Below, piece by piece: positions 1-64,000 of a stretch of DNA of 64,000 nucleotides. The notes beneath the pieces are model-generated. The model saw only the letters and a list, made by a program, of their open reading frames with translations, searched no databases and was not told the origin of the DNA. Position 1 is the stretch's first letter. Each line of letters starts with the position of its first letter. The stretch is from Sulfurimonas sp. (GTDB lineage Bacteria; Campylobacterota; Campylobacteria; Campylobacterales; Sulfurimonadaceae): NCBI RefSeq assembly GCF_026196735.1, contig NZ_JAPHUF010000012.1, forward strand, positions 1 to 64,000, read 5' to 3'. Position numbers and translations under genes: made by a program.

Positions 1-692
1 CAGGAGTATTTGGACATTTGTCTTTAGAGTTTAAAACACCGTCATTGTCATCATCGCCGTCTACTTTACATCCAGAAGCATCGACTTTTACTCCTGCTGG
101 CGTGTTTGGACACTGATCAACAGAGTTTAAAACACCGTCATTATCGTCATCGCCATCAACCGGAGCAGGTGGTACTTGTTGCGCTTTAGGTCCAAAAGCA
201 TAGCTAACACCCGCTAAAACAGCAAAATTACTATCAAACTCTTTATTCATGTATATTGCTTCAAGTTTTAATGCAAGATTATCAGCTAGAAATGTTTTAA
301 CACCAACACCCGCATTTACAAACAAAGCATTGTCATTATCAGCTAAAGTTTCATCCATATATTCATAACCGACACCAACTTTAAAAAGAGGAGTAAAAGC
401 ACCTATAGCATCAAAATCATGAACACCGTTAAATGCAAAACGCCAAATGTCAGTACTTGGATTTACAGGTAAATCTTCATAGTCAGTATCTGTAAATAGT
501 ACGCTAAATTCCGGTTTTAAGAATGTATCTGTATTTATTTGAAATTCCGCACCAGCTAAAAACTGGTCTTTCAGGTTAAGATTGCCCTCTGCTATGTTGT
601 ATCCGATAACAGGAGTTATTTCATACTTATACTCTTGTGCAACCCCAATTGAGCCAAGTAAAAGAGCTGGGATTAGTAGTAATTTTTTCATG
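1..692 (-). CDS. OmpA-like outer membrane beta-barrel protein with thrombospondin type 3-like Asp-rich repeats (partial, C-terminus outside the window)
   Basis: Open reading on the minus strand from ATG at 692 (MKKLLLIPALLLGSIGVAQEYKYEITPVIGYN...) into VDGDDDNDGVLNSVDQCPNTPAGVKVDASGCKVDGDDDNDGVLNSKDKCPNTP; no stop before the window edge. Confidence 0.85.
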
Positions 693-778
693 TGTTTCCT
701 TCGTTATTTATTAATTCGGAATATTATCTATAAATATCTTAAAATACGACCACTATAGATATTAATATTTTTTTTAAT

Positions 779-2038
779 TTATCTAGGGTCTGTTATGTAA
801 CCATTGATTGCAGAGATGGCAGCAACAGCTGAATTTGCCAAATATACTTTTGAGCTACGGCTTCCCATCCGACCTACAAAATTACGGTTAGTAGTTGAGA
901 CTGCAACTTCATCATCGCCGAGTATTCCCATATATCCGCCAAGACATGCTCCACATGTAGGATTACTGACAACCCCGCCTGCATCGATGATGATATCCAT
1001 ATAACCGAGTTTGTAAGCTTCTTGTAGGATTTTTTGAGTTCCAGGTGTTACAATAAGACGAACATCTTCATGAACTTTTTTACCTTTGAGTATATCTGCT
1101 GCAGTCTTTAAATCACCAAGTCTTCCATTTGTACAACTTCCAATAAATGCCTGGTCTATCTTAATTTTGTCACTAACTGCTTGAGTTATAGAGTGTCCGT
1201 TTGATGGTAAAAATGGGTAAGCTATAACCGGCTCTAGATTTGCTACATCAATCTCTAATATTTGGCAGTAAGAAGCATCTTCATCAGAGTAGTGAATTCT
1301 TGGCTCTCGAGCCAGATTTTTATCAGCAAGAAATTCTTTTGTGATGTCATCATAAGCAACGATTCCACTTTTTGCACCGGCCTCGATAGCCATGTTACAC
1401 ATAGAGAATCTATCGTCCATATTTAGATGCTCAATTGTGCTGCCTGTAAATTCTAAAGTTTTATAAAGTGCACCATCAACACCAATCATGCGGATAATTT
1501 CCAAGATGATGTCTTTTCCGGTTGTATATTTACCAGGTTTTCCGCTAAGAACTACTTTGATAGACTCAGGGACTTTAAACCAGTTACCGCCTGTAATCAT
1601 CGCAAAAGCTAAGTCTGTTGAACCCATACCTGTTGAAAATGCTCCAAGTGCACCATGAGTACATGTATGACTATCAGCACCAATGATAACATCACCAGGA
1701 ACTACAAGACCTTTTTCTGGAAGAAGTGCATGCTCGATTCCCATGTCTTTTTCATCAAAAAAGTTTTTAAGATTGTGCTTTTTAGCAAAATCACGACTGA
1801 TTCTAGCTTGATTAGCCGAAGCTATATCTTTTGCCGGAATAAAGTGGTCAAGTACAATAGAAAAACCGTCCGGATTAGCAAGTTTTGTAGCGCCGCTTAA
1901 ATTAAAAGCACTAATTGAGATAGGAGTAGTAATGTCATTTCCGATAACCATGTCAATGTTTGAGCGGATAATTTCCCCTGCAAAAACTTTTTTTCCAACA
2001 TGCTCTGAGAATATTTTCTCTGTTATTGTTTGAGCCAT
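779..2038 (-). CDS. leuC: 3-isopropylmalate dehydratase large subunit
   Basis: Aconitase-family motifs (GADSHTCTHGALGAF, IGSCTNGR, NPTCGACLGG). Confidence 0.9.
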   Translation of the reverse strand: MAQTITEKIFSEHVGKKVFAGEIIRSNIDMVIGNDITTPISISAFNLSGATKLANPDGFSIVLDHFIPAKDIASANQARISRDFAKKHNLKNFFDEKDMGIEHALLPEKGLVVPGDVIIGADSHTCTHGALGAFSTGMGSTDLAFAMITGGNWFKVPESIKVVLSGKPGKYTTGKDIILEIIRMIGVDGALYKTLEFTGSTIEHLNMDDRFSMCNMAIEAGAKSGIVAYDDITKEFLADKNLAREPRIHYSDEDASYCQILEIDVANLEPVIAYPFLPSNGHSITQAVSDKIKIDQAFIGSCTNGRLGDLKTAADILKGKKVHEDVRLIVTPGTQKILQEAYKLGYMDIIIDAGGVVSNPTCGACLGGYMGILGDDEVAVSTTNRNFVGRMGSRSSKVYLANSAVAAISAINGYITDPR

Positions 2039-2112
2039 AATGAACCTTTAAATATATTAAATAATTTCGCGATTATACCATTTAAGTTTTAAAGTTGTAA
2101 TATCTAGTAAAA

Positions 2113-2910
2113 CTAATTGCCAAATACTTGTTTTAAAAGTGATGTTGTTTGTGCAATTGGTTCTTGTCTGATTTGAGATTCTTTTGTTGCAATCATTTTA
2201 AATAAACCATCTATAGCTTTTTGTGTTACATACTCATCTAGATTTTCATCAGAACCTGAAGGTAAATACTCATCAGCCCCAAAACCTTTTGCCATATCCA
2301 TAATTCCATTGCTGTTGACAAGTTCTTTAACATTTGAGTTATAAAACTCATTGACTTTATCATAATATACGGCAACTTGATTGTCTTGCATAGCCTCTTT
2401 GACAATTGGTTTAATCATCTCCTGTAAAGATTTTGTTGTGTTTTCTTTAAAGTATTCTGTAGCAGCATCTTTATTGCCTGCTAAAATCTTTTTTGCATCA
2501 GTCAGAGTCATTTTTTCTATTGCACTCATAAATATAGTTGCTGTTTTTGGAGCAGCTTGAGTAGCAGCAGAGTTCATAGATAAGATTAAATTATCAGCCA
2601 TCTCCTCTCCGCCAGCTTTTCTAATAAGCCCTTCTGCCTTAGCCAAATCTCCAGGCAAAGCTATCTTTGCCATTTGGTTATTAAGATAACCATCTTTTTT
2701 GCCTAACTCTTTGACTCCATAATCAACACCAATTTTTAAAGCCTCTTTCAAACCGTTTGTAACTGTAGAGTCACTAAGGTCTGTTTTTGAAGTTGTTGTG
2801 CTATTTGAAGTTGTAGCGCTCTCTACACTCTTTAGTACAGAGCCAAAATCAAAGCTAAATGCGGTAGTTGAAGCGAAAAGTATTACTGTAAATATTGATG
2901 TTTTTTTCAT
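2113..2910 (-). CDS. DUF4197-type periplasmic protein
   Basis: Signal peptide; sequence resembles DUF4197 (GLKEALKIGVDYGVKELGKKDGYLNN...). Confidence 0.7.
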   Translation of the reverse strand: MKKTSIFTVILFASTTAFSFDFGSVLKSVESATTSNSTTTSKTDLSDSTVTNGLKEALKIGVDYGVKELGKKDGYLNNQMAKIALPGDLAKAEGLIRKAGGEEMADNLILSMNSAATQAAPKTATIFMSAIEKMTLTDAKKILAGNKDAATEYFKENTTKSLQEMIKPIVKEAMQDNQVAVYYDKVNEFYNSNVKELVNSNGIMDMAKGFGADEYLPSGSDENLDEYVTQKAIDGLFKMIATKESQIRQEPIAQTTSLLKQVFGN

Positions 2911-2922
2911 AATAATTTTTCT

Positions 2923-3426
2923 TTATATAGTATATTTTAGAGCTTTTTTCATATATTCTATTGAACAAAAAAACATAGCTGCAAAGATGGGATTTATTTT
3001 TACATTATCATCTTGAACGCTCTCAAAGATTTTAAAGCTAAAGCCTTCACCATTATCTGAATTTTTAGGAGTTACAATAAACTCTATAGGCGCTAAAGTC
3101 TTTAGCATATTTAAAATTTTCTTCTTTTTTTTATCACTGTCATTTTCAAGTATATTGAAGTCTAAGCCTTCTGAGCTGTCGTGAGAGCGGATGATATTTT
3201 CTAAAACATCTAGTTTATCTTTAAAAACTATCTTATTCCATATTATGCTAACTTCATCGGATTCTATTTTGCACCCTTTAAACATGAGAGCATTAGGTTT
3301 TTTTTCTTTCATAGCTTCTAAAAGTCCAAGTAAAAAGTTTGTACCTCCTACGGTTTGAGCAGACTTTGTCATTAATAGATGGATTAATGCTTTGGTATCA
3401 TTATCATGTTTGTTAAAATTACACAT
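2923..3426 (-). CDS. hypothetical protein
   Basis: 167 aa ORF in a coding-compatible position. Confidence 0.5.
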   Translation of the reverse strand: MCNFNKHDNDTKALIHLLMTKSAQTVGGTNFLLGLLEAMKEKKPNALMFKGCKIESDEVSIIWNKIVFKDKLDVLENIIRSHDSSEGLDFNILENDSDKKKKKILNMLKTLAPIEFIVTPKNSDNGEGFSFKIFESVQDDNVKINPIFAAMFFCSIEYMKKALKYTI

Positions 3427-3545
3427 ATATATTCCTGTTTTTTTAGATAAAATTGTTATAATTAAAATTATAGCTTAAATAATCCATAAGTACAGCTTCA
3501 TTTAAGCTTATCATAATATCAAACCTATTATTATGTCAAAAGTGA

Positions 3546-4811
<1,266 letters not shown>

Positions 4812-4961
4812 TAGCTAAGGCGACTAAAGAACGCATAAGTGCGTTGGGCTCTCTGCCCAAGAGAACCTAGTGTTAGCGTAGGTAGCGGAATTATTTCCGA
4901 TACCGTAATAAACTATAGGGGAAAGGTTCCCTTATTTTATGAAATAAAAAAAGGAAATATT

Positions 4962-5936
4962 ATGGCAAAAGATAATTTATTAGGCGGTTCACTTTGGGAC
5001 GCTTACTCAAATAAAGTAACAACTCTTATGAATAATCCTCAACATCAAGGTGAAATCTTTGAAGCGGAGGCCCAGGAGCGCGGCAACAAACTTATTGTTG
5101 CTGATTTCGGTGCAGAGTCTTGTGGTGATGCAGTTCGTCTTTACTGGGAAATTGACCCAAAAACAGACATTATCGTAGATTCAAAATTTAAAAGTTTTGG
5201 TTGTGGTACGGCTATCGCATCTTCTGATGTTATGACTCAACTTTGTATCGGTAAAACAGTTCAAGAAGCTGTTAAAATAACAAATATTGATGTTGAGTTT
5301 GCTCTTCGTGATGATCCGGATACTCCAGCGGTTCCACCTCAAAAAATGCACTGTTCGGTTATGGCTTATGATGTTATCAAAAAAGCTGCAGGACTTTACA
5401 TGGGTGTTGATGCTGAGAGCTTTGAAGAAGAGATTATAGTTTGTGAATGTGCTCGTGTAAGCTTGAGTACACTTCAAGAGGTAATCCGTCTTAATGACTT
5501 AACAACTATTGAACAGATTACCGACTACACTAAAGCCGGTGGTTTTTGTAAGTCTTGTATCAAACCAGGCGGACACGAACAAAGAGAATACTATCTAGTT
5601 GATATCTTAGCTGATACTCGTCGTGAAATGGATGAAGAAAAAATGAAAGCCGCAGCTGATGCCGGCGGAAGTGCTTCATTTGAAGATATGACGCTTGTTC
5701 AGCAGATTAAAGCTATTGATGCTGAGATTGATGAATCTATTCGTCAATTTCTAGTTATGGATGGTGGAGATATGGAAGTTATCGATGTTAAAACAAGCGA
5801 TGAGTATATCGATGTTTATATCAGATATTTAGGTGCATGTAATGGATGTGCTTCTTCTTCAACAGGTACACTTTATGCGATAGAATCAACTCTTAAAGAG
5901 AAACTATCTAAAAAAATTAGAGTCTTACCTATATAA
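4962..5936 (+). CDS. nifU: NifU-type Fe-S cluster scaffold (IscU-like + [2Fe-2S] + C-terminal Nfu domain)
   Basis: ATG at 4962 with AAGGAAA upstream; Cys motifs CGTAIASSD, CECARVS, CKSCIKPGG, CNGCASS. The ORF track N-terminal extension lies in a structured intergenic region. Confidence 0.92.
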   Translation: MAKDNLLGGSLWDAYSNKVTTLMNNPQHQGEIFEAEAQERGNKLIVADFGAESCGDAVRLYWEIDPKTDIIVDSKFKSFGCGTAIASSDVMTQLCIGKTVQEAVKITNIDVEFALRDDPDTPAVPPQKMHCSVMAYDVIKKAAGLYMGVDAESFEEEIIVCECARVSLSTLQEVIRLNDLTTIEQITDYTKAGGFCKSCIKPGGHEQREYYLVDILADTRREMDEEKMKAAADAGGSASFEDMTLVQQIKAIDAEIDESIRQFLVMDGGDMEVIDVKTSDEYIDVYIRYLGACNGCASSSTGTLYAIESTLKEKLSKKIRVLPI

Positions 5937-6034
5937 GTTTGTACGCTTTTCGAGCAAAAGCCCGATAAGCTACGCTAACGCTAAGTTGTCTTCAGCAGAC
6001 GGCTCATGCGACTAGTCGCATTTAAATACTCTGT

Positions 6035-6865
6035 TCAATTCTTGTGGGGTTTTAAAAGCGGTGAATTCTTACCCATATATCTCAGATCTAAAACTGCTAT
6101 TTCACACTCCAACCAAATATTAAATTTCTCGTAAACTCTTCTTTGAGCCTCTTGTATTAGATACACGGCATCTTCAAAATTTCCCTCACCATTGTTTACT
6201 AAAAAGTTTGCATGTTCTTGACTGAAGCACATATTGCCTCGCATAACACCTTTTAGTCCGACCTCTTCTATAAGTCTGCCGGCATAATCCCCCTCGGGGT
6301 TTTTAAAACAGCTTCCTGCACTTGGTGTACTTGGCTGGTTAGAACGCATCTTTTTAAATATCTCTACATTTTGTGTATCAAAGCCATATTCTAGTTTAAA
6401 AGTTGCTTCTAGAATGGGGCTTTTTATATCCGTGTATCTGTATCTAAAATTTATATCCTCTTTGTTCAACTCACCACTACATGTAGATATGGAGATAAGA
6501 TTATTAAATATCTCATATTCTTTTAATCCCGCATTCATAAAAACAAGACCACCGAGTGTTCCTGGCAGATGAGAGATAAATTCAAAGTTAGCTATATTGT
6601 GTTTTTTACAAAATGAAGCGATTTTTCCAGATGGAGTAGAGCCGCCGATTTTAAGAGCTTTATTTTCTATTTTAATATAGTCATATTTTTTATCTAGTTT
6701 TAAAAGTGGAGGAGGGTTTGTTCCCATCAAGATATTATTGCAAGAACCAATAAGATAAAATTTTTCAGGGAGGTTTTCACAATCTTCTAGGAGAGTTACA
6801 TCGAGTGTAGGACCAATTTTAAAAGATGAAAATTTTGAGAAGTTAATACTTTTTGTTTTCATCAC
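6035..6865 (-). CDS. murB: UDP-N-acetylenolpyruvoylglucosamine reductase
   Basis: MurB-like motifs (FISHLPGTLGGLVFMNAGL, PSAGSCFKNP, HANFLVN). Confidence 0.88.
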   Translation of the reverse strand: MMKTKSINFSKFSSFKIGPTLDVTLLEDCENLPEKFYLIGSCNNILMGTNPPPLLKLDKKYDYIKIENKALKIGGSTPSGKIASFCKKHNIANFEFISHLPGTLGGLVFMNAGLKEYEIFNNLISISTCSGELNKEDINFRYRYTDIKSPILEATFKLEYGFDTQNVEIFKKMRSNQPSTPSAGSCFKNPEGDYAGRLIEEVGLKGVMRGNMCFSQEHANFLVNNGEGNFEDAVYLIQEAQRRVYEKFNIWLECEIAVLDLRYMGKNSPLLKPHKN

Positions 6866-7128
6866 TCTACAAAGGTTGGAATCATGTTAAACACATTTAC
6901 TGAAAAATCTGTCATGGCATTGAGCATCCATGGCATAGTCAAGATAATTACAACGACAACACCGATAATCTTGGGAATAAAACTCAGAGTCATCTCATTG
7001 ATTTGTGTAGTTGCTTGAAAAATACTAACTGCCAAACCTAAAAACATACCCGTTAACAGACCGGGAAGTGCTAACAAAAGAGCTATTTTAAATGTTTCAA
7101 TTCCGAGCGAGATGAGTTTTGCTTCCAT
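6862..7128 (-). CDS. fliQ: flagellar biosynthesis protein FliQ
   Basis: 88 aa, two TM segments, FQATTQINEMTLSFIPKI motif. Confidence 0.92.
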   Translation of the reverse strand: MEAKLISLGIETFKIALLLALPGLLTGMFLGLAVSIFQATTQINEMTLSFIPKIIGVVVVIILTMPWMLNAMTDFSVNVFNMIPTFVE

Positions 7129-7991
7129 TAAGAATCTCTTAGTTGCTTATATTGGGTTGGTATCATAAAATCTTCAACCTTTACAAGTGTATCATAAAAG
7201 CCATGTTTATAGCCAATCTCAAACAGTTTGTTGATAGCTTTGTATTGAATATCACTTAGAGTTATTGACTCATCATTTGCATAGAGTTCAAGATACTTAT
7301 CAAGTGTAGCGGCATCAATACGGACTAAATCTCTCTCAATAAGCATCTGTGAGAGTTTATTTTTATGGTCTCGTGCAACTTGAACAGCTTTTGTCAGAGT
7401 TTCTTCATACTCTATAGCTTTATTTAGTGCAATTGAGCGGCTGATTGCCATACCGCCAAGAGGAAGAGGTAACTCTTTTCCTGCTAATTCTTGCCAGATA
7501 TCCCACATCTCTCGCTCTACTTCAAGCTCTGAATCATAAGTTAAAATAGACTCATGTATTAAAACACCTGCATCAACAACTCCATCAAGAACAGCCTGTT
7601 CAATTTCCAAGAAGTTCATATAGGTAACTCTTGCATCAGGGAAAGCTATGCGAAATAGCATGGCATTTGTAGTGTGTTCACCACTAAGAGCAACTTTGAA
7701 GTTACGCTTGAGCTTAACACCTTTTTTCTTGATGACTTTAGGTCCATAACCTTCACCAAAACTCACTGCAGTACGAAGAGGTGCATAATCATCTCTTATA
7801 TGCGGATAAAGAGCAAAACTTATCGCAACTATTTCATACTCGCCTCGTAATGCTTTTTCATTTAGAGTTTGAATATCTTCAGCAATATTGTCAAATTTTG
7901 TATCTTTCATATCTACCCAGCCAAACTTAATGGCATAGTACATAAATATATCATCAGCGTCTGGTGAGTGTGCAATCAATGTTTTTTTCAT
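7128..7991 (-). CDS. mqnD: 1,4-dihydroxy-6-naphthoate synthase (futalosine menaquinone pathway)
   Basis: MKKTLIAHSPDADDIFMYYA start at 7991; GVLIHESILTY, LPLPLGGMAISR motifs. The upstream extension in the ORF track is non-homologous and overlaps recA. Confidence 0.87.
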   Translation of the reverse strand: MKKTLIAHSPDADDIFMYYAIKFGWVDMKDTKFDNIAEDIQTLNEKALRGEYEIVAISFALYPHIRDDYAPLRTAVSFGEGYGPKVIKKKGVKLKRNFKVALSGEHTTNAMLFRIAFPDARVTYMNFLEIEQAVLDGVVDAGVLIHESILTYDSELEVEREMWDIWQELAGKELPLPLGGMAISRSIALNKAIEYEETLTKAVQVARDHKNKLSQMLIERDLVRIDAATLDKYLELYANDESITLSDIQYKAINKLFEIGYKHGFYDTLVKVEDFMIPTQYKQLRDS

Positions 7992-8151
7992 AAGAGAGAT
8001 TTTAACCAAATATGGATAAAATCCTACTAATTTACAAATAAGTTTTTGTATAAAAGAAATTAATAAAAAAATATGACAATTTGCAATATTTTTTATAAAT
8101 AAAATAAAATTGACATACAATATCTTCAAATTTAATATAAGTGAGCCAAAG

Positions 8152-9189
8152 ATGGACGCAAATAAACAAAAATCATTAGACTTGGCAATGAAGCAGATTG
8201 ATAAGACATTCGGCAAGGGTGCTCTTATGAGACTCGGAGATAAAGATATAGAATCAATTCAGTCAATCAGCACGGGTTCTCTTGGACTTGACTTAGCGCT
8301 CGGTATAGGAGGCATTCCACAAGGAAGAGTTGTTGAGATATATGGACCTGAGAGTTCAGGTAAAACAACTCTAGCTCTTCAAATAACGGCCGAATGTCAA
8401 AAAAAAGGCGGTGTTTGCGCATTTATAGATGCCGAGCATGCTCTTGATGTAGTTTATGCTAAAAATTTGGGAGTAGATGTTGAGAACCTACTTGTTTCTC
8501 AGCCTGACTATGGTGAGCAAGCCTTAGATATAGTTGAAACAATCGCAAGAAGCGGTGCAATTGATTTGATAGTTATAGATTCAGTTGCTGCGCTTACACC
8601 AAAATCAGAAATTGAAGGCGAGATGTCTGACCAAAATGTCGGTGTTCAAGCGAGACTTATGTCAAAGGCACTTCGTAAACTAACGGGTGTTATTAGCAAG
8701 ATGAACTGTACTGTCATTTTTATCAATCAGATTCGTATGAAAATCGGCATGATGGGTTATGGTTCTCCAGAGACTACTACAGGCGGTAATGCACTAAAAT
8801 TTTATGCATCTGTTCGTATAGATGTTAGAAGAATAGCATCTCTAAAACAAGGAGAGAGTCAAATCGGTAACCGTGTAAAAGCAAAAGTTATTAAAAATAA
8901 AGTAGCACCTCCATTTCGTCAAGCAGAGTTTGACATTATGTTTGGAGAGGGAATTTCCAAAGAAGGAGAACTTGTTGATTACGGTGTAAAACTTGATATC
9001 ATCGATAAAAGTGGCGCTTGGTTCTCATATGAGGAGACAAAACTTGGTCAAGGTCGTGAAAATGTCAAGCAAAAATTTAAAGAAGAGCCTGAATTAGCAA
9101 AAGAAATCGAAGAAAAAATTAAAAATGCTATGGGAATGAGCAGTCTTATGACTATGGATACAAGCGAGATAGAAGAGGCTGACCAATAG
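8152..9189 (+). CDS. recA: recombinase RecA
   Basis: [13 protein letters not shown] Walker A, full-length RecA motifs; ATG at 8152 ([30 protein letters not shown]). Confidence 0.97.
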
Positions 9190-9252
9190 CCTAAACTAAT
9201 CTTTAACCAAAAAACGATAGAATTCCATTAATAAAATAAAAAAGGCAAATTT

Positions 9253-10518
9253 ATGTTCATAGATAACATTAGTGCAATAGAAGTTATGGATTCTAGAGGA
9301 AACCCAACCGTAAAAGCAACAGTAGAATTGAGCGATGGCACAAAAGAGAGCGCAATCGTACCTTCAGGAGCAAGTACCGGTAAGCGTGAAGCTCTTGAAC
9401 TTCGTGATGGTGGAGACCGCTACATGGGTAAAGGAGTGCTTCAAGCAGTTGAAAATGTAAATGGTCCGATTGCAGATGCACTTGTGGGATATTCTCCATT
9501 TAATCAAGCGATAATCGATGCAGCGATGAAAGAGCTTGATGGCACTGAGAACTACGGTAATTTAGGCGCTAATGCTGTTCTTGGAGTATCAATGGCTGTA
9601 GCTCGCGCAGCGGCAAAAAGCTTAGATATTCCTCTTTATCGCTACTTAGGTGGAGCTAACGCTATGGTTATCCCTACTCCAATGCTTAACATTATCAACG
9701 GTGGCTCACACGCTGATAACTCTGTAGATTTTCAAGAGTATATGATTGTGCCTGTTGGTTTTGAAGATTTTACAGAAGGATTACGCGCATCTGCTGAAGT
9801 TTACCACAATTTAAAATCTATATTAAAAGATCAAAAACACAATACTGCACTTGGTGACGAGGGTGGTTTTGCACCGGATTTAAGCTCAAATGAAGAGCCG
9901 ATTCAAGTAATAATGCAAGCTATTGAAAAAGCAGGTTATAAGCCTGGCGAACAGATAGCAATTGCACTTGATGTAGCTGCATCAGAGTTAGTTGTTGATG
10001 GCGGCTATAGACTTGATTCTGAAAACCGTACTGTAACTTCTGAAGAACTAGCAAACTATTATGTTGATTTATGTTCTAAATATCCAATTGTATCTATTGA
10101 AGATGGACTTAGTGAAGATGACTGGGATGGTTGGAAAGTTTTGACTCAAAAGCTAGCTGATAAAGTTCAGCTTGTTGGTGATGATCTATTTGTTACAAAT
10201 GTTAACATTTTAAATGAAGGCATTGTAAAAGGTATCGCTAACTCTATTCTTATCAAGCCAAATCAAATTGGCTCAGTAAGTGAGACTATGCTTACTGTTC
10301 GCCTTGCTCAGAGAAACGGCTATACTTGTGTGATGAGTCACCGTTCAGGTGAGAGCGAAGATGCTTTTATCGCTGACTTTGCAGTTGCACTAAATTGTGG
10401 TCAAATCAAAACAGGTTCTACTGCTCGTGGAGAGAGAACTGCTAAATATAATCGTCTATTAGAGATAGAAAATGAAGTTGCTTACGGCGAATATCTGGGT
10501 TTGGCTCTTTTTAAATAA
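9253..10518 (+). CDS. eno: enolase
   Basis: [38 protein letters not shown]. Confidence 0.97.
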
Positions 10519-10527
10519 GAATCATTT

Positions 10528-10806
10528 ATGAAAGATGAAGAACTTTTTGAGGGGATAGATGATACTCAGAGTATAACTCAAAAGTATTTAGGTCTATCAC
10601 TTGTTAAGTTTTTTACTTTAACTATTATAGTTTTAGCAGTTGGTGTTTACCTTGGCATACTTTTGTATGGTACCAACTCAGTAGAGATTTTTTTAGGATT
10701 GCAGGATTATGAAGAGTATTTACAAAGTGAGATACATAGATTAAAAGGTGAAAATGCAGAGCTTCAAAGAGAGTATTTTGAACTAAAAGAGATAACTGCA
10801 AAGTAG
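10528..10806 (+). CDS. small membrane/coiled-coil protein, FtsB/DivIC-like candidate
   Basis: One TM helix followed by a short coiled coil; immediately downstream of eno, a common position for ftsB-like genes. Confidence 0.5.
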   Translation: MKDEELFEGIDDTQSITQKYLGLSLVKFFTLTIIVLAVGVYLGILLYGTNSVEIFLGLQDYEEYLQSEIHRLKGENAELQREYFELKEITAK

Positions 10807-10886
10807 CTTAATCGTAAAGTAAATAAACTATTTTGAGATACTAGTTAAACTTGATATAATACTTACAAATAATACTAGGAATAATC

Positions 10887-11546
10887 TTGACTAAGACTTT
10901 ATTGATATTTTTTACTTTACTTCTTACGCTGGATGCTCGTGAAAATCCATTTTTCCCATCTGTTGGTGAAAAAGAGACTCCTTTTACTTCAAATGAAAAT
11001 AGAGACAAAGAGCCACTAAAAAGAGCAACTATTACTTTGCCTGCTCAAGCAAGAATACTTCAAAAAGTTACTATAGAGTTTAAAAATCTTGATGGCTCAC
11101 TTGAGAGCAAAAGTATAGAACTTGATAATGCGGTAGATTGGCATCTACCTATATTTATTTCTCAAAGTTACGGTGAAACGCAGGTAGCAGATAAACCTCT
11201 TGCAGAAAAACAAATAAGTAAAAAAATTATTGCAGATGAGTCGATGTATAAAAATATTGCATCTATAAAGAATTTTAAGCTTTACTCATCGGATAAAAGC
11301 CTTAAAATAGTTACTGATGATGAAATGATAAGAAACTTTTTGCTAGTTAATCCACATAGGATAGTTGTAGATTTTAAAAGAGAAATAGATATAAGAAGTT
11401 ATGTAAAAAAATATCCTAAAGATATATTTAAAGCTGTAAGAATAGGAAGTCATAAAGGGTATTACAGAGCTGTTATAGAACTTGATGGGCCTTATAGATA
11501 TTCTTTGAAAAAAATATCTAATGGGTATATTATGGAGTTAAAATAA
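10887..11546 (+). CDS. AMIN domain-containing periplasmic protein
   Basis: Signal peptide; C-terminal AMIN-like strand pattern (NFLLVNPHRIVVDFKREID...RIGSHKGYYRAVIELDG). Confidence 0.7.
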   Translation: MTKTLLIFFTLLLTLDARENPFFPSVGEKETPFTSNENRDKEPLKRATITLPAQARILQKVTIEFKNLDGSLESKSIELDNAVDWHLPIFISQSYGETQVADKPLAEKQISKKIIADESMYKNIASIKNFKLYSSDKSLKIVTDDEMIRNFLLVNPHRIVVDFKREIDIRSYVKKYPKDIFKAVRIGSHKGYYRAVIELDGPYRYSLKKISNGYIMELK

Positions 11547-11547
11547 A

Positions 11548-12132
11548 TTAATTTAAATCTTCATCTTTCCAGTATTTAGTTCCTTGAATCGTTGCTTGTA
11601 TGGCAAGACCATTTTGTGTTAATTTGTATAGTCTTATTCCCGGAGCAACAGTAATGGCGGCATTTATAGCCCCACCACTTTTTCCGGCTTTGGCAGCAGC
11701 ATCCGCTTGAGCATTAGCTTCCCAGCCCGATTGCACAAATGTTTTAAAAGCTTTTCTATCTCTGAAAAGAAATACAGCTCTAAAATCTTTTACACCAAGT
11801 CCAAGACCTAGCCCGCCTGAAGCCATATTCATATAAATATTTTGACCGGTTTTGTTATTGTGTGCTACACCTTTGCCGCCTTCTGCTGAAAACAGAACAA
11901 GATTTACTCCAAAGTTGGCAAATGTTGCATATCCATAAGATCTTAAAAGCATCTCTCTTGCTTCTGGAGCATATTTATACAGCAGCTTTAATGTTTCGTT
12001 ATTTGTTTGTAGACGCTCTTTTCTAGCCTCTCTATTTTCTTGTCTTATCTCTTTTTTACTTTTTGCATCCCAAAAACCAGAAAACATAATGACTACAAGA
12101 ATTAAACTAACAATTAATTTTATACTTTTCAT
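11548..12132 (-). CDS. YSC84/SYLF-domain lipid-binding family protein
   Basis: SYGYATFANFGVNLVLFSAEGGKGVA...GLGLGVKDFRAVFLF. Confidence 0.7.
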   Translation of the reverse strand: MKSIKLIVSLILVVIMFSGFWDAKSKKEIRQENREARKERLQTNNETLKLLYKYAPEAREMLLRSYGYATFANFGVNLVLFSAEGGKGVAHNNKTGQNIYMNMASGGLGLGLGVKDFRAVFLFRDRKAFKTFVQSGWEANAQADAAAKAGKSGGAINAAITVAPGIRLYKLTQNGLAIQATIQGTKYWKDEDLN

Positions 12133-12209
12133 ACAAAGCCTTTTTATTTGTGGGTTAATAATAACATAAAACTTATTATAACTTGTACAATATATTGATA
12201 ATTATAATA

Positions 12210-14036
12210 CTAAAAATAGTAGTTAAAATTAAGTTTATATGTTTGTTCTTTATTTAAATTATTAATTTTATACCTATCTTTATAAGTGTAATTAAATTGT
12301 AATTGTGTATTTTGTGAGATTCTTAGACTCTGTGTCAATTCTATAAGCCACTGTTGGTCACCTGTATCATACCATCGTCTTGTAGCTTCAAAATTTGTAC
12401 TCATATGATTATACTTATCAAATACTATGCCGATACTCGTGCCAATTGCAGACCTTATGTTTCCATCAAGATAAAATAGTGGGTCAGCCATTGCATAAAT
12501 ATAACCAAGTTTATTTCCCCAACTCAAACCTATTCCTACGGTACCAATAAAGTTAGTGCCATTATCAAGATAGTTTCTGTCCCATCCAAATTTTGTTCTC
12601 CAAGATATATTGTCAAAAAATTCGCTTCTTTGAGCGATAGAGGCTATTGAAAGAATGGTTGCGTCTTCTACTTTTATTTCATCATCTGTATATGACAACT
12701 CAAAATTCATAAACTCTATTTGTGTACCTCTTAAAAACCCATAATTGCTATCTTTTAGATTATGATAAGCCGGTCTGATTCCTAAAAAACCAATCGCTTC
12801 ATTTTCCCTAAATCCAAAGCCCGCAGTAGCTCTAACACCCCTATGACTCTCTATTGGATTAGGAGGTGTAGCAATATCTAATCTTTTACCTTCACCAAGA
12901 GATGCTCTGGCTTTAGAAAGGTTATGAAAAAGTTCTAAGAACTCATCCTTGTTCATCTCATTTTTAGCAAAGGAGTATTCTAGAAATTCTACTGCTGCTT
13001 CTAAAATATACATTTTTTGTTGAGAATCTATGCTTGGGCTGTCTACGACACTTTGTATAGAAATTTTTGAGTTTATTAATTTGGAGGGTATTTGCATATA
13101 TTCTTCATTTATCAGCGTTTCATATTCTAGTAAAATAGTTCTTTTGGAAGCTCTGTAATTATTAGCTTTTAAAATGTTTTCTAATTTTGCCGCATGTACA
13201 GTTTCAAGCGGGATTACTTGGTAATTAAAATATTCTCTTAGATGAATGGATGGTCTTGCTATTTCAATCAACCATAGCATATTGTATGAGCAATTTTCAG
13301 TAAAAAAGTAGTAATAAGAATGAGTTCCGTTAAGTTCCCAAATATGTCTTACCATTTTTAATACTTCTTCTTGATTTAAATCTAAATCATATTCCCATAT
13401 ATCTCTTTTTTCCGTGTCTCTGTATTCTTTTAGTTTCTCGTAGTAGGGCAGTAAAGAGTACATTCCATAGTAACCGCCAATTAAGCCCTTGATTGCAAAA
13501 ATTACACCGTTTTCTTTGTCTGGATTTGCATCTGCTGCATAGTTAATCGCATAAGATAATAGTTTAGAATCATATCCGGAATTAATGCGTAAAAATGTAT
13601 GACCAAACATTGATGCAGGGGAATTGATATGTGCAGATGGAAATACAAGAGTAGCTGATTTTGGGTCAAGTCTATCTAAAATCTTATTGTACTCTTTGCA
13701 CTCTACATTTGGAAAATTTGTTATTTGTAGTTCTTGCTCAAGCCAAGCTTTTCTAGCTGGAAATCTACAGGCAGTAGAATTATCGTCATATGTTGTTTCA
13801 TTAAATAAAGCGTCAATAGTTGCGTTTAATTCAGCCTTAGCGTTGGTTTTACCGTCTTTTGCAAAAAAGAATCTAGGGTCGTCAATCTCACTCTTGCCAT
13901 TGTTCATGTGCAGTAGAAGATTCCAGTATCTTGTTTGTGATAAATTCAATTTATCAGCCTTTTGTTGATACTCTTGTGATGAAGCATTTAAAAAAGTAAT
14001 GAAAAAAATGAGTATTATAAATGATTTATTTAAAAT
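12210..14036 (-). CDS. DUF4105 (Lnb N-terminal periplasmic domain) protein with C-terminal outer membrane barrel-like region
   Basis: FPSAHINSPASMFGHTFLRIN and FFTENCSYNMLWL motifs, terminal Phe. In-frame signal peptide upstream of the ORF track start; apparent ATT initiation at 14036 with AGGAAA SD. Confidence 0.75.
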   Translation of the reverse strand: MLNKSFIILIFFITFLNASSQEYQQKADKLNLSQTRYWNLLLHMNNGKSEIDDPRFFFAKDGKTNAKAELNATIDALFNETTYDDNSTACRFPARKAWLEQELQITNFPNVECKEYNKILDRLDPKSATLVFPSAHINSPASMFGHTFLRINSGYDSKLLSYAINYAADANPDKENGVIFAIKGLIGGYYGMYSLLPYYEKLKEYRDTEKRDIWEYDLDLNQEEVLKMVRHIWELNGTHSYYYFFTENCSYNMLWLIEIARPSIHLREYFNYQVIPLETVHAAKLENILKANNYRASKRTILLEYETLINEEYMQIPSKLINSKISIQSVVDSPSIDSQQKMYILEAAVEFLEYSFAKNEMNKDEFLELFHNLSKARASLGEGKRLDIATPPNPIESHRGVRATAGFGFRENEAIGFLGIRPAYHNLKDSNYGFLRGTQIEFMNFELSYTDDEIKVEDATILSIASIAQRSEFFDNISWRTKFGWDRNYLDNGTNFIGTVGIGLSWGNKLGYIYAMADPLFYLDGNIRSAIGTSIGIVFDKYNHMSTNFEATRRWYDTGDQQWLIELTQSLRISQNTQLQFNYTYKDRYKINNLNKEQTYKLNFNYYF

Positions 14037-14110
14037 GGAAATTTCCTAGATAGTAGTATGAGAGATATTGTAATAAACTAAACGAAAAAATTCGCTTAGT
14101 TTAAAGGTTG

Positions 14111-14557
14111 TTATAGAGAAACAGTTGAAATATTATCTAATACATCAGCCATTTTTGCATCTTTACTAGTATAGATGCTATTGTAGTTTTCTTGAAGTGA
14201 AGCAGAAAAAGTAGCTTTATCTTCAATATTTAAAAGTTCAGCTAATGTTTCAATAGATTCACCGTGACCTTTTGCAATCTCTTTTGCAAGTTGATCCATA
14301 TTAGATGCTACGAACTCTTGAGCTCTTTCATTCATAACAAATTTAGTTTTTTCACAGCCAGAAGTTCCAGAAGTGATACCAAAAGTTTGATTACCAGATG
14401 TACCGTTAGTAGTAGCTTGTAAAGCGTATAATACAGCAGTATCAGCACTCTTAATTACTTGTGAACCAAGCCCACAACCTGTTTGATTATTAACCTCTGC
14501 CATTGCTGTCGTGCTAAGGGCTAAGATTGCTACTGCGCTTACTAAAATCTTTTTCAT
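14111..14557 (-). CDS. DUF3015-type periplasmic protein
   Basis: Signal peptide, TGCGLGSQVI, ATTNGTSGNQTFGITSGTSGC motifs. Confidence 0.75.
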   Translation of the reverse strand: MKKILVSAVAILALSTTAMAEVNNQTGCGLGSQVIKSADTAVLYALQATTNGTSGNQTFGITSGTSGCEKTKFVMNERAQEFVASNMDQLAKEIAKGHGESIETLAELLNIEDKATFSASLQENYNSIYTSKDAKMADVLDNISTVSL

Positions 14558-14760
14558 ATAACTTTCCTTAAATTTAAGATAACTAGATTGTAGATTTTAT
14601 TTGCTTAATATTTGTTTATAAATCATTACTAATAAACAATAATTCAAATATTATGTTACTGAAAATTATGATGTTTTTTTATAGACCAAAATGAGCTGCT
14701 TGTTGTAGCAGTTAATTAACAGTGAGAGAGTATAATATTTTTCATCAAAGGAAAAATAGA

Positions 14761-15243
14761 ATGAAAATATTTTTAGTATTTTTAAGTTTATGTGTTTGTG
14801 CATTAAGTGCAGAGACTTTACATGTAGGTTCCAAATTAAGTCAGTTAAACAGTTTTAAATATGAAACTCCAAATGGTCGCGAGGTAAAAATTCCCAAAAC
14901 AGTATCTCTTGTTATTGTTGCCTTTGAAAAAGATACAGGGATTTTGGTAAATGAGTATTTAAATACTAAAGATTCATTTTATTTACAAAAAAACAATTCA
15001 ATATTTATAGCAGATATCCATGATACGCCAAAATTTCTTACAAATATGTTTGCTCTGCCTAAGCTTAGAAAGTTTAAACACCCTATCTACTTACATTATG
15101 AAGATAAGTTTCATACTGTAGTTCCAAGTAAAAAGAAAAAAGTTACTCTTGTTCATATAAAAGATTCTAAAATAGATAATATTTCCTATATATCAACAAA
15201 AGAAGCATTAAAAGCTGCTATTGAAAATTTTTCTATTAACTAG
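14761..15243 (+). CDS. hypothetical exported protein
   Basis: Signal peptide from ATG 14761 with AAAGGAAAA upstream; the ORF track start at 14722 is probably too early. Confidence 0.55.
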   Translation: MKIFLVFLSLCVCALSAETLHVGSKLSQLNSFKYETPNGREVKIPKTVSLVIVAFEKDTGILVNEYLNTKDSFYLQKNNSIFIADIHDTPKFLTNMFALPKLRKFKHPIYLHYEDKFHTVVPSKKKKVTLVHIKDSKIDNISYISTKEALKAAIENFSIN

Positions 15244-15289
15244 AAATGTGATATTATTATATTTATTTATATTTAAAAAGGTTTAATTA

Positions 15290-15392
15290 TGAAAAATATA
15301 CTACTGCAACAGATACAAAAAATAATTATACAATTGATGGAGTGCTAAGCTTTCGTGATCAAGTTGATATTTTGATTAAAGCTTCATTCTAG
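15290..15392 (+). pseudogene. remnant of a deleted outer-membrane-type protein gene (start region fused out of frame to a C-terminus)
   Basis: RBS AAAAAGG then ATGAAAAATATA, followed in another frame by YTTATDTKNNYTIDGVLSFRDQVDILIKASF* (C-terminal Phe). Confidence 0.4.
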
Positions 15393-15426
15393 CAAATCAC
15401 AACTGTAACTTTGGTATAATTCGCTC

Positions 15427-16755
15427 ATGCATAAACTAGAAGAATATTTAAATTTTCATGAGTTAAGTGAAATTCACCCATCAGATATAGCCAAGATATT
15501 AAAGCAACTAGATGATAAAGAATTTGTTGATGCTTTAAAGCTTGTACCTAAAGACCTTATTGGTGATGTTGCTCTTGCTCTTCCTGATAGATATTTTGAT
15601 GATGTTGTAGAAAATCTAAGCGTAGATGAGCTTAGTCATGCAGTTACCGAACTTGAGTCTGACGATCAAGTTGATTTTATGAATGAACTCGGAGAAGTTG
15701 ATGAAAATATCGCATCAGAGGTTTTTGACACACTTGATGAAGAAGACAAACAAGAGATTACAAGACTTCAAACTTATGATGAAGATGAAGCTGGTGCATA
15801 TATGCAGCTTGAAGTTTTTACAGCAGGCAAAGAGGAAGTTGTACATGATGTAATTAAGAGGTTTGGAGAACTTAGAAAAGCTAAAACCATAGAAAATATT
15901 CAAAATCTCTTTATTGTGGAGGAGGGGAACAAACTTCGTTTTACTGTTGGTTTGGATGACCTGCTTGTATTTGATTTTGATAAAACATTGTTTGAGAATA
16001 TACAACAGAGTGAAGACAGCTTTGAGCCAAAAAAAGCCGAAGACAGGGAAGATATTCGAGATGTAGTTCACTACTTTGAAGAGTATGATCTCTCTGTAAT
16101 GCCGATTGTAAATGCTTATGGTGTCTTAGTTGGTCGTATAACTTCGGATGATATTTATGATATTATTAACGAACAAGCAACGGAACAGATGTATAATCTT
16201 GCCGGTGTTGATGATGAAGCTGAAGATGATGATGAGGTATTAAAAGCAGGAAAAAAAAGAGCTTCATGGTTAAGTATAAATCTTTTTACGGCTATATTTG
16301 CTTCTATAGTCATAGGCTTATTTTCAAATACCATAGAAAGTATGGTTGCACTTGCAGTACTTATGCCGATTGTTGCTTCCATGGGAGGTAATGCAGGAAC
16401 GCAAAGTCTAACAGTTGTTGTTAGACAGTTGGCACTTGGAGATATATCTCAAGGTGACGCAATGAGAATTATTAAAAAAGAGGTTATAATCTCCTTAATG
16501 AATGGAGTCTTCTTTGCTATAATAATGGGAGCAGTAGCTGCAATATGGTTTAATATGAATATGCTGGGTGTTGTAATAGCACTAAGTATGCTTATAAACC
16601 TTTTAGCAGCCGGCTTTTTTGGTGCGGCAATACCACTCTTTTTAAAAAGAATGGATATTGATCCGGCTATTGGTAGTACAGTTATATTGACTACCGTTAC
16701 AGATGTTGTGGGCTTTTTTAGTTTTCTAGCCTTAGCAACATATATTTTATTATAA
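15427..16755 (+). CDS. mgtE: MgtE-family magnesium transporter
   Basis: MgtE_N repeats, CBS domain pair, five-TM domain with PIVASMGGNAGTQSLTVVVR. Confidence 0.92.
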   Translation: MHKLEEYLNFHELSEIHPSDIAKILKQLDDKEFVDALKLVPKDLIGDVALALPDRYFDDVVENLSVDELSHAVTELESDDQVDFMNELGEVDENIASEVFDTLDEEDKQEITRLQTYDEDEAGAYMQLEVFTAGKEEVVHDVIKRFGELRKAKTIENIQNLFIVEEGNKLRFTVGLDDLLVFDFDKTLFENIQQSEDSFEPKKAEDREDIRDVVHYFEEYDLSVMPIVNAYGVLVGRITSDDIYDIINEQATEQMYNLAGVDDEAEDDDEVLKAGKKRASWLSINLFTAIFASIVIGLFSNTIESMVALAVLMPIVASMGGNAGTQSLTVVVRQLALGDISQGDAMRIIKKEVIISLMNGVFFAIIMGAVAAIWFNMNMLGVVIALSMLINLLAAGFFGAAIPLFLKRMDIDPAIGSTVILTTVTDVVGFFSFLALATYILL

Positions 16756-16769
16756 GGAATTTGTAAAAC

Positions 16770-17819
16770 TTGGATTTATTAATACTGTTTTTCGTATTGT
16801 CGGTTGGTGTATCGTTTTTGTGTTCGATTTTAGAGGCTGTTCTTTTATCTGTCAACATGTCATATGTTGCCGTATTAGAAAAAGAGAGACCGACAATTGG
16901 TAAACTTTTAAAGCTACATAAACAAAATATAAATAAATCAATAGCTTCTATTTTGATTTTAAATACCATTGCAAACACTTTAGGTGCTGCAGCTGTTGGT
17001 GCACAAGCTTCTATATTATTTGGAAATGAAGCAGTTGTTTATGTATCGGTTGTTTTAACATTTGCAATTTTATTTTTATCGGAAATAATTCCAAAGACAA
17101 TAGGTGCAATATATTGGAAACAATTAGCTCCGATGGCAGCTCAGTTTATAAGAGTTTTTATATGGATAACATATCCGATTATTCTTACAACTCTTTTTGT
17201 GACAGACAAGATATCAAAAGGTAAGCAAGACTCTCATACTTTAACCAAAGAGGAGTTGCTACACAGCATGCTTCTAAGCGAAGATGATGGTATTATTGAT
17301 GAGAAAGAGTCAGATGTAATAGAAAATATTTTAAATCTAAATAACATAAAAGTTGGTGAAATACTTACTCCTAGAAGTGTTGTTTTTGCGCTTGATGAGA
17401 CAATGAGCGTAAAAGAAATTATAGAAACAAAAGATGGTATATTTAGATTTTCTCGTATACCTCTTTATAAGGGAAGTATAGAGAATGTTACAGGTTTAGT
17501 ATTAACAAAAAAGATATTTAAACAAGCTCTGCTGGACGATAGTGTCAGCATAGGCTCTATAAAAAAAGACATCTTTTCTATAAATGAAAATATTCCAGTT
17601 TCAAAAGCACTTGATTTGTTTATATATAAAAAAGATCATATGTTTTTAGTTAAAGACAATTATGATCAAACAGAGGGAATTCTTACACTAGAAGATTGTG
17701 TTGAGACAATACTTGGCGTTGAGATAGTTGATGAGAGTGATACAACGGTTGATATGCGTGAGCTAGCTAAAAGAAAAATGAAACTAAAAAGAATGCAAGA
17801 GTCTAAAGAAAAAGAATAA
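16770..17819 (+). CDS. CNNM/CorC (DUF21 + CBS) family transporter-like protein
   Basis: DUF21 TM domain, EIIPKTIGAIYWKQLAP, CBS pair; TTG start. Confidence 0.85.
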   Translation: MDLLILFFVLSVGVSFLCSILEAVLLSVNMSYVAVLEKERPTIGKLLKLHKQNINKSIASILILNTIANTLGAAAVGAQASILFGNEAVVYVSVVLTFAILFLSEIIPKTIGAIYWKQLAPMAAQFIRVFIWITYPIILTTLFVTDKISKGKQDSHTLTKEELLHSMLLSEDDGIIDEKESDVIENILNLNNIKVGEILTPRSVVFALDETMSVKEIIETKDGIFRFSRIPLYKGSIENVTGLVLTKKIFKQALLDDSVSIGSIKKDIFSINENIPVSKALDLFIYKKDHMFLVKDNYDQTEGILTLEDCVETILGVEIVDESDTTVDMRELAKRKMKLKRMQESKEKE

Positions 17820-17834
17820 ACAGGAGATGCGGTT

Positions 17835-19019
17835 TTACATCCCTGGTATTCTAGGTGTTTTGTTCAGTTTTGAAAGTTTATAATATTTTCCCCATGCTCT
17901 TTTAAGCCAGTGACCTACAATCGGAAGCGGTATCATCATAGCCTTAGTGCTATCTCTGTAGATGAATGAAGCGCCATTGCCGCTATCCATTACACAAAGT
18001 ATGTTTAGGTGCTCTTGGTATCCTTTGAAATCAGACAAGCCTTTATCTGTTTGAATAATGTTAAATGCTGCATTCCTTGCCATAACTTCAGCAATATGTC
18101 CTTGTTTTGCCCTCCAGTCAGCTCCTTGAAGGGCTGCTATATCTCCAATAGCGTAAATATTTTTTGGCATATTAGAATCCTCAAAAATTACACGGCAGTT
18201 GTCATCAATAGATATAAAACCGGCTTCATTAGTTGGCAGGTCTGAATCTTTTACAACATCGTGTCCATCTCCAGCAGCAATAAACATTGTAAAATCAGAC
18301 TCTAAGAATGAGTCATCTTCAAAAATTATACTATCACCCTTAAACTCTTTGATTTTTTTGCCATAATGTTGTTTGATATTGAGTTCTTTAAAAAAACTAT
18401 CCATCATTTTTAAAGCCTTTGGACCAAGCCTTTTGCCAGGCTCTGGCATCGGTGCAAAAAAAGTCAGTTCAAAGTTATTGCGGATGCCTTTTTTCTTTAA
18501 CATGTTATGAACATTAAATAGTAACTCAAACCCAGGACCGCCACGAACGGCTGAAGTGTCTTTGGGATTGCCTCCAAAACCAAAACATATCTTTGCGCTC
18601 CCTTTTTTTATTAGTTCATCAAGTTTATCTCGTATTTGAAGTGATTGTTCAGGAGTGCCACAGATTGAAAGAGTGTTCTCTATACCTTTGTGTTTCATCT
18701 TTGAAGCACCCATAGCAAGAACTACATGTGAAAAACCTTCTAGTGTTTTTCCACTCTTTAGCGTGTAAGAGTTATTTTTAGCATCTATTGTTTGTACACC
18801 ATCAACAATAAGGTTGAAATTATGAACATTTTTTAATTCGTTTAAATCTATACAAATGTCTGAAAATTTGGCATTACCTGTTGGAATCCAAATAGAAGTC
18901 GGATATATAAAGAGATAATCTCTATCACTTACTAATGTGACATTGTAGTTGGCTTTTTTTAAATAAATTGCAGCCTCTATGCCTGCAAATCCACCACCTA
19001 GAACAAGAACACTTTTCAT
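17835..19019 (-). CDS. FAD-dependent oxidoreductase, sulfide:quinone oxidoreductase-like
   Basis: MKSVLVLGGGFAGIEAAIYLKKANYNVTLVSDRDYLFIYP; YAIGDIAAL. Confidence 0.8.
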   Translation of the reverse strand: MKSVLVLGGGFAGIEAAIYLKKANYNVTLVSDRDYLFIYPTSIWIPTGNAKFSDICIDLNELKNVHNFNLIVDGVQTIDAKNNSYTLKSGKTLEGFSHVVLAMGASKMKHKGIENTLSICGTPEQSLQIRDKLDELIKKGSAKICFGFGGNPKDTSAVRGGPGFELLFNVHNMLKKKGIRNNFELTFFAPMPEPGKRLGPKALKMMDSFFKELNIKQHYGKKIKEFKGDSIIFEDDSFLESDFTMFIAAGDGHDVVKDSDLPTNEAGFISIDDNCRVIFEDSNMPKNIYAIGDIAALQGADWRAKQGHIAEVMARNAAFNIIQTDKGLSDFKGYQEHLNILCVMDSGNGASFIYRDSTKAMMIPLPIVGHWLKRAWGKYYKLSKLNKTPRIPGM

Positions 19020-19154
19020 AAAAACCCTTATCATAAATAAATAATATAAGTAATATTATTATATATAATGTTAATATATGGTTAAAAAGAATAATACATT
19101 AAGTCTTTATTTGTTAACATCAACATAGTTCAAATTCACGATAAAGTTTATAAA

Positions 19155-20369
19155 ATGATACAAAAAATAAAAAAATATTCAACCACAAATACATTGGTGA
19201 TATTAGGAATTATCTTGGGTGTTTTATTTGGTAGTTTATTGCCGGAGTTAGCACTAAAACAACAAGTTATCGGACAGATGTTTATAAGCTTTTTAAAGAT
19301 GCTTGTTGTCCCGCTTGTCTTTTCTAGTATATATATTGCAATTATGGGACTAGGAAGCTTGGATGACTTAAAAACTATCGGTTTTAGAACAATAGGTTTG
19401 TACCTGCTTACCACAGCTTTAGCTGTATTTCTAGCTATTGCTGCTATGAATATCGTACCAATTGGTGAGCCGGTCTCATCTGAAGGTTTGGAGTATGCAA
19501 AGGCTTCAACAATAGCTCCATTTTCATTTCAGGCAATGATACTTAGTTTCATCCCTACAAATATTTTCAACTCACTAAGTGAGGGTTTGATGATGCAGAT
19601 TATTGTTTTTGCTATTTTGTTTGCAATAGCATCTATGCATATACATGTAGATAGACAAGAGTTGATGTTAAATTTTTTTACAGGCGTTACAAATGCTATG
19701 TTAATCATGGCTGAGTGGATTATTAAATTGACACCAATCGGCGTTTTTAGTCTTATCTCATATGTCGTCGCGGATCAGGGCATTGATGTAATTCTTGATT
19801 TATGGGAATATGTACTAATGGTTATTATCGTTCTTTTGCTTCACGCAGTTATAACCCTTCCTGCTGTTTTAGCTCTTTTTGGCAGAGTCAACCCTTTTAA
19901 GTATTTAAGCGATATCCGTGAAGCGCCAATCATGGCTTTTTCTACTGCTTCAAGTGCGGCAACATTACCTGTTTCTATGCGTATAGTCGAAGAGGTGGGC
20001 GGTGTTAGCAAAAAACATGCATCTTTTGTACTTCCATTAGGGGCTACTGTCTCTATGGATGGTACAGCGGCATATCTGACAATCGCAGTTTTGTATATAT
20101 CGCATTTAGCTGGAGTTGAGCTCAGTTTTATGGATCAAATGCTTTTAGGAGTTACAGTAGTTGCTCTTAGCGTCGGCGTAGCAGCATTGCCGAGCGCTTC
20201 TTTGGTAATGATGGTTGTTATTTTAAACCAGATAGGGCTTCCGGTTGAATATATCGCTTTGATAGTTGCAGTAGATAGAATTTTGGATATGGCAAGAACA
20301 TCACTAAATGTTACATCTGATTTGGTTGTTGTGAAAATTATTGACCAAATACAAAAATCTAAAAATTAA
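19155..20369 (+). CDS. dicarboxylate/amino acid:cation symporter (DAACS family)
   Basis: AFSTASSAATLPVSM, LPLGATVSMDGTA motifs. Confidence 0.9.
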   Translation: MIQKIKKYSTTNTLVILGIILGVLFGSLLPELALKQQVIGQMFISFLKMLVVPLVFSSIYIAIMGLGSLDDLKTIGFRTIGLYLLTTALAVFLAIAAMNIVPIGEPVSSEGLEYAKASTIAPFSFQAMILSFIPTNIFNSLSEGLMMQIIVFAILFAIASMHIHVDRQELMLNFFTGVTNAMLIMAEWIIKLTPIGVFSLISYVVADQGIDVILDLWEYVLMVIIVLLLHAVITLPAVLALFGRVNPFKYLSDIREAPIMAFSTASSAATLPVSMRIVEEVGGVSKKHASFVLPLGATVSMDGTAAYLTIAVLYISHLAGVELSFMDQMLLGVTVVALSVGVAALPSASLVMMVVILNQIGLPVEYIALIVAVDRILDMARTSLNVTSDLVVVKIIDQIQKSKN

Positions 20370-20410
20370 AATTATGTATAATGATTGTATAGATTTAAAT
20401 AAGGATAAAA

Positions 20411-21112
20411 ATGTATAAATATGTAGTAGTTGGATTTCTTATGTTGTTTAGCATGCAAGCAAGTGCTAGTGAGGCCTTGGATGCTTTTAAAAATAAAGAT
20501 TATGACAAAGCTTTTAAGTTATACGAGAAAAGTGCAAAAGATGGAGACTCTAAAGCTCAAAGTGCCTTGAGTTATCTATACGCAAATGGTTTAGGTACTA
20601 AAGCTGATCCAAAAAAAGCTGTTTTTTGGCTGGGAAAAGCAGCTGAGGGTTCTAACGCAACTGCCCAATATGATTTAGGAATGATGTATTTAAGTGGATA
20701 CAATGTAGAAAAAGACTCTAAAAAAGCTTTTGAGCTATTAACGAAATCTTCAGATGCAAATAATGCTAATGCGCAGTTTAATTTAGCCCTTATGTATTAT
20801 AACGGTGATGCAACCGACATGAATGTAACAAAGACAGCTGAATTGTTAGAAAGTGCAGCCAAGCAGGGGCATAAAAAAGCAGAGCAAAATATCGGCCGTA
20901 TATATATGAAGCTTATCAAGTTTGATAAAGCGGCTGAGTGGTTAGAAAAGAATGCTAAAGACGGTGATGTGAATGCCTATTATCTACTTGCAGAGGTATA
21001 TTGTGAATTAGAAAAATTTGATAAAGCGAAGTATTGGGCTCAAAAATCAATTGACAATGGCAACAAAGAAGCAGAGGCGCTTTATAAAAAGTACACTCTT
21101 GAGAAGTATTAA
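20411..21112 (+). CDS. Sel1-repeat (TPR-like) periplasmic protein
   Basis: Repeated A-x-x-G-x-x-x-A-Q-x-x-L Sel1 units after a signal peptide. Confidence 0.85.
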   Translation: MYKYVVVGFLMLFSMQASASEALDAFKNKDYDKAFKLYEKSAKDGDSKAQSALSYLYANGLGTKADPKKAVFWLGKAAEGSNATAQYDLGMMYLSGYNVEKDSKKAFELLTKSSDANNANAQFNLALMYYNGDATDMNVTKTAELLESAAKQGHKKAEQNIGRIYMKLIKFDKAAEWLEKNAKDGDVNAYYLLAEVYCELEKFDKAKYWAQKSIDNGNKEAEALYKKYTLEKY

Positions 21113-21798
21113 ATAGGAACTACTTTATATCCAGAGCCGTATATATTATGGATTACTTCGTCTGGTATCTTAGTACGAAGTCGTTTCATAAGTGAGGTTA
21201 TGGAATGACTTGAAAATTCCTTCCCCTTTTTGTCTCCTTGCAGGTAGTCAAAAATTTCTCTTGCTGAGAAGCTGTGATTTGGCTTTGAAAAAAATAGTTT
21301 AAGCAGCAGATTCTCTTTATTTCTAAGCGGAATCTCTTTATTGTTTTGCATGAGTCTTTGCGTGTCTTTATCCCAATAAATAGTATCACTAACATAAATG
21401 CGCTTTTCTGTATCTCTAATTAAACATACAATATCTACCAATACTTTTTTTAAGGCATCATTTTTTATTGGTTTGATTAAATAGGTCTCAAGATGTAGTT
21501 TAACTGCTTGAAGAAGCTTATCTCGATCAGAATGAGCACTCATAACAATTATTTTTGTTTCATTATCATTTTCTCTAATTTTTGAAATCAGGCTTAGCCC
21601 ATCAAGATTAGGCATGTTTATGTCAGTCAATATAATATTTGGTCTCTTTTGTTGATAAATATCATATGCTCTCATTCCGCACGATGCCGTGTAGACTCTA
21701 TTGAAAAATATTTCCAAATACTCTTTTAGAGATTCAAGTAACTCTTCTTCATCTTCTGCCACTAAGATAGATATATCTCTTATTTTATCAATTTCCAT
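21109..21798 (-). CDS. OmpR-type response regulator
   Basis: Receiver domain (LVAEDEEELLESL, LTDINMPNLDGL, K105 region) and winged helix. Confidence 0.9.
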   Translation of the reverse strand: MEIDKIRDISILVAEDEEELLESLKEYLEIFFNRVYTASCGMRAYDIYQQKRPNIILTDINMPNLDGLSLISKIRENDNETKIIVMSAHSDRDKLLQAVKLHLETYLIKPIKNDALKKVLVDIVCLIRDTEKRIYVSDTIYWDKDTQRLMQNNKEIPLRNKENLLLKLFFSKPNHSFSAREIFDYLQGDKKGKEFSSHSITSLMKRLRTKIPDEVIHNIYGSGYKVVPI

Positions 21799-23293
21799 GT
21801 TTCAACTTTATTATAAATTCAGCCCCGTCATTGCTGTTTCTTGCACTTAATGAGCCATGCATATGGTCTTCAATAATCATTTTAGCTATATGCAGGCCCA
21901 GCCCTGTTCCCATCGCTTGATGTTTAGTAGTAAAATAGGGGTCAAATATTTTACTTAGATTTTCTTTTTTTATCCCGCCACAGTTATCGGCTATTGTAAG
22001 AGTTGTATAGTTTTCATCTGTAAGCAAGGATATGGTTATATTTGTATCGGATAAATTTTTGCTGTTGACGATGTCGTTTATATTTGATAATATTGAAACG
22101 AGAGCTTGTACAAATTCATTCATCAGACCATATATTTTAATATCAGAATCTACAAAAAGGTTGATTTTTATTTTTTCATTTGATGATACATTTAATATAT
22201 CTATTGCTTTTTGTATTGCTGTTTGAACTTCAAAATAAGAACTTCCCTTATTTGGTTTATAGTAGTTCATGAAGTCTTCAATGGTATCTGACATGTATGC
22301 TATGCGCTGTTCCATTTTTTCTAGCTTATCGGCAATTTCTTCTTTGTTTAGTAAGCCAATACTGTTTTTTTCTTTGAGTATGCCTACTGTAGAATTTATG
22401 ATTGCTAAGGGCTGACGCCATTGATGAGCTATATTGCCAATCATCTCTCCTATTTCAACCCTTTTTGATTGCTCTAGTAGTTGTAAATCACGCTCTTTGA
22501 TAGTTTTTTCTTTATCTTGAAGCTCTTTGATTGTGTTCATTAGCTCAAGATTGTATTTTTCATCTATATATAATCCACAATCAAGATTTTTCATGTTGTT
22601 GATTAGATTTTTTATATATTGTTTTTCTATTATAGAGCCATGTTGAGGAGCTATTAAGTTTATATCCAGTTTTTCAATTTTTCCCAGTGCATAGTTGAAA
22701 ATATCTTTACTTGGCATATATTCTTGATGAAATTGCTTAGCTTTGTCAAAGTAACTCTCATCTGCATAAAACTCCCATGATTCTTCTATGCCGCCAAAAA
22801 TATCACCAGAAAACAGTAGTTTATTATTAGGTTCATAACTTACAAATGCACCAGGCGAATGACAATATGGGGTAGTGTAAAAATCAAGTTGTAAACCAGA
22901 AGAAGTTATTAGTTGATTGTCATGTTTATCTATCTCATAGTAGTTTGAAGTAACTAAATAGTGTTTAATCAATAGAGACATTCTTGAGTGCGTGACTATG
23001 AGTAGGTCGTCTCTATTTATCAGTTTTTCTATCTCTGGAACTGCTGCGGCTAAATCAGGGTCTTGATGGTGCAGAATAATATATTTTATATCTTTTATAT
23101 CGATAATGCTTTTTACTTTTCTAACAGTTTCATCAAACTCTATCATAGAGCCTGGATCTATAAGAATAGACTCATTTGCATTTTTTATTAAGTAGGGATG
23201 ACACTGAAAGGGGTCATCTTTTAGATGCATGCCAACCCAATATACATTGGGTGCTATTTGTACAGCTTGCGTAGTATCTTGTTTTTTAGGCAT
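21788..23293 (-). CDS. ODP/flavodiiron-like metallo-beta-lactamase-fold domain fused to a histidine kinase
   Basis: N-terminal MBL fold (YIILHHQDPDLAAAVPEIE, CHSPGAFVSY, LFSGDIFGG, APQHGSIIEK) followed by HisKA H-box (IGNIAHQWRQPLA) and HATPase (DNCGGIKKENLSKIFDPYFTTK). Confidence 0.85.
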   Translation of the reverse strand: MPKKQDTTQAVQIAPNVYWVGMHLKDDPFQCHPYLIKNANESILIDPGSMIEFDETVRKVKSIIDIKDIKYIILHHQDPDLAAAVPEIEKLINRDDLLIVTHSRMSLLIKHYLVTSNYYEIDKHDNQLITSSGLQLDFYTTPYCHSPGAFVSYEPNNKLLFSGDIFGGIEESWEFYADESYFDKAKQFHQEYMPSKDIFNYALGKIEKLDINLIAPQHGSIIEKQYIKNLINNMKNLDCGLYIDEKYNLELMNTIKELQDKEKTIKERDLQLLEQSKRVEIGEMIGNIAHQWRQPLAIINSTVGILKEKNSIGLLNKEEIADKLEKMEQRIAYMSDTIEDFMNYYKPNKGSSYFEVQTAIQKAIDILNVSSNEKIKINLFVDSDIKIYGLMNEFVQALVSILSNINDIVNSKNLSDTNITISLLTDENYTTLTIADNCGGIKKENLSKIFDPYFTTKHQAMGTGLGLHIAKMIIEDHMHGSLSARNSNDGAEFIIKLKHGN

Positions 23294-24026
23294 TTTCCCC
23301 GAACCATTTTAGTTGTTCTCTAAGTAGAACCACTTTTCCAACAACTATAAGAGCGGGAGTTGGAACATCTTTGGTTTTTTCAACTATGTTTTCTAGAGTT
23401 CCAACCACAACGCTTTGGTCTTTAGTTGTTCCTTTTGAGATAACGGCTACGGGATAATCTCTTGCTTTTCCTATTTCCATAAGTTTGTTACTTATTTTAG
23501 AGATGTTATGCAGACCCATTAAAAATACTATAGTGTCGTCAGTTTTAAAAGTGTCCCAAGGAATTTGAGATACTTTTTTATTTGGTGACTCATGACCGGT
23601 TACAACACGAAATGAAACTGCAACACCACGATGTGTTACTGGTATTCCTGCATAAGCTGGACCACTGATAGCAGAAGTGATGCCGGGAATGATGTCAAAT
23701 TTTATACCTCTTTCAAGAAGATAGATAGCCTCTTCTCCACCGCGGCCAAATACAAAAGGGTCACCGCCTTTTAAGCGAACAACATTTTCATATTTTAATG
23801 CATTTTGATAGATAACTTCGTTTATGTCATCTTGAGGCATGATATGTCTACCATCCTCTTTGCCAACATAAACAAATTCGCATCCGCTTTTTGCTTCTTC
23901 TAAAATTTCCGGATTAGCAAGGCGGTCATAGATGATTACATCTGCTTCTTTTACAACACGAAGAGCCTTGACTGTCATTAACTCAATATCACCAGGACCT
24001 GCGCCTGTTAAATAAACTCTACCCAT
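23286..24026 (-). CDS. nirE: uroporphyrinogen-III C-methyltransferase (nirE/cobA type)
   Basis: VYLTGAGPGDIELMTVKAL, RLKGGDPFVFGRGGEEA; sits between nirF and the HK genes. Confidence 0.85.
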   Translation of the reverse strand: MGRVYLTGAGPGDIELMTVKALRVVKEADVIIYDRLANPEILEEAKSGCEFVYVGKEDGRHIMPQDDINEVIYQNALKYENVVRLKGGDPFVFGRGGEEAIYLLERGIKFDIIPGITSAISGPAYAGIPVTHRGVAVSFRVVTGHESPNKKVSQIPWDTFKTDDTIVFLMGLHNISKISNKLMEIGKARDYPVAVISKGTTKDQSVVVGTLENIVEKTKDVPTPALIVVGKVVLLREQLKWFGENA

Positions 24027-25159
24027 TACTTTGCCTCTTCATAAATAAATATTCCTGACGGTTTTTTGATATTAAACATCTCACGAGAGAGATACCACTC
24101 TTTTGTATTAATTACCGCGACTTTATTAGTATCGTTTACAGATACATAAAGATTTGGTCTGATATTTGACCATCTGACATGTAGAACTTTTCCATCAAAT
24201 TCAAATCTTTTAATAATTTCTAATGTTTTAGTATCTATTATCTGAATTACCGGAAATTTATCGCCGCTAAAAGTTACAGCCATATATTTTTTATCAGGCG
24301 AAAGTGCAGTAAAAACTGGAAGTCCCTCTGTTTCAATGTTTTTAACAAATTTAAAATCAGATGTATATACCAAAACCTTATTGTTTCCAACCGCCGGAAT
24401 AAACACATTACCGTCACTTATGCTCCAAAAACCAAAATGTGGAACTTTTAAAACAGGTTTTCTGTCATCAAGTAAAATGTCTATTTTTGAGTATGTCATG
24501 GTGTCTAGATCTACAACTCCATAAAAATCACTCTTAAAAAATCCAGTTATAAAGTGGTTGTTTTTAATCATTGCATCAAAAGGCATGACTCCAACATTTT
24601 CAAACTCTTTGTGTATTACAAAGTTTGGAAGACCTTTACCACCGTTTTTGTCTTTTAAAACAGTGATTTTATCATTGTTCATTTGTGAAAAGATTAGGTA
24701 ATCTTTATAGATTTTAATTCCGACATTTTTAGAGCCGGTCTCAAACGATTGAAGAGGGTTTAAATCTCGGTCCAAGATATCTACACTTTTTTTAGCATAG
24801 TTGGCAACCGCAAGATAGTTTTTATTTATCGTAAATCCAATAGCACTCTCGCTTGTCTTTCGCTCTTTTAAGATTTTTTCACTTGAAGGGTCAAACTTAA
24901 TAACATATCCATCGCGAGAGATAACATAGCCATCTTTTCCTTCAAACTTAACAACACCATGGTTCATATTATGCATACCCGGTATCCGGCTTCTAGTCAT
25001 ACCTTGTTCTATAACAGCAAGAGAACTGTTCTCTCGTTCTACAACAAATATTTTTTCATTTGTATTTAGCATAGCAAAGATAGGATTTACCCCCTTTGCC
25101 TGAGCACTTATAAAAACTGATGCGACTAAAGAAGCCCCTACTAATATTTTGTTAATCAT
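24026..25159 (-). CDS. nirF: NirF-like heme d1 biosynthesis protein (cytochrome D1 domain)
   Basis: cd1-type beta-propeller without heme c domain, N-terminal signal, neighbours nirJ and nirE. Confidence 0.8.
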   Translation of the reverse strand: MINKILVGASLVASVFISAQAKGVNPIFAMLNTNEKIFVVERENSSLAVIEQGMTRSRIPGMHNMNHGVVKFEGKDGYVISRDGYVIKFDPSSEKILKERKTSESAIGFTINKNYLAVANYAKKSVDILDRDLNPLQSFETGSKNVGIKIYKDYLIFSQMNNDKITVLKDKNGGKGLPNFVIHKEFENVGVMPFDAMIKNNHFITGFFKSDFYGVVDLDTMTYSKIDILLDDRKPVLKVPHFGFWSISDGNVFIPAVGNNKVLVYTSDFKFVKNIETEGLPVFTALSPDKKYMAVTFSGDKFPVIQIIDTKTLEIIKRFEFDGKVLHVRWSNIRPNLYVSVNDTNKVAVINTKEWYLSREMFNIKKPSGIFIYEEAK

Positions 25160-25161
25160 AA

Positions 25162-26283
25162 TTAATTTTTCCTTCTTTCATCTTCTGTTAAATAACATGA
25201 TGGATCTTCACTCCATAAATCACCTGTGATAGCATAAGCACGAGCACGCGAACCACCATTACAGATATCAAGTTGCTCGCAATCTGCACATATACCACTT
25301 ATTTGTTTCCTAGGATGAATGCGTAGTTGGTCTAGCAGTTCCCCTTGTTGCCATATATCGCCAAAATCTTCTTCTATAATATTTCCAACTGTAAGCGGGA
25401 AGAAAGGGTCGGGTCTTACATCACCTTCACTATTAATATTTAATAATTTGCGTCCAGCACTATTGCCACCCCAAGTTACAAGTCTTTTTCGCATAGCCTC
25501 TTTAAGCTCGGGATACCTTTTGCCAAACTCATTTAAGAGTAAAATTGCATCCATCTCCATATTTCCTGTTACTATCTCTATATCTCTACCGGTATCGTAA
25601 TACTCAAATGCTTTTTTGATTATGAATTCAACTGATTTTCTTCTTTGTTCTTTTGTCAAGTCCATTTTAAGATTATCCAGACCGCGTCCAGAGTATACAA
25701 GATGTGAGATATATATTTTTGGAATATTTTCTTTTTCAGCTAAATCAAAAATATACTCCAGCGAGTTGATTGTATCTTTAGTAATTGTAAAACGGATACC
25801 AACCTTTGCTCCGGTTGCGTTTGCAAGCTGTACAGCCTTAAGAGTCTCTTTAAATGCACCTTTTAAACCACGGAAGTAATCATGAGTAGGTTCATCACCA
25901 TCAATGCTGACACCGACATAGTTAAAAGTATCTACGATTCTTTGTACATTGCCTTTTGTAAAGTAAAGACCATTACTTGAAAGATAAGTTATGATTCCAT
26001 TTTCCTTACAAAAATCTGCAATCTCAAACAGATCTTTTCTAGTTAGAGGCTCTCCGCCTGAAAAAATGATAAACTTAACACCATTTTCTTTCATCTGTAA
26101 AATTGTTTTTTTAATTTGCGGCGTTGTAAGTGTGTCAACTTCATCTAAAGTTGATTTTGAGTAACAGTGAAGACATGAAAGATTACAACGATTTGTAAAG
26201 TTCCAAATAGCAATAGAGCCATTTAAAATTCTCTCCGGTTTATTTTCTACCACCGAAGATATTAAATTTGATAGCCTGAACAT
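25162..26283 (-). CDS. nirJ: NirJ-like heme d1 biosynthesis radical SAM protein
   Basis: NRCNLSCLHCYS radical SAM motif, C-terminal CADCEQLDICNGGSRARAY SPASM-like cysteines. Confidence 0.87.
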   Translation of the reverse strand: MFRLSNLISSVVENKPERILNGSIAIWNFTNRCNLSCLHCYSKSTLDEVDTLTTPQIKKTILQMKENGVKFIIFSGGEPLTRKDLFEIADFCKENGIITYLSSNGLYFTKGNVQRIVDTFNYVGVSIDGDEPTHDYFRGLKGAFKETLKAVQLANATGAKVGIRFTITKDTINSLEYIFDLAEKENIPKIYISHLVYSGRGLDNLKMDLTKEQRRKSVEFIIKKAFEYYDTGRDIEIVTGNMEMDAILLLNEFGKRYPELKEAMRKRLVTWGGNSAGRKLLNINSEGDVRPDPFFPLTVGNIIEEDFGDIWQQGELLDQLRIHPRKQISGICADCEQLDICNGGSRARAYAITGDLWSEDPSCYLTEDERRKN

Positions 26284-26591
26284 TATTTACCTTTAAATGA
26301 GAGCACATATTTTGCAACTGCTTCTCTTTGTGCTTGCGTAGTTTCTACTTTTGTCATAACTGTTCGTTTATAGCCAAATGCCTTGTACATAGATTCCGGA
26401 TCTATTATATACGCTTGTATCTCTTCGTAAGAGCGTTTAGATGCAATCTCACTAAATGAAGGGCCGAATGCTTCTGCTGTTTGATGATGACATCCCCAAC
26501 AATAAGTTTCAAAAACTTTTTTGCCATCCGTTTGAGATGAGTAAAGTAATGAACAAAGGAGGATAGTCGCTGTAAAATATCTATTTAACAT
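26283..26591 (-). CDS. c-type cytochrome associated with nitrite reductase
   Basis: CWGCH heme motif, signal peptide, 102 aa. Confidence 0.8.
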   Translation of the reverse strand: MLNRYFTATILLCSLLYSSQTDGKKVFETYCWGCHHQTAEAFGPSFSEIASKRSYEEIQAYIIDPESMYKAFGYKRTVMTKVETTQAQREAVAKYVLSFKGK

Positions 26592-26797
26592 GTTTTCTCT
26601 TTTATTTAAAATATTATTCTAACCAATAAGCTTGAATTACAGCTTATAGATAAGTTAGATTTTTAATTAACCGTTATTATATATTAATATGCTTAATTAA
26701 AATAATTATATGTTAATAGAGTGAGTAAAACCTTGTTTTGTGTCAAGATTTTGTCAATTTTAAAGTTTATGGGAGTTTAAGTAGGGTAAAAGTAGGT

Positions 26798-26817
26798 TTC
26801 TCTCCCGAAGGAGAGAA
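26798..26817 (-). terminator. hairpin with UUCG tetraloop just downstream of nirS
   Basis: ttctctcc-cgaa-ggagagaa (minus strand UUCUCUCC-UUCG-GGAGAGAA). Confidence 0.65.
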
Positions 26818-26824
26818 GAAAGGG

Positions 26825-28462
26825 TTATGCACCCGGAATAGTTTGTCTGTGCTCGATAGAATAAGTAAAAGTAGGAGTTGTTAAACCAGTGATGTATTTA
26901 ACAAATTTACCTGTTTTAGACTCATATATACCAATACGACCTGCATTCCACTCAGAAATCATAGTCCAATAACCATGGTTAGCTGGCTCAGCGTGTAAAA
27001 TACGAGGAACAATTGCATTACCATCAGCATCTTTTACAGTTGGAACTTTCCATTTGTATAAGATTTTGTGAGTTACTGGATCAATAACTGTACCTTGAGT
27101 TGTACCAACAGTGATAATTCTATCAACTTCTAAACGCTCTTTATTGATTAAGTGAACTTGATTCCAAACATCACTTGATCCAAGTACATTATCTGCCCAT
27201 AAGAATGGAGTATGCTCAGATGTACCAATGAATAGACCACCACCACCGATTGGAATTTGACGGATAACATCAAAGTTATCATCCCAAATTGTTACTTGAC
27301 CTAGGTTCATGTTAACAGTAGCACCTAGTTGAGAATTCAACTGATGGTTATACCAAGAAGAACCTTGACCTGGGTGTGGCTTAGATGAAGGACCAGTGTA
27401 GATTTTAGTAACTAAAGATTTAGTTTTAAAGTCAACTACACCAACAACATCAGAACCTTGAGATGCGATAAATAAGTATCTACCAATCTCTTTACCTTCA
27501 TTTAAGAAACCATCGTGAAGGATGTCACCAATATTTGGAATATCACCAACGATTGGGAAACCTGGTTTAGAGTAATCTATAATATAAACGTGACCACCAT
27601 CTTTAAGTGCAAATGCAATGTACGGACCATATGGCGTATCAAAGATACCTGCAACACGAGATGAACCGATGTCACCATTTGGTTTAATTACACTTGATGT
27701 TGGATAAACTTTCAACGGCTCAAGAGTCATTGCGTCCATTAGGATTGCTCCACCCGGTACATAGTTACCAGCCATTAGGTATTTACCATCTGGAGATACC
27801 GCTAGACCACGAGAATCACTACCAACTTGAACTTCAGCAATTTTTTGTTGACCCGGTGTATTTAGGTCGAACATTGTTACTAGACCTGAACGAGAGATAG
27901 AGTAAGCATAACGAGGCTGACGCTTGTTAGTCACTGTTACATGAACAGCAAAACCAGCTGGGTGCTTAGATAAAATTTTACCATTTGTACCATCAACGAA
28001 TGCAACACGCTCAGCATCACGCTCTGTTATGAAACAGATATCTGTAACTTTCTTAACATCTGCAGCTTGTGGATATTTTTTGTAAAATGCCATTCTGTCA
28101 TTAAGAGTTTTCCAACCAGCTTTAACTGTATCAAGAGTTAAGACAGCCATCTTTTTACCTTTAAAATGTTGAATATAATCAACCATCTTATCAGCATCAT
28201 CTTTAGTAAATGAAGCTTTAAATGATGGCATTGCAGTACCTGCTATACCATTCATAATAGCCTCTGAAAGAACATAAGCATTTTTCTTAGCAGTAACTGC
28301 CGGTCTTAAATCAGAACCAACACCACCCTCTAAGTTAGGACCGTGACAACCTTGACACTCTTTCTCAAATACTTTTTCAACATCCATATTAGATGCTCCA
28401 AATAGACCCGAACTAACAACTGCCATAGCAGCTACTGACATAACTAATTTATTTAATCTCAT
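26825..28462 (-). CDS. nirS: cytochrome cd1 nitrite reductase
   Basis: CQGCHG heme c motif and d1 propeller; start MRLNKLVMSVAAMAVVSSGLFGA at 28462. The ORF track N-terminal extension is upstream of the signal peptide. Confidence 0.93.
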   Translation of the reverse strand: MRLNKLVMSVAAMAVVSSGLFGASNMDVEKVFEKECQGCHGPNLEGGVGSDLRPAVTAKKNAYVLSEAIMNGIAGTAMPSFKASFTKDDADKMVDYIQHFKGKKMAVLTLDTVKAGWKTLNDRMAFYKKYPQAADVKKVTDICFITERDAERVAFVDGTNGKILSKHPAGFAVHVTVTNKRQPRYAYSISRSGLVTMFDLNTPGQQKIAEVQVGSDSRGLAVSPDGKYLMAGNYVPGGAILMDAMTLEPLKVYPTSSVIKPNGDIGSSRVAGIFDTPYGPYIAFALKDGGHVYIIDYSKPGFPIVGDIPNIGDILHDGFLNEGKEIGRYLFIASQGSDVVGVVDFKTKSLVTKIYTGPSSKPHPGQGSSWYNHQLNSQLGATVNMNLGQVTIWDDNFDVIRQIPIGGGGLFIGTSEHTPFLWADNVLGSSDVWNQVHLINKERLEVDRIITVGTTQGTVIDPVTHKILYKWKVPTVKDADGNAIVPRILHAEPANHGYWTMISEWNAGRIGIYESKTGKFVKYITGLTTPTFTYSIEHRQTIPGA

Positions 28463-28490
28463 TTTATTTCTCCTTCTAAAATTTGATAAA

Positions 28491-28508
28491 GCAGGCCCGA
28501 AGGCCCGC
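28491..28508 (-). terminator. perfect 7-bp stem with UUCG tetraloop between the nor genes and nirS
   Basis: gcaggcccgaaggcccgc; minus strand GCGGGCC-UUCG-GGCCUGC (one G-U). Confidence 0.6.
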
Positions 28509-28521
28509 AACAATGAACGCC

Positions 28522-28683
28522 TTACTGACCCTCTTCTTGCTCTAATCGAGCTTTTTCTTGTTTGTAAATCCAAAACATTGGAAGTACAATTACTGTATGT
28601 AAAAATAATGTTAAAGTCATAGGACCTTGGTTTAACCAACCAAAGAAACTAGGAACTACATCTGTAAACGGTTCAAAGAACAT
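28522..28683 (-). CDS. 53-aa single-TM membrane protein between norB and nirS
   Basis: MFFEPFTDVVPSFFGWLNQGPMTLTLFLHTVIVLPMFWIYKQEKARLEQEEGQ*; starts 11 bp after norB, GGAGG-like SD in gataaggaggcaattatg; absent from the ORF track (length cutoff). Confidence 0.75.
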   Translation of the reverse strand: MFFEPFTDVVPSFFGWLNQGPMTLTLFLHTVIVLPMFWIYKQEKARLEQEEGQ

Positions 28684-28693
28684 AATTGCCTCC

Positions 28694-30118
28694 TTATCTT
28701 TCGTGATGAGCAGCTTTACCTATGCTCAATAAATCTTGTATTAAAATTATGAAACCTATGAATGTAACAACACCCATAACAAGTCTCCAATCCATACCTT
28801 GCGCAAACCATATACCTGCTTGACCATCAAAGTAACCTGCCCAAGTAGCACCCATTTGTGCACGAGAAACAAGAACTTGAACATAACCAGCAAGAGTAAG
28901 TGCTACTGTCATACCAAGTACACCACCAAAGATCATACTAGTTGCCCAGATAGATTTTTTAGTTGCATGCATTACTTTAATGCCGTTTTTACCTTGAACA
29001 GCAAGATAGAACATACCGATTAAGATAGTTGCATAAGCTCCAAAGAACGCTAAGTGACCGTGCGCCGATGTGAACTGTGTACCGTGCGTATAAAGGTTAA
29101 CTTGTGGAAATGTATGAAAGAATCCCCATACACCAGCACCAAGAAAGTTACCAAACGCTTGAAGTACGAACCAAGTAAATGCAGGCTTGTTAGTAATAAC
29201 AGAAACCTCTTTACCTTGAGCTTCTTGTGCACCTTGTTGTTTACCCCAGTCATATAATACATGGATAAACATAGCAACAAGTGGTAATGGCTCTAGTGCA
29301 CTAAATAATGCTCCAATTTCCCACCAGTATTCAGGTGTACCAATCCAGAAGTAGTGGTGACCGATACCTAAGATACCAGAACCAAATAACATAGCTACTT
29401 CAATCCATAACCACATTTCTACAACTTTACGGTGTGCTCCAATCATAGTGATAAGACCATAAGCAGCAATCGAACCAACGAAAACTTCCCAAGTAGCCTC
29501 AACCCATAAGTGAATTACCCACCACCACCAGTATTGATCAACTGAAATATTGTCAGTATAACCCATACCTGCTAAGTAGATACCAGCAAATGCTAGCATG
29601 TCAGCCATAAGTACAGTAATGATACCTGAACGGTTACCTTTCATTCCTGTTGCATAAAGGTTATAGATAAAACCAAGAACAACAACAACGATACCGATAT
29701 CAGCCCAACGAGGAGCTTCTAAATACTCACGACCTTCATTAATAAACCAGATAGTAGTTTGATCAGCCGGTCCAACTTGAACCAATAGATATACTAAAAC
29801 AACAACAACGATTGCCGCTACGAATACCCAGTAAAGAAGTTTACCAAGACCAATACCTACCGTTTCAATACCTGTTTCATCAGGTAATAGCCAGTAAACT
29901 GAACCCATCATTGCAAATACCATCCATACAATAAGTGCATTAATGTGTATCATTCTAGCAACTGAAAAGTCAACTATTTCAAATAAGAAACCTGGCATCA
30001 CATATTGAGTTGCAGCTACTAAACCAAATAATAGTTGTGCACCAAAAATAATTGCAGCAAAAGTAAAATACCATGTTGCCAGTTTTTTTGACTCTGTAGT
30101 TAAATAATTATTTGCCAT
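28694..30118 (-). CDS. norB: nitric oxide reductase cytochrome b subunit
   Basis: Heme-copper oxidase family TM protein with WWWVIHLWVEATWEVF, HHYFWIGTPEYW, SAHGHLAFFGAYA; start MANNYLTTESKKLATWYF. Confidence 0.93.
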   Translation of the reverse strand: MANNYLTTESKKLATWYFTFAAIIFGAQLLFGLVAATQYVMPGFLFEIVDFSVARMIHINALIVWMVFAMMGSVYWLLPDETGIETVGIGLGKLLYWVFVAAIVVVVLVYLLVQVGPADQTTIWFINEGREYLEAPRWADIGIVVVVLGFIYNLYATGMKGNRSGIITVLMADMLAFAGIYLAGMGYTDNISVDQYWWWWVIHLWVEATWEVFVGSIAAYGLITMIGAHRKVVEMWLWIEVAMLFGSGILGIGHHYFWIGTPEYWWEIGALFSALEPLPLVAMFIHVLYDWGKQQGAQEAQGKEVSVITNKPAFTWFVLQAFGNFLGAGVWGFFHTFPQVNLYTHGTQFTSAHGHLAFFGAYATILIGMFYLAVQGKNGIKVMHATKKSIWATSMIFGGVLGMTVALTLAGYVQVLVSRAQMGATWAGYFDGQAGIWFAQGMDWRLVMGVVTFIGFIILIQDLLSIGKAAHHER

Positions 30119-30794
30119 GTACTGCTCCTTTGATTTTTCCGAAGTTTCTTGGGAAACCATTTGTATCAATTGATGACATATGTTTCAAGAAAGCTACCAA
30201 ACCTTTAGCCTCTGCAGCAGTAATACCAAGATTTGGCATCATACGCGCGTGAGTAGGATATTGTGACGGATTGATTAAAAATTCAGCCATTGCCTCTTCT
30301 TTAGTATCTTTTCCTGTCATTGCTTGCATTGAACCTTCTGGTCCCCATGCTGGATCTAACCATGATTTAGTTAAATCTGGTGCATAGTATGCTCCATTTC
30401 CAAGAAGTGTATGACAGTTCATACAGTTTTTCGCTTGAGAACCTAATTTACCTAAATTAAGCAGTTCTGCAGCTTCTTCTTCGCTCCAATCATCTCTTCC
30501 AAAAAACAATTCTTTTTCTTGAAAAGATGAAGTTCCCTCTGCGTTTGCTCCACCAATTACCGGAATTTCATGACCACGTTTAGTGTCCATTTCATAAGTA
30601 ATCTTGTAGTTAATAACTGTAGGGCTTGGAACCCTCTTAGTTACGCCATTTTGTATATCAGAATCGCTACCCATCATTATTTGTGGAATCGTGTCAAACG
30701 TTAACCAAATAAGTAACATTGCTGCGAAACCTGTGATCCATCCTGCTGAACGCTGCCAGAAACGATTGTCACTCCATACGGATTTTTTAGCCAC
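30108..30794 (-). CDS. norC: nitric oxide reductase cytochrome c subunit
   Basis: N-terminal TM anchor, CMNCHTLLGNGAYYAPDLT. Confidence 0.92.
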   Translation of the reverse strand: MAKKSVWSDNRFWQRSAGWITGFAAMLLIWLTFDTIPQIMMGSDSDIQNGVTKRVPSPTVINYKITYEMDTKRGHEIPVIGGANAEGTSSFQEKELFFGRDDWSEEEAAELLNLGKLGSQAKNCMNCHTLLGNGAYYAPDLTKSWLDPAWGPEGSMQAMTGKDTKEEAMAEFLINPSQYPTHARMMPNLGITAAEAKGLVAFLKHMSSIDTNGFPRNFGKIKGAVHGK

Positions 30795-30832
30795 TTGTAC
30801 CCTCCTATAAAATTATAAGTTAATATATAAAA

Positions 30833-31159
30833 TCAATGTTCATTTTCTTCATGAACACGATCTTGCATGTAATAAACTGCATGTGGAAGTAATAACAATC
30901 CAATAGCAGCAACAACTAAAGCCTTTGCTGTAAAATCATTAACATGCATCAAACTTCCCATTAGATATAGACAATAACCAGTCAATATCCAAAAGCCATA
31001 CCCTAAAGGCATAGTCCACTTTTTAAGAAGTCCAACTTTTACAGCTGCATATATACCAACATAGAATCCTCCAAACACTAAAACAAGAGAAGCAGATACA
31101 AATATTGTTAAGAAATCATCAATATGTATATCTTGCAGTATTAAAGCTTCTTGAACCAT
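30833..31159 (-). CDS. uncharacterised nor-associated membrane protein (108 aa)
   Basis: About 3-4 TM helices, immediately upstream of norC on the same strand. Confidence 0.65.
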   Translation of the reverse strand: MVQEALILQDIHIDDFLTIFVSASLVLVFGGFYVGIYAAVKVGLLKKWTMPLGYGFWILTGYCLYLMGSLMHVNDFTAKALVVAAIGLLLLPHAVYYMQDRVHEENEH

Positions 31160-31230
31160 TTTCTATCTCCTTGAATTGTTACATTTTTTCAGAATCAAGA
31201 GTAGTTTAGTCCTATTTATATTAAAGTTTG

Positions 31231-31244
31231 TTGACATATATCAA
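31231..31244. promoter_or_regulatory. CRP/FNR-family (NNR/DNR-type) binding site candidate upstream of the nor-nir cluster
   Basis: TTGAC-ATAT-ATCAA, ~72 bp upstream of the 31159 start codon. Confidence 0.65.
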
Positions 31245-31347
31245 TTTTTCAACTTAATTTAAAATTTAAGGTTTGTTTTATTATTTCTGTAACTATTTGA
31301 AACATAGAGAGTATTAAAAAAAAGTTATATTATTTTTTATAATACAA

Positions 31348-31539
31348 CTATAGGTAGTGCAGGAGTGATGAAAGAGTCACTGTGAAGAAAATGGTAAAGA
31401 TAATAGCTACCTTGCGCTTTTGCCCCTCTTCTATATTGTATTTTTCTTCAAGGTAATCACCAAGTTTTAATCCTGGGTAAACAGAGAACAGAAGCATAGG
31501 GACAGACATTACAAGAATCATTACTATATCTTGAAGCAT
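31348..31539 (-). CDS. small membrane protein (63 aa)
   Basis: Two TM helices, intact ORF upstream of the nor cluster. Confidence 0.5.
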   Translation of the reverse strand: MLQDIVMILVMSVPMLLFSVYPGLKLGDYLEEKYNIEEGQKRKVAIIFTIFFTVTLSSLLHYL

Positions 31540-31675
31540 ATTGATAACCTTTTTATTTTAGTTTAATTTAATTTTTATAACTATTATTATATCATTAATT
31601 AATTAATTAATTTTATAATTTAAAATAATAAAATTAATTTTATTTAAGTTTACCAAAAAACAAAAGGATGTAAAA

Positions 31676-32059
31676 ATGAAAAAAGCATTATCAATCGCGC
31701 TAATCTCTACTCTTGCTCTTGTTCTATCAACTGGCTGTGCTTCAAATGAGATGAAAGCTCAGATAGATAAAACTGACGAGTCAACAATTAAATCAGCTAT
31801 ATATATAGGTGATATGGGTAATGAAAAAGCAATCAAAGCAATTAAAAAAGCTGGAAAAAAGAATGGTTGGAGAGTAACTGACTTTAAAAGTAACGCTGTA
31901 ATTGTTGAGAAAGTTGTTGGCGATGAAACAATAGCTAGAACTATTACAATCTATAATAGACACATTTCAGGTGACTCAATGGTTTCTGGAAGTGAATTAA
32001 AAGATCTTAGAAAAGCGATTGTTGAAGAGCTACAAAAGAATGGAGAATCTTCTCACTAA
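31676..32059 (+). CDS. hypothetical lipoprotein
   Basis: Lipobox LSTGC; RBS AAAGGATG. Confidence 0.65.
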   Translation: MKKALSIALISTLALVLSTGCASNEMKAQIDKTDESTIKSAIYIGDMGNEKAIKAIKKAGKKNGWRVTDFKSNAVIVEKVVGDETIARTITIYNRHISGDSMVSGSELKDLRKAIVEELQKNGESSH

Positions 32060-32112
32060 TCTACTTACACAGCTTCAGATAACTTTTTGTTTATCTGAAG
32101 TTGTTTCCCCTT

Positions 32113-32925
32113 TTAAATACCAAAAGTCTCTTTGATTTTTTTCTCAAACGCTTTGTCACTCAATTCTCGTCTTAGAGGTACAAAAGTTTCAGCTTCACCG
32201 CCAACTGGTACAAATATGTCAGCATTTTTATCTTCAATAATATTTTTTATTGCATCGGCAATCGGCTGAGGAGATGGTCCTTCATTGATGGCTTTTGCAA
32301 CAATAGGAACAAAATGCGCTACCAAGTCTTTATATGGAGAATCTTCACTAGTTGTTTTAGCATTTGCAACTAAACCTTTTTTTACAAAATTTGTTCCAAA
32401 AAGTCCAGCTTGAATAGAGTGAACTCTTACATTATAAGGAAGTGTCTCAAATCTAAGTGAATCAACGATTCCTTCAACTGCATATTTTGAAGCATTGTAG
32501 TGAGAAAGAAGAGGAAGCCCCATTTTTCCTAAAAATGAGCTAATGTTGATGATGACTCCATCCTTTGCTTCTCTCATATATGGAAGAACAGCGCGAGTAA
32601 CTTTGAGCAGACCAAATACATTTACATCAAACTGATTGAACATCTCCTCATCGGTTCCATCCTCAACGGTTGCCAAAAGTCCATAACCGGCATTATTTAC
32701 CAGAACATCAATTTTACCTTCATTTTTTATGATTGTCTCAACAGCATTATTGATGCTATCTGTTTTAGTTACATCAATATATATGCTCCTTAGAGGACTA
32801 TTATCAGGTTTTGCGTCTTTATCTCTTGTTCCTGCGTATACTATATAACCATTTTGAGATAATAACTTTGATGTTAATAAACCCATTCCTGATGTTGCTC
32901 CTGTTATTAAAACTACTTTTGACAT
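32113..32925 (-). CDS. short-chain dehydrogenase/reductase
   Basis: MSKVVLITGATSGMG, NNAGYG, YNASKYAVEG. Confidence 0.88.
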   Translation of the reverse strand: MSKVVLITGATSGMGLLTSKLLSQNGYIVYAGTRDKDAKPDNSPLRSIYIDVTKTDSINNAVETIIKNEGKIDVLVNNAGYGLLATVEDGTDEEMFNQFDVNVFGLLKVTRAVLPYMREAKDGVIINISSFLGKMGLPLLSHYNASKYAVEGIVDSLRFETLPYNVRVHSIQAGLFGTNFVKKGLVANAKTTSEDSPYKDLVAHFVPIVAKAINEGPSPQPIADAIKNIIEDKNADIFVPVGGEAETFVPLRRELSDKAFEKKIKETFGI

Positions 32926-33014
32926 GTACAACTCCTTTTTTATTAACGAATATTTAAGCAAATGATTATATCATACTATTTAAATAAATAAAATTGCAAA
33001 ATAAAAGAGAAAAA

Positions 33015-33908
33015 ATGAATTTTCATAAATATATACACGCAGTAGGAACCGGACCAAAAGGTAACAAAAACTTAACTCTAGAAGAGTCAAAAGATGCAAT
33101 GGAGCAGATTTTGAAACAGTCGGTTTATAGTGAGCAGGCAGCTGCTTTTTTACTTGGATGGAGATTGAAACCAGAAACAACAGAGGAGTTTAAAGGTGTT
33201 GTCGAAGCATGTGACATGTTTATTAAAAACAGTGTTGTTCCAAACTCGATAGAGCTCGGCTATCCATTTGACGGAAAAGCAAATAATCCTTATATATTTC
33301 CTTTAGTAGCTAAAATTCTTGAGGATTCGGGGCTTAACTTGGTAGTTATCGGAGATGACTTGGCACCGGCAAAAAAAGGAATAATACTCAAAGATATTGC
33401 AACAAATATTAAGCTGAACAAAAATCTTCACTATTTTGACAGAGCAGATTTTTTTAAAGAAATGCACGATTTGACAGAACTTCGTATGAGACTAGGTCTT
33501 CGTACCGGCCTTAACACTATTGAAAAACTAACAAAAGTTGCAAACAGTGAGTATGCGATTACGGGAGTGTTTCATAAGCCATTTGTAAAAAAATATGTAG
33601 AAGCTTTTTCTCATAGATATAAAAAACTTGCTCTTATTCAGGGAAATGAGGGAACACCTGAGCTTTTTAGCAAAGGGCGTTTATGGATAGCAGAAGGAAA
33701 TGATATACAAGAGATTATAGTTGATCCGGAGCATTATGGAATAAACTACACAAAATCATGGGATAGAATAACTCTTGAAGAGTCACTTGAGCAGTTAAAT
33801 AACCCATCGGACGAGTATTTAAAGTTGGCAAAACTAAATGCGGCTGTTTTTTTGTTTGTGAGTGAGCAGGCAAAAAGTATAGATGAAGCTTTTGAAAAGT
33901 TAAACTAG
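33015..33908 (+). CDS. anthranilate phosphoribosyltransferase-like (TrpD2/YbiB-type) protein
   Basis: TrpD-family N-terminal helical domain (EQAAAFLLGWRLKPETTEE) and DGKANNPYIFPLVAKIL region. Confidence 0.65.
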   Translation: MNFHKYIHAVGTGPKGNKNLTLEESKDAMEQILKQSVYSEQAAAFLLGWRLKPETTEEFKGVVEACDMFIKNSVVPNSIELGYPFDGKANNPYIFPLVAKILEDSGLNLVVIGDDLAPAKKGIILKDIATNIKLNKNLHYFDRADFFKEMHDLTELRMRLGLRTGLNTIEKLTKVANSEYAITGVFHKPFVKKYVEAFSHRYKKLALIQGNEGTPELFSKGRLWIAEGNDIQEIIVDPEHYGINYTKSWDRITLEESLEQLNNPSDEYLKLAKLNAAVFLFVSEQAKSIDEAFEKLN

Positions 33909-33913
33909 ATTAA

Positions 33914-35119
33914 ATGGATAAATTCTCAAACCATATAAAAAATATTTTACATGGTTTTTTCTTGGCGATTGGTACGACAATCGCTGAACCTTCAACAATC
34001 CTGCCTCTTATTGTGAATTATTTTGGCGGTAGTTCAATGCTTGTTGGTTTTTTTGCAGCTCTTCTTCGCGGCGGGGCGATAATAGTACAGCTTTTTGCTG
34101 CTTTTCACGCACAGAGCTATCAGCTTATGATGCCATATCTGCGCCGTATCTTTTTCATACGCTTTTTGTCATGGTTTTTTATCGGTATTGCTATTATTCT
34201 TTTTGGTGAAAATTATCCAAATGTAACTCTGGCTTCTATTGGTTTTGGTCTATTTATGTTCTCGTTTAGTGCAGGTTTTGCAGCTATATATTTTAGAGAG
34301 ATAATGGCAAAGATATTTTCTCATAAGTTTCGTGGAAAGACTATGGCTTATCGTCAGTTTTTTTCTGCTGTTGGTGGTTTACTGAGTGGTGCTTTGGCTG
34401 CTTGGATTTTAGAGTCGTTTGAACCACCGTATAGTTATGGATATCTCTTTATTATTAGCTCATTTATTATGGGATTTGGATATCTGTCTTTTTCTTTGGT
34501 CGATGAACCTGTAAAAGAAGAAGTAAGCAAAAAAGAGAGTTCATTTAAAAAGTTTTTACATAACTCTTTTGCACTTTTAAAAGCAGACAAAGCTTTACAG
34601 ACACAGATAACTACTTTTCTTTTTGCTTACGGATATTTGATTGCTCTTCCATTTATAATCTTAGATGCACAACAAAAAATAGAGCTTGACGGTATAGCAA
34701 TCGGTTCTTTGATTACAACTCAAATGGTAGGAGCAATGCTTAGTAATTTTTTATGGGGGAAACTCAGCGGAAGCGGCTACAACACTCTAACAGCAAAAGT
34801 AGCAATTTCTATGCAGATAACGGCAATTCTTTTAGCTTCTAATGCATCCTCACTTTTTGAATATATGATTATTTTCTTTTTAGTAGGTGCTTCTATTGAC
34901 GGCAATCGCATAGCATCTAGCAATCTGATATTAAAGTTGGCACCTGCTGATAAAAGACCTGTCTATATAGCTCTTCAGATGAATATTGTATCGTTGGGAA
35001 TGTTTTTTTCTATTGCGGGTGGAGTTATTTTACATTTTTTGAATTATACTGTCTTATACAGCACTGCAGTTGTTGCACTGCTTTTTGCTCTATATTTTTC
35101 TTTTAAATTGAAAGATTAA
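33914..35119 (+). CDS. MFS transporter
   Basis: ~12 TM helices, FRGKTMAYRQFFSAVGGLLSG. Confidence 0.75.
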   Translation: MDKFSNHIKNILHGFFLAIGTTIAEPSTILPLIVNYFGGSSMLVGFFAALLRGGAIIVQLFAAFHAQSYQLMMPYLRRIFFIRFLSWFFIGIAIILFGENYPNVTLASIGFGLFMFSFSAGFAAIYFREIMAKIFSHKFRGKTMAYRQFFSAVGGLLSGALAAWILESFEPPYSYGYLFIISSFIMGFGYLSFSLVDEPVKEEVSKKESSFKKFLHNSFALLKADKALQTQITTFLFAYGYLIALPFIILDAQQKIELDGIAIGSLITTQMVGAMLSNFLWGKLSGSGYNTLTAKVAISMQITAILLASNASSLFEYMIIFFLVGASIDGNRIASSNLILKLAPADKRPVYIALQMNIVSLGMFFSIAGGVILHFLNYTVLYSTAVVALLFALYFSFKLKD

Positions 35120-35493
35120 ATCCCGAAAAATCTTTTAACCCATGCTCTTTCTCCTTCTGTTTCAAGAAAGATTCTCGCAACAGTTTGATTGTTTTCGCCC
35201 ATAATCAAAACATCATTGTTTTCAATCTTAAGGTGCTTTTTTCCCCATTTTTGCTCAAGTTCATCGAGTCTGTGAAAAAGTTCCTTTGAACTTGGTTTTT
35301 CTTTAATCCCTGTTCTTTTGTCTATGATATTGAAGCCACCGACTTTTTTCTCTAATGTATAAGGACTGTAAACCTTTATAGCTGTATAGATTCTTTCTTC
35401 TTTTGCATCAGGCATCGCTCTTTGCATTGATACTATTCCTAAAATTAAAAAGGCTGTGAAAAACCCAAATATTAACGCTTTTTTTATATGCAT
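35116..35493 (-). CDS. hypothetical exported protein
   Basis: N-terminal TM/signal, abuts the CysG-like gene. Confidence 0.55.
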   Translation of the reverse strand: MHIKKALIFGFFTAFLILGIVSMQRAMPDAKEERIYTAIKVYSPYTLEKKVGGFNIIDKRTGIKEKPSSKELFHRLDELEQKWGKKHLKIENNDVLIMGENNQTVARIFLETEGERAWVKRFFGI

Positions 35494-36072
35494 CTATTTA
35501 TCTCCTGTATTGTTCCAACTATTAATATAGTCTTGTGCTTTTTTATCAAGCATTTTCATTCTCTCTTTACCTTTTGGCAAAGTTTTTCTCAAGTTTTTCA
35601 TCTCTACTAAAAATTCACTTATCCCGGATGGAATCAACTCTTGCAAGTACATTCGCAGGTGCTTTGCCATTGCAGGTGAAGCACCGGATGTCGAAATGGC
35701 AACAGTCAAATCATCTTTTTTAACATAAGAAGGAAAGATAAAATCGCAGTAGTCCACTGAATCAACAGAGTTACATAAACAGTTATGCTGTTTTGATTCG
35801 GCAAATATTTCTGCTTGAAGGGGAATATCATCAACAGCAACTATCACAATAGCAAAATCTTTGATATCTCCTATTTTATAGGCTCGTTTTTCAAAATGAA
35901 GATTTTTCTCTTTTATCATATTGCCCATATCATCAGAAAGCTCAAGAGCAATTACTGAAATATCCGAAGTGAAATCTAAAAGATGTTCTAGTTTTTCGTA
36001 AGCAATATAGCCACCGCCGACAATTAGAATTTTTTTGTTGTCAAGTTTTAAAAAGGCAGGAAAATAACTCAT
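35494..36072 (-). CDS. precorrin-2 dehydrogenase / sirohydrochlorin ferrochelatase (CysG N-terminal type)
   Basis: LDNKKILIVGGGYIAYEKLEHLLDF; AISTSGASPAMAKHLR. Confidence 0.85.
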   Translation of the reverse strand: MSYFPAFLKLDNKKILIVGGGYIAYEKLEHLLDFTSDISVIALELSDDMGNMIKEKNLHFEKRAYKIGDIKDFAIVIVAVDDIPLQAEIFAESKQHNCLCNSVDSVDYCDFIFPSYVKKDDLTVAISTSGASPAMAKHLRMYLQELIPSGISEFLVEMKNLRKTLPKGKERMKMLDKKAQDYINSWNNTGDK

Positions 36073-36128
36073 TAATCTCTTTCGTGTATGTTTGATGACA
36101 TAGTATCATAGTTTTTTTAAAAGTTTAA

Positions 36129-36142
36129 TTGATAAAAATCAA
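36129..36142. promoter_or_regulatory. perfect FNR/NNR-type palindrome between divergent siroheme and NirDL genes
   Basis: TTGAT-AAAA-ATCAA. Confidence 0.7.
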
Positions 36143-36205
36143 CTTAGGTTAACTTAAATAAGTTACAATCGAGAAAAATAAAATAATGAAACGGAACTAT
36201 AATAT

Positions 36206-37207
36206 ATGAAAGACGAGATTTTATCACGAATTCAAAAAAAATTCCCTTTAGTGGATAGACCATTTAAAGTGATTGCAGATGAGCTGAATATGAACGAGGA
36301 AGAAGTTCTTGAGATTTTACAAGAGCAAAAAAAAGCTAATATCATTCGTCAAACATCGGCTATATTTGATACAAAAAGATTAGGTTATACATCTTCTTTG
36401 GTTGCATTTAAAATTCCAGAAGATAAAATAAATACTGCTGTTGAAATTATTAATTCACACCCTGGAATTTCACATAATTATGAAAGAAACCATGATTTTA
36501 ACATCTGGTTTACACTTGCAGTTGCTCCTGACTCTAAGCTTGGTCTAGAGAAAACCTTAGAAATCTTAGCAGAGGCTACAGAGGCAGAAGATTACATTAT
36601 GCTGCCTACTTTAAAACTGTTTAAAATTAATGTTAAACTAAACACGACAGGAAAAGATGAGAAAAAAGAGAAAGTTAAAAAAGTTGTGCATACAGATATC
36701 GAAATGACTCCTCTTCATCATGCAATTGTAAGGCGTGCCCAGTATGATATACCTATGGTCAGTGAACCGTTTAAAGATATTATTGATGAGTTAGAAATTG
36801 ATTATGAAAAGTTTTTTTCTATCTTGCAAGAGTTGCAAGAAGCCGGTGTAATGAGAAGATTTGCATCGATTTTAAATCATAGAAAAGCAGGTTTTTCTGC
36901 AAACGCAATGGTTGTTTGGGATGTTGATGAGGGTGAAAAAGGCGAAGAGATTGGTGCTAATGCAGCCTCATTTTCTGCAGTTAGCCACTGCTACCTTCGT
37001 CCAAAGTACGAGAACTGGCCATATAATCTCTTCACGATGGTTCATGGAAAAACTACGGAAGAAACAAATGGAATTATTCAAGAGATGGCAAAAGAGATTG
37101 ATTCAAAATCTCATATGCCTCTTTATAGTTCGAGAGAATTTAAAAAAGTGCGTATTGAGTACTTTACCCCGGCTTTTGAAGCTTGGGAAGCAGAATATAG
37201 TAACTAG
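36206..37207 (+). CDS. siroheme decarboxylase, fused AhbA/AhbB (NirD/NirL) type
   Basis: Two AsnC-like halves in one chain (KFPLVDRPFKVIADEL...; YDIPMVSEPFKDIIDEL...). Confidence 0.83.
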   Translation: MKDEILSRIQKKFPLVDRPFKVIADELNMNEEEVLEILQEQKKANIIRQTSAIFDTKRLGYTSSLVAFKIPEDKINTAVEIINSHPGISHNYERNHDFNIWFTLAVAPDSKLGLEKTLEILAEATEAEDYIMLPTLKLFKINVKLNTTGKDEKKEKVKKVVHTDIEMTPLHHAIVRRAQYDIPMVSEPFKDIIDELEIDYEKFFSILQELQEAGVMRRFASILNHRKAGFSANAMVVWDVDEGEKGEEIGANAASFSAVSHCYLRPKYENWPYNLFTMVHGKTTEETNGIIQEMAKEIDSKSHMPLYSSREFKKVRIEYFTPAFEAWEAEYSN

Positions 37208-37215
37208 GAAAGAAA

Positions 37216-37647
37216 ATGGAATTATTTTTAGAATTAGAGATAGTATATATAGTTATAGGTATTTTTATAATGATTGTAACAGCAATCGTAACAACAAGAG
37301 ATTTTGTACCTAAAGGCGCATTTAAAAAAGGTATGTCAATAGTTGGTGCTTTTGTCGCTATTTTGATATTTGCTCACTACTCAGTTACTACTTCAAGGAT
37401 GCAAGAAGTTAAAGATCTATTTAATAAAGGCGAAACAATAATCTGTGAAAATAAGATGCGTCGTACAGTCTCAAGATCTGTCTTGCTATCCCAAGAGTTA
37501 GGCTGGAGAATAGAAGACCATCTCTTTAAAAACCCTGATTATGAGAGAGATTTTCATACTTCGAGATGTCTTGGATGGATGGGTAGTGAGCCTCAACTTG
37601 AACAAGAAAAAAATGACAGATTTAAACTTACACCAGAAGATAAATAG
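37216..37647 (+). CDS. hypothetical membrane protein
   Basis: Two N-terminal TM segments; follows nirDL by 8 bp. Confidence 0.6.
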   Translation: MELFLELEIVYIVIGIFIMIVTAIVTTRDFVPKGAFKKGMSIVGAFVAILIFAHYSVTTSRMQEVKDLFNKGETIICENKMRRTVSRSVLLSQELGWRIEDHLFKNPDYERDFHTSRCLGWMGSEPQLEQEKNDRFKLTPEDK

Positions 37648-37815
37648 ATGAAAGACGCATTAAAACGATACTCTATCGCACTTTTTATCCTGTTTGCTGT
37701 TGTCGGTTTGATGATACTCGGTACTATGGGTGTTAAAAGCTTCAGCGATAAAATGGTTAAAGATGCAAATATAGTAGAAAATATTAAACCAAGAGGGGAG
37801 AATTTGATTAAATGA
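37648..37815 (+). CDS. 55-aa single-TM protein
   Basis: MKDALKRYSIALFILFAVVGLMILGTMGVKSFSDKMVKDANIVENIKPRGENLIK*; ATGA overlap with the next gene at 37812; absent from the ORF track. Confidence 0.72.
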   Translation: MKDALKRYSIALFILFAVVGLMILGTMGVKSFSDKMVKDANIVENIKPRGENLIK

Positions 37816-38105
37816 CTTTACCAATATTACTTGTAGCAGCTGCATTGCTTAGCTTAGGTTTTCATTTCCTTGGTGTGTATATAGGTGCAAAAAAAACTAT
37901 TTGGGCTATGCTTGTTTTTGTGTGGGCAGTTGCAATCGGCACAGCTATGAATGAGATTAAACCATCAGGATATAAAGATATCCAGAAGATGAAAGGTCAG
38001 TTTAGCGATACTGATAAACTTATAGAAGAGGCGATGCCCGAAGTTTCACTTTATGAGATGATAGTAATTAAAAAAAGTTATTATACAAACAATCCTCAAA
38101 AGTAA
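37812..38105 (+). CDS. hypothetical membrane protein
   Basis: Two TM segments, operonic with upstream genes. Confidence 0.6.
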   Translation: MTLPILLVAAALLSLGFHFLGVYIGAKKTIWAMLVFVWAVAIGTAMNEIKPSGYKDIQKMKGQFSDTDKLIEEAMPEVSLYEMIVIKKSYYTNNPQK

Positions 38106-38106
38106 C

Positions 38107-38805
38107 ATGTCAAAAAAAATTGGAGTTATTGGGTGTGGCTGGCTTGGTCAACCTCTTGCTGAGGAGTTGTCAAAAAACTTATCTGTAGAGTGTTTCTCTC
38201 GCGAGAATACTAAAGATGATTCATCTTTTTGGAAAAATGACATCATCGTCATTGCCATAAATACAAAAGACAACTACTTACAAACACTTCAAAAAATAGC
38301 TAAACTGACAAAACCTACATGTAATATTATTTTAATGAGTTCAACTTCTGTTTACAGGGAGTTTGATAAAGAAGTTGATGAAAGTGCAGAGATAACAAAA
38401 CCGGCCCTACAAAAAGAGGCAGAAGATTTGATTTTATCTTTAAAGAAAAATGTTCTCATACTTCGTCTTGGCGGTTTGATGGGTGATGACAGGATATCAG
38501 GCAAATGGAAAAACATATCCACTTTCAGTGATGGACCGGTTAATTATATTCATAAAATAGATGTTATAAATATTACTAAAAAAATGATTGAAGAGGGTGT
38601 GACATGTGGAATATACAATTTGGTTGCACCGATGCATCCTCTTCGCTCAGAGGTTCATAAAAAAAATAGTGAAGATTTTGGATTGACACTTGGAACATTT
38701 GAAGGTATGACAAAGAGAATAGTTCTTTGTGATGCCTTGGTTAAGAAGTTGAACTATAGTTTTTTATATCCAGATCCGCTTGACATGTGGAAGCAGCAGA
38801 GTTAA
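38107..38805 (+). CDS. NAD(P)-binding epimerase-like protein (YeeZ-like)
   Basis: KKIGVIGCGWLGQPLAEEL; SSTSVYREFDKEVDESAE; LRLGGLMG. Confidence 0.75.
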   Translation: MSKKIGVIGCGWLGQPLAEELSKNLSVECFSRENTKDDSSFWKNDIIVIAINTKDNYLQTLQKIAKLTKPTCNIILMSSTSVYREFDKEVDESAEITKPALQKEAEDLILSLKKNVLILRLGGLMGDDRISGKWKNISTFSDGPVNYIHKIDVINITKKMIEEGVTCGIYNLVAPMHPLRSEVHKKNSEDFGLTLGTFEGMTKRIVLCDALVKKLNYSFLYPDPLDMWKQQS

Positions 38806-39008
38806 TTACTTCTAGCCAGTTCAGCAAAATCAATCTCTTCGTGTTTTTCTTTTTTTTCATCTTGAGCCTTTTTGTCATCCTCAAAACTACCGGTGCTAAA
38901 AACTATGCCATCGCTTTTTTGTAAAACACACCCCTTCATACCGGGAATACATGTTTTTTTAATAAGCTTACAGTACCCTTGATGGTCATATTGGCATGTC
39001 CAACCCAT
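38802..39008 (-). CDS. small Cys-rich protein
   Basis: CQYDHQGYCKLIKKTCIPGMKGCVL cysteine pattern, 68 aa. Confidence 0.55.
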   Translation of the reverse strand: MGWTCQYDHQGYCKLIKKTCIPGMKGCVLQKSDGIVFSTGSFEDDKKAQDEKKEKHEEIDFAELARSN

Positions 39009-39087
39009 AATAAGTCTCCAACTTTATATAATTATAATGAATTATGCTACAATTTTTTTAATAAAGAGCTAAAGCATAGGAAAAAAG

Positions 39088-40314
39088 ATGGAATATAAGC
39101 AATTAGATAAAACAACTATTATTGATTATCTTGAAAATATACAGAGTGTTAGGGAGTTTTTTCTCTCTGATACGATAGAAGCAGATGAGATTGGAGATGG
39201 TAATCTTAATTTTGTATATATAGTTAAATCACTAGACGATCCATCAAAAGCTTTGATAGTCAAACAAGCAGTTCCATACCTTAGATGTGTTGGAGAAGAT
39301 TTTCCTCTTGGCCGTGAGAGAATGACTTATGAGATTAGAGCGCTTGAGAAATTTTACAGCATATTTCCAAACTTTGTGCCTCGTATTTACCACTCAAATG
39401 AGGATATGAGTCTGGTTGTGATGGAGTTTTTGGATAATCATGTGATTATGAGAAAAGGGCTTATTCAGAGTGTTAAATATGTGAACTTCTCAGAGCAAAT
39501 ATCAACCTACATGTCAGCTATGCTTTTTTATACATCATCCCTTGCCTTGGGCAGCTCAGAAAAAAGAACTTTGATAGACAGGTTTAACTCAAATACGGAA
39601 CTTTGCAAGCTCACAGAAGATTTGGTTTTTAGTTTTGCATTTATGGAGCATGAAACAAATGATAATGAAAATGTAAAAGATAATCCTCATGCCAAAAAGC
39701 TTTTTGCAGATATGGAGCTTAAAGAGAAGGTCTTGGACCTTAAATACAAGTTTATGACGCAAAATGATGCACTTCTTCATGGTGATTTGCATACGGGCTC
39801 TATAATGATAAATGAGGAAGAGACTTATGTCATTGACCCTGAGTTTGCATTTGTAGGTCCATTTGGTTTTGACATAGGCGCACTGCTTGCAAACTTGGTT
39901 AACAACTATATTCATCACTGTGTAGTCACTAAAGATGAAGAGTTTAAAGAGTGGCTCTTAGAAACAATAAAAGAAGTGCTTGATAAATTTTCTGAAAAGT
40001 TTTTAAACTTTTGGAGCGAACATAAAGATTCTGCGCTTTTAGTCGATGGTTATATGCAAGCAAACTCATTAAACAACTATAAAATCAGGTTTGTAAAAAA
40101 TATTTTAAAAGACAGTGTCGGATTTGCCGGATGTAAAATGGCAAGAAGAGTTTACGGTGTCGCTGGGGTAGAAGAGATTCGTGGTATTGAAGATATAACT
40201 CTTAGGCATGAGGCTGAAGCACTCTGCCTTGAAATAGCAAGAGAGTTCATAATGAAGTACGAAACCATAGAGAGCACAGATGAAATATTGGAGATAATAA
40301 GAAATGCTGGGTAA
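39088..40314 (+). CDS. mtnK: S-methyl-5-thioribose kinase
   Basis: GDGNLNFVYIV, ALLHGDLHTGSIMI, DPEFAFVGPFGFDIGALLAN. Confidence 0.9.
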   Translation: MEYKQLDKTTIIDYLENIQSVREFFLSDTIEADEIGDGNLNFVYIVKSLDDPSKALIVKQAVPYLRCVGEDFPLGRERMTYEIRALEKFYSIFPNFVPRIYHSNEDMSLVVMEFLDNHVIMRKGLIQSVKYVNFSEQISTYMSAMLFYTSSLALGSSEKRTLIDRFNSNTELCKLTEDLVFSFAFMEHETNDNENVKDNPHAKKLFADMELKEKVLDLKYKFMTQNDALLHGDLHTGSIMINEEETYVIDPEFAFVGPFGFDIGALLANLVNNYIHHCVVTKDEEFKEWLLETIKEVLDKFSEKFLNFWSEHKDSALLVDGYMQANSLNNYKIRFVKNILKDSVGFAGCKMARRVYGVAGVEEIRGIEDITLRHEAEALCLEIAREFIMKYETIESTDEILEIIRNAG

Positions 40315-41419
40315 ATACAGAGCTTTATGGCTAAATAAAGACGGATTTTTAGAGGTAATTGACCAGACTAAACTTCCGTTTGAGCAGCAAAGCAAAGTAT
40401 TAAAAACAACAGATGAGGTTGTCGAAGCCATTAAAGATATGACTGTGCGCGGCGCTGGGGTTATCGGTAGTGTTGCCGCTTTTGGAATCTATACCGCAGC
40501 TATGGAACTGAATGAAAGCTACAAGGTGAGCTCATCAGAGCGAGAAGGTAGCCTGGGCTATGAAAAACTGCAAGCAAAAGCTTTACTTATAAGAGAATCT
40601 CGCCCGACTGCTGTAAACCTTATGTGGGCAGTTGATAAGATGATGGAATTTTTAAAAAACTCTAATGATTTAGTAAATGATGCTAAAAGATACGCGATTG
40701 AACTAAATGATAAAGAGGCTCTTGAGAGTCAAAAAATAGCAGAGTATGGCTGCGACATAATCGAAAATATTTTAAAAAAGAAAAATAAGACAAAGATAAA
40801 TATACTGACTCATTGTAATGCTGGATGGTTAGCAGTTATAGATGAGGGAACGGCACTAGCACCGATATATGAAGCACAAAGAAGAGGAATTGATGTACAT
40901 GTATGGGTTGATGAGACAAGACCAAGAAACCAAGGTGCATCTTTAACTGCATGGGAACTTACGCAAAGCGGTATAAATCATACAATCATAGCGGACAATA
41001 CGGGCGGACATCTTATGCAAATAGGTGAAGTCGACATGGTCATAACCGGAGCAGACAGAGTAAGTGCCAACGGTGATGTTGCAAACAAGATAGGAACATA
41101 CCTAAAAGCATTGGCAGCATATGACAACAATGTTCCTTTTTATGTGGCTATTCCGGCTTCAACCTTTGATTTTGATATAATAGATGGATTAAAAGATATT
41201 CCTATAGAACTTAGAAGCGCAGATGAGGTAAGGTGCATAAAAGGTGTTGATGCAGACGGCGTTATACGAGAGGTCCTTATAACTCCAAAAGATTCACCTG
41301 CAATTAACTATGGTTTTGATGTGACTCCTGCAAGATTGATTACAGGGCTTATAACAAATAAAGGGGTTTGCGAAGCAGACTTTGATAAAATTAAAGAAAA
41401 ATTTATAGTAGAAAAATAA
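40304..41419 (+). CDS. mtnA: methylthioribose-1-phosphate isomerase
   Basis: TVRGAGVIGSVAAFG, RPTAVNLMWAVD, THCNAGWLA, GADRVSANGDVANKIGTY. Confidence 0.93.
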   Translation: MLGKYRALWLNKDGFLEVIDQTKLPFEQQSKVLKTTDEVVEAIKDMTVRGAGVIGSVAAFGIYTAAMELNESYKVSSSEREGSLGYEKLQAKALLIRESRPTAVNLMWAVDKMMEFLKNSNDLVNDAKRYAIELNDKEALESQKIAEYGCDIIENILKKKNKTKINILTHCNAGWLAVIDEGTALAPIYEAQRRGIDVHVWVDETRPRNQGASLTAWELTQSGINHTIIADNTGGHLMQIGEVDMVITGADRVSANGDVANKIGTYLKALAAYDNNVPFYVAIPASTFDFDIIDGLKDIPIELRSADEVRCIKGVDADGVIREVLITPKDSPAINYGFDVTPARLITGLITNKGVCEADFDKIKEKFIVEK

Positions 41420-43731
41420 TGAAAATAATAGAAATAAAAAAGAAAGTGCCAAAATTTTTAATATTGCCATTGATAGTTTTATTGATTTTATCAATCTACT
41501 CAGGTCTTGATAAATACCAGGAAAAAGAACAGCTAGTTGTACTAAAGGGGTATATAGTATTTAGTAAATTGGCAACCGACCTTATACATGAATTACAAAA
41601 AGAAAGAGGTTTAAGCTCCGGTTTTTTAGCTTCAGGCGGAAAATCTTTTACTGATGAGTTAAACAAGCAAAGAGATTTAACAGATATAAAAATACAACTG
41701 CTCAACAAACACTTAGACAGTGAAGAGTACGAAAAATGTAAATTTCCATTTGAAAAACCAACCAAAGAACTTCTTGAACCATTAAAAGATATCGGTAAAT
41801 TTAGAGCAAACATTGATAAACTTTTAGTTTCTGATGTTATAGATTATTACACAAACTATATAAATATCCTGCTCAAGCATATTAATATGATAATTGCACT
41901 TGCAAATGATGGTGAACACGCAATTTTAGTGGAGTCATATATTGCAATTATGGATATCAAAGAGAAAGCCGGCATAGAACGCGCATTGATAAACAAAATT
42001 TTTGGGCTGGGACATTTGTCAAATTATGAACTTTATAAATTTGGAGAGTTGGTTGCCGCTCAGGAAATATATCTGAAACATTTTAAACGCATAGCAAAAA
42101 AAGAGCATATTGAAATGTTTAATACTAAAGAAGTTGAAGATAGTTTTAAAGAAGTTGAAGAAGATAGAAATATAATATATGAAAAAACCGATAAAAATTC
42201 TGTTTTAACAGAGATAAAAGAGCTTATAGGATACGGAGGACTTATCCATAATTTTAAAAATTATGTTATTCGCGGAGAAGATAAGTATGCACAAAATTTT
42301 CAAAAGCAATACTCTGAGTTAGAGATAATAATAAACAAATATAAAGCATTTAAGGGGATTACGGTTGAAGAAATTCAGCAGTTAGAGATTATACAAAATT
42401 TATTTGCACAATATTTCAACGGTATGCAAATGGCGATGGAAGCTTATGCAAAAGGAACCACGGCGCTTGCTATAGATAAGCTTATTAAACTAAACGACTA
42501 TCCGGCAATTGATGCATTTAATCATTTGAAAACAAATATATATGGATCACAACAAAATTGGTTCAAACACTCTACACATAAAATAAATTTATTAAAAAAG
42601 ATTGAAAATAAGATTGTGTCAGATTTAATGGTTTTTACAGATGAGAGAAAGATAGAACTTTTTATTCAGCTGGTAATCCAAATTTTAATATTAATAATCA
42701 TCTTGCTGATAATAATATCATCTTTTATAGTTTTAAAACAGCTTTTAGACTCTCGAAAAATGCTAAGCAGAGCACAGAAAAATACCAAATCAGGCAGCTT
42801 TGAGTATTATGTAGAAGAAAACATAATCTTTTGGTCAGATGAGCAGTATAAACTTCTACAGGTTGATAAAAATACATTTAATCTAACAATAGAGTCTTTT
42901 ATGGAGTTTGTGCATCCAGATGATTTGCAAATTTTTAAAGATAATTTAGAATTATCAATAAAGTCAAAAAAGATAACTTTCTTTGAATATCGTATAGTTC
43001 TTCCAGATAAAACAGTTATACATGTCCGCTCAAGTTCTGAAGTTACCAAGTATACATCTTCAGGAAAACCGCTCGTAATAGTCGGTACTATTACAGATAT
43101 CTCAGACTCTAAAAAACTTGAACAAGAGATTATAGACACGCAAAAAGATGTTATTTTTACAATGGGTGCTATAGGTGAGAGCAGAAGTAGAGAAACCGGA
43201 CAGCATGTCAAGCGGGTAGCGGAGTACTCTAAACTTCTATATCTTTCAAGTGGTGCAACCGAAGAAGAAGCAGAACTACTTAGAATGGCAAGTCCTATGC
43301 ATGACATAGGAAAAATAGGAATTCCCGATAGTATATTAAACAAACCGGGAAAATTGACTCCAGAAGAGTGGGAGATAATGCAAACACATGCTGAACTAGG
43401 ATATGACATGCTTAAAAGCTCAAATAGAGATATTTTAAAGCTTGCTGCAACTGTTGCTCTTACCCATCATGAAAAATATGACGGAGGCGGATATCCAAAA
43501 GGTTTAGTTGGAGAAAACATACCATTAGTCGGCAGGATAACAGCACTAGCAGATGTTTTTGATGCACTTGGCAGTGAGAGGTGTTATAAAAAAGCGTGGG
43601 AACTTGAAGAAATATTGGAATATATAAAACTAAAGAGAGGAACACAATTTGATCCAAAGCTAGTTGACCATTTTCTTAAAAATCTTGATAAGTTTTTAGA
43701 GATAAGAGACAAATATAAAGACATAATTTAA
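41419..43731 (+). CDS. NIT-domain/PAS/HD-GYP receptor (putative cyclic di-GMP phosphodiesterase)
   Basis: NIT-like helical sensor (ELQKERGLSSGFLASGG), PAS region, HD-GYP motif (HDIGKIGIPDSIL ... HHEKYDGGGYPKGL). Confidence 0.82.
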   Translation: MKIIEIKKKVPKFLILPLIVLLILSIYSGLDKYQEKEQLVVLKGYIVFSKLATDLIHELQKERGLSSGFLASGGKSFTDELNKQRDLTDIKIQLLNKHLDSEEYEKCKFPFEKPTKELLEPLKDIGKFRANIDKLLVSDVIDYYTNYINILLKHINMIIALANDGEHAILVESYIAIMDIKEKAGIERALINKIFGLGHLSNYELYKFGELVAAQEIYLKHFKRIAKKEHIEMFNTKEVEDSFKEVEEDRNIIYEKTDKNSVLTEIKELIGYGGLIHNFKNYVIRGEDKYAQNFQKQYSELEIIINKYKAFKGITVEEIQQLEIIQNLFAQYFNGMQMAMEAYAKGTTALAIDKLIKLNDYPAIDAFNHLKTNIYGSQQNWFKHSTHKINLLKKIENKIVSDLMVFTDERKIELFIQLVIQILILIIILLIIISSFIVLKQLLDSRKMLSRAQKNTKSGSFEYYVEENIIFWSDEQYKLLQVDKNTFNLTIESFMEFVHPDDLQIFKDNLELSIKSKKITFFEYRIVLPDKTVIHVRSSSEVTKYTSSGKPLVIVGTITDISDSKKLEQEIIDTQKDVIFTMGAIGESRSRETGQHVKRVAEYSKLLYLSSGATEEEAELLRMASPMHDIGKIGIPDSILNKPGKLTPEEWEIMQTHAELGYDMLKSSNRDILKLAATVALTHHEKYDGGGYPKGLVGENIPLVGRITALADVFDALGSERCYKKAWELEEILEYIKLKRGTQFDPKLVDHFLKNLDKFLEIRDKYKDII

Positions 43732-43762
43732 AAAAAGTAATTAAATAAAGGAATATTTATAG

Positions 43763-45724
43763 ATGAGAAGTTTATATAGTGATAAAGAAGCGAGTGAGTT
43801 TAAAACAGACTTAGATTTAAGGGTTTATACATCTAGACTTCTTGGACGAGATTCTTCTTTGGTTTTGCATGGTGGTGGAAATACTTCTGTAAAATCTACT
43901 GCAACAAACCTTTTTGGCGAAACAGAAGATATACTATATGTAAAAGGGAGTGGTTGGGATTTAGCAACTATTGAAGCAGAGGGTTTTGCTCCGGTTAAGA
44001 TGGAGATGCTTTTAAAAATGGCAGAGTTAAAAGAGCTAAACGATACAGACATGGTAAAGTACCAAAGACTTGCTATGACAAATCCCTCCGCTCCAAATCC
44101 GTCAGTTGAAGCAATCTTGCATGCTATCATCCCTTTTAAATTTGTAGATCATACGCATACTGATGCTGTTGTTACCATCACAAATACACAAGGCGGTGAA
44201 GATAAAATAAAAGAGCTTTACGGAGATAAAGTTCTTGTTATCCCTTATATCATGCCGGGTTTTGTTCTTGCAAAACTGATATATGACATGACAAGAGATG
44301 TTGACTGGTCACAGCTCGAAGGCATGGTTTTGATGAATCATGGTCTTTTTACATTTAATGACGATGCAAAGAAATCTTATGAGAAAACTATTGAGTTAGT
44401 TGATAAGGCAGAGAAATATTTAGCGGATAAAGGCGCTGTGTTAGATGTTAAAGAGACTAACACTAACACAGATTTGTTAGTGTTAGCAAGAATAAGAAAA
44501 GAAATCTCAAATCTAAAGGGCAAGGCGACAATAAGTATTTTAAATAATAGTAGTGAAGCAGTGTATTTTTCAAAACAAAATATAGACAACATCGCTACTC
44601 AAGGCCCTCTCACCCCTGACCATGTTATAAGAACAAAAAGAATTCCCGCAATTTTAGGAAATGATTTTGAATCAGATTTAGCAGAGTATATCAAAGAGTA
44701 TAAGCAGTACTTTGAAGATAATAAAACAAACGAGACACTTCTAAATCCTGCCCCAAATTTTGCAATATTAAGAGGTGAGGGAAGTCTCTCTTTTGGTGCT
44801 AATGCCAAAGAAGCAAATATCATCAAAGATATAAATGAGCATACTTTTGAAGCGATTTTAAAAGCTGAGATGCTTGGCGGATATAAAGCTTTGAGTGCTG
44901 CAAATATTTTTGAAGTTGAGTACTGGAGTTTGGAGCAGGCGAAATTAAAAAAAGCTGGAAATGCACCTGAGTTTAGCGGACAAGTAGCAATAGTTACCGG
45001 AGCTGCAAGTGGAATAGGTTTGGCAATTGCTAAAATGTTGAACTCAAGAGGCGCAGCAGTTGTGGCACTTGATATAAATCCTGAAATTACAAATATTTTT
45101 AATAAAGCAGATATGATTGGCGTTCAATGTGATTTGACATGTAGTGAAGATATACAAAATGCCGTGTCAATTGCACTAAAGAGTTTTGGTGGAATCGATA
45201 TAGTTGTAAGTAATGCCGGTATCTTTACACCTAGTGAAAACTTAGACTCTTTAAGTGATGAGAACTGGCAAAAAAGTATGGATATAAATCTTACCTCACA
45301 CCAAAAACTCATAAAAGAAACAGCACCGTTTTTAAAGCTTGGAATTGATGCTTGTATAGTTATGGTAGCTTCTAAAAATTTCCCGGCTCCAGGAAAAGGT
45401 GCAGCTGCTTACTCTGTTGCAAAAGCAGGGCAGACTCAACTAGCTCGCATTGCAGCTTTAGAACTTGGTGAGTATGGAGTTCGAGTAAACACTCTTCATC
45501 CTCATGCAGTATTTGATACGGCTATTTGGACAGATGAAGTTTTAGCTAAGCGTGCTAAGGCTTACGGCATGAGCGTTGATGAGTACAAAACTAACAATGT
45601 TTTAAAAACTGAAATTTGTTCAGAAAATGTAGCAGAGTTAGTATGTGCTATGGCAGGAAAACCTTTTGCAAAAACAACAGGCTCTCAAGTTGCAATAGAC
45701 GGCGGGAGCGATAGAATAATATAA
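43763..45724 (+). CDS. bifunctional class II aldolase / short-chain dehydrogenase (RhaD/RhaEW-like fusion)
   Basis: Class II aldolase domain (LVLHGGGNTSVK, HTHTDAV, MNHGLFTF) fused to SDR (VAIVTGAASGIG, YSVAKAGQTQLARIAALELG). Confidence 0.87.
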   Translation: MRSLYSDKEASEFKTDLDLRVYTSRLLGRDSSLVLHGGGNTSVKSTATNLFGETEDILYVKGSGWDLATIEAEGFAPVKMEMLLKMAELKELNDTDMVKYQRLAMTNPSAPNPSVEAILHAIIPFKFVDHTHTDAVVTITNTQGGEDKIKELYGDKVLVIPYIMPGFVLAKLIYDMTRDVDWSQLEGMVLMNHGLFTFNDDAKKSYEKTIELVDKAEKYLADKGAVLDVKETNTNTDLLVLARIRKEISNLKGKATISILNNSSEAVYFSKQNIDNIATQGPLTPDHVIRTKRIPAILGNDFESDLAEYIKEYKQYFEDNKTNETLLNPAPNFAILRGEGSLSFGANAKEANIIKDINEHTFEAILKAEMLGGYKALSAANIFEVEYWSLEQAKLKKAGNAPEFSGQVAIVTGAASGIGLAIAKMLNSRGAAVVALDINPEITNIFNKADMIGVQCDLTCSEDIQNAVSIALKSFGGIDIVVSNAGIFTPSENLDSLSDENWQKSMDINLTSHQKLIKETAPFLKLGIDACIVMVASKNFPAPGKGAAAYSVAKAGQTQLARIAALELGEYGVRVNTLHPHAVFDTAIWTDEVLAKRAKAYGMSVDEYKTNNVLKTEICSENVAELVCAMAGKPFAKTTGSQVAIDGGSDRII

Positions 45725-45727
45725 ATC

Positions 45728-46171
45728 TTACTTTAGATGTTCCATGCGCTTAATGTTTTCAGGCATTTTATCAAGAGCAAAATCTTTTTGAGAGCTTATG
45801 TAGCTTGGATATTTATAACCTTTGGAAGTCATCAGAGTATAAAGCTCTCGTAGGTGTTCATTCTCTATTGTCTCATATTTTACTTCCATCTCTTTAGCAA
45901 TACGAAGAAAAAATGTAAGTAGAATTGCTTGCGTTTTTTCGCCAACCTTATCGCTGCGAATGACACTCTCAAACTCTTGTCTCATAGTTAGAAGATTGTA
46001 CTCGCATTGCTGGTCAAGTTTATCTGCGTCCTCAGTTCCTAAATGTTTTAAAATCTTTACAAGTAGTTCAAGAAACATAAGATTTGTTTTGTCGATAGCA
46101 ACATTATTTTTGCAAAGCTTGTCTGCGTATATTAATATTTCAGGTTGTAATTCTTTAAAGTATGGTGTCAT
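45728..46171 (-). CDS. hypothetical protein
   Basis: 147 aa ORF. Confidence 0.5.
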   Translation of the reverse strand: MTPYFKELQPEILIYADKLCKNNVAIDKTNLMFLELLVKILKHLGTEDADKLDQQCEYNLLTMRQEFESVIRSDKVGEKTQAILLTFFLRIAKEMEVKYETIENEHLRELYTLMTSKGYKYPSYISSQKDFALDKMPENIKRMEHLK

Positions 46172-46302
46172 GTATATCCTTTATATAGTTTATGAATTTT
46201 ATGATAAAATTATAGCATAAGCTTATTTACCGGGATTAACACCTAATTTAGAGATAACGATATTATCTATACAACAGACTTCTTTTCTGCAAGTAAACTA
46301 TT

Positions 46303-46629
46303 TTAGTCCACCGTTTCATTGAAAGTATATGACTTTACTTTTGCATCTTTGTCAAACTTTATAATCAAATCTTTAGTATCTGTTTCACCTATAAGACGGT
46401 AGGTATAACGGCCATAAGTCCACATTGTAACACCATTCTCAATTCCTTTGCGCCAAGGCTGTCCGAACATATTTATAATGTCGCTTTGTGTAGTTTGCCC
46501 GATTTTAATCTGCTCAACACGATGTTCTTTGAAATCTTGACCTACTCTTGCGCAGCCACCAAGAGTCAATAGAGCGGTAATCATTACCAATCCCCATAGT
46601 TTTGCGGTTTTTTTCATAGCACTTTTCAT
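46303..46629 (-). CDS. SmpA/OmlA (BamE)-like lipoprotein
   Basis: Lipobox LTLGGC, IGQTTQSDIINMFGQPWRKG. Confidence 0.7.
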   Translation of the reverse strand: MKSAMKKTAKLWGLVMITALLTLGGCARVGQDFKEHRVEQIKIGQTTQSDIINMFGQPWRKGIENGVTMWTYGRYTYRLIGETDTKDLIIKFDKDAKVKSYTFNETVD

Positions 46630-46751
46630 ATCTTTATCTCCTCTTTAATACTTAAGATTATATATCTAACTTTAACGATACTATTATAATATAACTTTGA
46701 GAAAATAATTTAAAATTTTGAGCATTAAGTCAATTTTGATAGAATGACACT

Positions 46752-47933
46752 ATGAAAAGATATATAATTTTTGCCATTATTGCTATTGTGCTTACCGGTT
46801 GTGGCGCAAGTGATTATAGCAATATTTTAAGAGCATCCATAAGTAAAGACCCTTCTGCCGCATTTAAAGTCTTGGCTGAGAATAAATCAATACAGTATGC
46901 TACAAATCCAAGCCAATTATCCAGAGATATAAAAAACTTGGATAAAAATATTTTTAGTGCTCTTGTTTCGATGTTTAAAGATGCTTCAAAGAGTTGGGGT
47001 GAAGATAATGTTAAGGTGCCAAGCAAAGAAGAGTATGTTAAATACATGCAAAACTACAAAAGCAGGGCATTGGTTGATTTTGACAACGGGTTAATAACAG
47101 TAGAGACTCTTGACACAGTAAATAGTAAAAAAAGCTTGAAAAACGCTATTGTTACAACACTTCTCTTGCCGGATGACCCAAGAAGTGCTGACTTGTTTGG
47201 TGCAAAAAAAATAAAACTAGGCGAGACCCCGTATTTGCTCGGTGAGGTAAAAGACGACCAAGGTAAAAATATCCGTTACTCTTGGAGAGCTGAGAGATAT
47301 GCGGACATACTTTTGGCTAAAAACTATAAAGTAAAAAACATTGTTAAAGATTCTAAAAATGTAAAAGTCCACTATGTCACAATGCCAATGGTTAAAGACC
47401 ATTCAGATATTCGAGTTGCAAAATTTAAGCCACATGTCAAAAGATATGCTAAAGAATTTAATGTAAGTGAAAATTTAATCTACGCTATTATGCAAGCCGA
47501 AAGTAATTTTAACCAATATGCAGTAAGTGGAGCCGGTGCATTCGGACTCATGCAAATAGTACCAAGTAGTGCAGGAAAAGATGCATACAAGCTTGTAAAA
47601 GGTAAAAGCGGTACTCCATCTAAATCATACCTGTTTAATGCCCAAAATAATATAGAACTAGGTGTGGCATACATCCATATCTTGAACGACAGGTACCTAC
47701 CGGGGATTACAAACCCAATATCTAAAGAGTACTGTGTAATAAGTGCTTATAATACCGGAAGTGGAAATGTACTAAAAACATTTCACAGCAACAGAGATAA
47801 AGCAAAAGATAAAATAAATTCTCAATCAGCATCTATGGTATATAAAAAGCTTCGTTCAGATCTACCGTATGAAGAGACTAGAAGGTATCTAAAAAAAGTA
47901 ATTGACTATAAAAAAGACTTTGTAAGATTGTAA
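46752..47933 (+). CDS. MltC-like lytic murein transglycosylase
   Basis: DUF3393-like N-terminus and SLT domain (YAIMQAESNFNQYAVSGAGAFGLMQIVP). Confidence 0.85.
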   Translation: MKRYIIFAIIAIVLTGCGASDYSNILRASISKDPSAAFKVLAENKSIQYATNPSQLSRDIKNLDKNIFSALVSMFKDASKSWGEDNVKVPSKEEYVKYMQNYKSRALVDFDNGLITVETLDTVNSKKSLKNAIVTTLLLPDDPRSADLFGAKKIKLGETPYLLGEVKDDQGKNIRYSWRAERYADILLAKNYKVKNIVKDSKNVKVHYVTMPMVKDHSDIRVAKFKPHVKRYAKEFNVSENLIYAIMQAESNFNQYAVSGAGAFGLMQIVPSSAGKDAYKLVKGKSGTPSKSYLFNAQNNIELGVAYIHILNDRYLPGITNPISKEYCVISAYNTGSGNVLKTFHSNRDKAKDKINSQSASMVYKKLRSDLPYEETRRYLKKVIDYKKDFVRL

Positions 47934-47976
47934 ATAAATAAATACTTAGTTACAATTTGAATATAAGGAGTATTTT

Positions 47977-48333
47977 ATGCATACAGTACAGCTTAATATA
48001 GATGATAGTGTATTTGATGAGTTCATGGAACTACTTAATAAATTACCAAAAAGTAAATTAGAAGTTACGAGTGATGCGGAGTTTCCAGGTGTTGCTTTTG
48101 AAAAAACTATATATGACACTTCTTCAAGAGAGTTTTGTATCAATGAATTGTTAAAAGAACATAACTTGTCGCATTTTACATATGATGATAATATGTCTAG
48201 AATAGTATATACTTATGGCACCGGCACGCCCCAGCAAAAGCATGATTTTGTTAGATTAAAAGCTATTCTAAGAGAAAAAAATATTAGACATACCGATATT
48301 GGTTTAGATGTAATAATCATAGAAAAAGATTAA
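47977..48333 (+). CDS. hypothetical protein
   Basis: 118 aa intact ORF with AAGGAG upstream. Confidence 0.5.
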   Translation: MHTVQLNIDDSVFDEFMELLNKLPKSKLEVTSDAEFPGVAFEKTIYDTSSREFCINELLKEHNLSHFTYDDNMSRIVYTYGTGTPQQKHDFVRLKAILREKNIRHTDIGLDVIIIEKD

Positions 48334-48351
48334 AATAGGATTATTTTTAAG

Positions 48352-49269
48352 TTAAGTTGATATCATGGCATCAATGGTCTCTGCCACACTCTCGCCAAGA
48401 GCACTTAAATTGTAGCCGCCTTCAAGCATAAAGATTTTTGCAACATCAGATGAATGCATAATCGATTCTACAATCTTTTTTATCCCATCTGTGCTCACTT
48501 GCAACTGTGCTAAAGGATCTGCTTTATGCAAATCATAGCCTGCTGAGACTAGAATAATATCAGGTTCAAAACTTTTAACATCAATGAGAAGTTCTTCTTC
48601 GTAAATGGGGAGAATGTCTTCATCTCCACTATAAGCTTGCATCGGAAAGTTGTGTGTAAACCCTTCTCCATCTCCTCGCCCACGCTCATCAAATGAACCA
48701 CTACCCGGATATGCCGGATACTCATGTGTACTAAAATAAAAAACACTAGGGTCATCATAAAAAATCTCTTGAGTTCCATTGCCGTGATGCACATCAAAGT
48801 CAATAATCATGACTTTTTCATACCCTACAGATTGAGCATAACGAGCTGTAATAGCAATGTTGTTAAATAGACAAAAACCCATAGATTGATTGCTTGTTGC
48901 GTGATGTCCAGGGGGTCTTACTGCACAAAAAGCACTTTTTGCCTTACCGGATAAGACAATGTCCACGGCTTCCTTGCCGGCTCCGACCGCCATCAAGGCT
49001 GCATCAAAAGATTCAGATGAGACTTGAGTATCTGCGTCAATAGCCTCTTGGTGTAAACATTTGTCTTCAACAAATTCTATATGATAAGAAGGGTGTATCT
49101 GCATAATAAGCTCTAAAGACGCTGGTTTGGGCTCCAAAAATAGCAAATGTTGGCGAAGTGGTTCTATCGCTTTTAAGATAGATCGAAGTCTGTTCGCGTT
49201 TTCAGGATGATACGCACCGGTATCATGTTCTAAATATATCGGATCATAAATAAATGCAACAGCTGACAT
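48352..49269 (-). CDS. histone deacetylase family (acetoin utilisation/acetylpolyamine amidohydrolase-like)
   Basis: VRPPGHHAT, DFDVHHGNGTQEIFY, LVSAGYDLHKADPL, LEGGYN. Confidence 0.9.
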   Translation of the reverse strand: MSAVAFIYDPIYLEHDTGAYHPENANRLRSILKAIEPLRQHLLFLEPKPASLELIMQIHPSYHIEFVEDKCLHQEAIDADTQVSSESFDAALMAVGAGKEAVDIVLSGKAKSAFCAVRPPGHHATSNQSMGFCLFNNIAITARYAQSVGYEKVMIIDFDVHHGNGTQEIFYDDPSVFYFSTHEYPAYPGSGSFDERGRGDGEGFTHNFPMQAYSGDEDILPIYEEELLIDVKSFEPDIILVSAGYDLHKADPLAQLQVSTDGIKKIVESIMHSSDVAKIFMLEGGYNLSALGESVAETIDAMIST

Positions 49270-49380
49270 AACACACCTCCTACTTTTGAAAAGTATAGCA
49301 TCGCTTTTTACATAAGAATATTAAAATACTAAAATCAGTCATATTTTAGACTTAGCAATCTCCTAGCTTTAGTACACAAG

Positions 49381-50913
49381 CTATTTAGCAGTTCTTTTTA
49401 CTTCATAGATATCTTTTCTTCTATCTTTAAGGTTTTTAACACTTCCTAATTCATGTAGCTCTGTTAAAAGGTCTATATCAACATCGGCTATTAAAACCAT
49501 TTCGGTATTTGGTGTAGCTTCTGCTTTTATGCCGTTTGTCGGAAAAGCAAAATCACAAGGAGTAAATACCATTGATTGAGCAAACTGCATGTCCATGTTG
49601 TGAACATTTGGCAGATTTCCTACACTTCCTGCAATAGCAACATAACATTCGTTTTCAATCGCTCTTGCTTGAGAGCAGTGTCTAACTCTTGAATATCCGT
49701 TTTGCGTGTCTGTTAAAAACGGAACAAATAAAATATCCATCCCATCATCTGCAAGTAATCTGCTTAATTCTGGAAATTCAGAATCATAACAGATAAGTAT
49801 CCCTATTTTCCCACAGTCGATATCAAATGTTTTTACTTCGTGCCCGCCCTGCATTCCCCATATCTTTACTTCATCTGGAGTTACATGTATCTTTTCATAA
49901 CGGTCTATTGTGCCATCGCGTCTGCATAAATAACCGACATTATATAAATGCCCATCTTTAATCTCCGGCATACTTCCTGAGATAATATTGATGTTGTAAG
50001 ATATAGCAAACTCTGAAAATTTTTGGATAATATCATGCGTATGTTTTGCTAGTTCTCTAATTGCTGCAGGTTCTGAGAGATGGTTGTTCTCAGCCATTAA
50101 TGGTGCATTGAAAAATTCTGGAAAAAGAGCAAAGTCTGAACGATAACCTGAAACTGTATCTATAAAATACTCAGCTTGCTGTAGTAGTTCTGCTAAATTT
50201 TTATAAGGTCGCATCTGCCATTGAATTAAACCTAATCGAACTATTTTTTTCTTTGATGAGGTTATTTTAGTTGGTTTTTCATAGTAGATATTATCCCACT
50301 CAAGTAAAACAGCAAATTCTCCAGACTCTTCATCCCCTTCTAAATATCCTTTTAAAATTTTTGATGGATGAAAATCATTAGATATTTGAAAATTGAAAAC
50401 AGGATCATTAATCTCTTTTCTTTTTACCTTTTCAATATACTCTTTTGGTGAAAGCTCGTTTTCATATTTGTGATAATTTGGAATTCTTCCGCCAAAAGCG
50501 ATTCCTTTAAGATTTAATTTTTCACATAACTCTTTTCTGTAATCATACAATCGTCTTCCTAAGCGAAGACCTCTAAACTTAGGCTTTACAAAAACATCAA
50601 TTCCATAAAGTATATCTCCTTCGTCTGTATGAGTATCAAAAGTGTAGTTACCAGTAATTTCTTTATAAGTATGATGATTTGAGAATTCATCATACTTTAC
50701 TATGATTGACAATGTACATCCAGCTATTTCTCCATCTATCTTGATGATAACCTGACCCTCTTGAAACTTGTCAATTAATGCTTTAAATTGGGACTCTTTC
50801 CAATAAGCATCGGGCATAGTCTCATACGATAAAAGCATAGTCTCTTTTAACTCTTGATAATCATCCATGCTTAAAAACATTAACTCAATATTTTCTTTTA
50901 TTTGTGTTTCCAT
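49381..50913 (-). CDS. bifunctional GNAT acetyltransferase / carbon-nitrogen hydrolase
   Basis: GNAT N-terminus (DVFVKPKFRGLRLGRRLYDYR) plus nitrilase Cys motif (GILICYDSEFPELSRLLA). Confidence 0.87.
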   Translation of the reverse strand: METQIKENIELMFLSMDDYQELKETMLLSYETMPDAYWKESQFKALIDKFQEGQVIIKIDGEIAGCTLSIIVKYDEFSNHHTYKEITGNYTFDTHTDEGDILYGIDVFVKPKFRGLRLGRRLYDYRKELCEKLNLKGIAFGGRIPNYHKYENELSPKEYIEKVKRKEINDPVFNFQISNDFHPSKILKGYLEGDEESGEFAVLLEWDNIYYEKPTKITSSKKKIVRLGLIQWQMRPYKNLAELLQQAEYFIDTVSGYRSDFALFPEFFNAPLMAENNHLSEPAAIRELAKHTHDIIQKFSEFAISYNINIISGSMPEIKDGHLYNVGYLCRRDGTIDRYEKIHVTPDEVKIWGMQGGHEVKTFDIDCGKIGILICYDSEFPELSRLLADDGMDILFVPFLTDTQNGYSRVRHCSQARAIENECYVAIAGSVGNLPNVHNMDMQFAQSMVFTPCDFAFPTNGIKAEATPNTEMVLIADVDIDLLTELHELGSVKNLKDRRKDIYEVKRTAK

Positions 50914-51196
50914 AGTTCTCCAACTATCTATAAAATTTGTATTATTTTAAGACTCAAAGATAACTTAATATTCAAGTATTTTGATTAAGAATTATAGCTA
51001 AAATACATGGTGAAATAGCTAGGTAAATAACACACTTGTGTAGCGCTAATTGCCGAGTTTTTACCCTGATAAGTTTATATAGCTCAAACCCTACTGTAAA
51101 TTTTAAGTAATTTTTTCAGATTTGGTTTGTCATAGAAGAATTTTATGATAAACTAATATTTAATATGCAAATCTTAATAGTGATTTAGGAATTAAT

Positions 51197-53947
51197 ATGA
51201 AATTATATTTTGGAAGTGCTGCTTTAATCACAGCTATAATACTTTCATTGGTCGTTTTTATATACAACGGAGAGTATCAACAATATCGTTTTCTATTGAT
51301 TAAAGAAGCTAAAACCTCTCTTAAATCACAATCAACGCTAGTTTCAAAAGAATTAGCAAGACTCTCTCGAGATATACTTTTTCTTTCTAATAATAATCTT
51401 TTTAGAGACAATGGCCGTTATAGCAATACAAGCATAGAGAGTTTGATACAGTTTATACAGATAAAAAAACAGTATGACCAGCTTCGTTTTATAGATATGA
51501 AAGGTATGGAAAGGCTTCGCATTAACCAAGGAAGTCCGCCAGTTCTTGTACCCAAAGACCAACTTCAATCTAAGCTAGATAGAGATTATATTAGAAATGG
51601 AATGAAACTTCAGCAAAATGAAATACTGCTATCTCAACTCGATTTAAATAAAGAAAGAGGAGTTGTAGAGGTGCCACATAAGCCGACACTTCGTCTTGTA
51701 ACTCCAATTTTCAATCATGATGGTGAAAGAGAAGGCCTATTTGTCATTAATTTTCTTGCTATAGAGTTGATAAAAAGTTTAAAAAAACTGCATAGTAATC
51801 ATTTGGTCCATATATCTGATTTTAAGAATACTCAACTGTCTTTTTTTATGAGTAATTCAAATGGAAACTGGATTATTGCTCCAAAATATGCCACAGATTT
51901 TGGGTTTGTATTTAAAAATGTAGGTAATGAACTCTCTTTATCCTATCCAAAAGTAAGCGAAGCGGCGAATTTACAAGATTCCGGGATAATTTCAACTGAT
52001 TCTTCAGATATAATTTTCCAAAACATTTATCCTATAACCGAGATTCAAGTTCCTGTGGAGATTTTATCATCTAAAATGCTCACTTTTAAAATTAAACATA
52101 GTGTTGTATGGCGAATGATAATTGAAATACCTCACGCTACTGCTCATGCTTTAACCAAAAACTATTTTTATAAATCTTTACCGTATATTTTTGGTTTTTG
52201 GGCAATTTTACAAATACTAAGTATCATCCTAATTCGTAACTACAATCGATATAAAGAACAACATACGGAATTATTATTGACTGCAAGTGCCTTGGAAAAC
52301 TCTGCAGATGGAGTTATAGTTACTGATGTTGATGGAGTAATTTTAAGAGTAAATGCAAGCTATTGTAGGATCAGCGGTTACTCTTCAGAGGAGCTAATTG
52401 GTAAAAACCCAAGCACTATGAGCTCTGGATGGACACAAGCTGATATTTATGAAGATATGTGGCGCTCACTTGATAAAAATGAATATTGGGAAGGGGAGCT
52501 AAAGGATCGCAATAAAAATGGAGCTTTGTATGTTGCTTGGCTTCGTATTATAAAGATTGTAGATGCCAGTACTCAGAAAGTACATTATGTTGGAATAACA
52601 ACAGATATTACAGAGAAAAAAGAGTTTGAAGACAAGATTACTGATTTAGCTTATCGCGATGCACTAACCAAGCTTCCTAATAGAAATCTGTTTTATGACC
52701 GCCTTAGAAAAGCGATTAGTGAGCGAAGAGGTTTTGATGAAAAACTTGCTGTAATGTTTATAGATTTAGACAATTTTAAATTTGTAAACGATACCGCAGG
52801 TCATTTAGTAGGTGATAAATTTCTTATCAATGTTGCTGAGCGCTTCAAAGATGTTTTGCGTAGTCATGATACTCTTGCCCGTGTCGGGGGAGATGAATTT
52901 ATCATACTTTTGGAAAAAGTCGATGATAACACTATTGCAGATATTGCTTATAGGTTGGTTGAGTCTGTTTCTACTCCGATTAAAGTTGATTCTTATGAAT
53001 TTGTCACTTCGGCAAGTATCGGCATAAGTGTTTATCCAACAGACGGAACTGATGAAGAGACACTAATAAAGCATGCAGATACAGCTATGTATGAAGCAAA
53101 AAATAGTGGTAAAAACCGCTATCTCTTTTTTCTTTCATCAATGAATGATGAGATAAAAAGACGAGTTTTAATAGAAACAAATCTTTCAAAAGCGATAGAA
53201 AATAATGAATTTACTATCCATTATCAACCTCAAATCAATGCAGTAAATAGCAAAATAGTTGGTGCTGAGGCACTTTTAAGATGGAATAATAAAAATATTG
53301 GCTCAATAAGTCCCGCAGAGTTTATACCGATTTGTGAATCTACAGCTAAAATAGTTCCAATAACTGAATGGATTATTGCTCAGGTTTGCCGTGATGTTCA
53401 TGCGATCGAGGAAGCCTTTTCAAATGAATATAGAGTTGCTATAAATATCTCTAGTACACACCTTTTAGTTGATGATTTTGTTGAAAAAGTAGATTCAGTT
53501 GTTAAAAATAATTATGTTGAAGCATCTAAAATTGAATTAGAAATTACTGAGGTGGCGCTTGTAAAAGATATCGAAGAGAGTACAAATAAACTAAATGCTC
53601 TCAAAGAGCTAGGATATAATATTTCAATCGATGATTTTGGTACCGGATATTCTTCTCTTTCTTATCTTAAAAACTTTCCTTTTGATAAATTAAAAATAGA
53701 CCAAAGTTTTATTGGCTCAATTCCTAACGACACACAGAATATTGGAATTATTCGTTCAATTATCGGAATTACAAGAGCACTAAACTTAAAGGTAATTGCT
53801 GAAGGAGTAGAAACTAAAGAGGAGTTGGATTTTTTGATTAAAGAGGGGTGTCCTTTGATGCAAGGGTACTACTTTAGCAAACCATTGCCACTCAATGAAT
53901 ATATAGAATTTGTTAAAACTTTTGATGAGACTCAAAACAAGACTTAG
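51197..53947 (+). CDS. periplasmic sensor-PAS-GGDEF-EAL protein
   Basis: RVGGDEFIILLEKV, EALLRWNN, IDDFGTGYSSLSYLKNFPFDKLKIDQSF. Confidence 0.92.
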   Translation: MKLYFGSAALITAIILSLVVFIYNGEYQQYRFLLIKEAKTSLKSQSTLVSKELARLSRDILFLSNNNLFRDNGRYSNTSIESLIQFIQIKKQYDQLRFIDMKGMERLRINQGSPPVLVPKDQLQSKLDRDYIRNGMKLQQNEILLSQLDLNKERGVVEVPHKPTLRLVTPIFNHDGEREGLFVINFLAIELIKSLKKLHSNHLVHISDFKNTQLSFFMSNSNGNWIIAPKYATDFGFVFKNVGNELSLSYPKVSEAANLQDSGIISTDSSDIIFQNIYPITEIQVPVEILSSKMLTFKIKHSVVWRMIIEIPHATAHALTKNYFYKSLPYIFGFWAILQILSIILIRNYNRYKEQHTELLLTASALENSADGVIVTDVDGVILRVNASYCRISGYSSEELIGKNPSTMSSGWTQADIYEDMWRSLDKNEYWEGELKDRNKNGALYVAWLRIIKIVDASTQKVHYVGITTDITEKKEFEDKITDLAYRDALTKLPNRNLFYDRLRKAISERRGFDEKLAVMFIDLDNFKFVNDTAGHLVGDKFLINVAERFKDVLRSHDTLARVGGDEFIILLEKVDDNTIADIAYRLVESVSTPIKVDSYEFVTSASIGISVYPTDGTDEETLIKHADTAMYEAKNSGKNRYLFFLSSMNDEIKRRVLIETNLSKAIENNEFTIHYQPQINAVNSKIVGAEALLRWNNKNIGSISPAEFIPICESTAKIVPITEWIIAQVCRDVHAIEEAFSNEYRVAINISSTHLLVDDFVEKVDSVVKNNYVEASKIELEITEVALVKDIEESTNKLNALKELGYNISIDDFGTGYSSLSYLKNFPFDKLKIDQSFIGSIPNDTQNIGIIRSIIGITRALNLKVIAEGVETKEELDFLIKEGCPLMQGYYFSKPLPLNEYIEFVKTFDETQNKT

Positions 53948-53954
53948 TGAATTA

Positions 53955-54010
53955 TTAAAGCTTGAAAGTAAGTAATTATGGGATTTGTAGATGGTGGACC
54001 CTCAGAGATT
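53955..54010. repeat. direct repeat copy 1 containing a degraded tRNA 3'-end-like sequence
   Basis: ttaaagcttgaaagt-N14-tttgtagatggtggaccctcagagatt, same layout as 55541-55596. Confidence 0.75.
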
Positions 54011-54225
54011 ACACTCTTCGAATAACTATATATCACCAGTTGACTTTGAAAATCAGATGTTACAAAAAGAAATGGTTGGGTAATAGTTTAAATTATTTGT
54101 CTGAAATATGATTGACAGATCAGTTGTGTGTGTAATGTTAATAAAAAAATAATATCAATATGCTACAATTTCGGTAAAATTTATGAGTGCATATGATATA
54201 CTAGAATTAAATAAAGGAATTAGCC

Positions 54226-54528
54226 ATGGGTATTGTTATTAATATTAAGAATGAAATTGGCGGTTTAGACTTTGCTGGTTCAAGAGGGAGCGGTGAGCTT
54301 ATTCGTGAAAAAATGAAACCAGTACTTGATAATGGCGGTGATGTTACACTTGATTTCACAGGTATAGAAAGCATTACTCAATCTTTTGCAGATGAAATTG
54401 TTGGTATCTTTGTTCGTGCTTTCGGTATCGATTATATAAAAGATTCTCTTCGCTTGAATAATGCGAATGACTCGATAAAACAGACTTTAAACTTTGTAAT
54501 ATCATATAGTAAGAAGAAGATGGCTTAA
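54226..54528 (+). CDS. STAS-like (DUF4325-type) protein
   Basis: LDFTGIESITQSFADEIVGIFVRAFG. Confidence 0.7.
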   Translation: MGIVINIKNEIGGLDFAGSRGSGELIREKMKPVLDNGGDVTLDFTGIESITQSFADEIVGIFVRAFGIDYIKDSLRLNNANDSIKQTLNFVISYSKKKMA

Positions 54529-55355
54529 AAAAAGTCTTCGTCATCTTCATCTTCCATAAACATGCATTTACTCATCATTTGTTCAAACTCATAGTCGGTG
54601 TTTTTTTCAATAAATTCAAAGGCAACAACAGTACCATTCCAACTTTTGTCTAGAGTACATGTTGTTATTTCACCATCTACACATCTCAACATACCAAAAT
54701 TTGAAATGATTACTACTTTTCCTCTTGTTTCTTTAATAATTTGAATTAAAGCATACAATCCATAACCAGCATTTCTTTCATGTCCATACATACGATTATT
54801 TGATGCAGTTACACCCATTTCAATTGCTTTTTTTATTGCTTCTTCATCTGTTGTTATCTTTGGATAGGCTTTATGTATATGCTTTAAAAAACCAACACCA
54901 GAATCAGCTACTGCGACTTGAACTTTTCTTTTTGTAGGATAATATTGAGCCATTGCAAAACCACCATTAGTACTTCCAGAATGGTCTGCCACATTATTTA
55001 GAATCTCTGCAATTAAATACTGAAGATACTTTTTTAAATCTTTCTGGTGCAATGGCTCTAAATCAATAAAGTTTGTTAAAATAGTAGCAGTTAAATGTGC
55101 CGTTATATCTTCAACATCACCTCTTGAACTAATTTGCTCAATAGAAGTATATTTGGAATTTGCAGATAGCCTACCATCTAACATAAGTTCTATATAGTCA
55201 TTTAGATTTTCAACCTTATCTATATCATGATAAGTCTGATATGCTTTTATCATTGATACAGCTATGGGTTCAGCCCAGCCAACATAGTTCAAACCAAACT
55301 CATGAGGAGTAAAGTAGTTTAATTTAGTATGAATATTACCAAGCCTTATGTCCAT
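54525..55355 (-). CDS. HATPase_c-type ATP-binding protein without HisKA
   Basis: N box EILNNVADHS, VADSGVGFLKHI, GYGLYALIQII; stop codon overlaps the STAS-like gene stop. Confidence 0.75.
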   Translation of the reverse strand: MDIRLGNIHTKLNYFTPHEFGLNYVGWAEPIAVSMIKAYQTYHDIDKVENLNDYIELMLDGRLSANSKYTSIEQISSRGDVEDITAHLTATILTNFIDLEPLHQKDLKKYLQYLIAEILNNVADHSGSTNGGFAMAQYYPTKRKVQVAVADSGVGFLKHIHKAYPKITTDEEAIKKAIEMGVTASNNRMYGHERNAGYGLYALIQIIKETRGKVVIISNFGMLRCVDGEITTCTLDKSWNGTVVAFEFIEKNTDYEFEQMMSKCMFMEDEDDEDFF

Positions 55356-55540
55356 AATTTATTTCCTAAATAATATATAAAACATTATACTACTATAAAT
55401 TTATAAAAGCACTATCGTTTGTTTAATTAATGCTTTTCATTTTGTGAACTCTGCATTGCTTTATAGGCAGTAATTGATTGTTTAAGTTTAGAAAGTTATT
55501 TTAAGCAAGTTTAATATCACATGCGAGACCTAATGATTTC

Positions 55541-55596
55541 TTAAAGCTTGAAAGTGTTAAATATAGGGGTTTGTAGATGGTGGACCCTCAGAGATT
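55541..55596. repeat. direct repeat copy 2 containing a tRNA 3'-end-like sequence (minus strand)
   Basis: 27-bp identical core plus 15-bp identical block; minus strand ...TAGAG-TTCGAAT-CTCTG-AGGGTCC-A-CCA T-arm/acceptor 3' strand, with no matching 5' half. Confidence 0.75.
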
Positions 55597-55751
55597 CGAA
55601 CTCTATCCATAAGATTTTATTAAGTTTCTTAAAGTTTTCTATTCTTCTATAAAGTCCCTTATTTTAGGGCTTTAAAGCTTATTTTTATTATATTAAGTTT
55701 GCTATACTTTTATATAGATTTTTAAATTTTGGGTAGCAATAGGGTAACAAT

Positions 55752-56843
55752 TTGGCAAGAGTAAGAAGTAGAAAATATTCAGGTGTATATCTAAATAAAC
55801 TGTCTGATGGTGACATAACATATTCTATAAATTATAAAGATATTGATAATAAAAAAACTTGGTTTACTGTAGGTAAAAAATCAAATGGTATTACTGAAAT
55901 ATATGCATACAACAAAAGAAACGAGTTTATAAATAAAATAAAGCTCGGAGAAGAACCACCAGCAGTTCTTAAGAGAAAGAAAAAAGATATAGTTTCTCTT
56001 GATAGCATCGCGATAGAGCATTATCAGTCGAAAGAAAATCACAACCGCAATAATAAACTCTCAAAAAGAAAATATGAAATGCATATATCACCAATATTAG
56101 GTAAAAAAGATATAAAAAACATTACAGCAGAAGACACGCAAAAACTCCAGAGTATTAAGTTAAAAAAGTTTGCTCCAAAAACTGTGAACACTATTTTAGG
56201 AGAGTTGAGTGTTGTTTTTAACTATGCCATAGATAAAAATATCATTGCCCAAAATCCTTTAAAAAAAGTCAAATCACTAAGAGTTGATAATGTAAGAGAA
56301 AGGTACCTAAGTAAAGAAGAAGTTTCTATTTTGCTTGAACATACCAAAGTAGATGAGCAGTTGCATATATTTATACTAATTGCTTTAACTACAGGAGCTA
56401 GAGTTGGGGCTATATGTAAAATTACGCCAAGAGATATAAACTTTGAAACAAAGACTATAAGTGTGTTAGATGAAAAAAATAATGAAAAATATATAGCATT
56501 TTTAGGTAGCCAAGCACTTGAAGAACTTTTAAAAATAAGAGTGAAAAATATAAAACTTGATATTCCTGTTTTAAAAGAAAATGAAGCGAACCTATATGAT
56601 CAAATAAAATTAAAAGCTAGAACTATTCTTGATAAGTTATTTAATGATGAGGATATTGATTCAAAACATAAAGTAGTTATACATACTTTGCGACATACAT
56701 TCGCTTCTCATTTGGCAATAAATGGCACCCCAATTTTTACAATTCAAAAGTTGCTTAACCATAAAGATATTAGGATGACTTTGAGGTATGCAAAGCTAAA
56801 TACCGATACAGGAAGAGATAGTATTTTAAAACTAGGATTTTAA
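55752..56843 (+). CDS. tyrosine recombinase/integrase
   Basis: TTGARVGAICKI, HTLRHTFASHLAINGTPIFTIQKLLNHKDIRMTLRYAKL catalytic motifs. Confidence 0.92.
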   Translation: MARVRSRKYSGVYLNKLSDGDITYSINYKDIDNKKTWFTVGKKSNGITEIYAYNKRNEFINKIKLGEEPPAVLKRKKKDIVSLDSIAIEHYQSKENHNRNNKLSKRKYEMHISPILGKKDIKNITAEDTQKLQSIKLKKFAPKTVNTILGELSVVFNYAIDKNIIAQNPLKKVKSLRVDNVRERYLSKEEVSILLEHTKVDEQLHIFILIALTTGARVGAICKITPRDINFETKTISVLDEKNNEKYIAFLGSQALEELLKIRVKNIKLDIPVLKENEANLYDQIKLKARTILDKLFNDEDIDSKHKVVIHTLRHTFASHLAINGTPIFTIQKLLNHKDIRMTLRYAKLNTDTGRDSILKLGF

Positions 56844-57120
56844 CTAGAATAGAAGAGAGTATGGCTAAAAACCTGTACTGTTTTTGTGCTTTTGGTTGGT
56901 ATTTTTATAAATAAACTAAACAATAGACCGTTCAGCGTTTTGTGCCAGTAATCGATAGTCATTAAAATTATATAATAGTTCAACAATTTAGTTCGAAACT
57001 TGGAGCAAGTTCCAAAATCTACAAGTTTAGTAACTGTATAGTCTACAGGGGGACATTCCAGAAAAAAGTCATTTTTGACATAGTAGTAAAATGAGTAAAT
57101 TAAACATGTTTTAGCAAAAG

Positions 57121-57146
57121 TATAAAGTGTTACTTGACACTTTATA
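57121..57146. promoter_or_regulatory. perfect inverted repeat overlapping the -35 box of the merR-type gene promoter
   Basis: TATAAAGTGT-TACTTG-ACACTTTATA; TTGACA at 57134 and TATACT at 57158, 18-bp spacer. Confidence 0.7.
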
Positions 57147-57192
57147 CTTAATTAGGCTATACTTTCTCAAATAATTTCTAAAAGGATATACG

Positions 57193-57846
57193 ATGTCTAT
57201 AAAAATGAGTGAACTAGTTAAATTAACAGATACCCCAAAATCAACTATTCTTTATTATGTTAAAGAAGGTTTGTTGCTCGAGCCACAAAAACCAAAACCA
57301 AATCTTCACCTTTACGATGAAAGTTCTATTGAAGTCATAAAGTTTATTAAATATTTACAAAGTAATTTCGGTTCTTCTATTAGTGAGATTAAAGCTGTTA
57401 TAAATAACGGAAGCTTTGATTTTGAGAGAGGTTTTGAAGCGATACTTGAAACTCTTAACATGCTTATGGGCTCAGCACATCAAAGTACATATACCCAGCA
57501 GTTTATTTGTGAAAATTATAAAATAACACAAAAAAAACTAGAATCTTATCTTGATACGGGACTGTTATTTAAACGTGATGGGGCATTTACTACAAAAGAG
57601 CTTGAAATATTAGAGATTCTTTTAAATCTTGAAAAACTTGGTATTGCTACAGATGTTACACAGGCGTATGTAAAACATGCAAGAGAGTTAGCTAAGTTTG
57701 AAGTTGAATTTAGTAAAAAGTTTTTAGAACAAACTCAAAATAAAAATGAAGCTCTTAAAACACTGTTTGATACTACTCTGATTTTAAAACCGTATCTATT
57801 TAATATGCATACACTTAAATCTTATCAAGAAAGTGAGAAAATATAA
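57193..57846 (+). CDS. MerR-family transcriptional regulator
   Basis: MSELVKLTDTPKSTILYYVKEGLLLEPQK; MerR-like HTH. Confidence 0.8.
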   Translation: MSIKMSELVKLTDTPKSTILYYVKEGLLLEPQKPKPNLHLYDESSIEVIKFIKYLQSNFGSSISEIKAVINNGSFDFERGFEAILETLNMLMGSAHQSTYTQQFICENYKITQKKLESYLDTGLLFKRDGAFTTKELEILEILLNLEKLGIATDVTQAYVKHARELAKFEVEFSKKFLEQTQNKNEALKTLFDTTLILKPYLFNMHTLKSYQESEKI

Positions 57847-60800
57847 TGAAAACATTATTAAATATTAAAGGCTTTATACCTTTTATAATTATCTTATTTA
57901 TTAATGCGATGTTAGATATAGGTCATAAAATTACGATTCAAAATGTATTACTTAAAAGTTTTGAAGGGGATACTCTAATCATTCTTAGTGCACTTATAAA
58001 CGCAATGATTCTTTTACCATTTATATTACTATTTTCACCATCAGGTTACATTAGTGATAGATTTTCAAAAACAAAAGTTATTCGCTATGCAGCAATAAGT
58101 GCTATATTTTTGACACTGCTGATTACATATAGTTATTATCAAGGGTGGTTTTACACATCATTTGCATTGACTTTTATTTTGGCAATTCAAAGTGCTATAT
58201 ATTCACCTTCAAAATATGGATTAATCAAAGAGTTAACAGGGGTTGAAAATCTAGCAACGGCTAACGGTGTAGTTCAAGCTGTTACTATCGTATCAATCCT
58301 TTTAGGTTCAGTTTTATTTTCTATTGTCTTTGAGAATTATTATGCAAATGTTACAGATACAAATGCAATTTTACAAAGTATCGCACCTATTGGATGGGTA
58401 TTAGTTACTCTCAGTATTGTTGAATTTTTTTATGCTTACAAATTACCAGTTACTAAATCTAAAAAAGCTACAGAAAGTTTTGATATGAGTAACTATTTAG
58501 ATTTGAGTTACCTAAAGAAAAATATTAAACTTATTAGATTTGATAAAAATATTTGGCTTAGTATAATCGGTCTTAGTATCTTTTGGGGTGTTGGACAAGT
58601 TATGGTCGCTGCTTTTCCTGCACACTATAAAGAGATGACTGGTGATGAAAATGCAATTATTATTCAGTCAATTTTAGCTGTTAGTGCGATTGGTCTTGTT
58701 ATAGGTTCTATCACAGCAGGTCGTTTTTCAAAACTTCATATAGAACTAGGTATTGTTCCAGTTGGAGCAGTTGGAATTTTTGGCTCATTATTGTTATTTG
58801 CATTTTCTTCTAATCTTTACACTATGGGTATAGCAAGTTTTCTTTTTGGATTTTTCGGCGGGCTTTTTATTGTCCCTCTCAACGCATCTATCCAGTACTT
58901 TGCAAAGGATTCTGAACTAGGGACCATATTAGCTGGAAATAATTTTATTCAGAACATTGTAATGGTGGTTTTTTTAATCCTTACTATCCTTTTTGTAAAG
59001 ATAGGGCTTACAAGCTCAATGCTTTTGATTTTTAGTGCTATTATCACACTTTTTGGTAGTTTATACAGTATCAAAAGACTACCACATCTTTTTGTTCGTA
59101 TATTACTATTGCCAATTTTATGGACAAGATATAACTTAGAAGTAAGAGGTTTAAATAACCTACCTCAAAGTGGTGGTGTTTTACTTTTAGGTAATCATAT
59201 CAGTTGGATTGATTGGATGTTAATTCAGGTAGCTTCTCCACGTGCTGTTAAATTTGTTATGGCAAAAAGTATTTACAGCAAATGGTATATAAAATGGTTT
59301 GTGGATTTGTTTAATGTTATTCCTATCTCAGGAACAGCCAGGGGTTCTTTTGAGCAAATAAAAGAGAGACTAGATAATGGTGAAGTTGTAGCATTGTTTC
59401 CAGAAGGGCGTATCAGCTATAACGGCCAACTTAACGAATTTAAAAAAGGCTATGAGATGGCATTAAAAGATACAAGCCATCCTATTATTCCTTTTTACAT
59501 TCATGGATTATGGGGTTCAACATTCTCCCGTGCTGCAAATCATTTTAAGAAAATGACCAAAGAAGGTTCAAAACGTGATATTGGTGTTATATTTGGAGAA
59601 ATTTTACCTTCAGATACAGATGCAGAGATACTAAAACAAAAAGTTACTGAGCTTTCCAATACAACATGGGAAAATCAAATCTCAGAATCAAAACCTCTTC
59701 AGTACAGTTGGTTAAAACGTGCAAAGTCTCAACTATTTAAACGCTCAATAGTTGATGCCTTAGGAACAGACCTGAATAATGCAAAAATGATTACGGCAGT
59801 TTTACTTTTTGTTAAATCTTTAACATCATTACAAGAAAAAAATGTAGGTGTATTATTACCATCATCTTCTATTGGTTCTATTATAAATATGGCACTGTTA
59901 ATTCTTGGAAAACGCCCTGTAAACCTTAACTATACTTTGAGTTCTTTAGCAATGACAAGTGCAATACAAAAAGCAGATATTACTACAGTTATCAGCTCGG
60001 AGAAGTTCATAAAAAAACTATCTCTAAAAGGGTTTGATTTTTCACAAGCATTAGGTGAGCATTTAATGATGGTTGAGGATATTGGAAAAAGCTTTACAAA
60101 AACAAATAAAATAACAGCTTTACTACAAGCTTACCTAATGCCTGCATGGATGATAGAAAAACTTTATTTTGCAGATGTAAATATTGATGATACAGCTACG
60201 ATTTTATTTAGTAGTGGTAGCGAGGGCACACCTAAAGGAATAGAGCTTACTCATAAAAACTTGATGGCAAATATTAAACAAGTATCTGCACTTTTAAATT
60301 TTCAAGATAGTGATGTTATTCTTAATTCATTGCCGATATTTCACTCTTTTGGTTTAACGGTGACTACTTTACTACCACTTTGTGAGGGAATCACAATGGT
60401 TAGTGCACCAGATCCAACAGATGCACCTGCCATAGGCAAACTAGCGGCTCGTTATCAAGCAACAATTATGTTTGGAACTTCAACATTTTTTAGACTATAT
60501 AACCGTAATAAAAAACTACATCCGCTTATGTTAAAAAGTGTAAGGATGGTTGTAGCTGGTGCTGAAAAACTAAAACCAGAGATTAAGGGTGCATTTAAAG
60601 AAAAATTTGGTCTTGATATCTTTGAAGGATATGGAGCAACAGAAACTTCACCTGTTATATCAGTAAATATGCCGGACTCCCTTGATTTAGACTCAATGCG
60701 TCCTATAGTTGCAAATAAGATGGGGACAGTAGGTCAAGCTCTGCCAGGAACTATTGTTAAAATTGTTGACCCATCAACGCTTAATGAACTAGAAATTGGT

Positions 60801-61280
60801 GAAGATGGGCTTATTATTGTAGGAGGCCCGCAAGTTATGAAAGGCTATCTAAATGACACTGAAAAAACTGCTGAAGTTATTGTTGAGATAGATGGGATCC
60901 GTTATTATAAAACAGGGGACAAAGGTCATGTAGATGGTGATGGGTTTATTACTATTGTAGATCGTTATAGCAGATTTGCAAAAGTAGCCGGAGAGATGAT
61001 TAGTTTAGGTAGTGTCGAAGAGCAATTAGAAAATATTTTTGCTGAAAGTGTAGAGTTGATTACCGTGAACCTCAGTGATGACAAAAAGGGTGAGAAAATT
61101 GTACTTCTTTATAACAGTGAGCTTACGGAGGATGAGATTCAACAAGCTATTAAGCAAAGTAGTATGATTTCTATTATGCATCCAAGTATTTTACTACATG
61201 TAGATGAGCTTCCTAAGTTAGCAAGTGGGAAAAGTGATTTTAAAGGTGCTAAAAGTTTAGCACAAGAACTTTGTAAATAG
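57846..61280 (+). CDS. LplT-like MFS / PlsC acyltransferase / AMP-dependent acyl-ACP(CoA) synthetase trifunctional fusion (Aas-like)
   Basis: 12-TM MFS N-terminus; GNHISWIDWML and FPEGRIS; ILFSSGSEGTPKGIELTHKNL and YGATETSPVISVN. Confidence 0.88.
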   Translation: MKTLLNIKGFIPFIIILFINAMLDIGHKITIQNVLLKSFEGDTLIILSALINAMILLPFILLFSPSGYISDRFSKTKVIRYAAISAIFLTLLITYSYYQGWFYTSFALTFILAIQSAIYSPSKYGLIKELTGVENLATANGVVQAVTIVSILLGSVLFSIVFENYYANVTDTNAILQSIAPIGWVLVTLSIVEFFYAYKLPVTKSKKATESFDMSNYLDLSYLKKNIKLIRFDKNIWLSIIGLSIFWGVGQVMVAAFPAHYKEMTGDENAIIIQSILAVSAIGLVIGSITAGRFSKLHIELGIVPVGAVGIFGSLLLFAFSSNLYTMGIASFLFGFFGGLFIVPLNASIQYFAKDSELGTILAGNNFIQNIVMVVFLILTILFVKIGLTSSMLLIFSAIITLFGSLYSIKRLPHLFVRILLLPILWTRYNLEVRGLNNLPQSGGVLLLGNHISWIDWMLIQVASPRAVKFVMAKSIYSKWYIKWFVDLFNVIPISGTARGSFEQIKERLDNGEVVALFPEGRISYNGQLNEFKKGYEMALKDTSHPIIPFYIHGLWGSTFSRAANHFKKMTKEGSKRDIGVIFGEILPSDTDAEILKQKVTELSNTTWENQISESKPLQYSWLKRAKSQLFKRSIVDALGTDLNNAKMITAVLLFVKSLTSLQEKNVGVLLPSSSIGSIINMALLILGKRPVNLNYTLSSLAMTSAIQKADITTVISSEKFIKKLSLKGFDFSQALGEHLMMVEDIGKSFTKTNKITALLQAYLMPAWMIEKLYFADVNIDDTATILFSSGSEGTPKGIELTHKNLMANIKQVSALLNFQDSDVILNSLPIFHSFGLTVTTLLPLCEGITMVSAPDPTDAPAIGKLAARYQATIMFGTSTFFRLYNRNKKLHPLMLKSVRMVVAGAEKLKPEIKGAFKEKFGLDIFEGYGATETSPVISVNMPDSLDLDSMRPIVANKMGTVGQALPGTIVKIVDPSTLNELEIGEDGLIIVGGPQVMKGYLNDTEKTAEVIVEIDGIRYYKTGDKGHVDGDGFITIVDRYSRFAKVAGEMISLGSVEEQLENIFAESVELITVNLSDDKKGEKIVLLYNSELTEDEIQQAIKQSSMISIMHPSILLHVDELPKLASGKSDFKGAKSLAQELCK

Positions 61281-61289
61281 GAAATAATT

Positions 61290-62270
61290 ATGCAAACAGT
61301 AGATATACATTCTCACCTGTTAAATAGTGAGGTTAGCTTCAATCGTTTTTACGACAAGTTAGCAATTAAATTTTTTGGTAAAAAAATGGGGTTTGATGCT
61401 AAAGCATTGATAGAAAATCCTTATGAGACATACACTAATTCATTTACAAAAATGATACGAGACTCTAAATATTTAAGTAAGACAGTACTCTTTGGTGTTG
61501 ATGCAAGGGTTGATGATAAAGGTCATGTAATACATAAAGATATCACAGTGTGCGCAACCAATGAAGAGTTGCTAAAATTATATGAAAAAAACAAGGATAT
61601 TATTATTCCATTTTTTTCTATAAACCCTATGCAACCAGATGCCCTAGACCTAATAGACAAATATACTGAGTTAGGTTTTAAGGGTGCAAAGTTTTTACAA
61701 AACTACTGGGGTGTAAATACAAAAGAAAAACGTTACAGAGCATACTTTGAAAAGTTAAAAGATAAAGATATTCCTCTTATTGTTCATATTGGTAGTGAGA
61801 GTAGTGTTCACTCATTTACAGAGTGTGAAACAATTGATATGCTCGATCATCCTTTGGAAATAGGTGTTAATGTTATCGCAGCACATATGGCATTAAGTTA
61901 TGAACCAATGAAAATATTGAAAGCATTGTCATCAAATCCTAAAAACTTTAATAGTGAATATTTTAAACTATTAGAGATGCTTCAAACTCATGATAATTTA
62001 TATGCAGATATCTCAGCACTTTTAACTCCAGTAAGAGCAAAAGTACTAAGACATCTAAGTGAACAAGAAAATATACATAATAAATTACTTTTTGGAACAG
62101 ATTATCCTGTACCATTTAGTACAGTACTTAATAGTTATGATTTAGCATATAAAAAACGTTTTGAATTATCAGATATTGAAAATCCTTTTGATCGCTATAC
62201 CCAAACTATGCTAGAATATTTTCCAGAAGACAATCCTATCTATAGTAACTATAAAAAAATATTGCTGTGA
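61290..62270 (+). CDS. amidohydrolase-2 family metal-dependent hydrolase
   Basis: VDIHSHLL, PLIVHIGSES, AAHMAL, LLFGTDYPVPF. Confidence 0.8.
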   Translation: MQTVDIHSHLLNSEVSFNRFYDKLAIKFFGKKMGFDAKALIENPYETYTNSFTKMIRDSKYLSKTVLFGVDARVDDKGHVIHKDITVCATNEELLKLYEKNKDIIIPFFSINPMQPDALDLIDKYTELGFKGAKFLQNYWGVNTKEKRYRAYFEKLKDKDIPLIVHIGSESSVHSFTECETIDMLDHPLEIGVNVIAAHMALSYEPMKILKALSSNPKNFNSEYFKLLEMLQTHDNLYADISALLTPVRAKVLRHLSEQENIHNKLLFGTDYPVPFSTVLNSYDLAYKKRFELSDIENPFDRYTQTMLEYFPEDNPIYSNYKKILL

Positions 62271-62282
62271 AAGAATAATAAA

Positions 62283-63266
62283 ATGAGTAATCCTATAAAT
62301 ATTATTGGAATAGGTAAATCTTTACCTAATAATGAAGTAACATCATTAAGTATAGATAAAAAATTAGGTTTAGCTAGTGGTACAGTTTATCAATTAACAG
62401 GATTGCAAAAGCGTTATTTTCTAGATGACAAAAGTAATTCTTTAGACTTAGTATTTAATGCTGTAGCAGAAGCACTTAGGCATGCAAAGCTATGTATAGA
62501 TGATATTGATTGCATTATTAATTCTAGTGCGACAATGGAACAAGCAATACCATATAATGGAGCTAGTACACATAGATTATTAAATCCATCAAGACCTATT
62601 CCAAGTTTTGATATTAATATGACATGTTTAAGTACATTAAGAGCATTTGATATTGCATCTAATTTATTTTCAAACTATAACAATATACTGATTGTATCTT
62701 GTGACATAGCATCAGTAGGACTTGATTGGAATAATATAAGAACAGCAGGTATATTCGGGGATGGTGCATGTGCAATGATAGTCACATCTAGTAACTCTGG
62801 TGGAATAATAGTATCTAATTTTGAAACTCATTCTAAGGGCTATGAATATTGTATGATTAAAGGTGGAGGTTCTAAATATAATCCAAATAATTATAAAGGA
62901 GATTATAAAGATATGAGCTACTTTGAAATGAATGGTAAAAATCTTTATAAATTAAGCTCTAAAATTTTACCATCATTCATAGATAAAACTTTAAAATCCA
63001 AAGGACTTAAATTAGATGATATAGATTGGATCGTTCCACATCAAGCAAGTCAGTCTTCATTAAATCATATAGTTAAAATGCTAAATATAGATAAAGAAAA
63101 ATTCATAGATATATTCAAAACCCATGGTAACCAAGTTTCATCTTCAATACCTAGTGCATTACATACTTTAATGCATACAAAAGAACTTATTAGTGGACAA
63201 AAAGTAATGTTGGTAGGGACATCGGCAGGAGTTGGTTTAGGTCTTGTAGTTTGGGAAATACCTTAA
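62283..63266 (+). CDS. 3-oxoacyl-ACP synthase III family (KAS III/OleA-like) protein
   Basis: Catalytic Cys region FDINMTCLSTLRAFDIA, WIVPHQAS, HGNQVSSSIPSALH. Confidence 0.85.
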   Translation: MSNPINIIGIGKSLPNNEVTSLSIDKKLGLASGTVYQLTGLQKRYFLDDKSNSLDLVFNAVAEALRHAKLCIDDIDCIINSSATMEQAIPYNGASTHRLLNPSRPIPSFDINMTCLSTLRAFDIASNLFSNYNNILIVSCDIASVGLDWNNIRTAGIFGDGACAMIVTSSNSGGIIVSNFETHSKGYEYCMIKGGGSKYNPNNYKGDYKDMSYFEMNGKNLYKLSSKILPSFIDKTLKSKGLKLDDIDWIVPHQASQSSLNHIVKMLNIDKEKFIDIFKTHGNQVSSSIPSALHTLMHTKELISGQKVMLVGTSAGVGLGLVVWEIP

Positions 63267-64000
63267 TGAAAGCAATAGTAACTGGAGCTACAGGTGGTCT
63301 TGGAAGAAACCTTGTAGAATTTTTATTACAAGAAGGATGGGAAGTAATAGCTTTGGGAAGGAATAAAGAGATTGGTGATAAATTAAAGGTTAAGTTTCAT
63401 TCCTTTGATTTAAGTAATAAAGAGCTTACAATAAAGTATTTTGAAAATGCGGATATAGTTTTTCATTGTGCTGCATTCTCTTCTCCATGGGGTAATTATG
63501 ATTTTTTTTATAATGCTAATGTGATTACTACTAAAAATGTTATTGATGTAATGAAATTATATTCTATAAAGAAACTTGTTCATGTATCTACTCCAAGTAT
63601 TTATTTTGATTTTACCAATCAATATAATGTAAAAGAAAATTACATTTCAAAGAAATTTGTAAATAATTATGCTAAAACAAAGTATGAAGCAGAACAAGTT
63701 GTCTTAAATAGTGATATTGAATCTGTAATAATTCGACCACGTGGAATTTTTGGAGAGTATGATCAGGTCTTAGTTCCAAGGTTAGAAAAAATTGCTAATA
63801 AAGGTTCGCTGCCTTTAGTAAGAAATAGAAATGTGATTGTAGATGTAACCTATGTTGGGAATGTTGTGCATGCATTATTTTTAGCAGCTACTAAAGATAT
63901 CCCAAATAAGTCAATTTTTAACATAACCAATGATGAACCAATGAATATAAAAGATATTTTTACACTTGTTATGAAGAGTATAAATATTGATGTAAAATTC
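63266..64000 (+). CDS. NAD-dependent epimerase/dehydratase (partial; OleD/3-beta-HSD-like)
   Basis: MKAIVTGATGGLGRNLVEFLLQEGWEVIALGR..., YAKTKYEAEQVV; TAATG overlap with the KAS III gene; no stop before the window end. Confidence 0.8.
   Translation, partial: MKAIVTGATGGLGRNLVEFLLQEGWEVIALGRNKEIGDKLKVKFHSFDLSNKELTIKYFENADIVFHCAAFSSPWGNYDFFYNANVITTKNVIDVMKLYSIKKLVHVSTPSIYFDFTNQYNVKENYISKKFVNNYAKTKYEAEQVVLNSDIESVIIRPRGIFGEYDQVLVPRLEKIANKGSLPLVRNRNVIVDVTYVGNVVHALFLAATKDIPNKSIFNITNDEPMNIKDIFTLVMKSINIDVKF

Follow-up and report, generated by a model that had tools for sequence, protein, structure and literature searches.

A class II aldolase fused to a dehydrogenase next to mtnK-mtnA in Sulfurimonas: a candidate last enzyme of a DHAP-type shunt

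Introduction

The closest described systems are the DHAP shunts, whose chemistry is known from DrdKIA and Ald2 (PMC6079011, PMC5893883), and RhaEW, which oxidises its aldehyde with NAD+ and in which reductase activity was not seen (PMC3870299). Those shunts use a separate dehydrogenase whose identity the published work does not give (PMC5893883, PMC10986504, PMC6079011); this enzyme, which ends the shunt by handling a reactive aldehyde, has been termed a putative, unknown alcohol dehydrogenase (PMC5893883), and the papers we found name none for the aldehyde-handling step. For Rhodopseudomonas, the authors inferred that this step reduces the aldehyde to 2-(methylthio)ethanol (PMC5893883), which is the reverse of what we propose below. 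Our literature search found no paper on an aldolase/dehydrogenase fusion with mtnK/mtnA. Here we analysed such a locus in a 64,000-nucleotide stretch of Sulfurimonas sp. DNA (the window) and surveyed 121 Sulfurimonadaceae genomes, namely the source genome and 120 relatives.

Results

Organization of the locus

The following features were assigned in the window:

39088..40314, + strand: mtnK, encoding MtnK (TIGR01767, 489 bits vs cut-off 275; PDB matches 2pyw and 2olc)
40304..41419, + strand: mtnA, encoding MTR-1-P / 5-deoxyribose-1-P isomerase (TIGR00512, 409 bits vs cut-off 279; PDB match 2yrf)
41419..43731, + strand: NIT-PAS-HD_GYP sensor gene, 770 aa, between mtnA and the fusion (PF08376, PF08447, PF13487)
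43763..45724, + strand: aldolase/SDR fusion, 653 aa (NF006196, 1037 bits vs cut-off 831)
43763..44962, + strand: aldolase half of the fusion, residues 1-400 (residue conservation; Foldseek top match 3m4r)
44972..45724, + strand: SDR half of the fusion, residues 404-653 (SDR folds matched in PDB)

MtnK aligned end to end with PDB 2pyw, an MTR-kinase-like chain, and also with 2olc, and MtnA, which matched 2yrf, has the GADR and CNAG motifs. The two genes overlap by exactly 11 nt, as an earlier note on this DNA had stated. That note had also placed a class II aldolase/SDR fusion after MtnK-MtnA on the same strand. Its identity and strand were right, but the fusion does not directly adjoin mtnA in the window, because the 770-aa NIT-PAS-HD-GYP gene, which the note had missed, intervenes; this gene overlaps mtnA by 1 nt and ends 31 nt upstream of the fusion. 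The interruption of the operon by an unrelated regulatory gene counts against reading the locus as a shunt. The insertion is rare among relatives, occurring also at loci L026, L034 and L035, and most loci are without it. In most relatives nothing lies between mtnA and the fusion, the gap being -50 to +4 nt; all three genes adjoin or overlap in most Sulfurimonas loci, and the order mtnK-mtnA-fusion is repeated in more than 15 other Sulfurimonas loci, which is more than chance would give. Around the operon, predicted promoters and terminators were no more frequent than in shuffled sequence.

Domains and family of the fusion protein

The fusion is a full member of NCBIfam NF006196 (PRK08324.2-4, bifunctional aldolase/short-chain dehydrogenase), above the cut-off and matching the model over its full length (1-657 of 657), with PF00596 at residues 21-219 and adh_short at residues 407-590. 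It is ~37% identical to rhizobial plasmid homologues. In the aldolase half, N40 and E116 are the predicted catalytic residues and H130, H132 and H193 the predicted metal ligands, and these are conserved in all proteins that cover them. The SDR half contains TGxxxGxG, D437 (NAD type), S537, Y550 and K554.

Salvage, entry and rhamnose genes

The earlier note had proposed a genome search for MTA phosphorylase/nucleosidase and mtnB/C/D/E, and had counted a rhamnose operon as evidence against its own reading. The nucleosidase MTAN was found in the source genome (TIGR01704, G000:C13:14985-15665, 188 bits vs cut-off 73.8) and altogether in 113 of the 121 genomes. MTA phosphorylase (MTAP), the acireductone dioxygenase MtnD and the rhamnose isomerase RhaA were each found in 0/121, source genome included, and entry by MTA phosphorylase was rejected for this family; among mtnB, mtnC, mtnD and mtnE, the genome-wide search covered mtnD.

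The absence of RhaA led us to reject a rhamnose role. With the same architecture and family as RhaEW, a kinship that the earlier note had recognised, the protein could be an ordinary rhamnulose-1-phosphate aldolase/lactaldehyde dehydrogenase standing beside mtnK-mtnA by chance. We regard this as highly improbable, since, in addition to the lack of RhaA, the TIGR02632 score is 444, under the cut-off of 567.75, the linkage to mtnK-mtnA is conserved, and RhaEW is reported always to lie inside rha loci (PMC3870299).

A methionine salvage role was likewise rejected because MtnD is absent. MtnB and the PF00596 aldolases have a fold and a metal site in common, which would allow the PF00596 half to be an MtnB-like dehydratase that feeds methionine salvage, with no aldolase present. 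The missing MtnD and the full-length match to aldolase/SDR models make this very hard to credit, and a dehydrogenase that is joined to this half and has been co-lost repeatedly is easiest to understand if the reaction yields an aldehyde.

Co-occurrence of the fusion with MtnK and MtnA

MtnK and MtnA were present in 11/11 genomes with an intact fusion, and MtnK in 11/110 of the others (Fisher 5.5e-10). Both were still present where the genes are not adjacent (G158, G004, G024, G259, G260). The mtnK-mtnA-aldolase combination occurs across Campylobacterota, a point on which the earlier note had sought an answer. Sister genera that have MtnK and are without the fusion carry a different class II aldolase, of 199-207 aa, at the place of the fusion in the operon; in 9/9 loci its gene shares 1-4 nt with mtnA. 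We tried this small protein as MtnB and rejected it (best ~35 bits vs cut-offs of 137 to 281); because the MtnB scores are only weak, it is described here as an uncharacterised class II aldolase-family protein. In Beta/Gammaproteobacteria the fusion stands beside MTA phosphorylase, Apt and MtnA (L051), beside MTAP (L049) or beside MtnA (L044, L047, L050), and these neighbourhoods are an independent partnership with MtnP/MtnA.

Decay of the SDR half in the absence of MtnK

The SDR catalytic residues were broken in 10/10 MtnK-less Campylobacterota genomes and intact in every covering fusion from MtnK-positive or proteobacterial genomes, with one glycine change (L109). The aldolase site was intact throughout, including in the MtnK-less genomes with a broken SDR. 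On the tree, 6/6 independent contrasts (starred branches) agreed between SDR decay and MtnK loss (p 0.031); many of them lie within one genus, and dropping the L034 draft genome gave a sign test of 5/5 (p 0.0625). In 5/6 intact-vs-broken pairs, SDR identity was down to 44-59% and aldolase identity was 76-84%, and in the remaining pair (L034) the catalytic site was deleted recently; both halves were 79-93% identical in intact pairs. Sequencing error was ruled out for most cases, draft L034 excepted, because the reading frames remain open, with in-frame replacement or deletion of the catalytic residues; the cases include the one-contig genome G227 and the five-contig genome G225. The decay of the SDR beside an intact aldolase in MtnK-less genomes, with the contrasts in agreement, argues that the SDR half is tied to the MtnK-MtnA route.

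Link of the aldolase to an AI-2-type kinase

An AI-2 kinase is encoded in the source genome (G000:C11:64787-66346, 875 bits vs cut-off 528). Among genomes with an AI-2-type kinase, 77/79 have the aldolase half, whether the SDR is present or not; across the survey, aldolase in any form and kinase occur together in 77/121 genomes, aldolase alone in 6 and kinase alone in 2 (Fisher 4e-22). Because the aldolase tracks this kinase, the enzyme may serve two pathways, and since it does so more broadly than it tracks MtnK, a different phospho-sugar could be what it mainly acts on.

Tentatively, the aldolase half might mainly serve an AI-2-type pathway (LsrK-like kinase and LsrG-like ABM protein), with the SDR half adding the MtnK-MtnA substrates, so that one enzyme closes two routes. 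Together with the co-occurrence above, several observations favour this: stand-alone SDR-less aldolases adjoin an AI-2-type kinase and an ABM gene, the aldolase survives undamaged when MtnK and the SDR disappear, a second aldolase copy (E<=1e-60) is absent from genomes with an intact fusion, whose ABM-LsrK loci also lack an aldolase, and in G237 and G241 ABM-LsrK-MetK-MtnK-MtnA-fusion-MqnE form a single run. Against it, L042 has fused and stand-alone copies together. In Campylobacterota, one aldolase-dehydrogenase could then be the common exit for two SAM by-product pathways, a possibility we place somewhat below even: 5-deoxyribose/methylthioribose through MtnK-MtnA, for which the SDR would be needed, and a phosphorylated AI-2-type sugar through the LsrK-like kinase and ABM, for which the aldolase would suffice. 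Once the first pathway is lost, the dehydrogenase half would decay and the aldolase would stay.

Discussion

We consider it likely that mtnK, mtnA and the fusion constitute a kinase version of the DHAP shunt in which the fused SDR oxidises the aldehyde. MTAN, encoded elsewhere in the genome, would split 5'-deoxyadenosine or MTA; MtnK would phosphorylate the released 5-deoxyribose or methylthioribose, and MtnA would isomerise the phosphorylated sugar to the ribulose-1-phosphate. Cleavage of this product by the aldolase half, a metal-dependent enzyme, would give DHAP together with either acetaldehyde or 2-(methylthio)acetaldehyde. Within the same polypeptide, the SDR would then use NAD+ to turn the aldehyde into acetate or (methylthio)acetate. 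The support is sequence-based: gene content, gene order, active-site residues, co-occurrence and SDR decay upon MtnK loss. From it we infer the substrate of the fusion and the direction of the SDR step, 5-deoxyribose being the likelier main natural substrate.

The cautious proposal of the earlier note, that one polypeptide might end a DHAP-type MTR/5-deoxyribose shunt, agrees with the absence of MtnD and RhaA, the presence of MTAN and the co-occurrence. The note also suggested a replacement for full methionine salvage; more probably, the route serves to dispose of the sugars left over from SAM by turning them into DHAP. The note had left the SDR free to reduce or oxidise the aldehyde. RhaEW homology and the NAD-type Asp favour the second option over the first and suggest NAD+-dependent aldehyde oxidation. 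It is rather unlikely that the pathway is the same but the SDR works as an NADH-dependent reductase yielding ethanol or 2-(methylthio)ethanol: Rhodopseudomonas does form 2-(methylthio)ethanol, by a dehydrogenase not yet identified (PMC5893883), and aerobic E. coli converts 5-deoxyribose to ethanol (PMC10986504), but Chloroflexus RhaEW depended on NAD+ and did not act as a reductase (PMC3870299), and the NAD-type Asp of the SDR also speaks against reduction.

The proposed fusion route would provide Campylobacterota with an outlet for 5'-deoxyadenosine from radical-SAM enzymes. With a candidate dehydrogenase fused to the aldolase and genome evidence linking it to MtnK, the step becomes testable in one purified protein. 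The family name "rhamnulose aldolase" would mislead annotation and is corrected here.

Compared with Lsr / AI-2 catabolism (LsrK, LsrG, LsrF), the likeness is that the aldolase half tracks the AI-2 kinase and the ABM (LsrG-like) gene; unlike that system, the Campylobacterota kinase loci examined have a class II aldolase in place of LsrF. RhaEW (PMC3870299) and the fusion have in common the two-domain architecture, the family, the NAD-type SDR and the DHAP-plus-aldehyde logic, whereas the genomic partners of the fusion are mtnK/mtnA or mtnP/mtnA and not rhamnose genes. NF006196 is a family without an assigned substrate, and the present work proposes one for the fusion. The locus resembles the DHAP shunt and 5-deoxyribose disposal (MtnN-MtnK-MtnA-Ald2; DrdK-DrdI-DrdA) in having MTAN, MtnK, MtnA and a class II aldolase with MtnD absent. 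In contrast to the published shunts, its aldolase is of a different, longer type with its own dehydrogenase, and what is new is probably a DHAP shunt with a candidate for its missing dehydrogenase fused to the aldolase.

The fusion locus and its conservation

The genome carrying the window comprises 2.19 Mb in 25 contigs, and the nearest named relatives of the locus are Sulfurimonas (88% protein identity). The earlier note had rightly described three genes on one strand with an 11-nt overlap, but had missed a 770-aa HD-GYP gene between mtnA and the aldolase/SDR fusion:

39088-40314, + strand: mtnK, well over the equivalog cut-off, solved relatives matched
40304-41419, + strand: mtnA, overlapping mtnK by 11 nt, likewise well over the equivalog cut-off with solved relatives matched
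41419-43731, + strand: NIT-PAS-HD-GYP gene, 770 aa
43763-45724, + strand: class II aldolase/SDR fusion, 653 aa

At 1037 bits against a cut-off of 831, the fusion qualifies as a full NF006196 member, and TIGR02632, the model for rhamnulose aldolases, gives it a score below threshold. Its AlphaFold2 model (mean pLDDT 77.7, pTM 0.77) matched the class II aldolase domain 3m4r best in the PDB, with many SDR folds ranking below; the predicted structure thus confirms both folds and is silent on substrate.

About 20 other Sulfurimonas loci have mtnK-mtnA followed by the fusion, usually with an mtnA-fusion gap of -50 to +4 nt. The HD-GYP gene, a sensor and c-di-GMP-type regulator placed inside the operon, is shared by few related loci; among those examined, it occupies this position only in L026, L034, and L035.

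Co-occurrence with MtnK and MtnA

Among 121 Sulfurimonadaceae genomes, MtnK was over cut-off in 21 (plus one partial) and the intact fusion was found in 11, each of which also carried MtnK and MtnA (intact fusion versus MtnK, Fisher p = 5.5e-10). Four other Campylobacterota genomes with an intact fusion (G004, G024, G259, G260) carried both genes unlinked, bearing out the co-occurrence that the earlier note had proposed to check. In fusion-less MtnK-positive genomes, a 199-207-aa class II aldolase-family protein overlapped mtnA by 1-4 nt at 9/9 loci (L078-L083, L085-L087); it fell under every curated NCBIfam cut-off and is probably another shunt aldolase.

Outside Campylobacterota, MtnA was found in 8/11 fusion genomes, the remaining three being drafts. 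In Beta- and Gammaproteobacteria the fusion adjoins MTA phosphorylase (MTAP), Apt, and MtnA (L051), MTAP (L049), or MtnA (L044, L047, L050), the phosphorylase version of the route whose kinase version occurs in Campylobacterota. On a Shinella sumterensis plasmid (L109:6001-14034), a more distant fusion and mtnK-mtnA are separated by ~4.5 kb and accompanied by sugar ABC transporters, possibly an uptake version of the same pathway.

Decay of the SDR half where MtnK is missing

Aldolase residues N40, E116, H130, H132, and H193 were conserved in every protein covering these positions. The SDR residues (glycine motif, D437, N484, S537, Y550, K554) were intact in fusions of MtnK-positive or proteobacterial genomes, with one glycine-to-alanine exception (L109), and were lost in ten MtnK-less genomes (G007, G207, G213, G225, G227, G251, G253, G274, G276, G277). 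Explaining the breakage on the aldolase tree takes about 8 changes, of which at least 6 fall on branches with good support, and breakage agreed with MtnK loss in 6/6 independent contrasts (p 0.031; 5/5, p 0.0625, with draft L034 left out). In 5/6 intact-versus-broken pairs, SDR identity was down to 44-59% with aldolase identity still at 76-84%. Judged from sequence, the SDR half follows the presence and loss of MtnK.

Decayed fusions occur in two distinct settings, next to siroheme decarboxylase (L090, L091, L093, L095) or next to an AI-2-type kinase, MetK, or MqnE (L034, L038, L043, L092, L094). A non-catalytic role of the remnant is possible, since those of L094 and L043 are still 93% alike. 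In the one-contig genome G227, a single open frame of 908 codons (L092:6340-9066) encompasses the aldolase, the decayed SDR, and MqnE, a radical-SAM enzyme.

A possible second, AI-2-type route

Aldolase, fused or not, and AI-2-type kinase occurred together in 77 genomes, aldolase only in 6, and kinase only in 2. In a widespread Campylobacterota operon (L058-L071, e.g. L061:5684-8715), ABM (LsrG-like) is encoded together with a class II aldolase of the stand-alone 391-aa form and a kinase that exceeds the AI-2 kinase cut-off; a second MetK and MqnE are often present as well. These operons, in which LsrF was not seen, look like AI-2-type sugar breakdown with the aldolase replacing LsrF. The stand-alone aldolases form one clade. 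No second aldolase was found in fusion genomes at E<=1e-60, although L042 has both aldolase forms. G237 and G241 carry a seven-gene run (ABM, AI-2-type kinase, second MetK, MtnK, MtnA, fusion, MqnE). The window's genome splits this set, with mtnK-mtnA-fusion in the window and ABM-kinase-MetK-MqnE, without aldolase, on contig C11 (L110:7496-11655). Because of this co-occurrence, the stand-alone locus, and the lack of a second aldolase, the fusion enzyme may act in two routes, with an aldehyde produced in just one of them.

Fusion relatives adjoin LsrF in a deltaproteobacterium (L055) and on the Shinella sp. H4-D48 plasmid (L106:5053-13261), where genes for an ABC transporter and an FGGY kinase accompany lsrF and a fusion that shares 42% identity with that of the window. 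These loci fit an AI-2 link and show that LsrF is not always replaced by the fusion.

Proposed pathway and comparison with known systems

MTAN is present in the window's genome. Searches there found no MTAP, no MtnD, in line with the lack of methionine salvage anticipated by the earlier note, and no RhaA, the rhamnose isomerase of the pathway it had named as counter-evidence. Spermidine in Campylobacter is made via carboxyspermidine, a route yielding no MTA, and 5'-deoxyadenosine is released by radical-SAM enzymes, MqnC among them; 5-deoxyribose would therefore be likelier than methylthioribose as the main substrate. C. jejuni has carboxyspermidine decarboxylase (PMC7857480).

The one-polypeptide DHAP-shunt reading appears well supported by comparative genomics, and the system is probably a new shunt variant in which the aldehyde-handling enzyme is fused to the aldolase. 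DrdKIA and Ald2 chemistry yields DHAP and acetaldehyde or 2-(methylthio)acetaldehyde (PMC6079011, PMC5893883), and RhaEW, the rhamnulose-1-P aldolase/lactaldehyde dehydrogenase, oxidises its own aldehyde with NAD+, with no reductase activity observed (PMC3870299). Since the fusion shares the RhaEW architecture, we propose that its aldolase half would cleave the sugar phosphate and its SDR half would then oxidise the aldehyde with NAD+.
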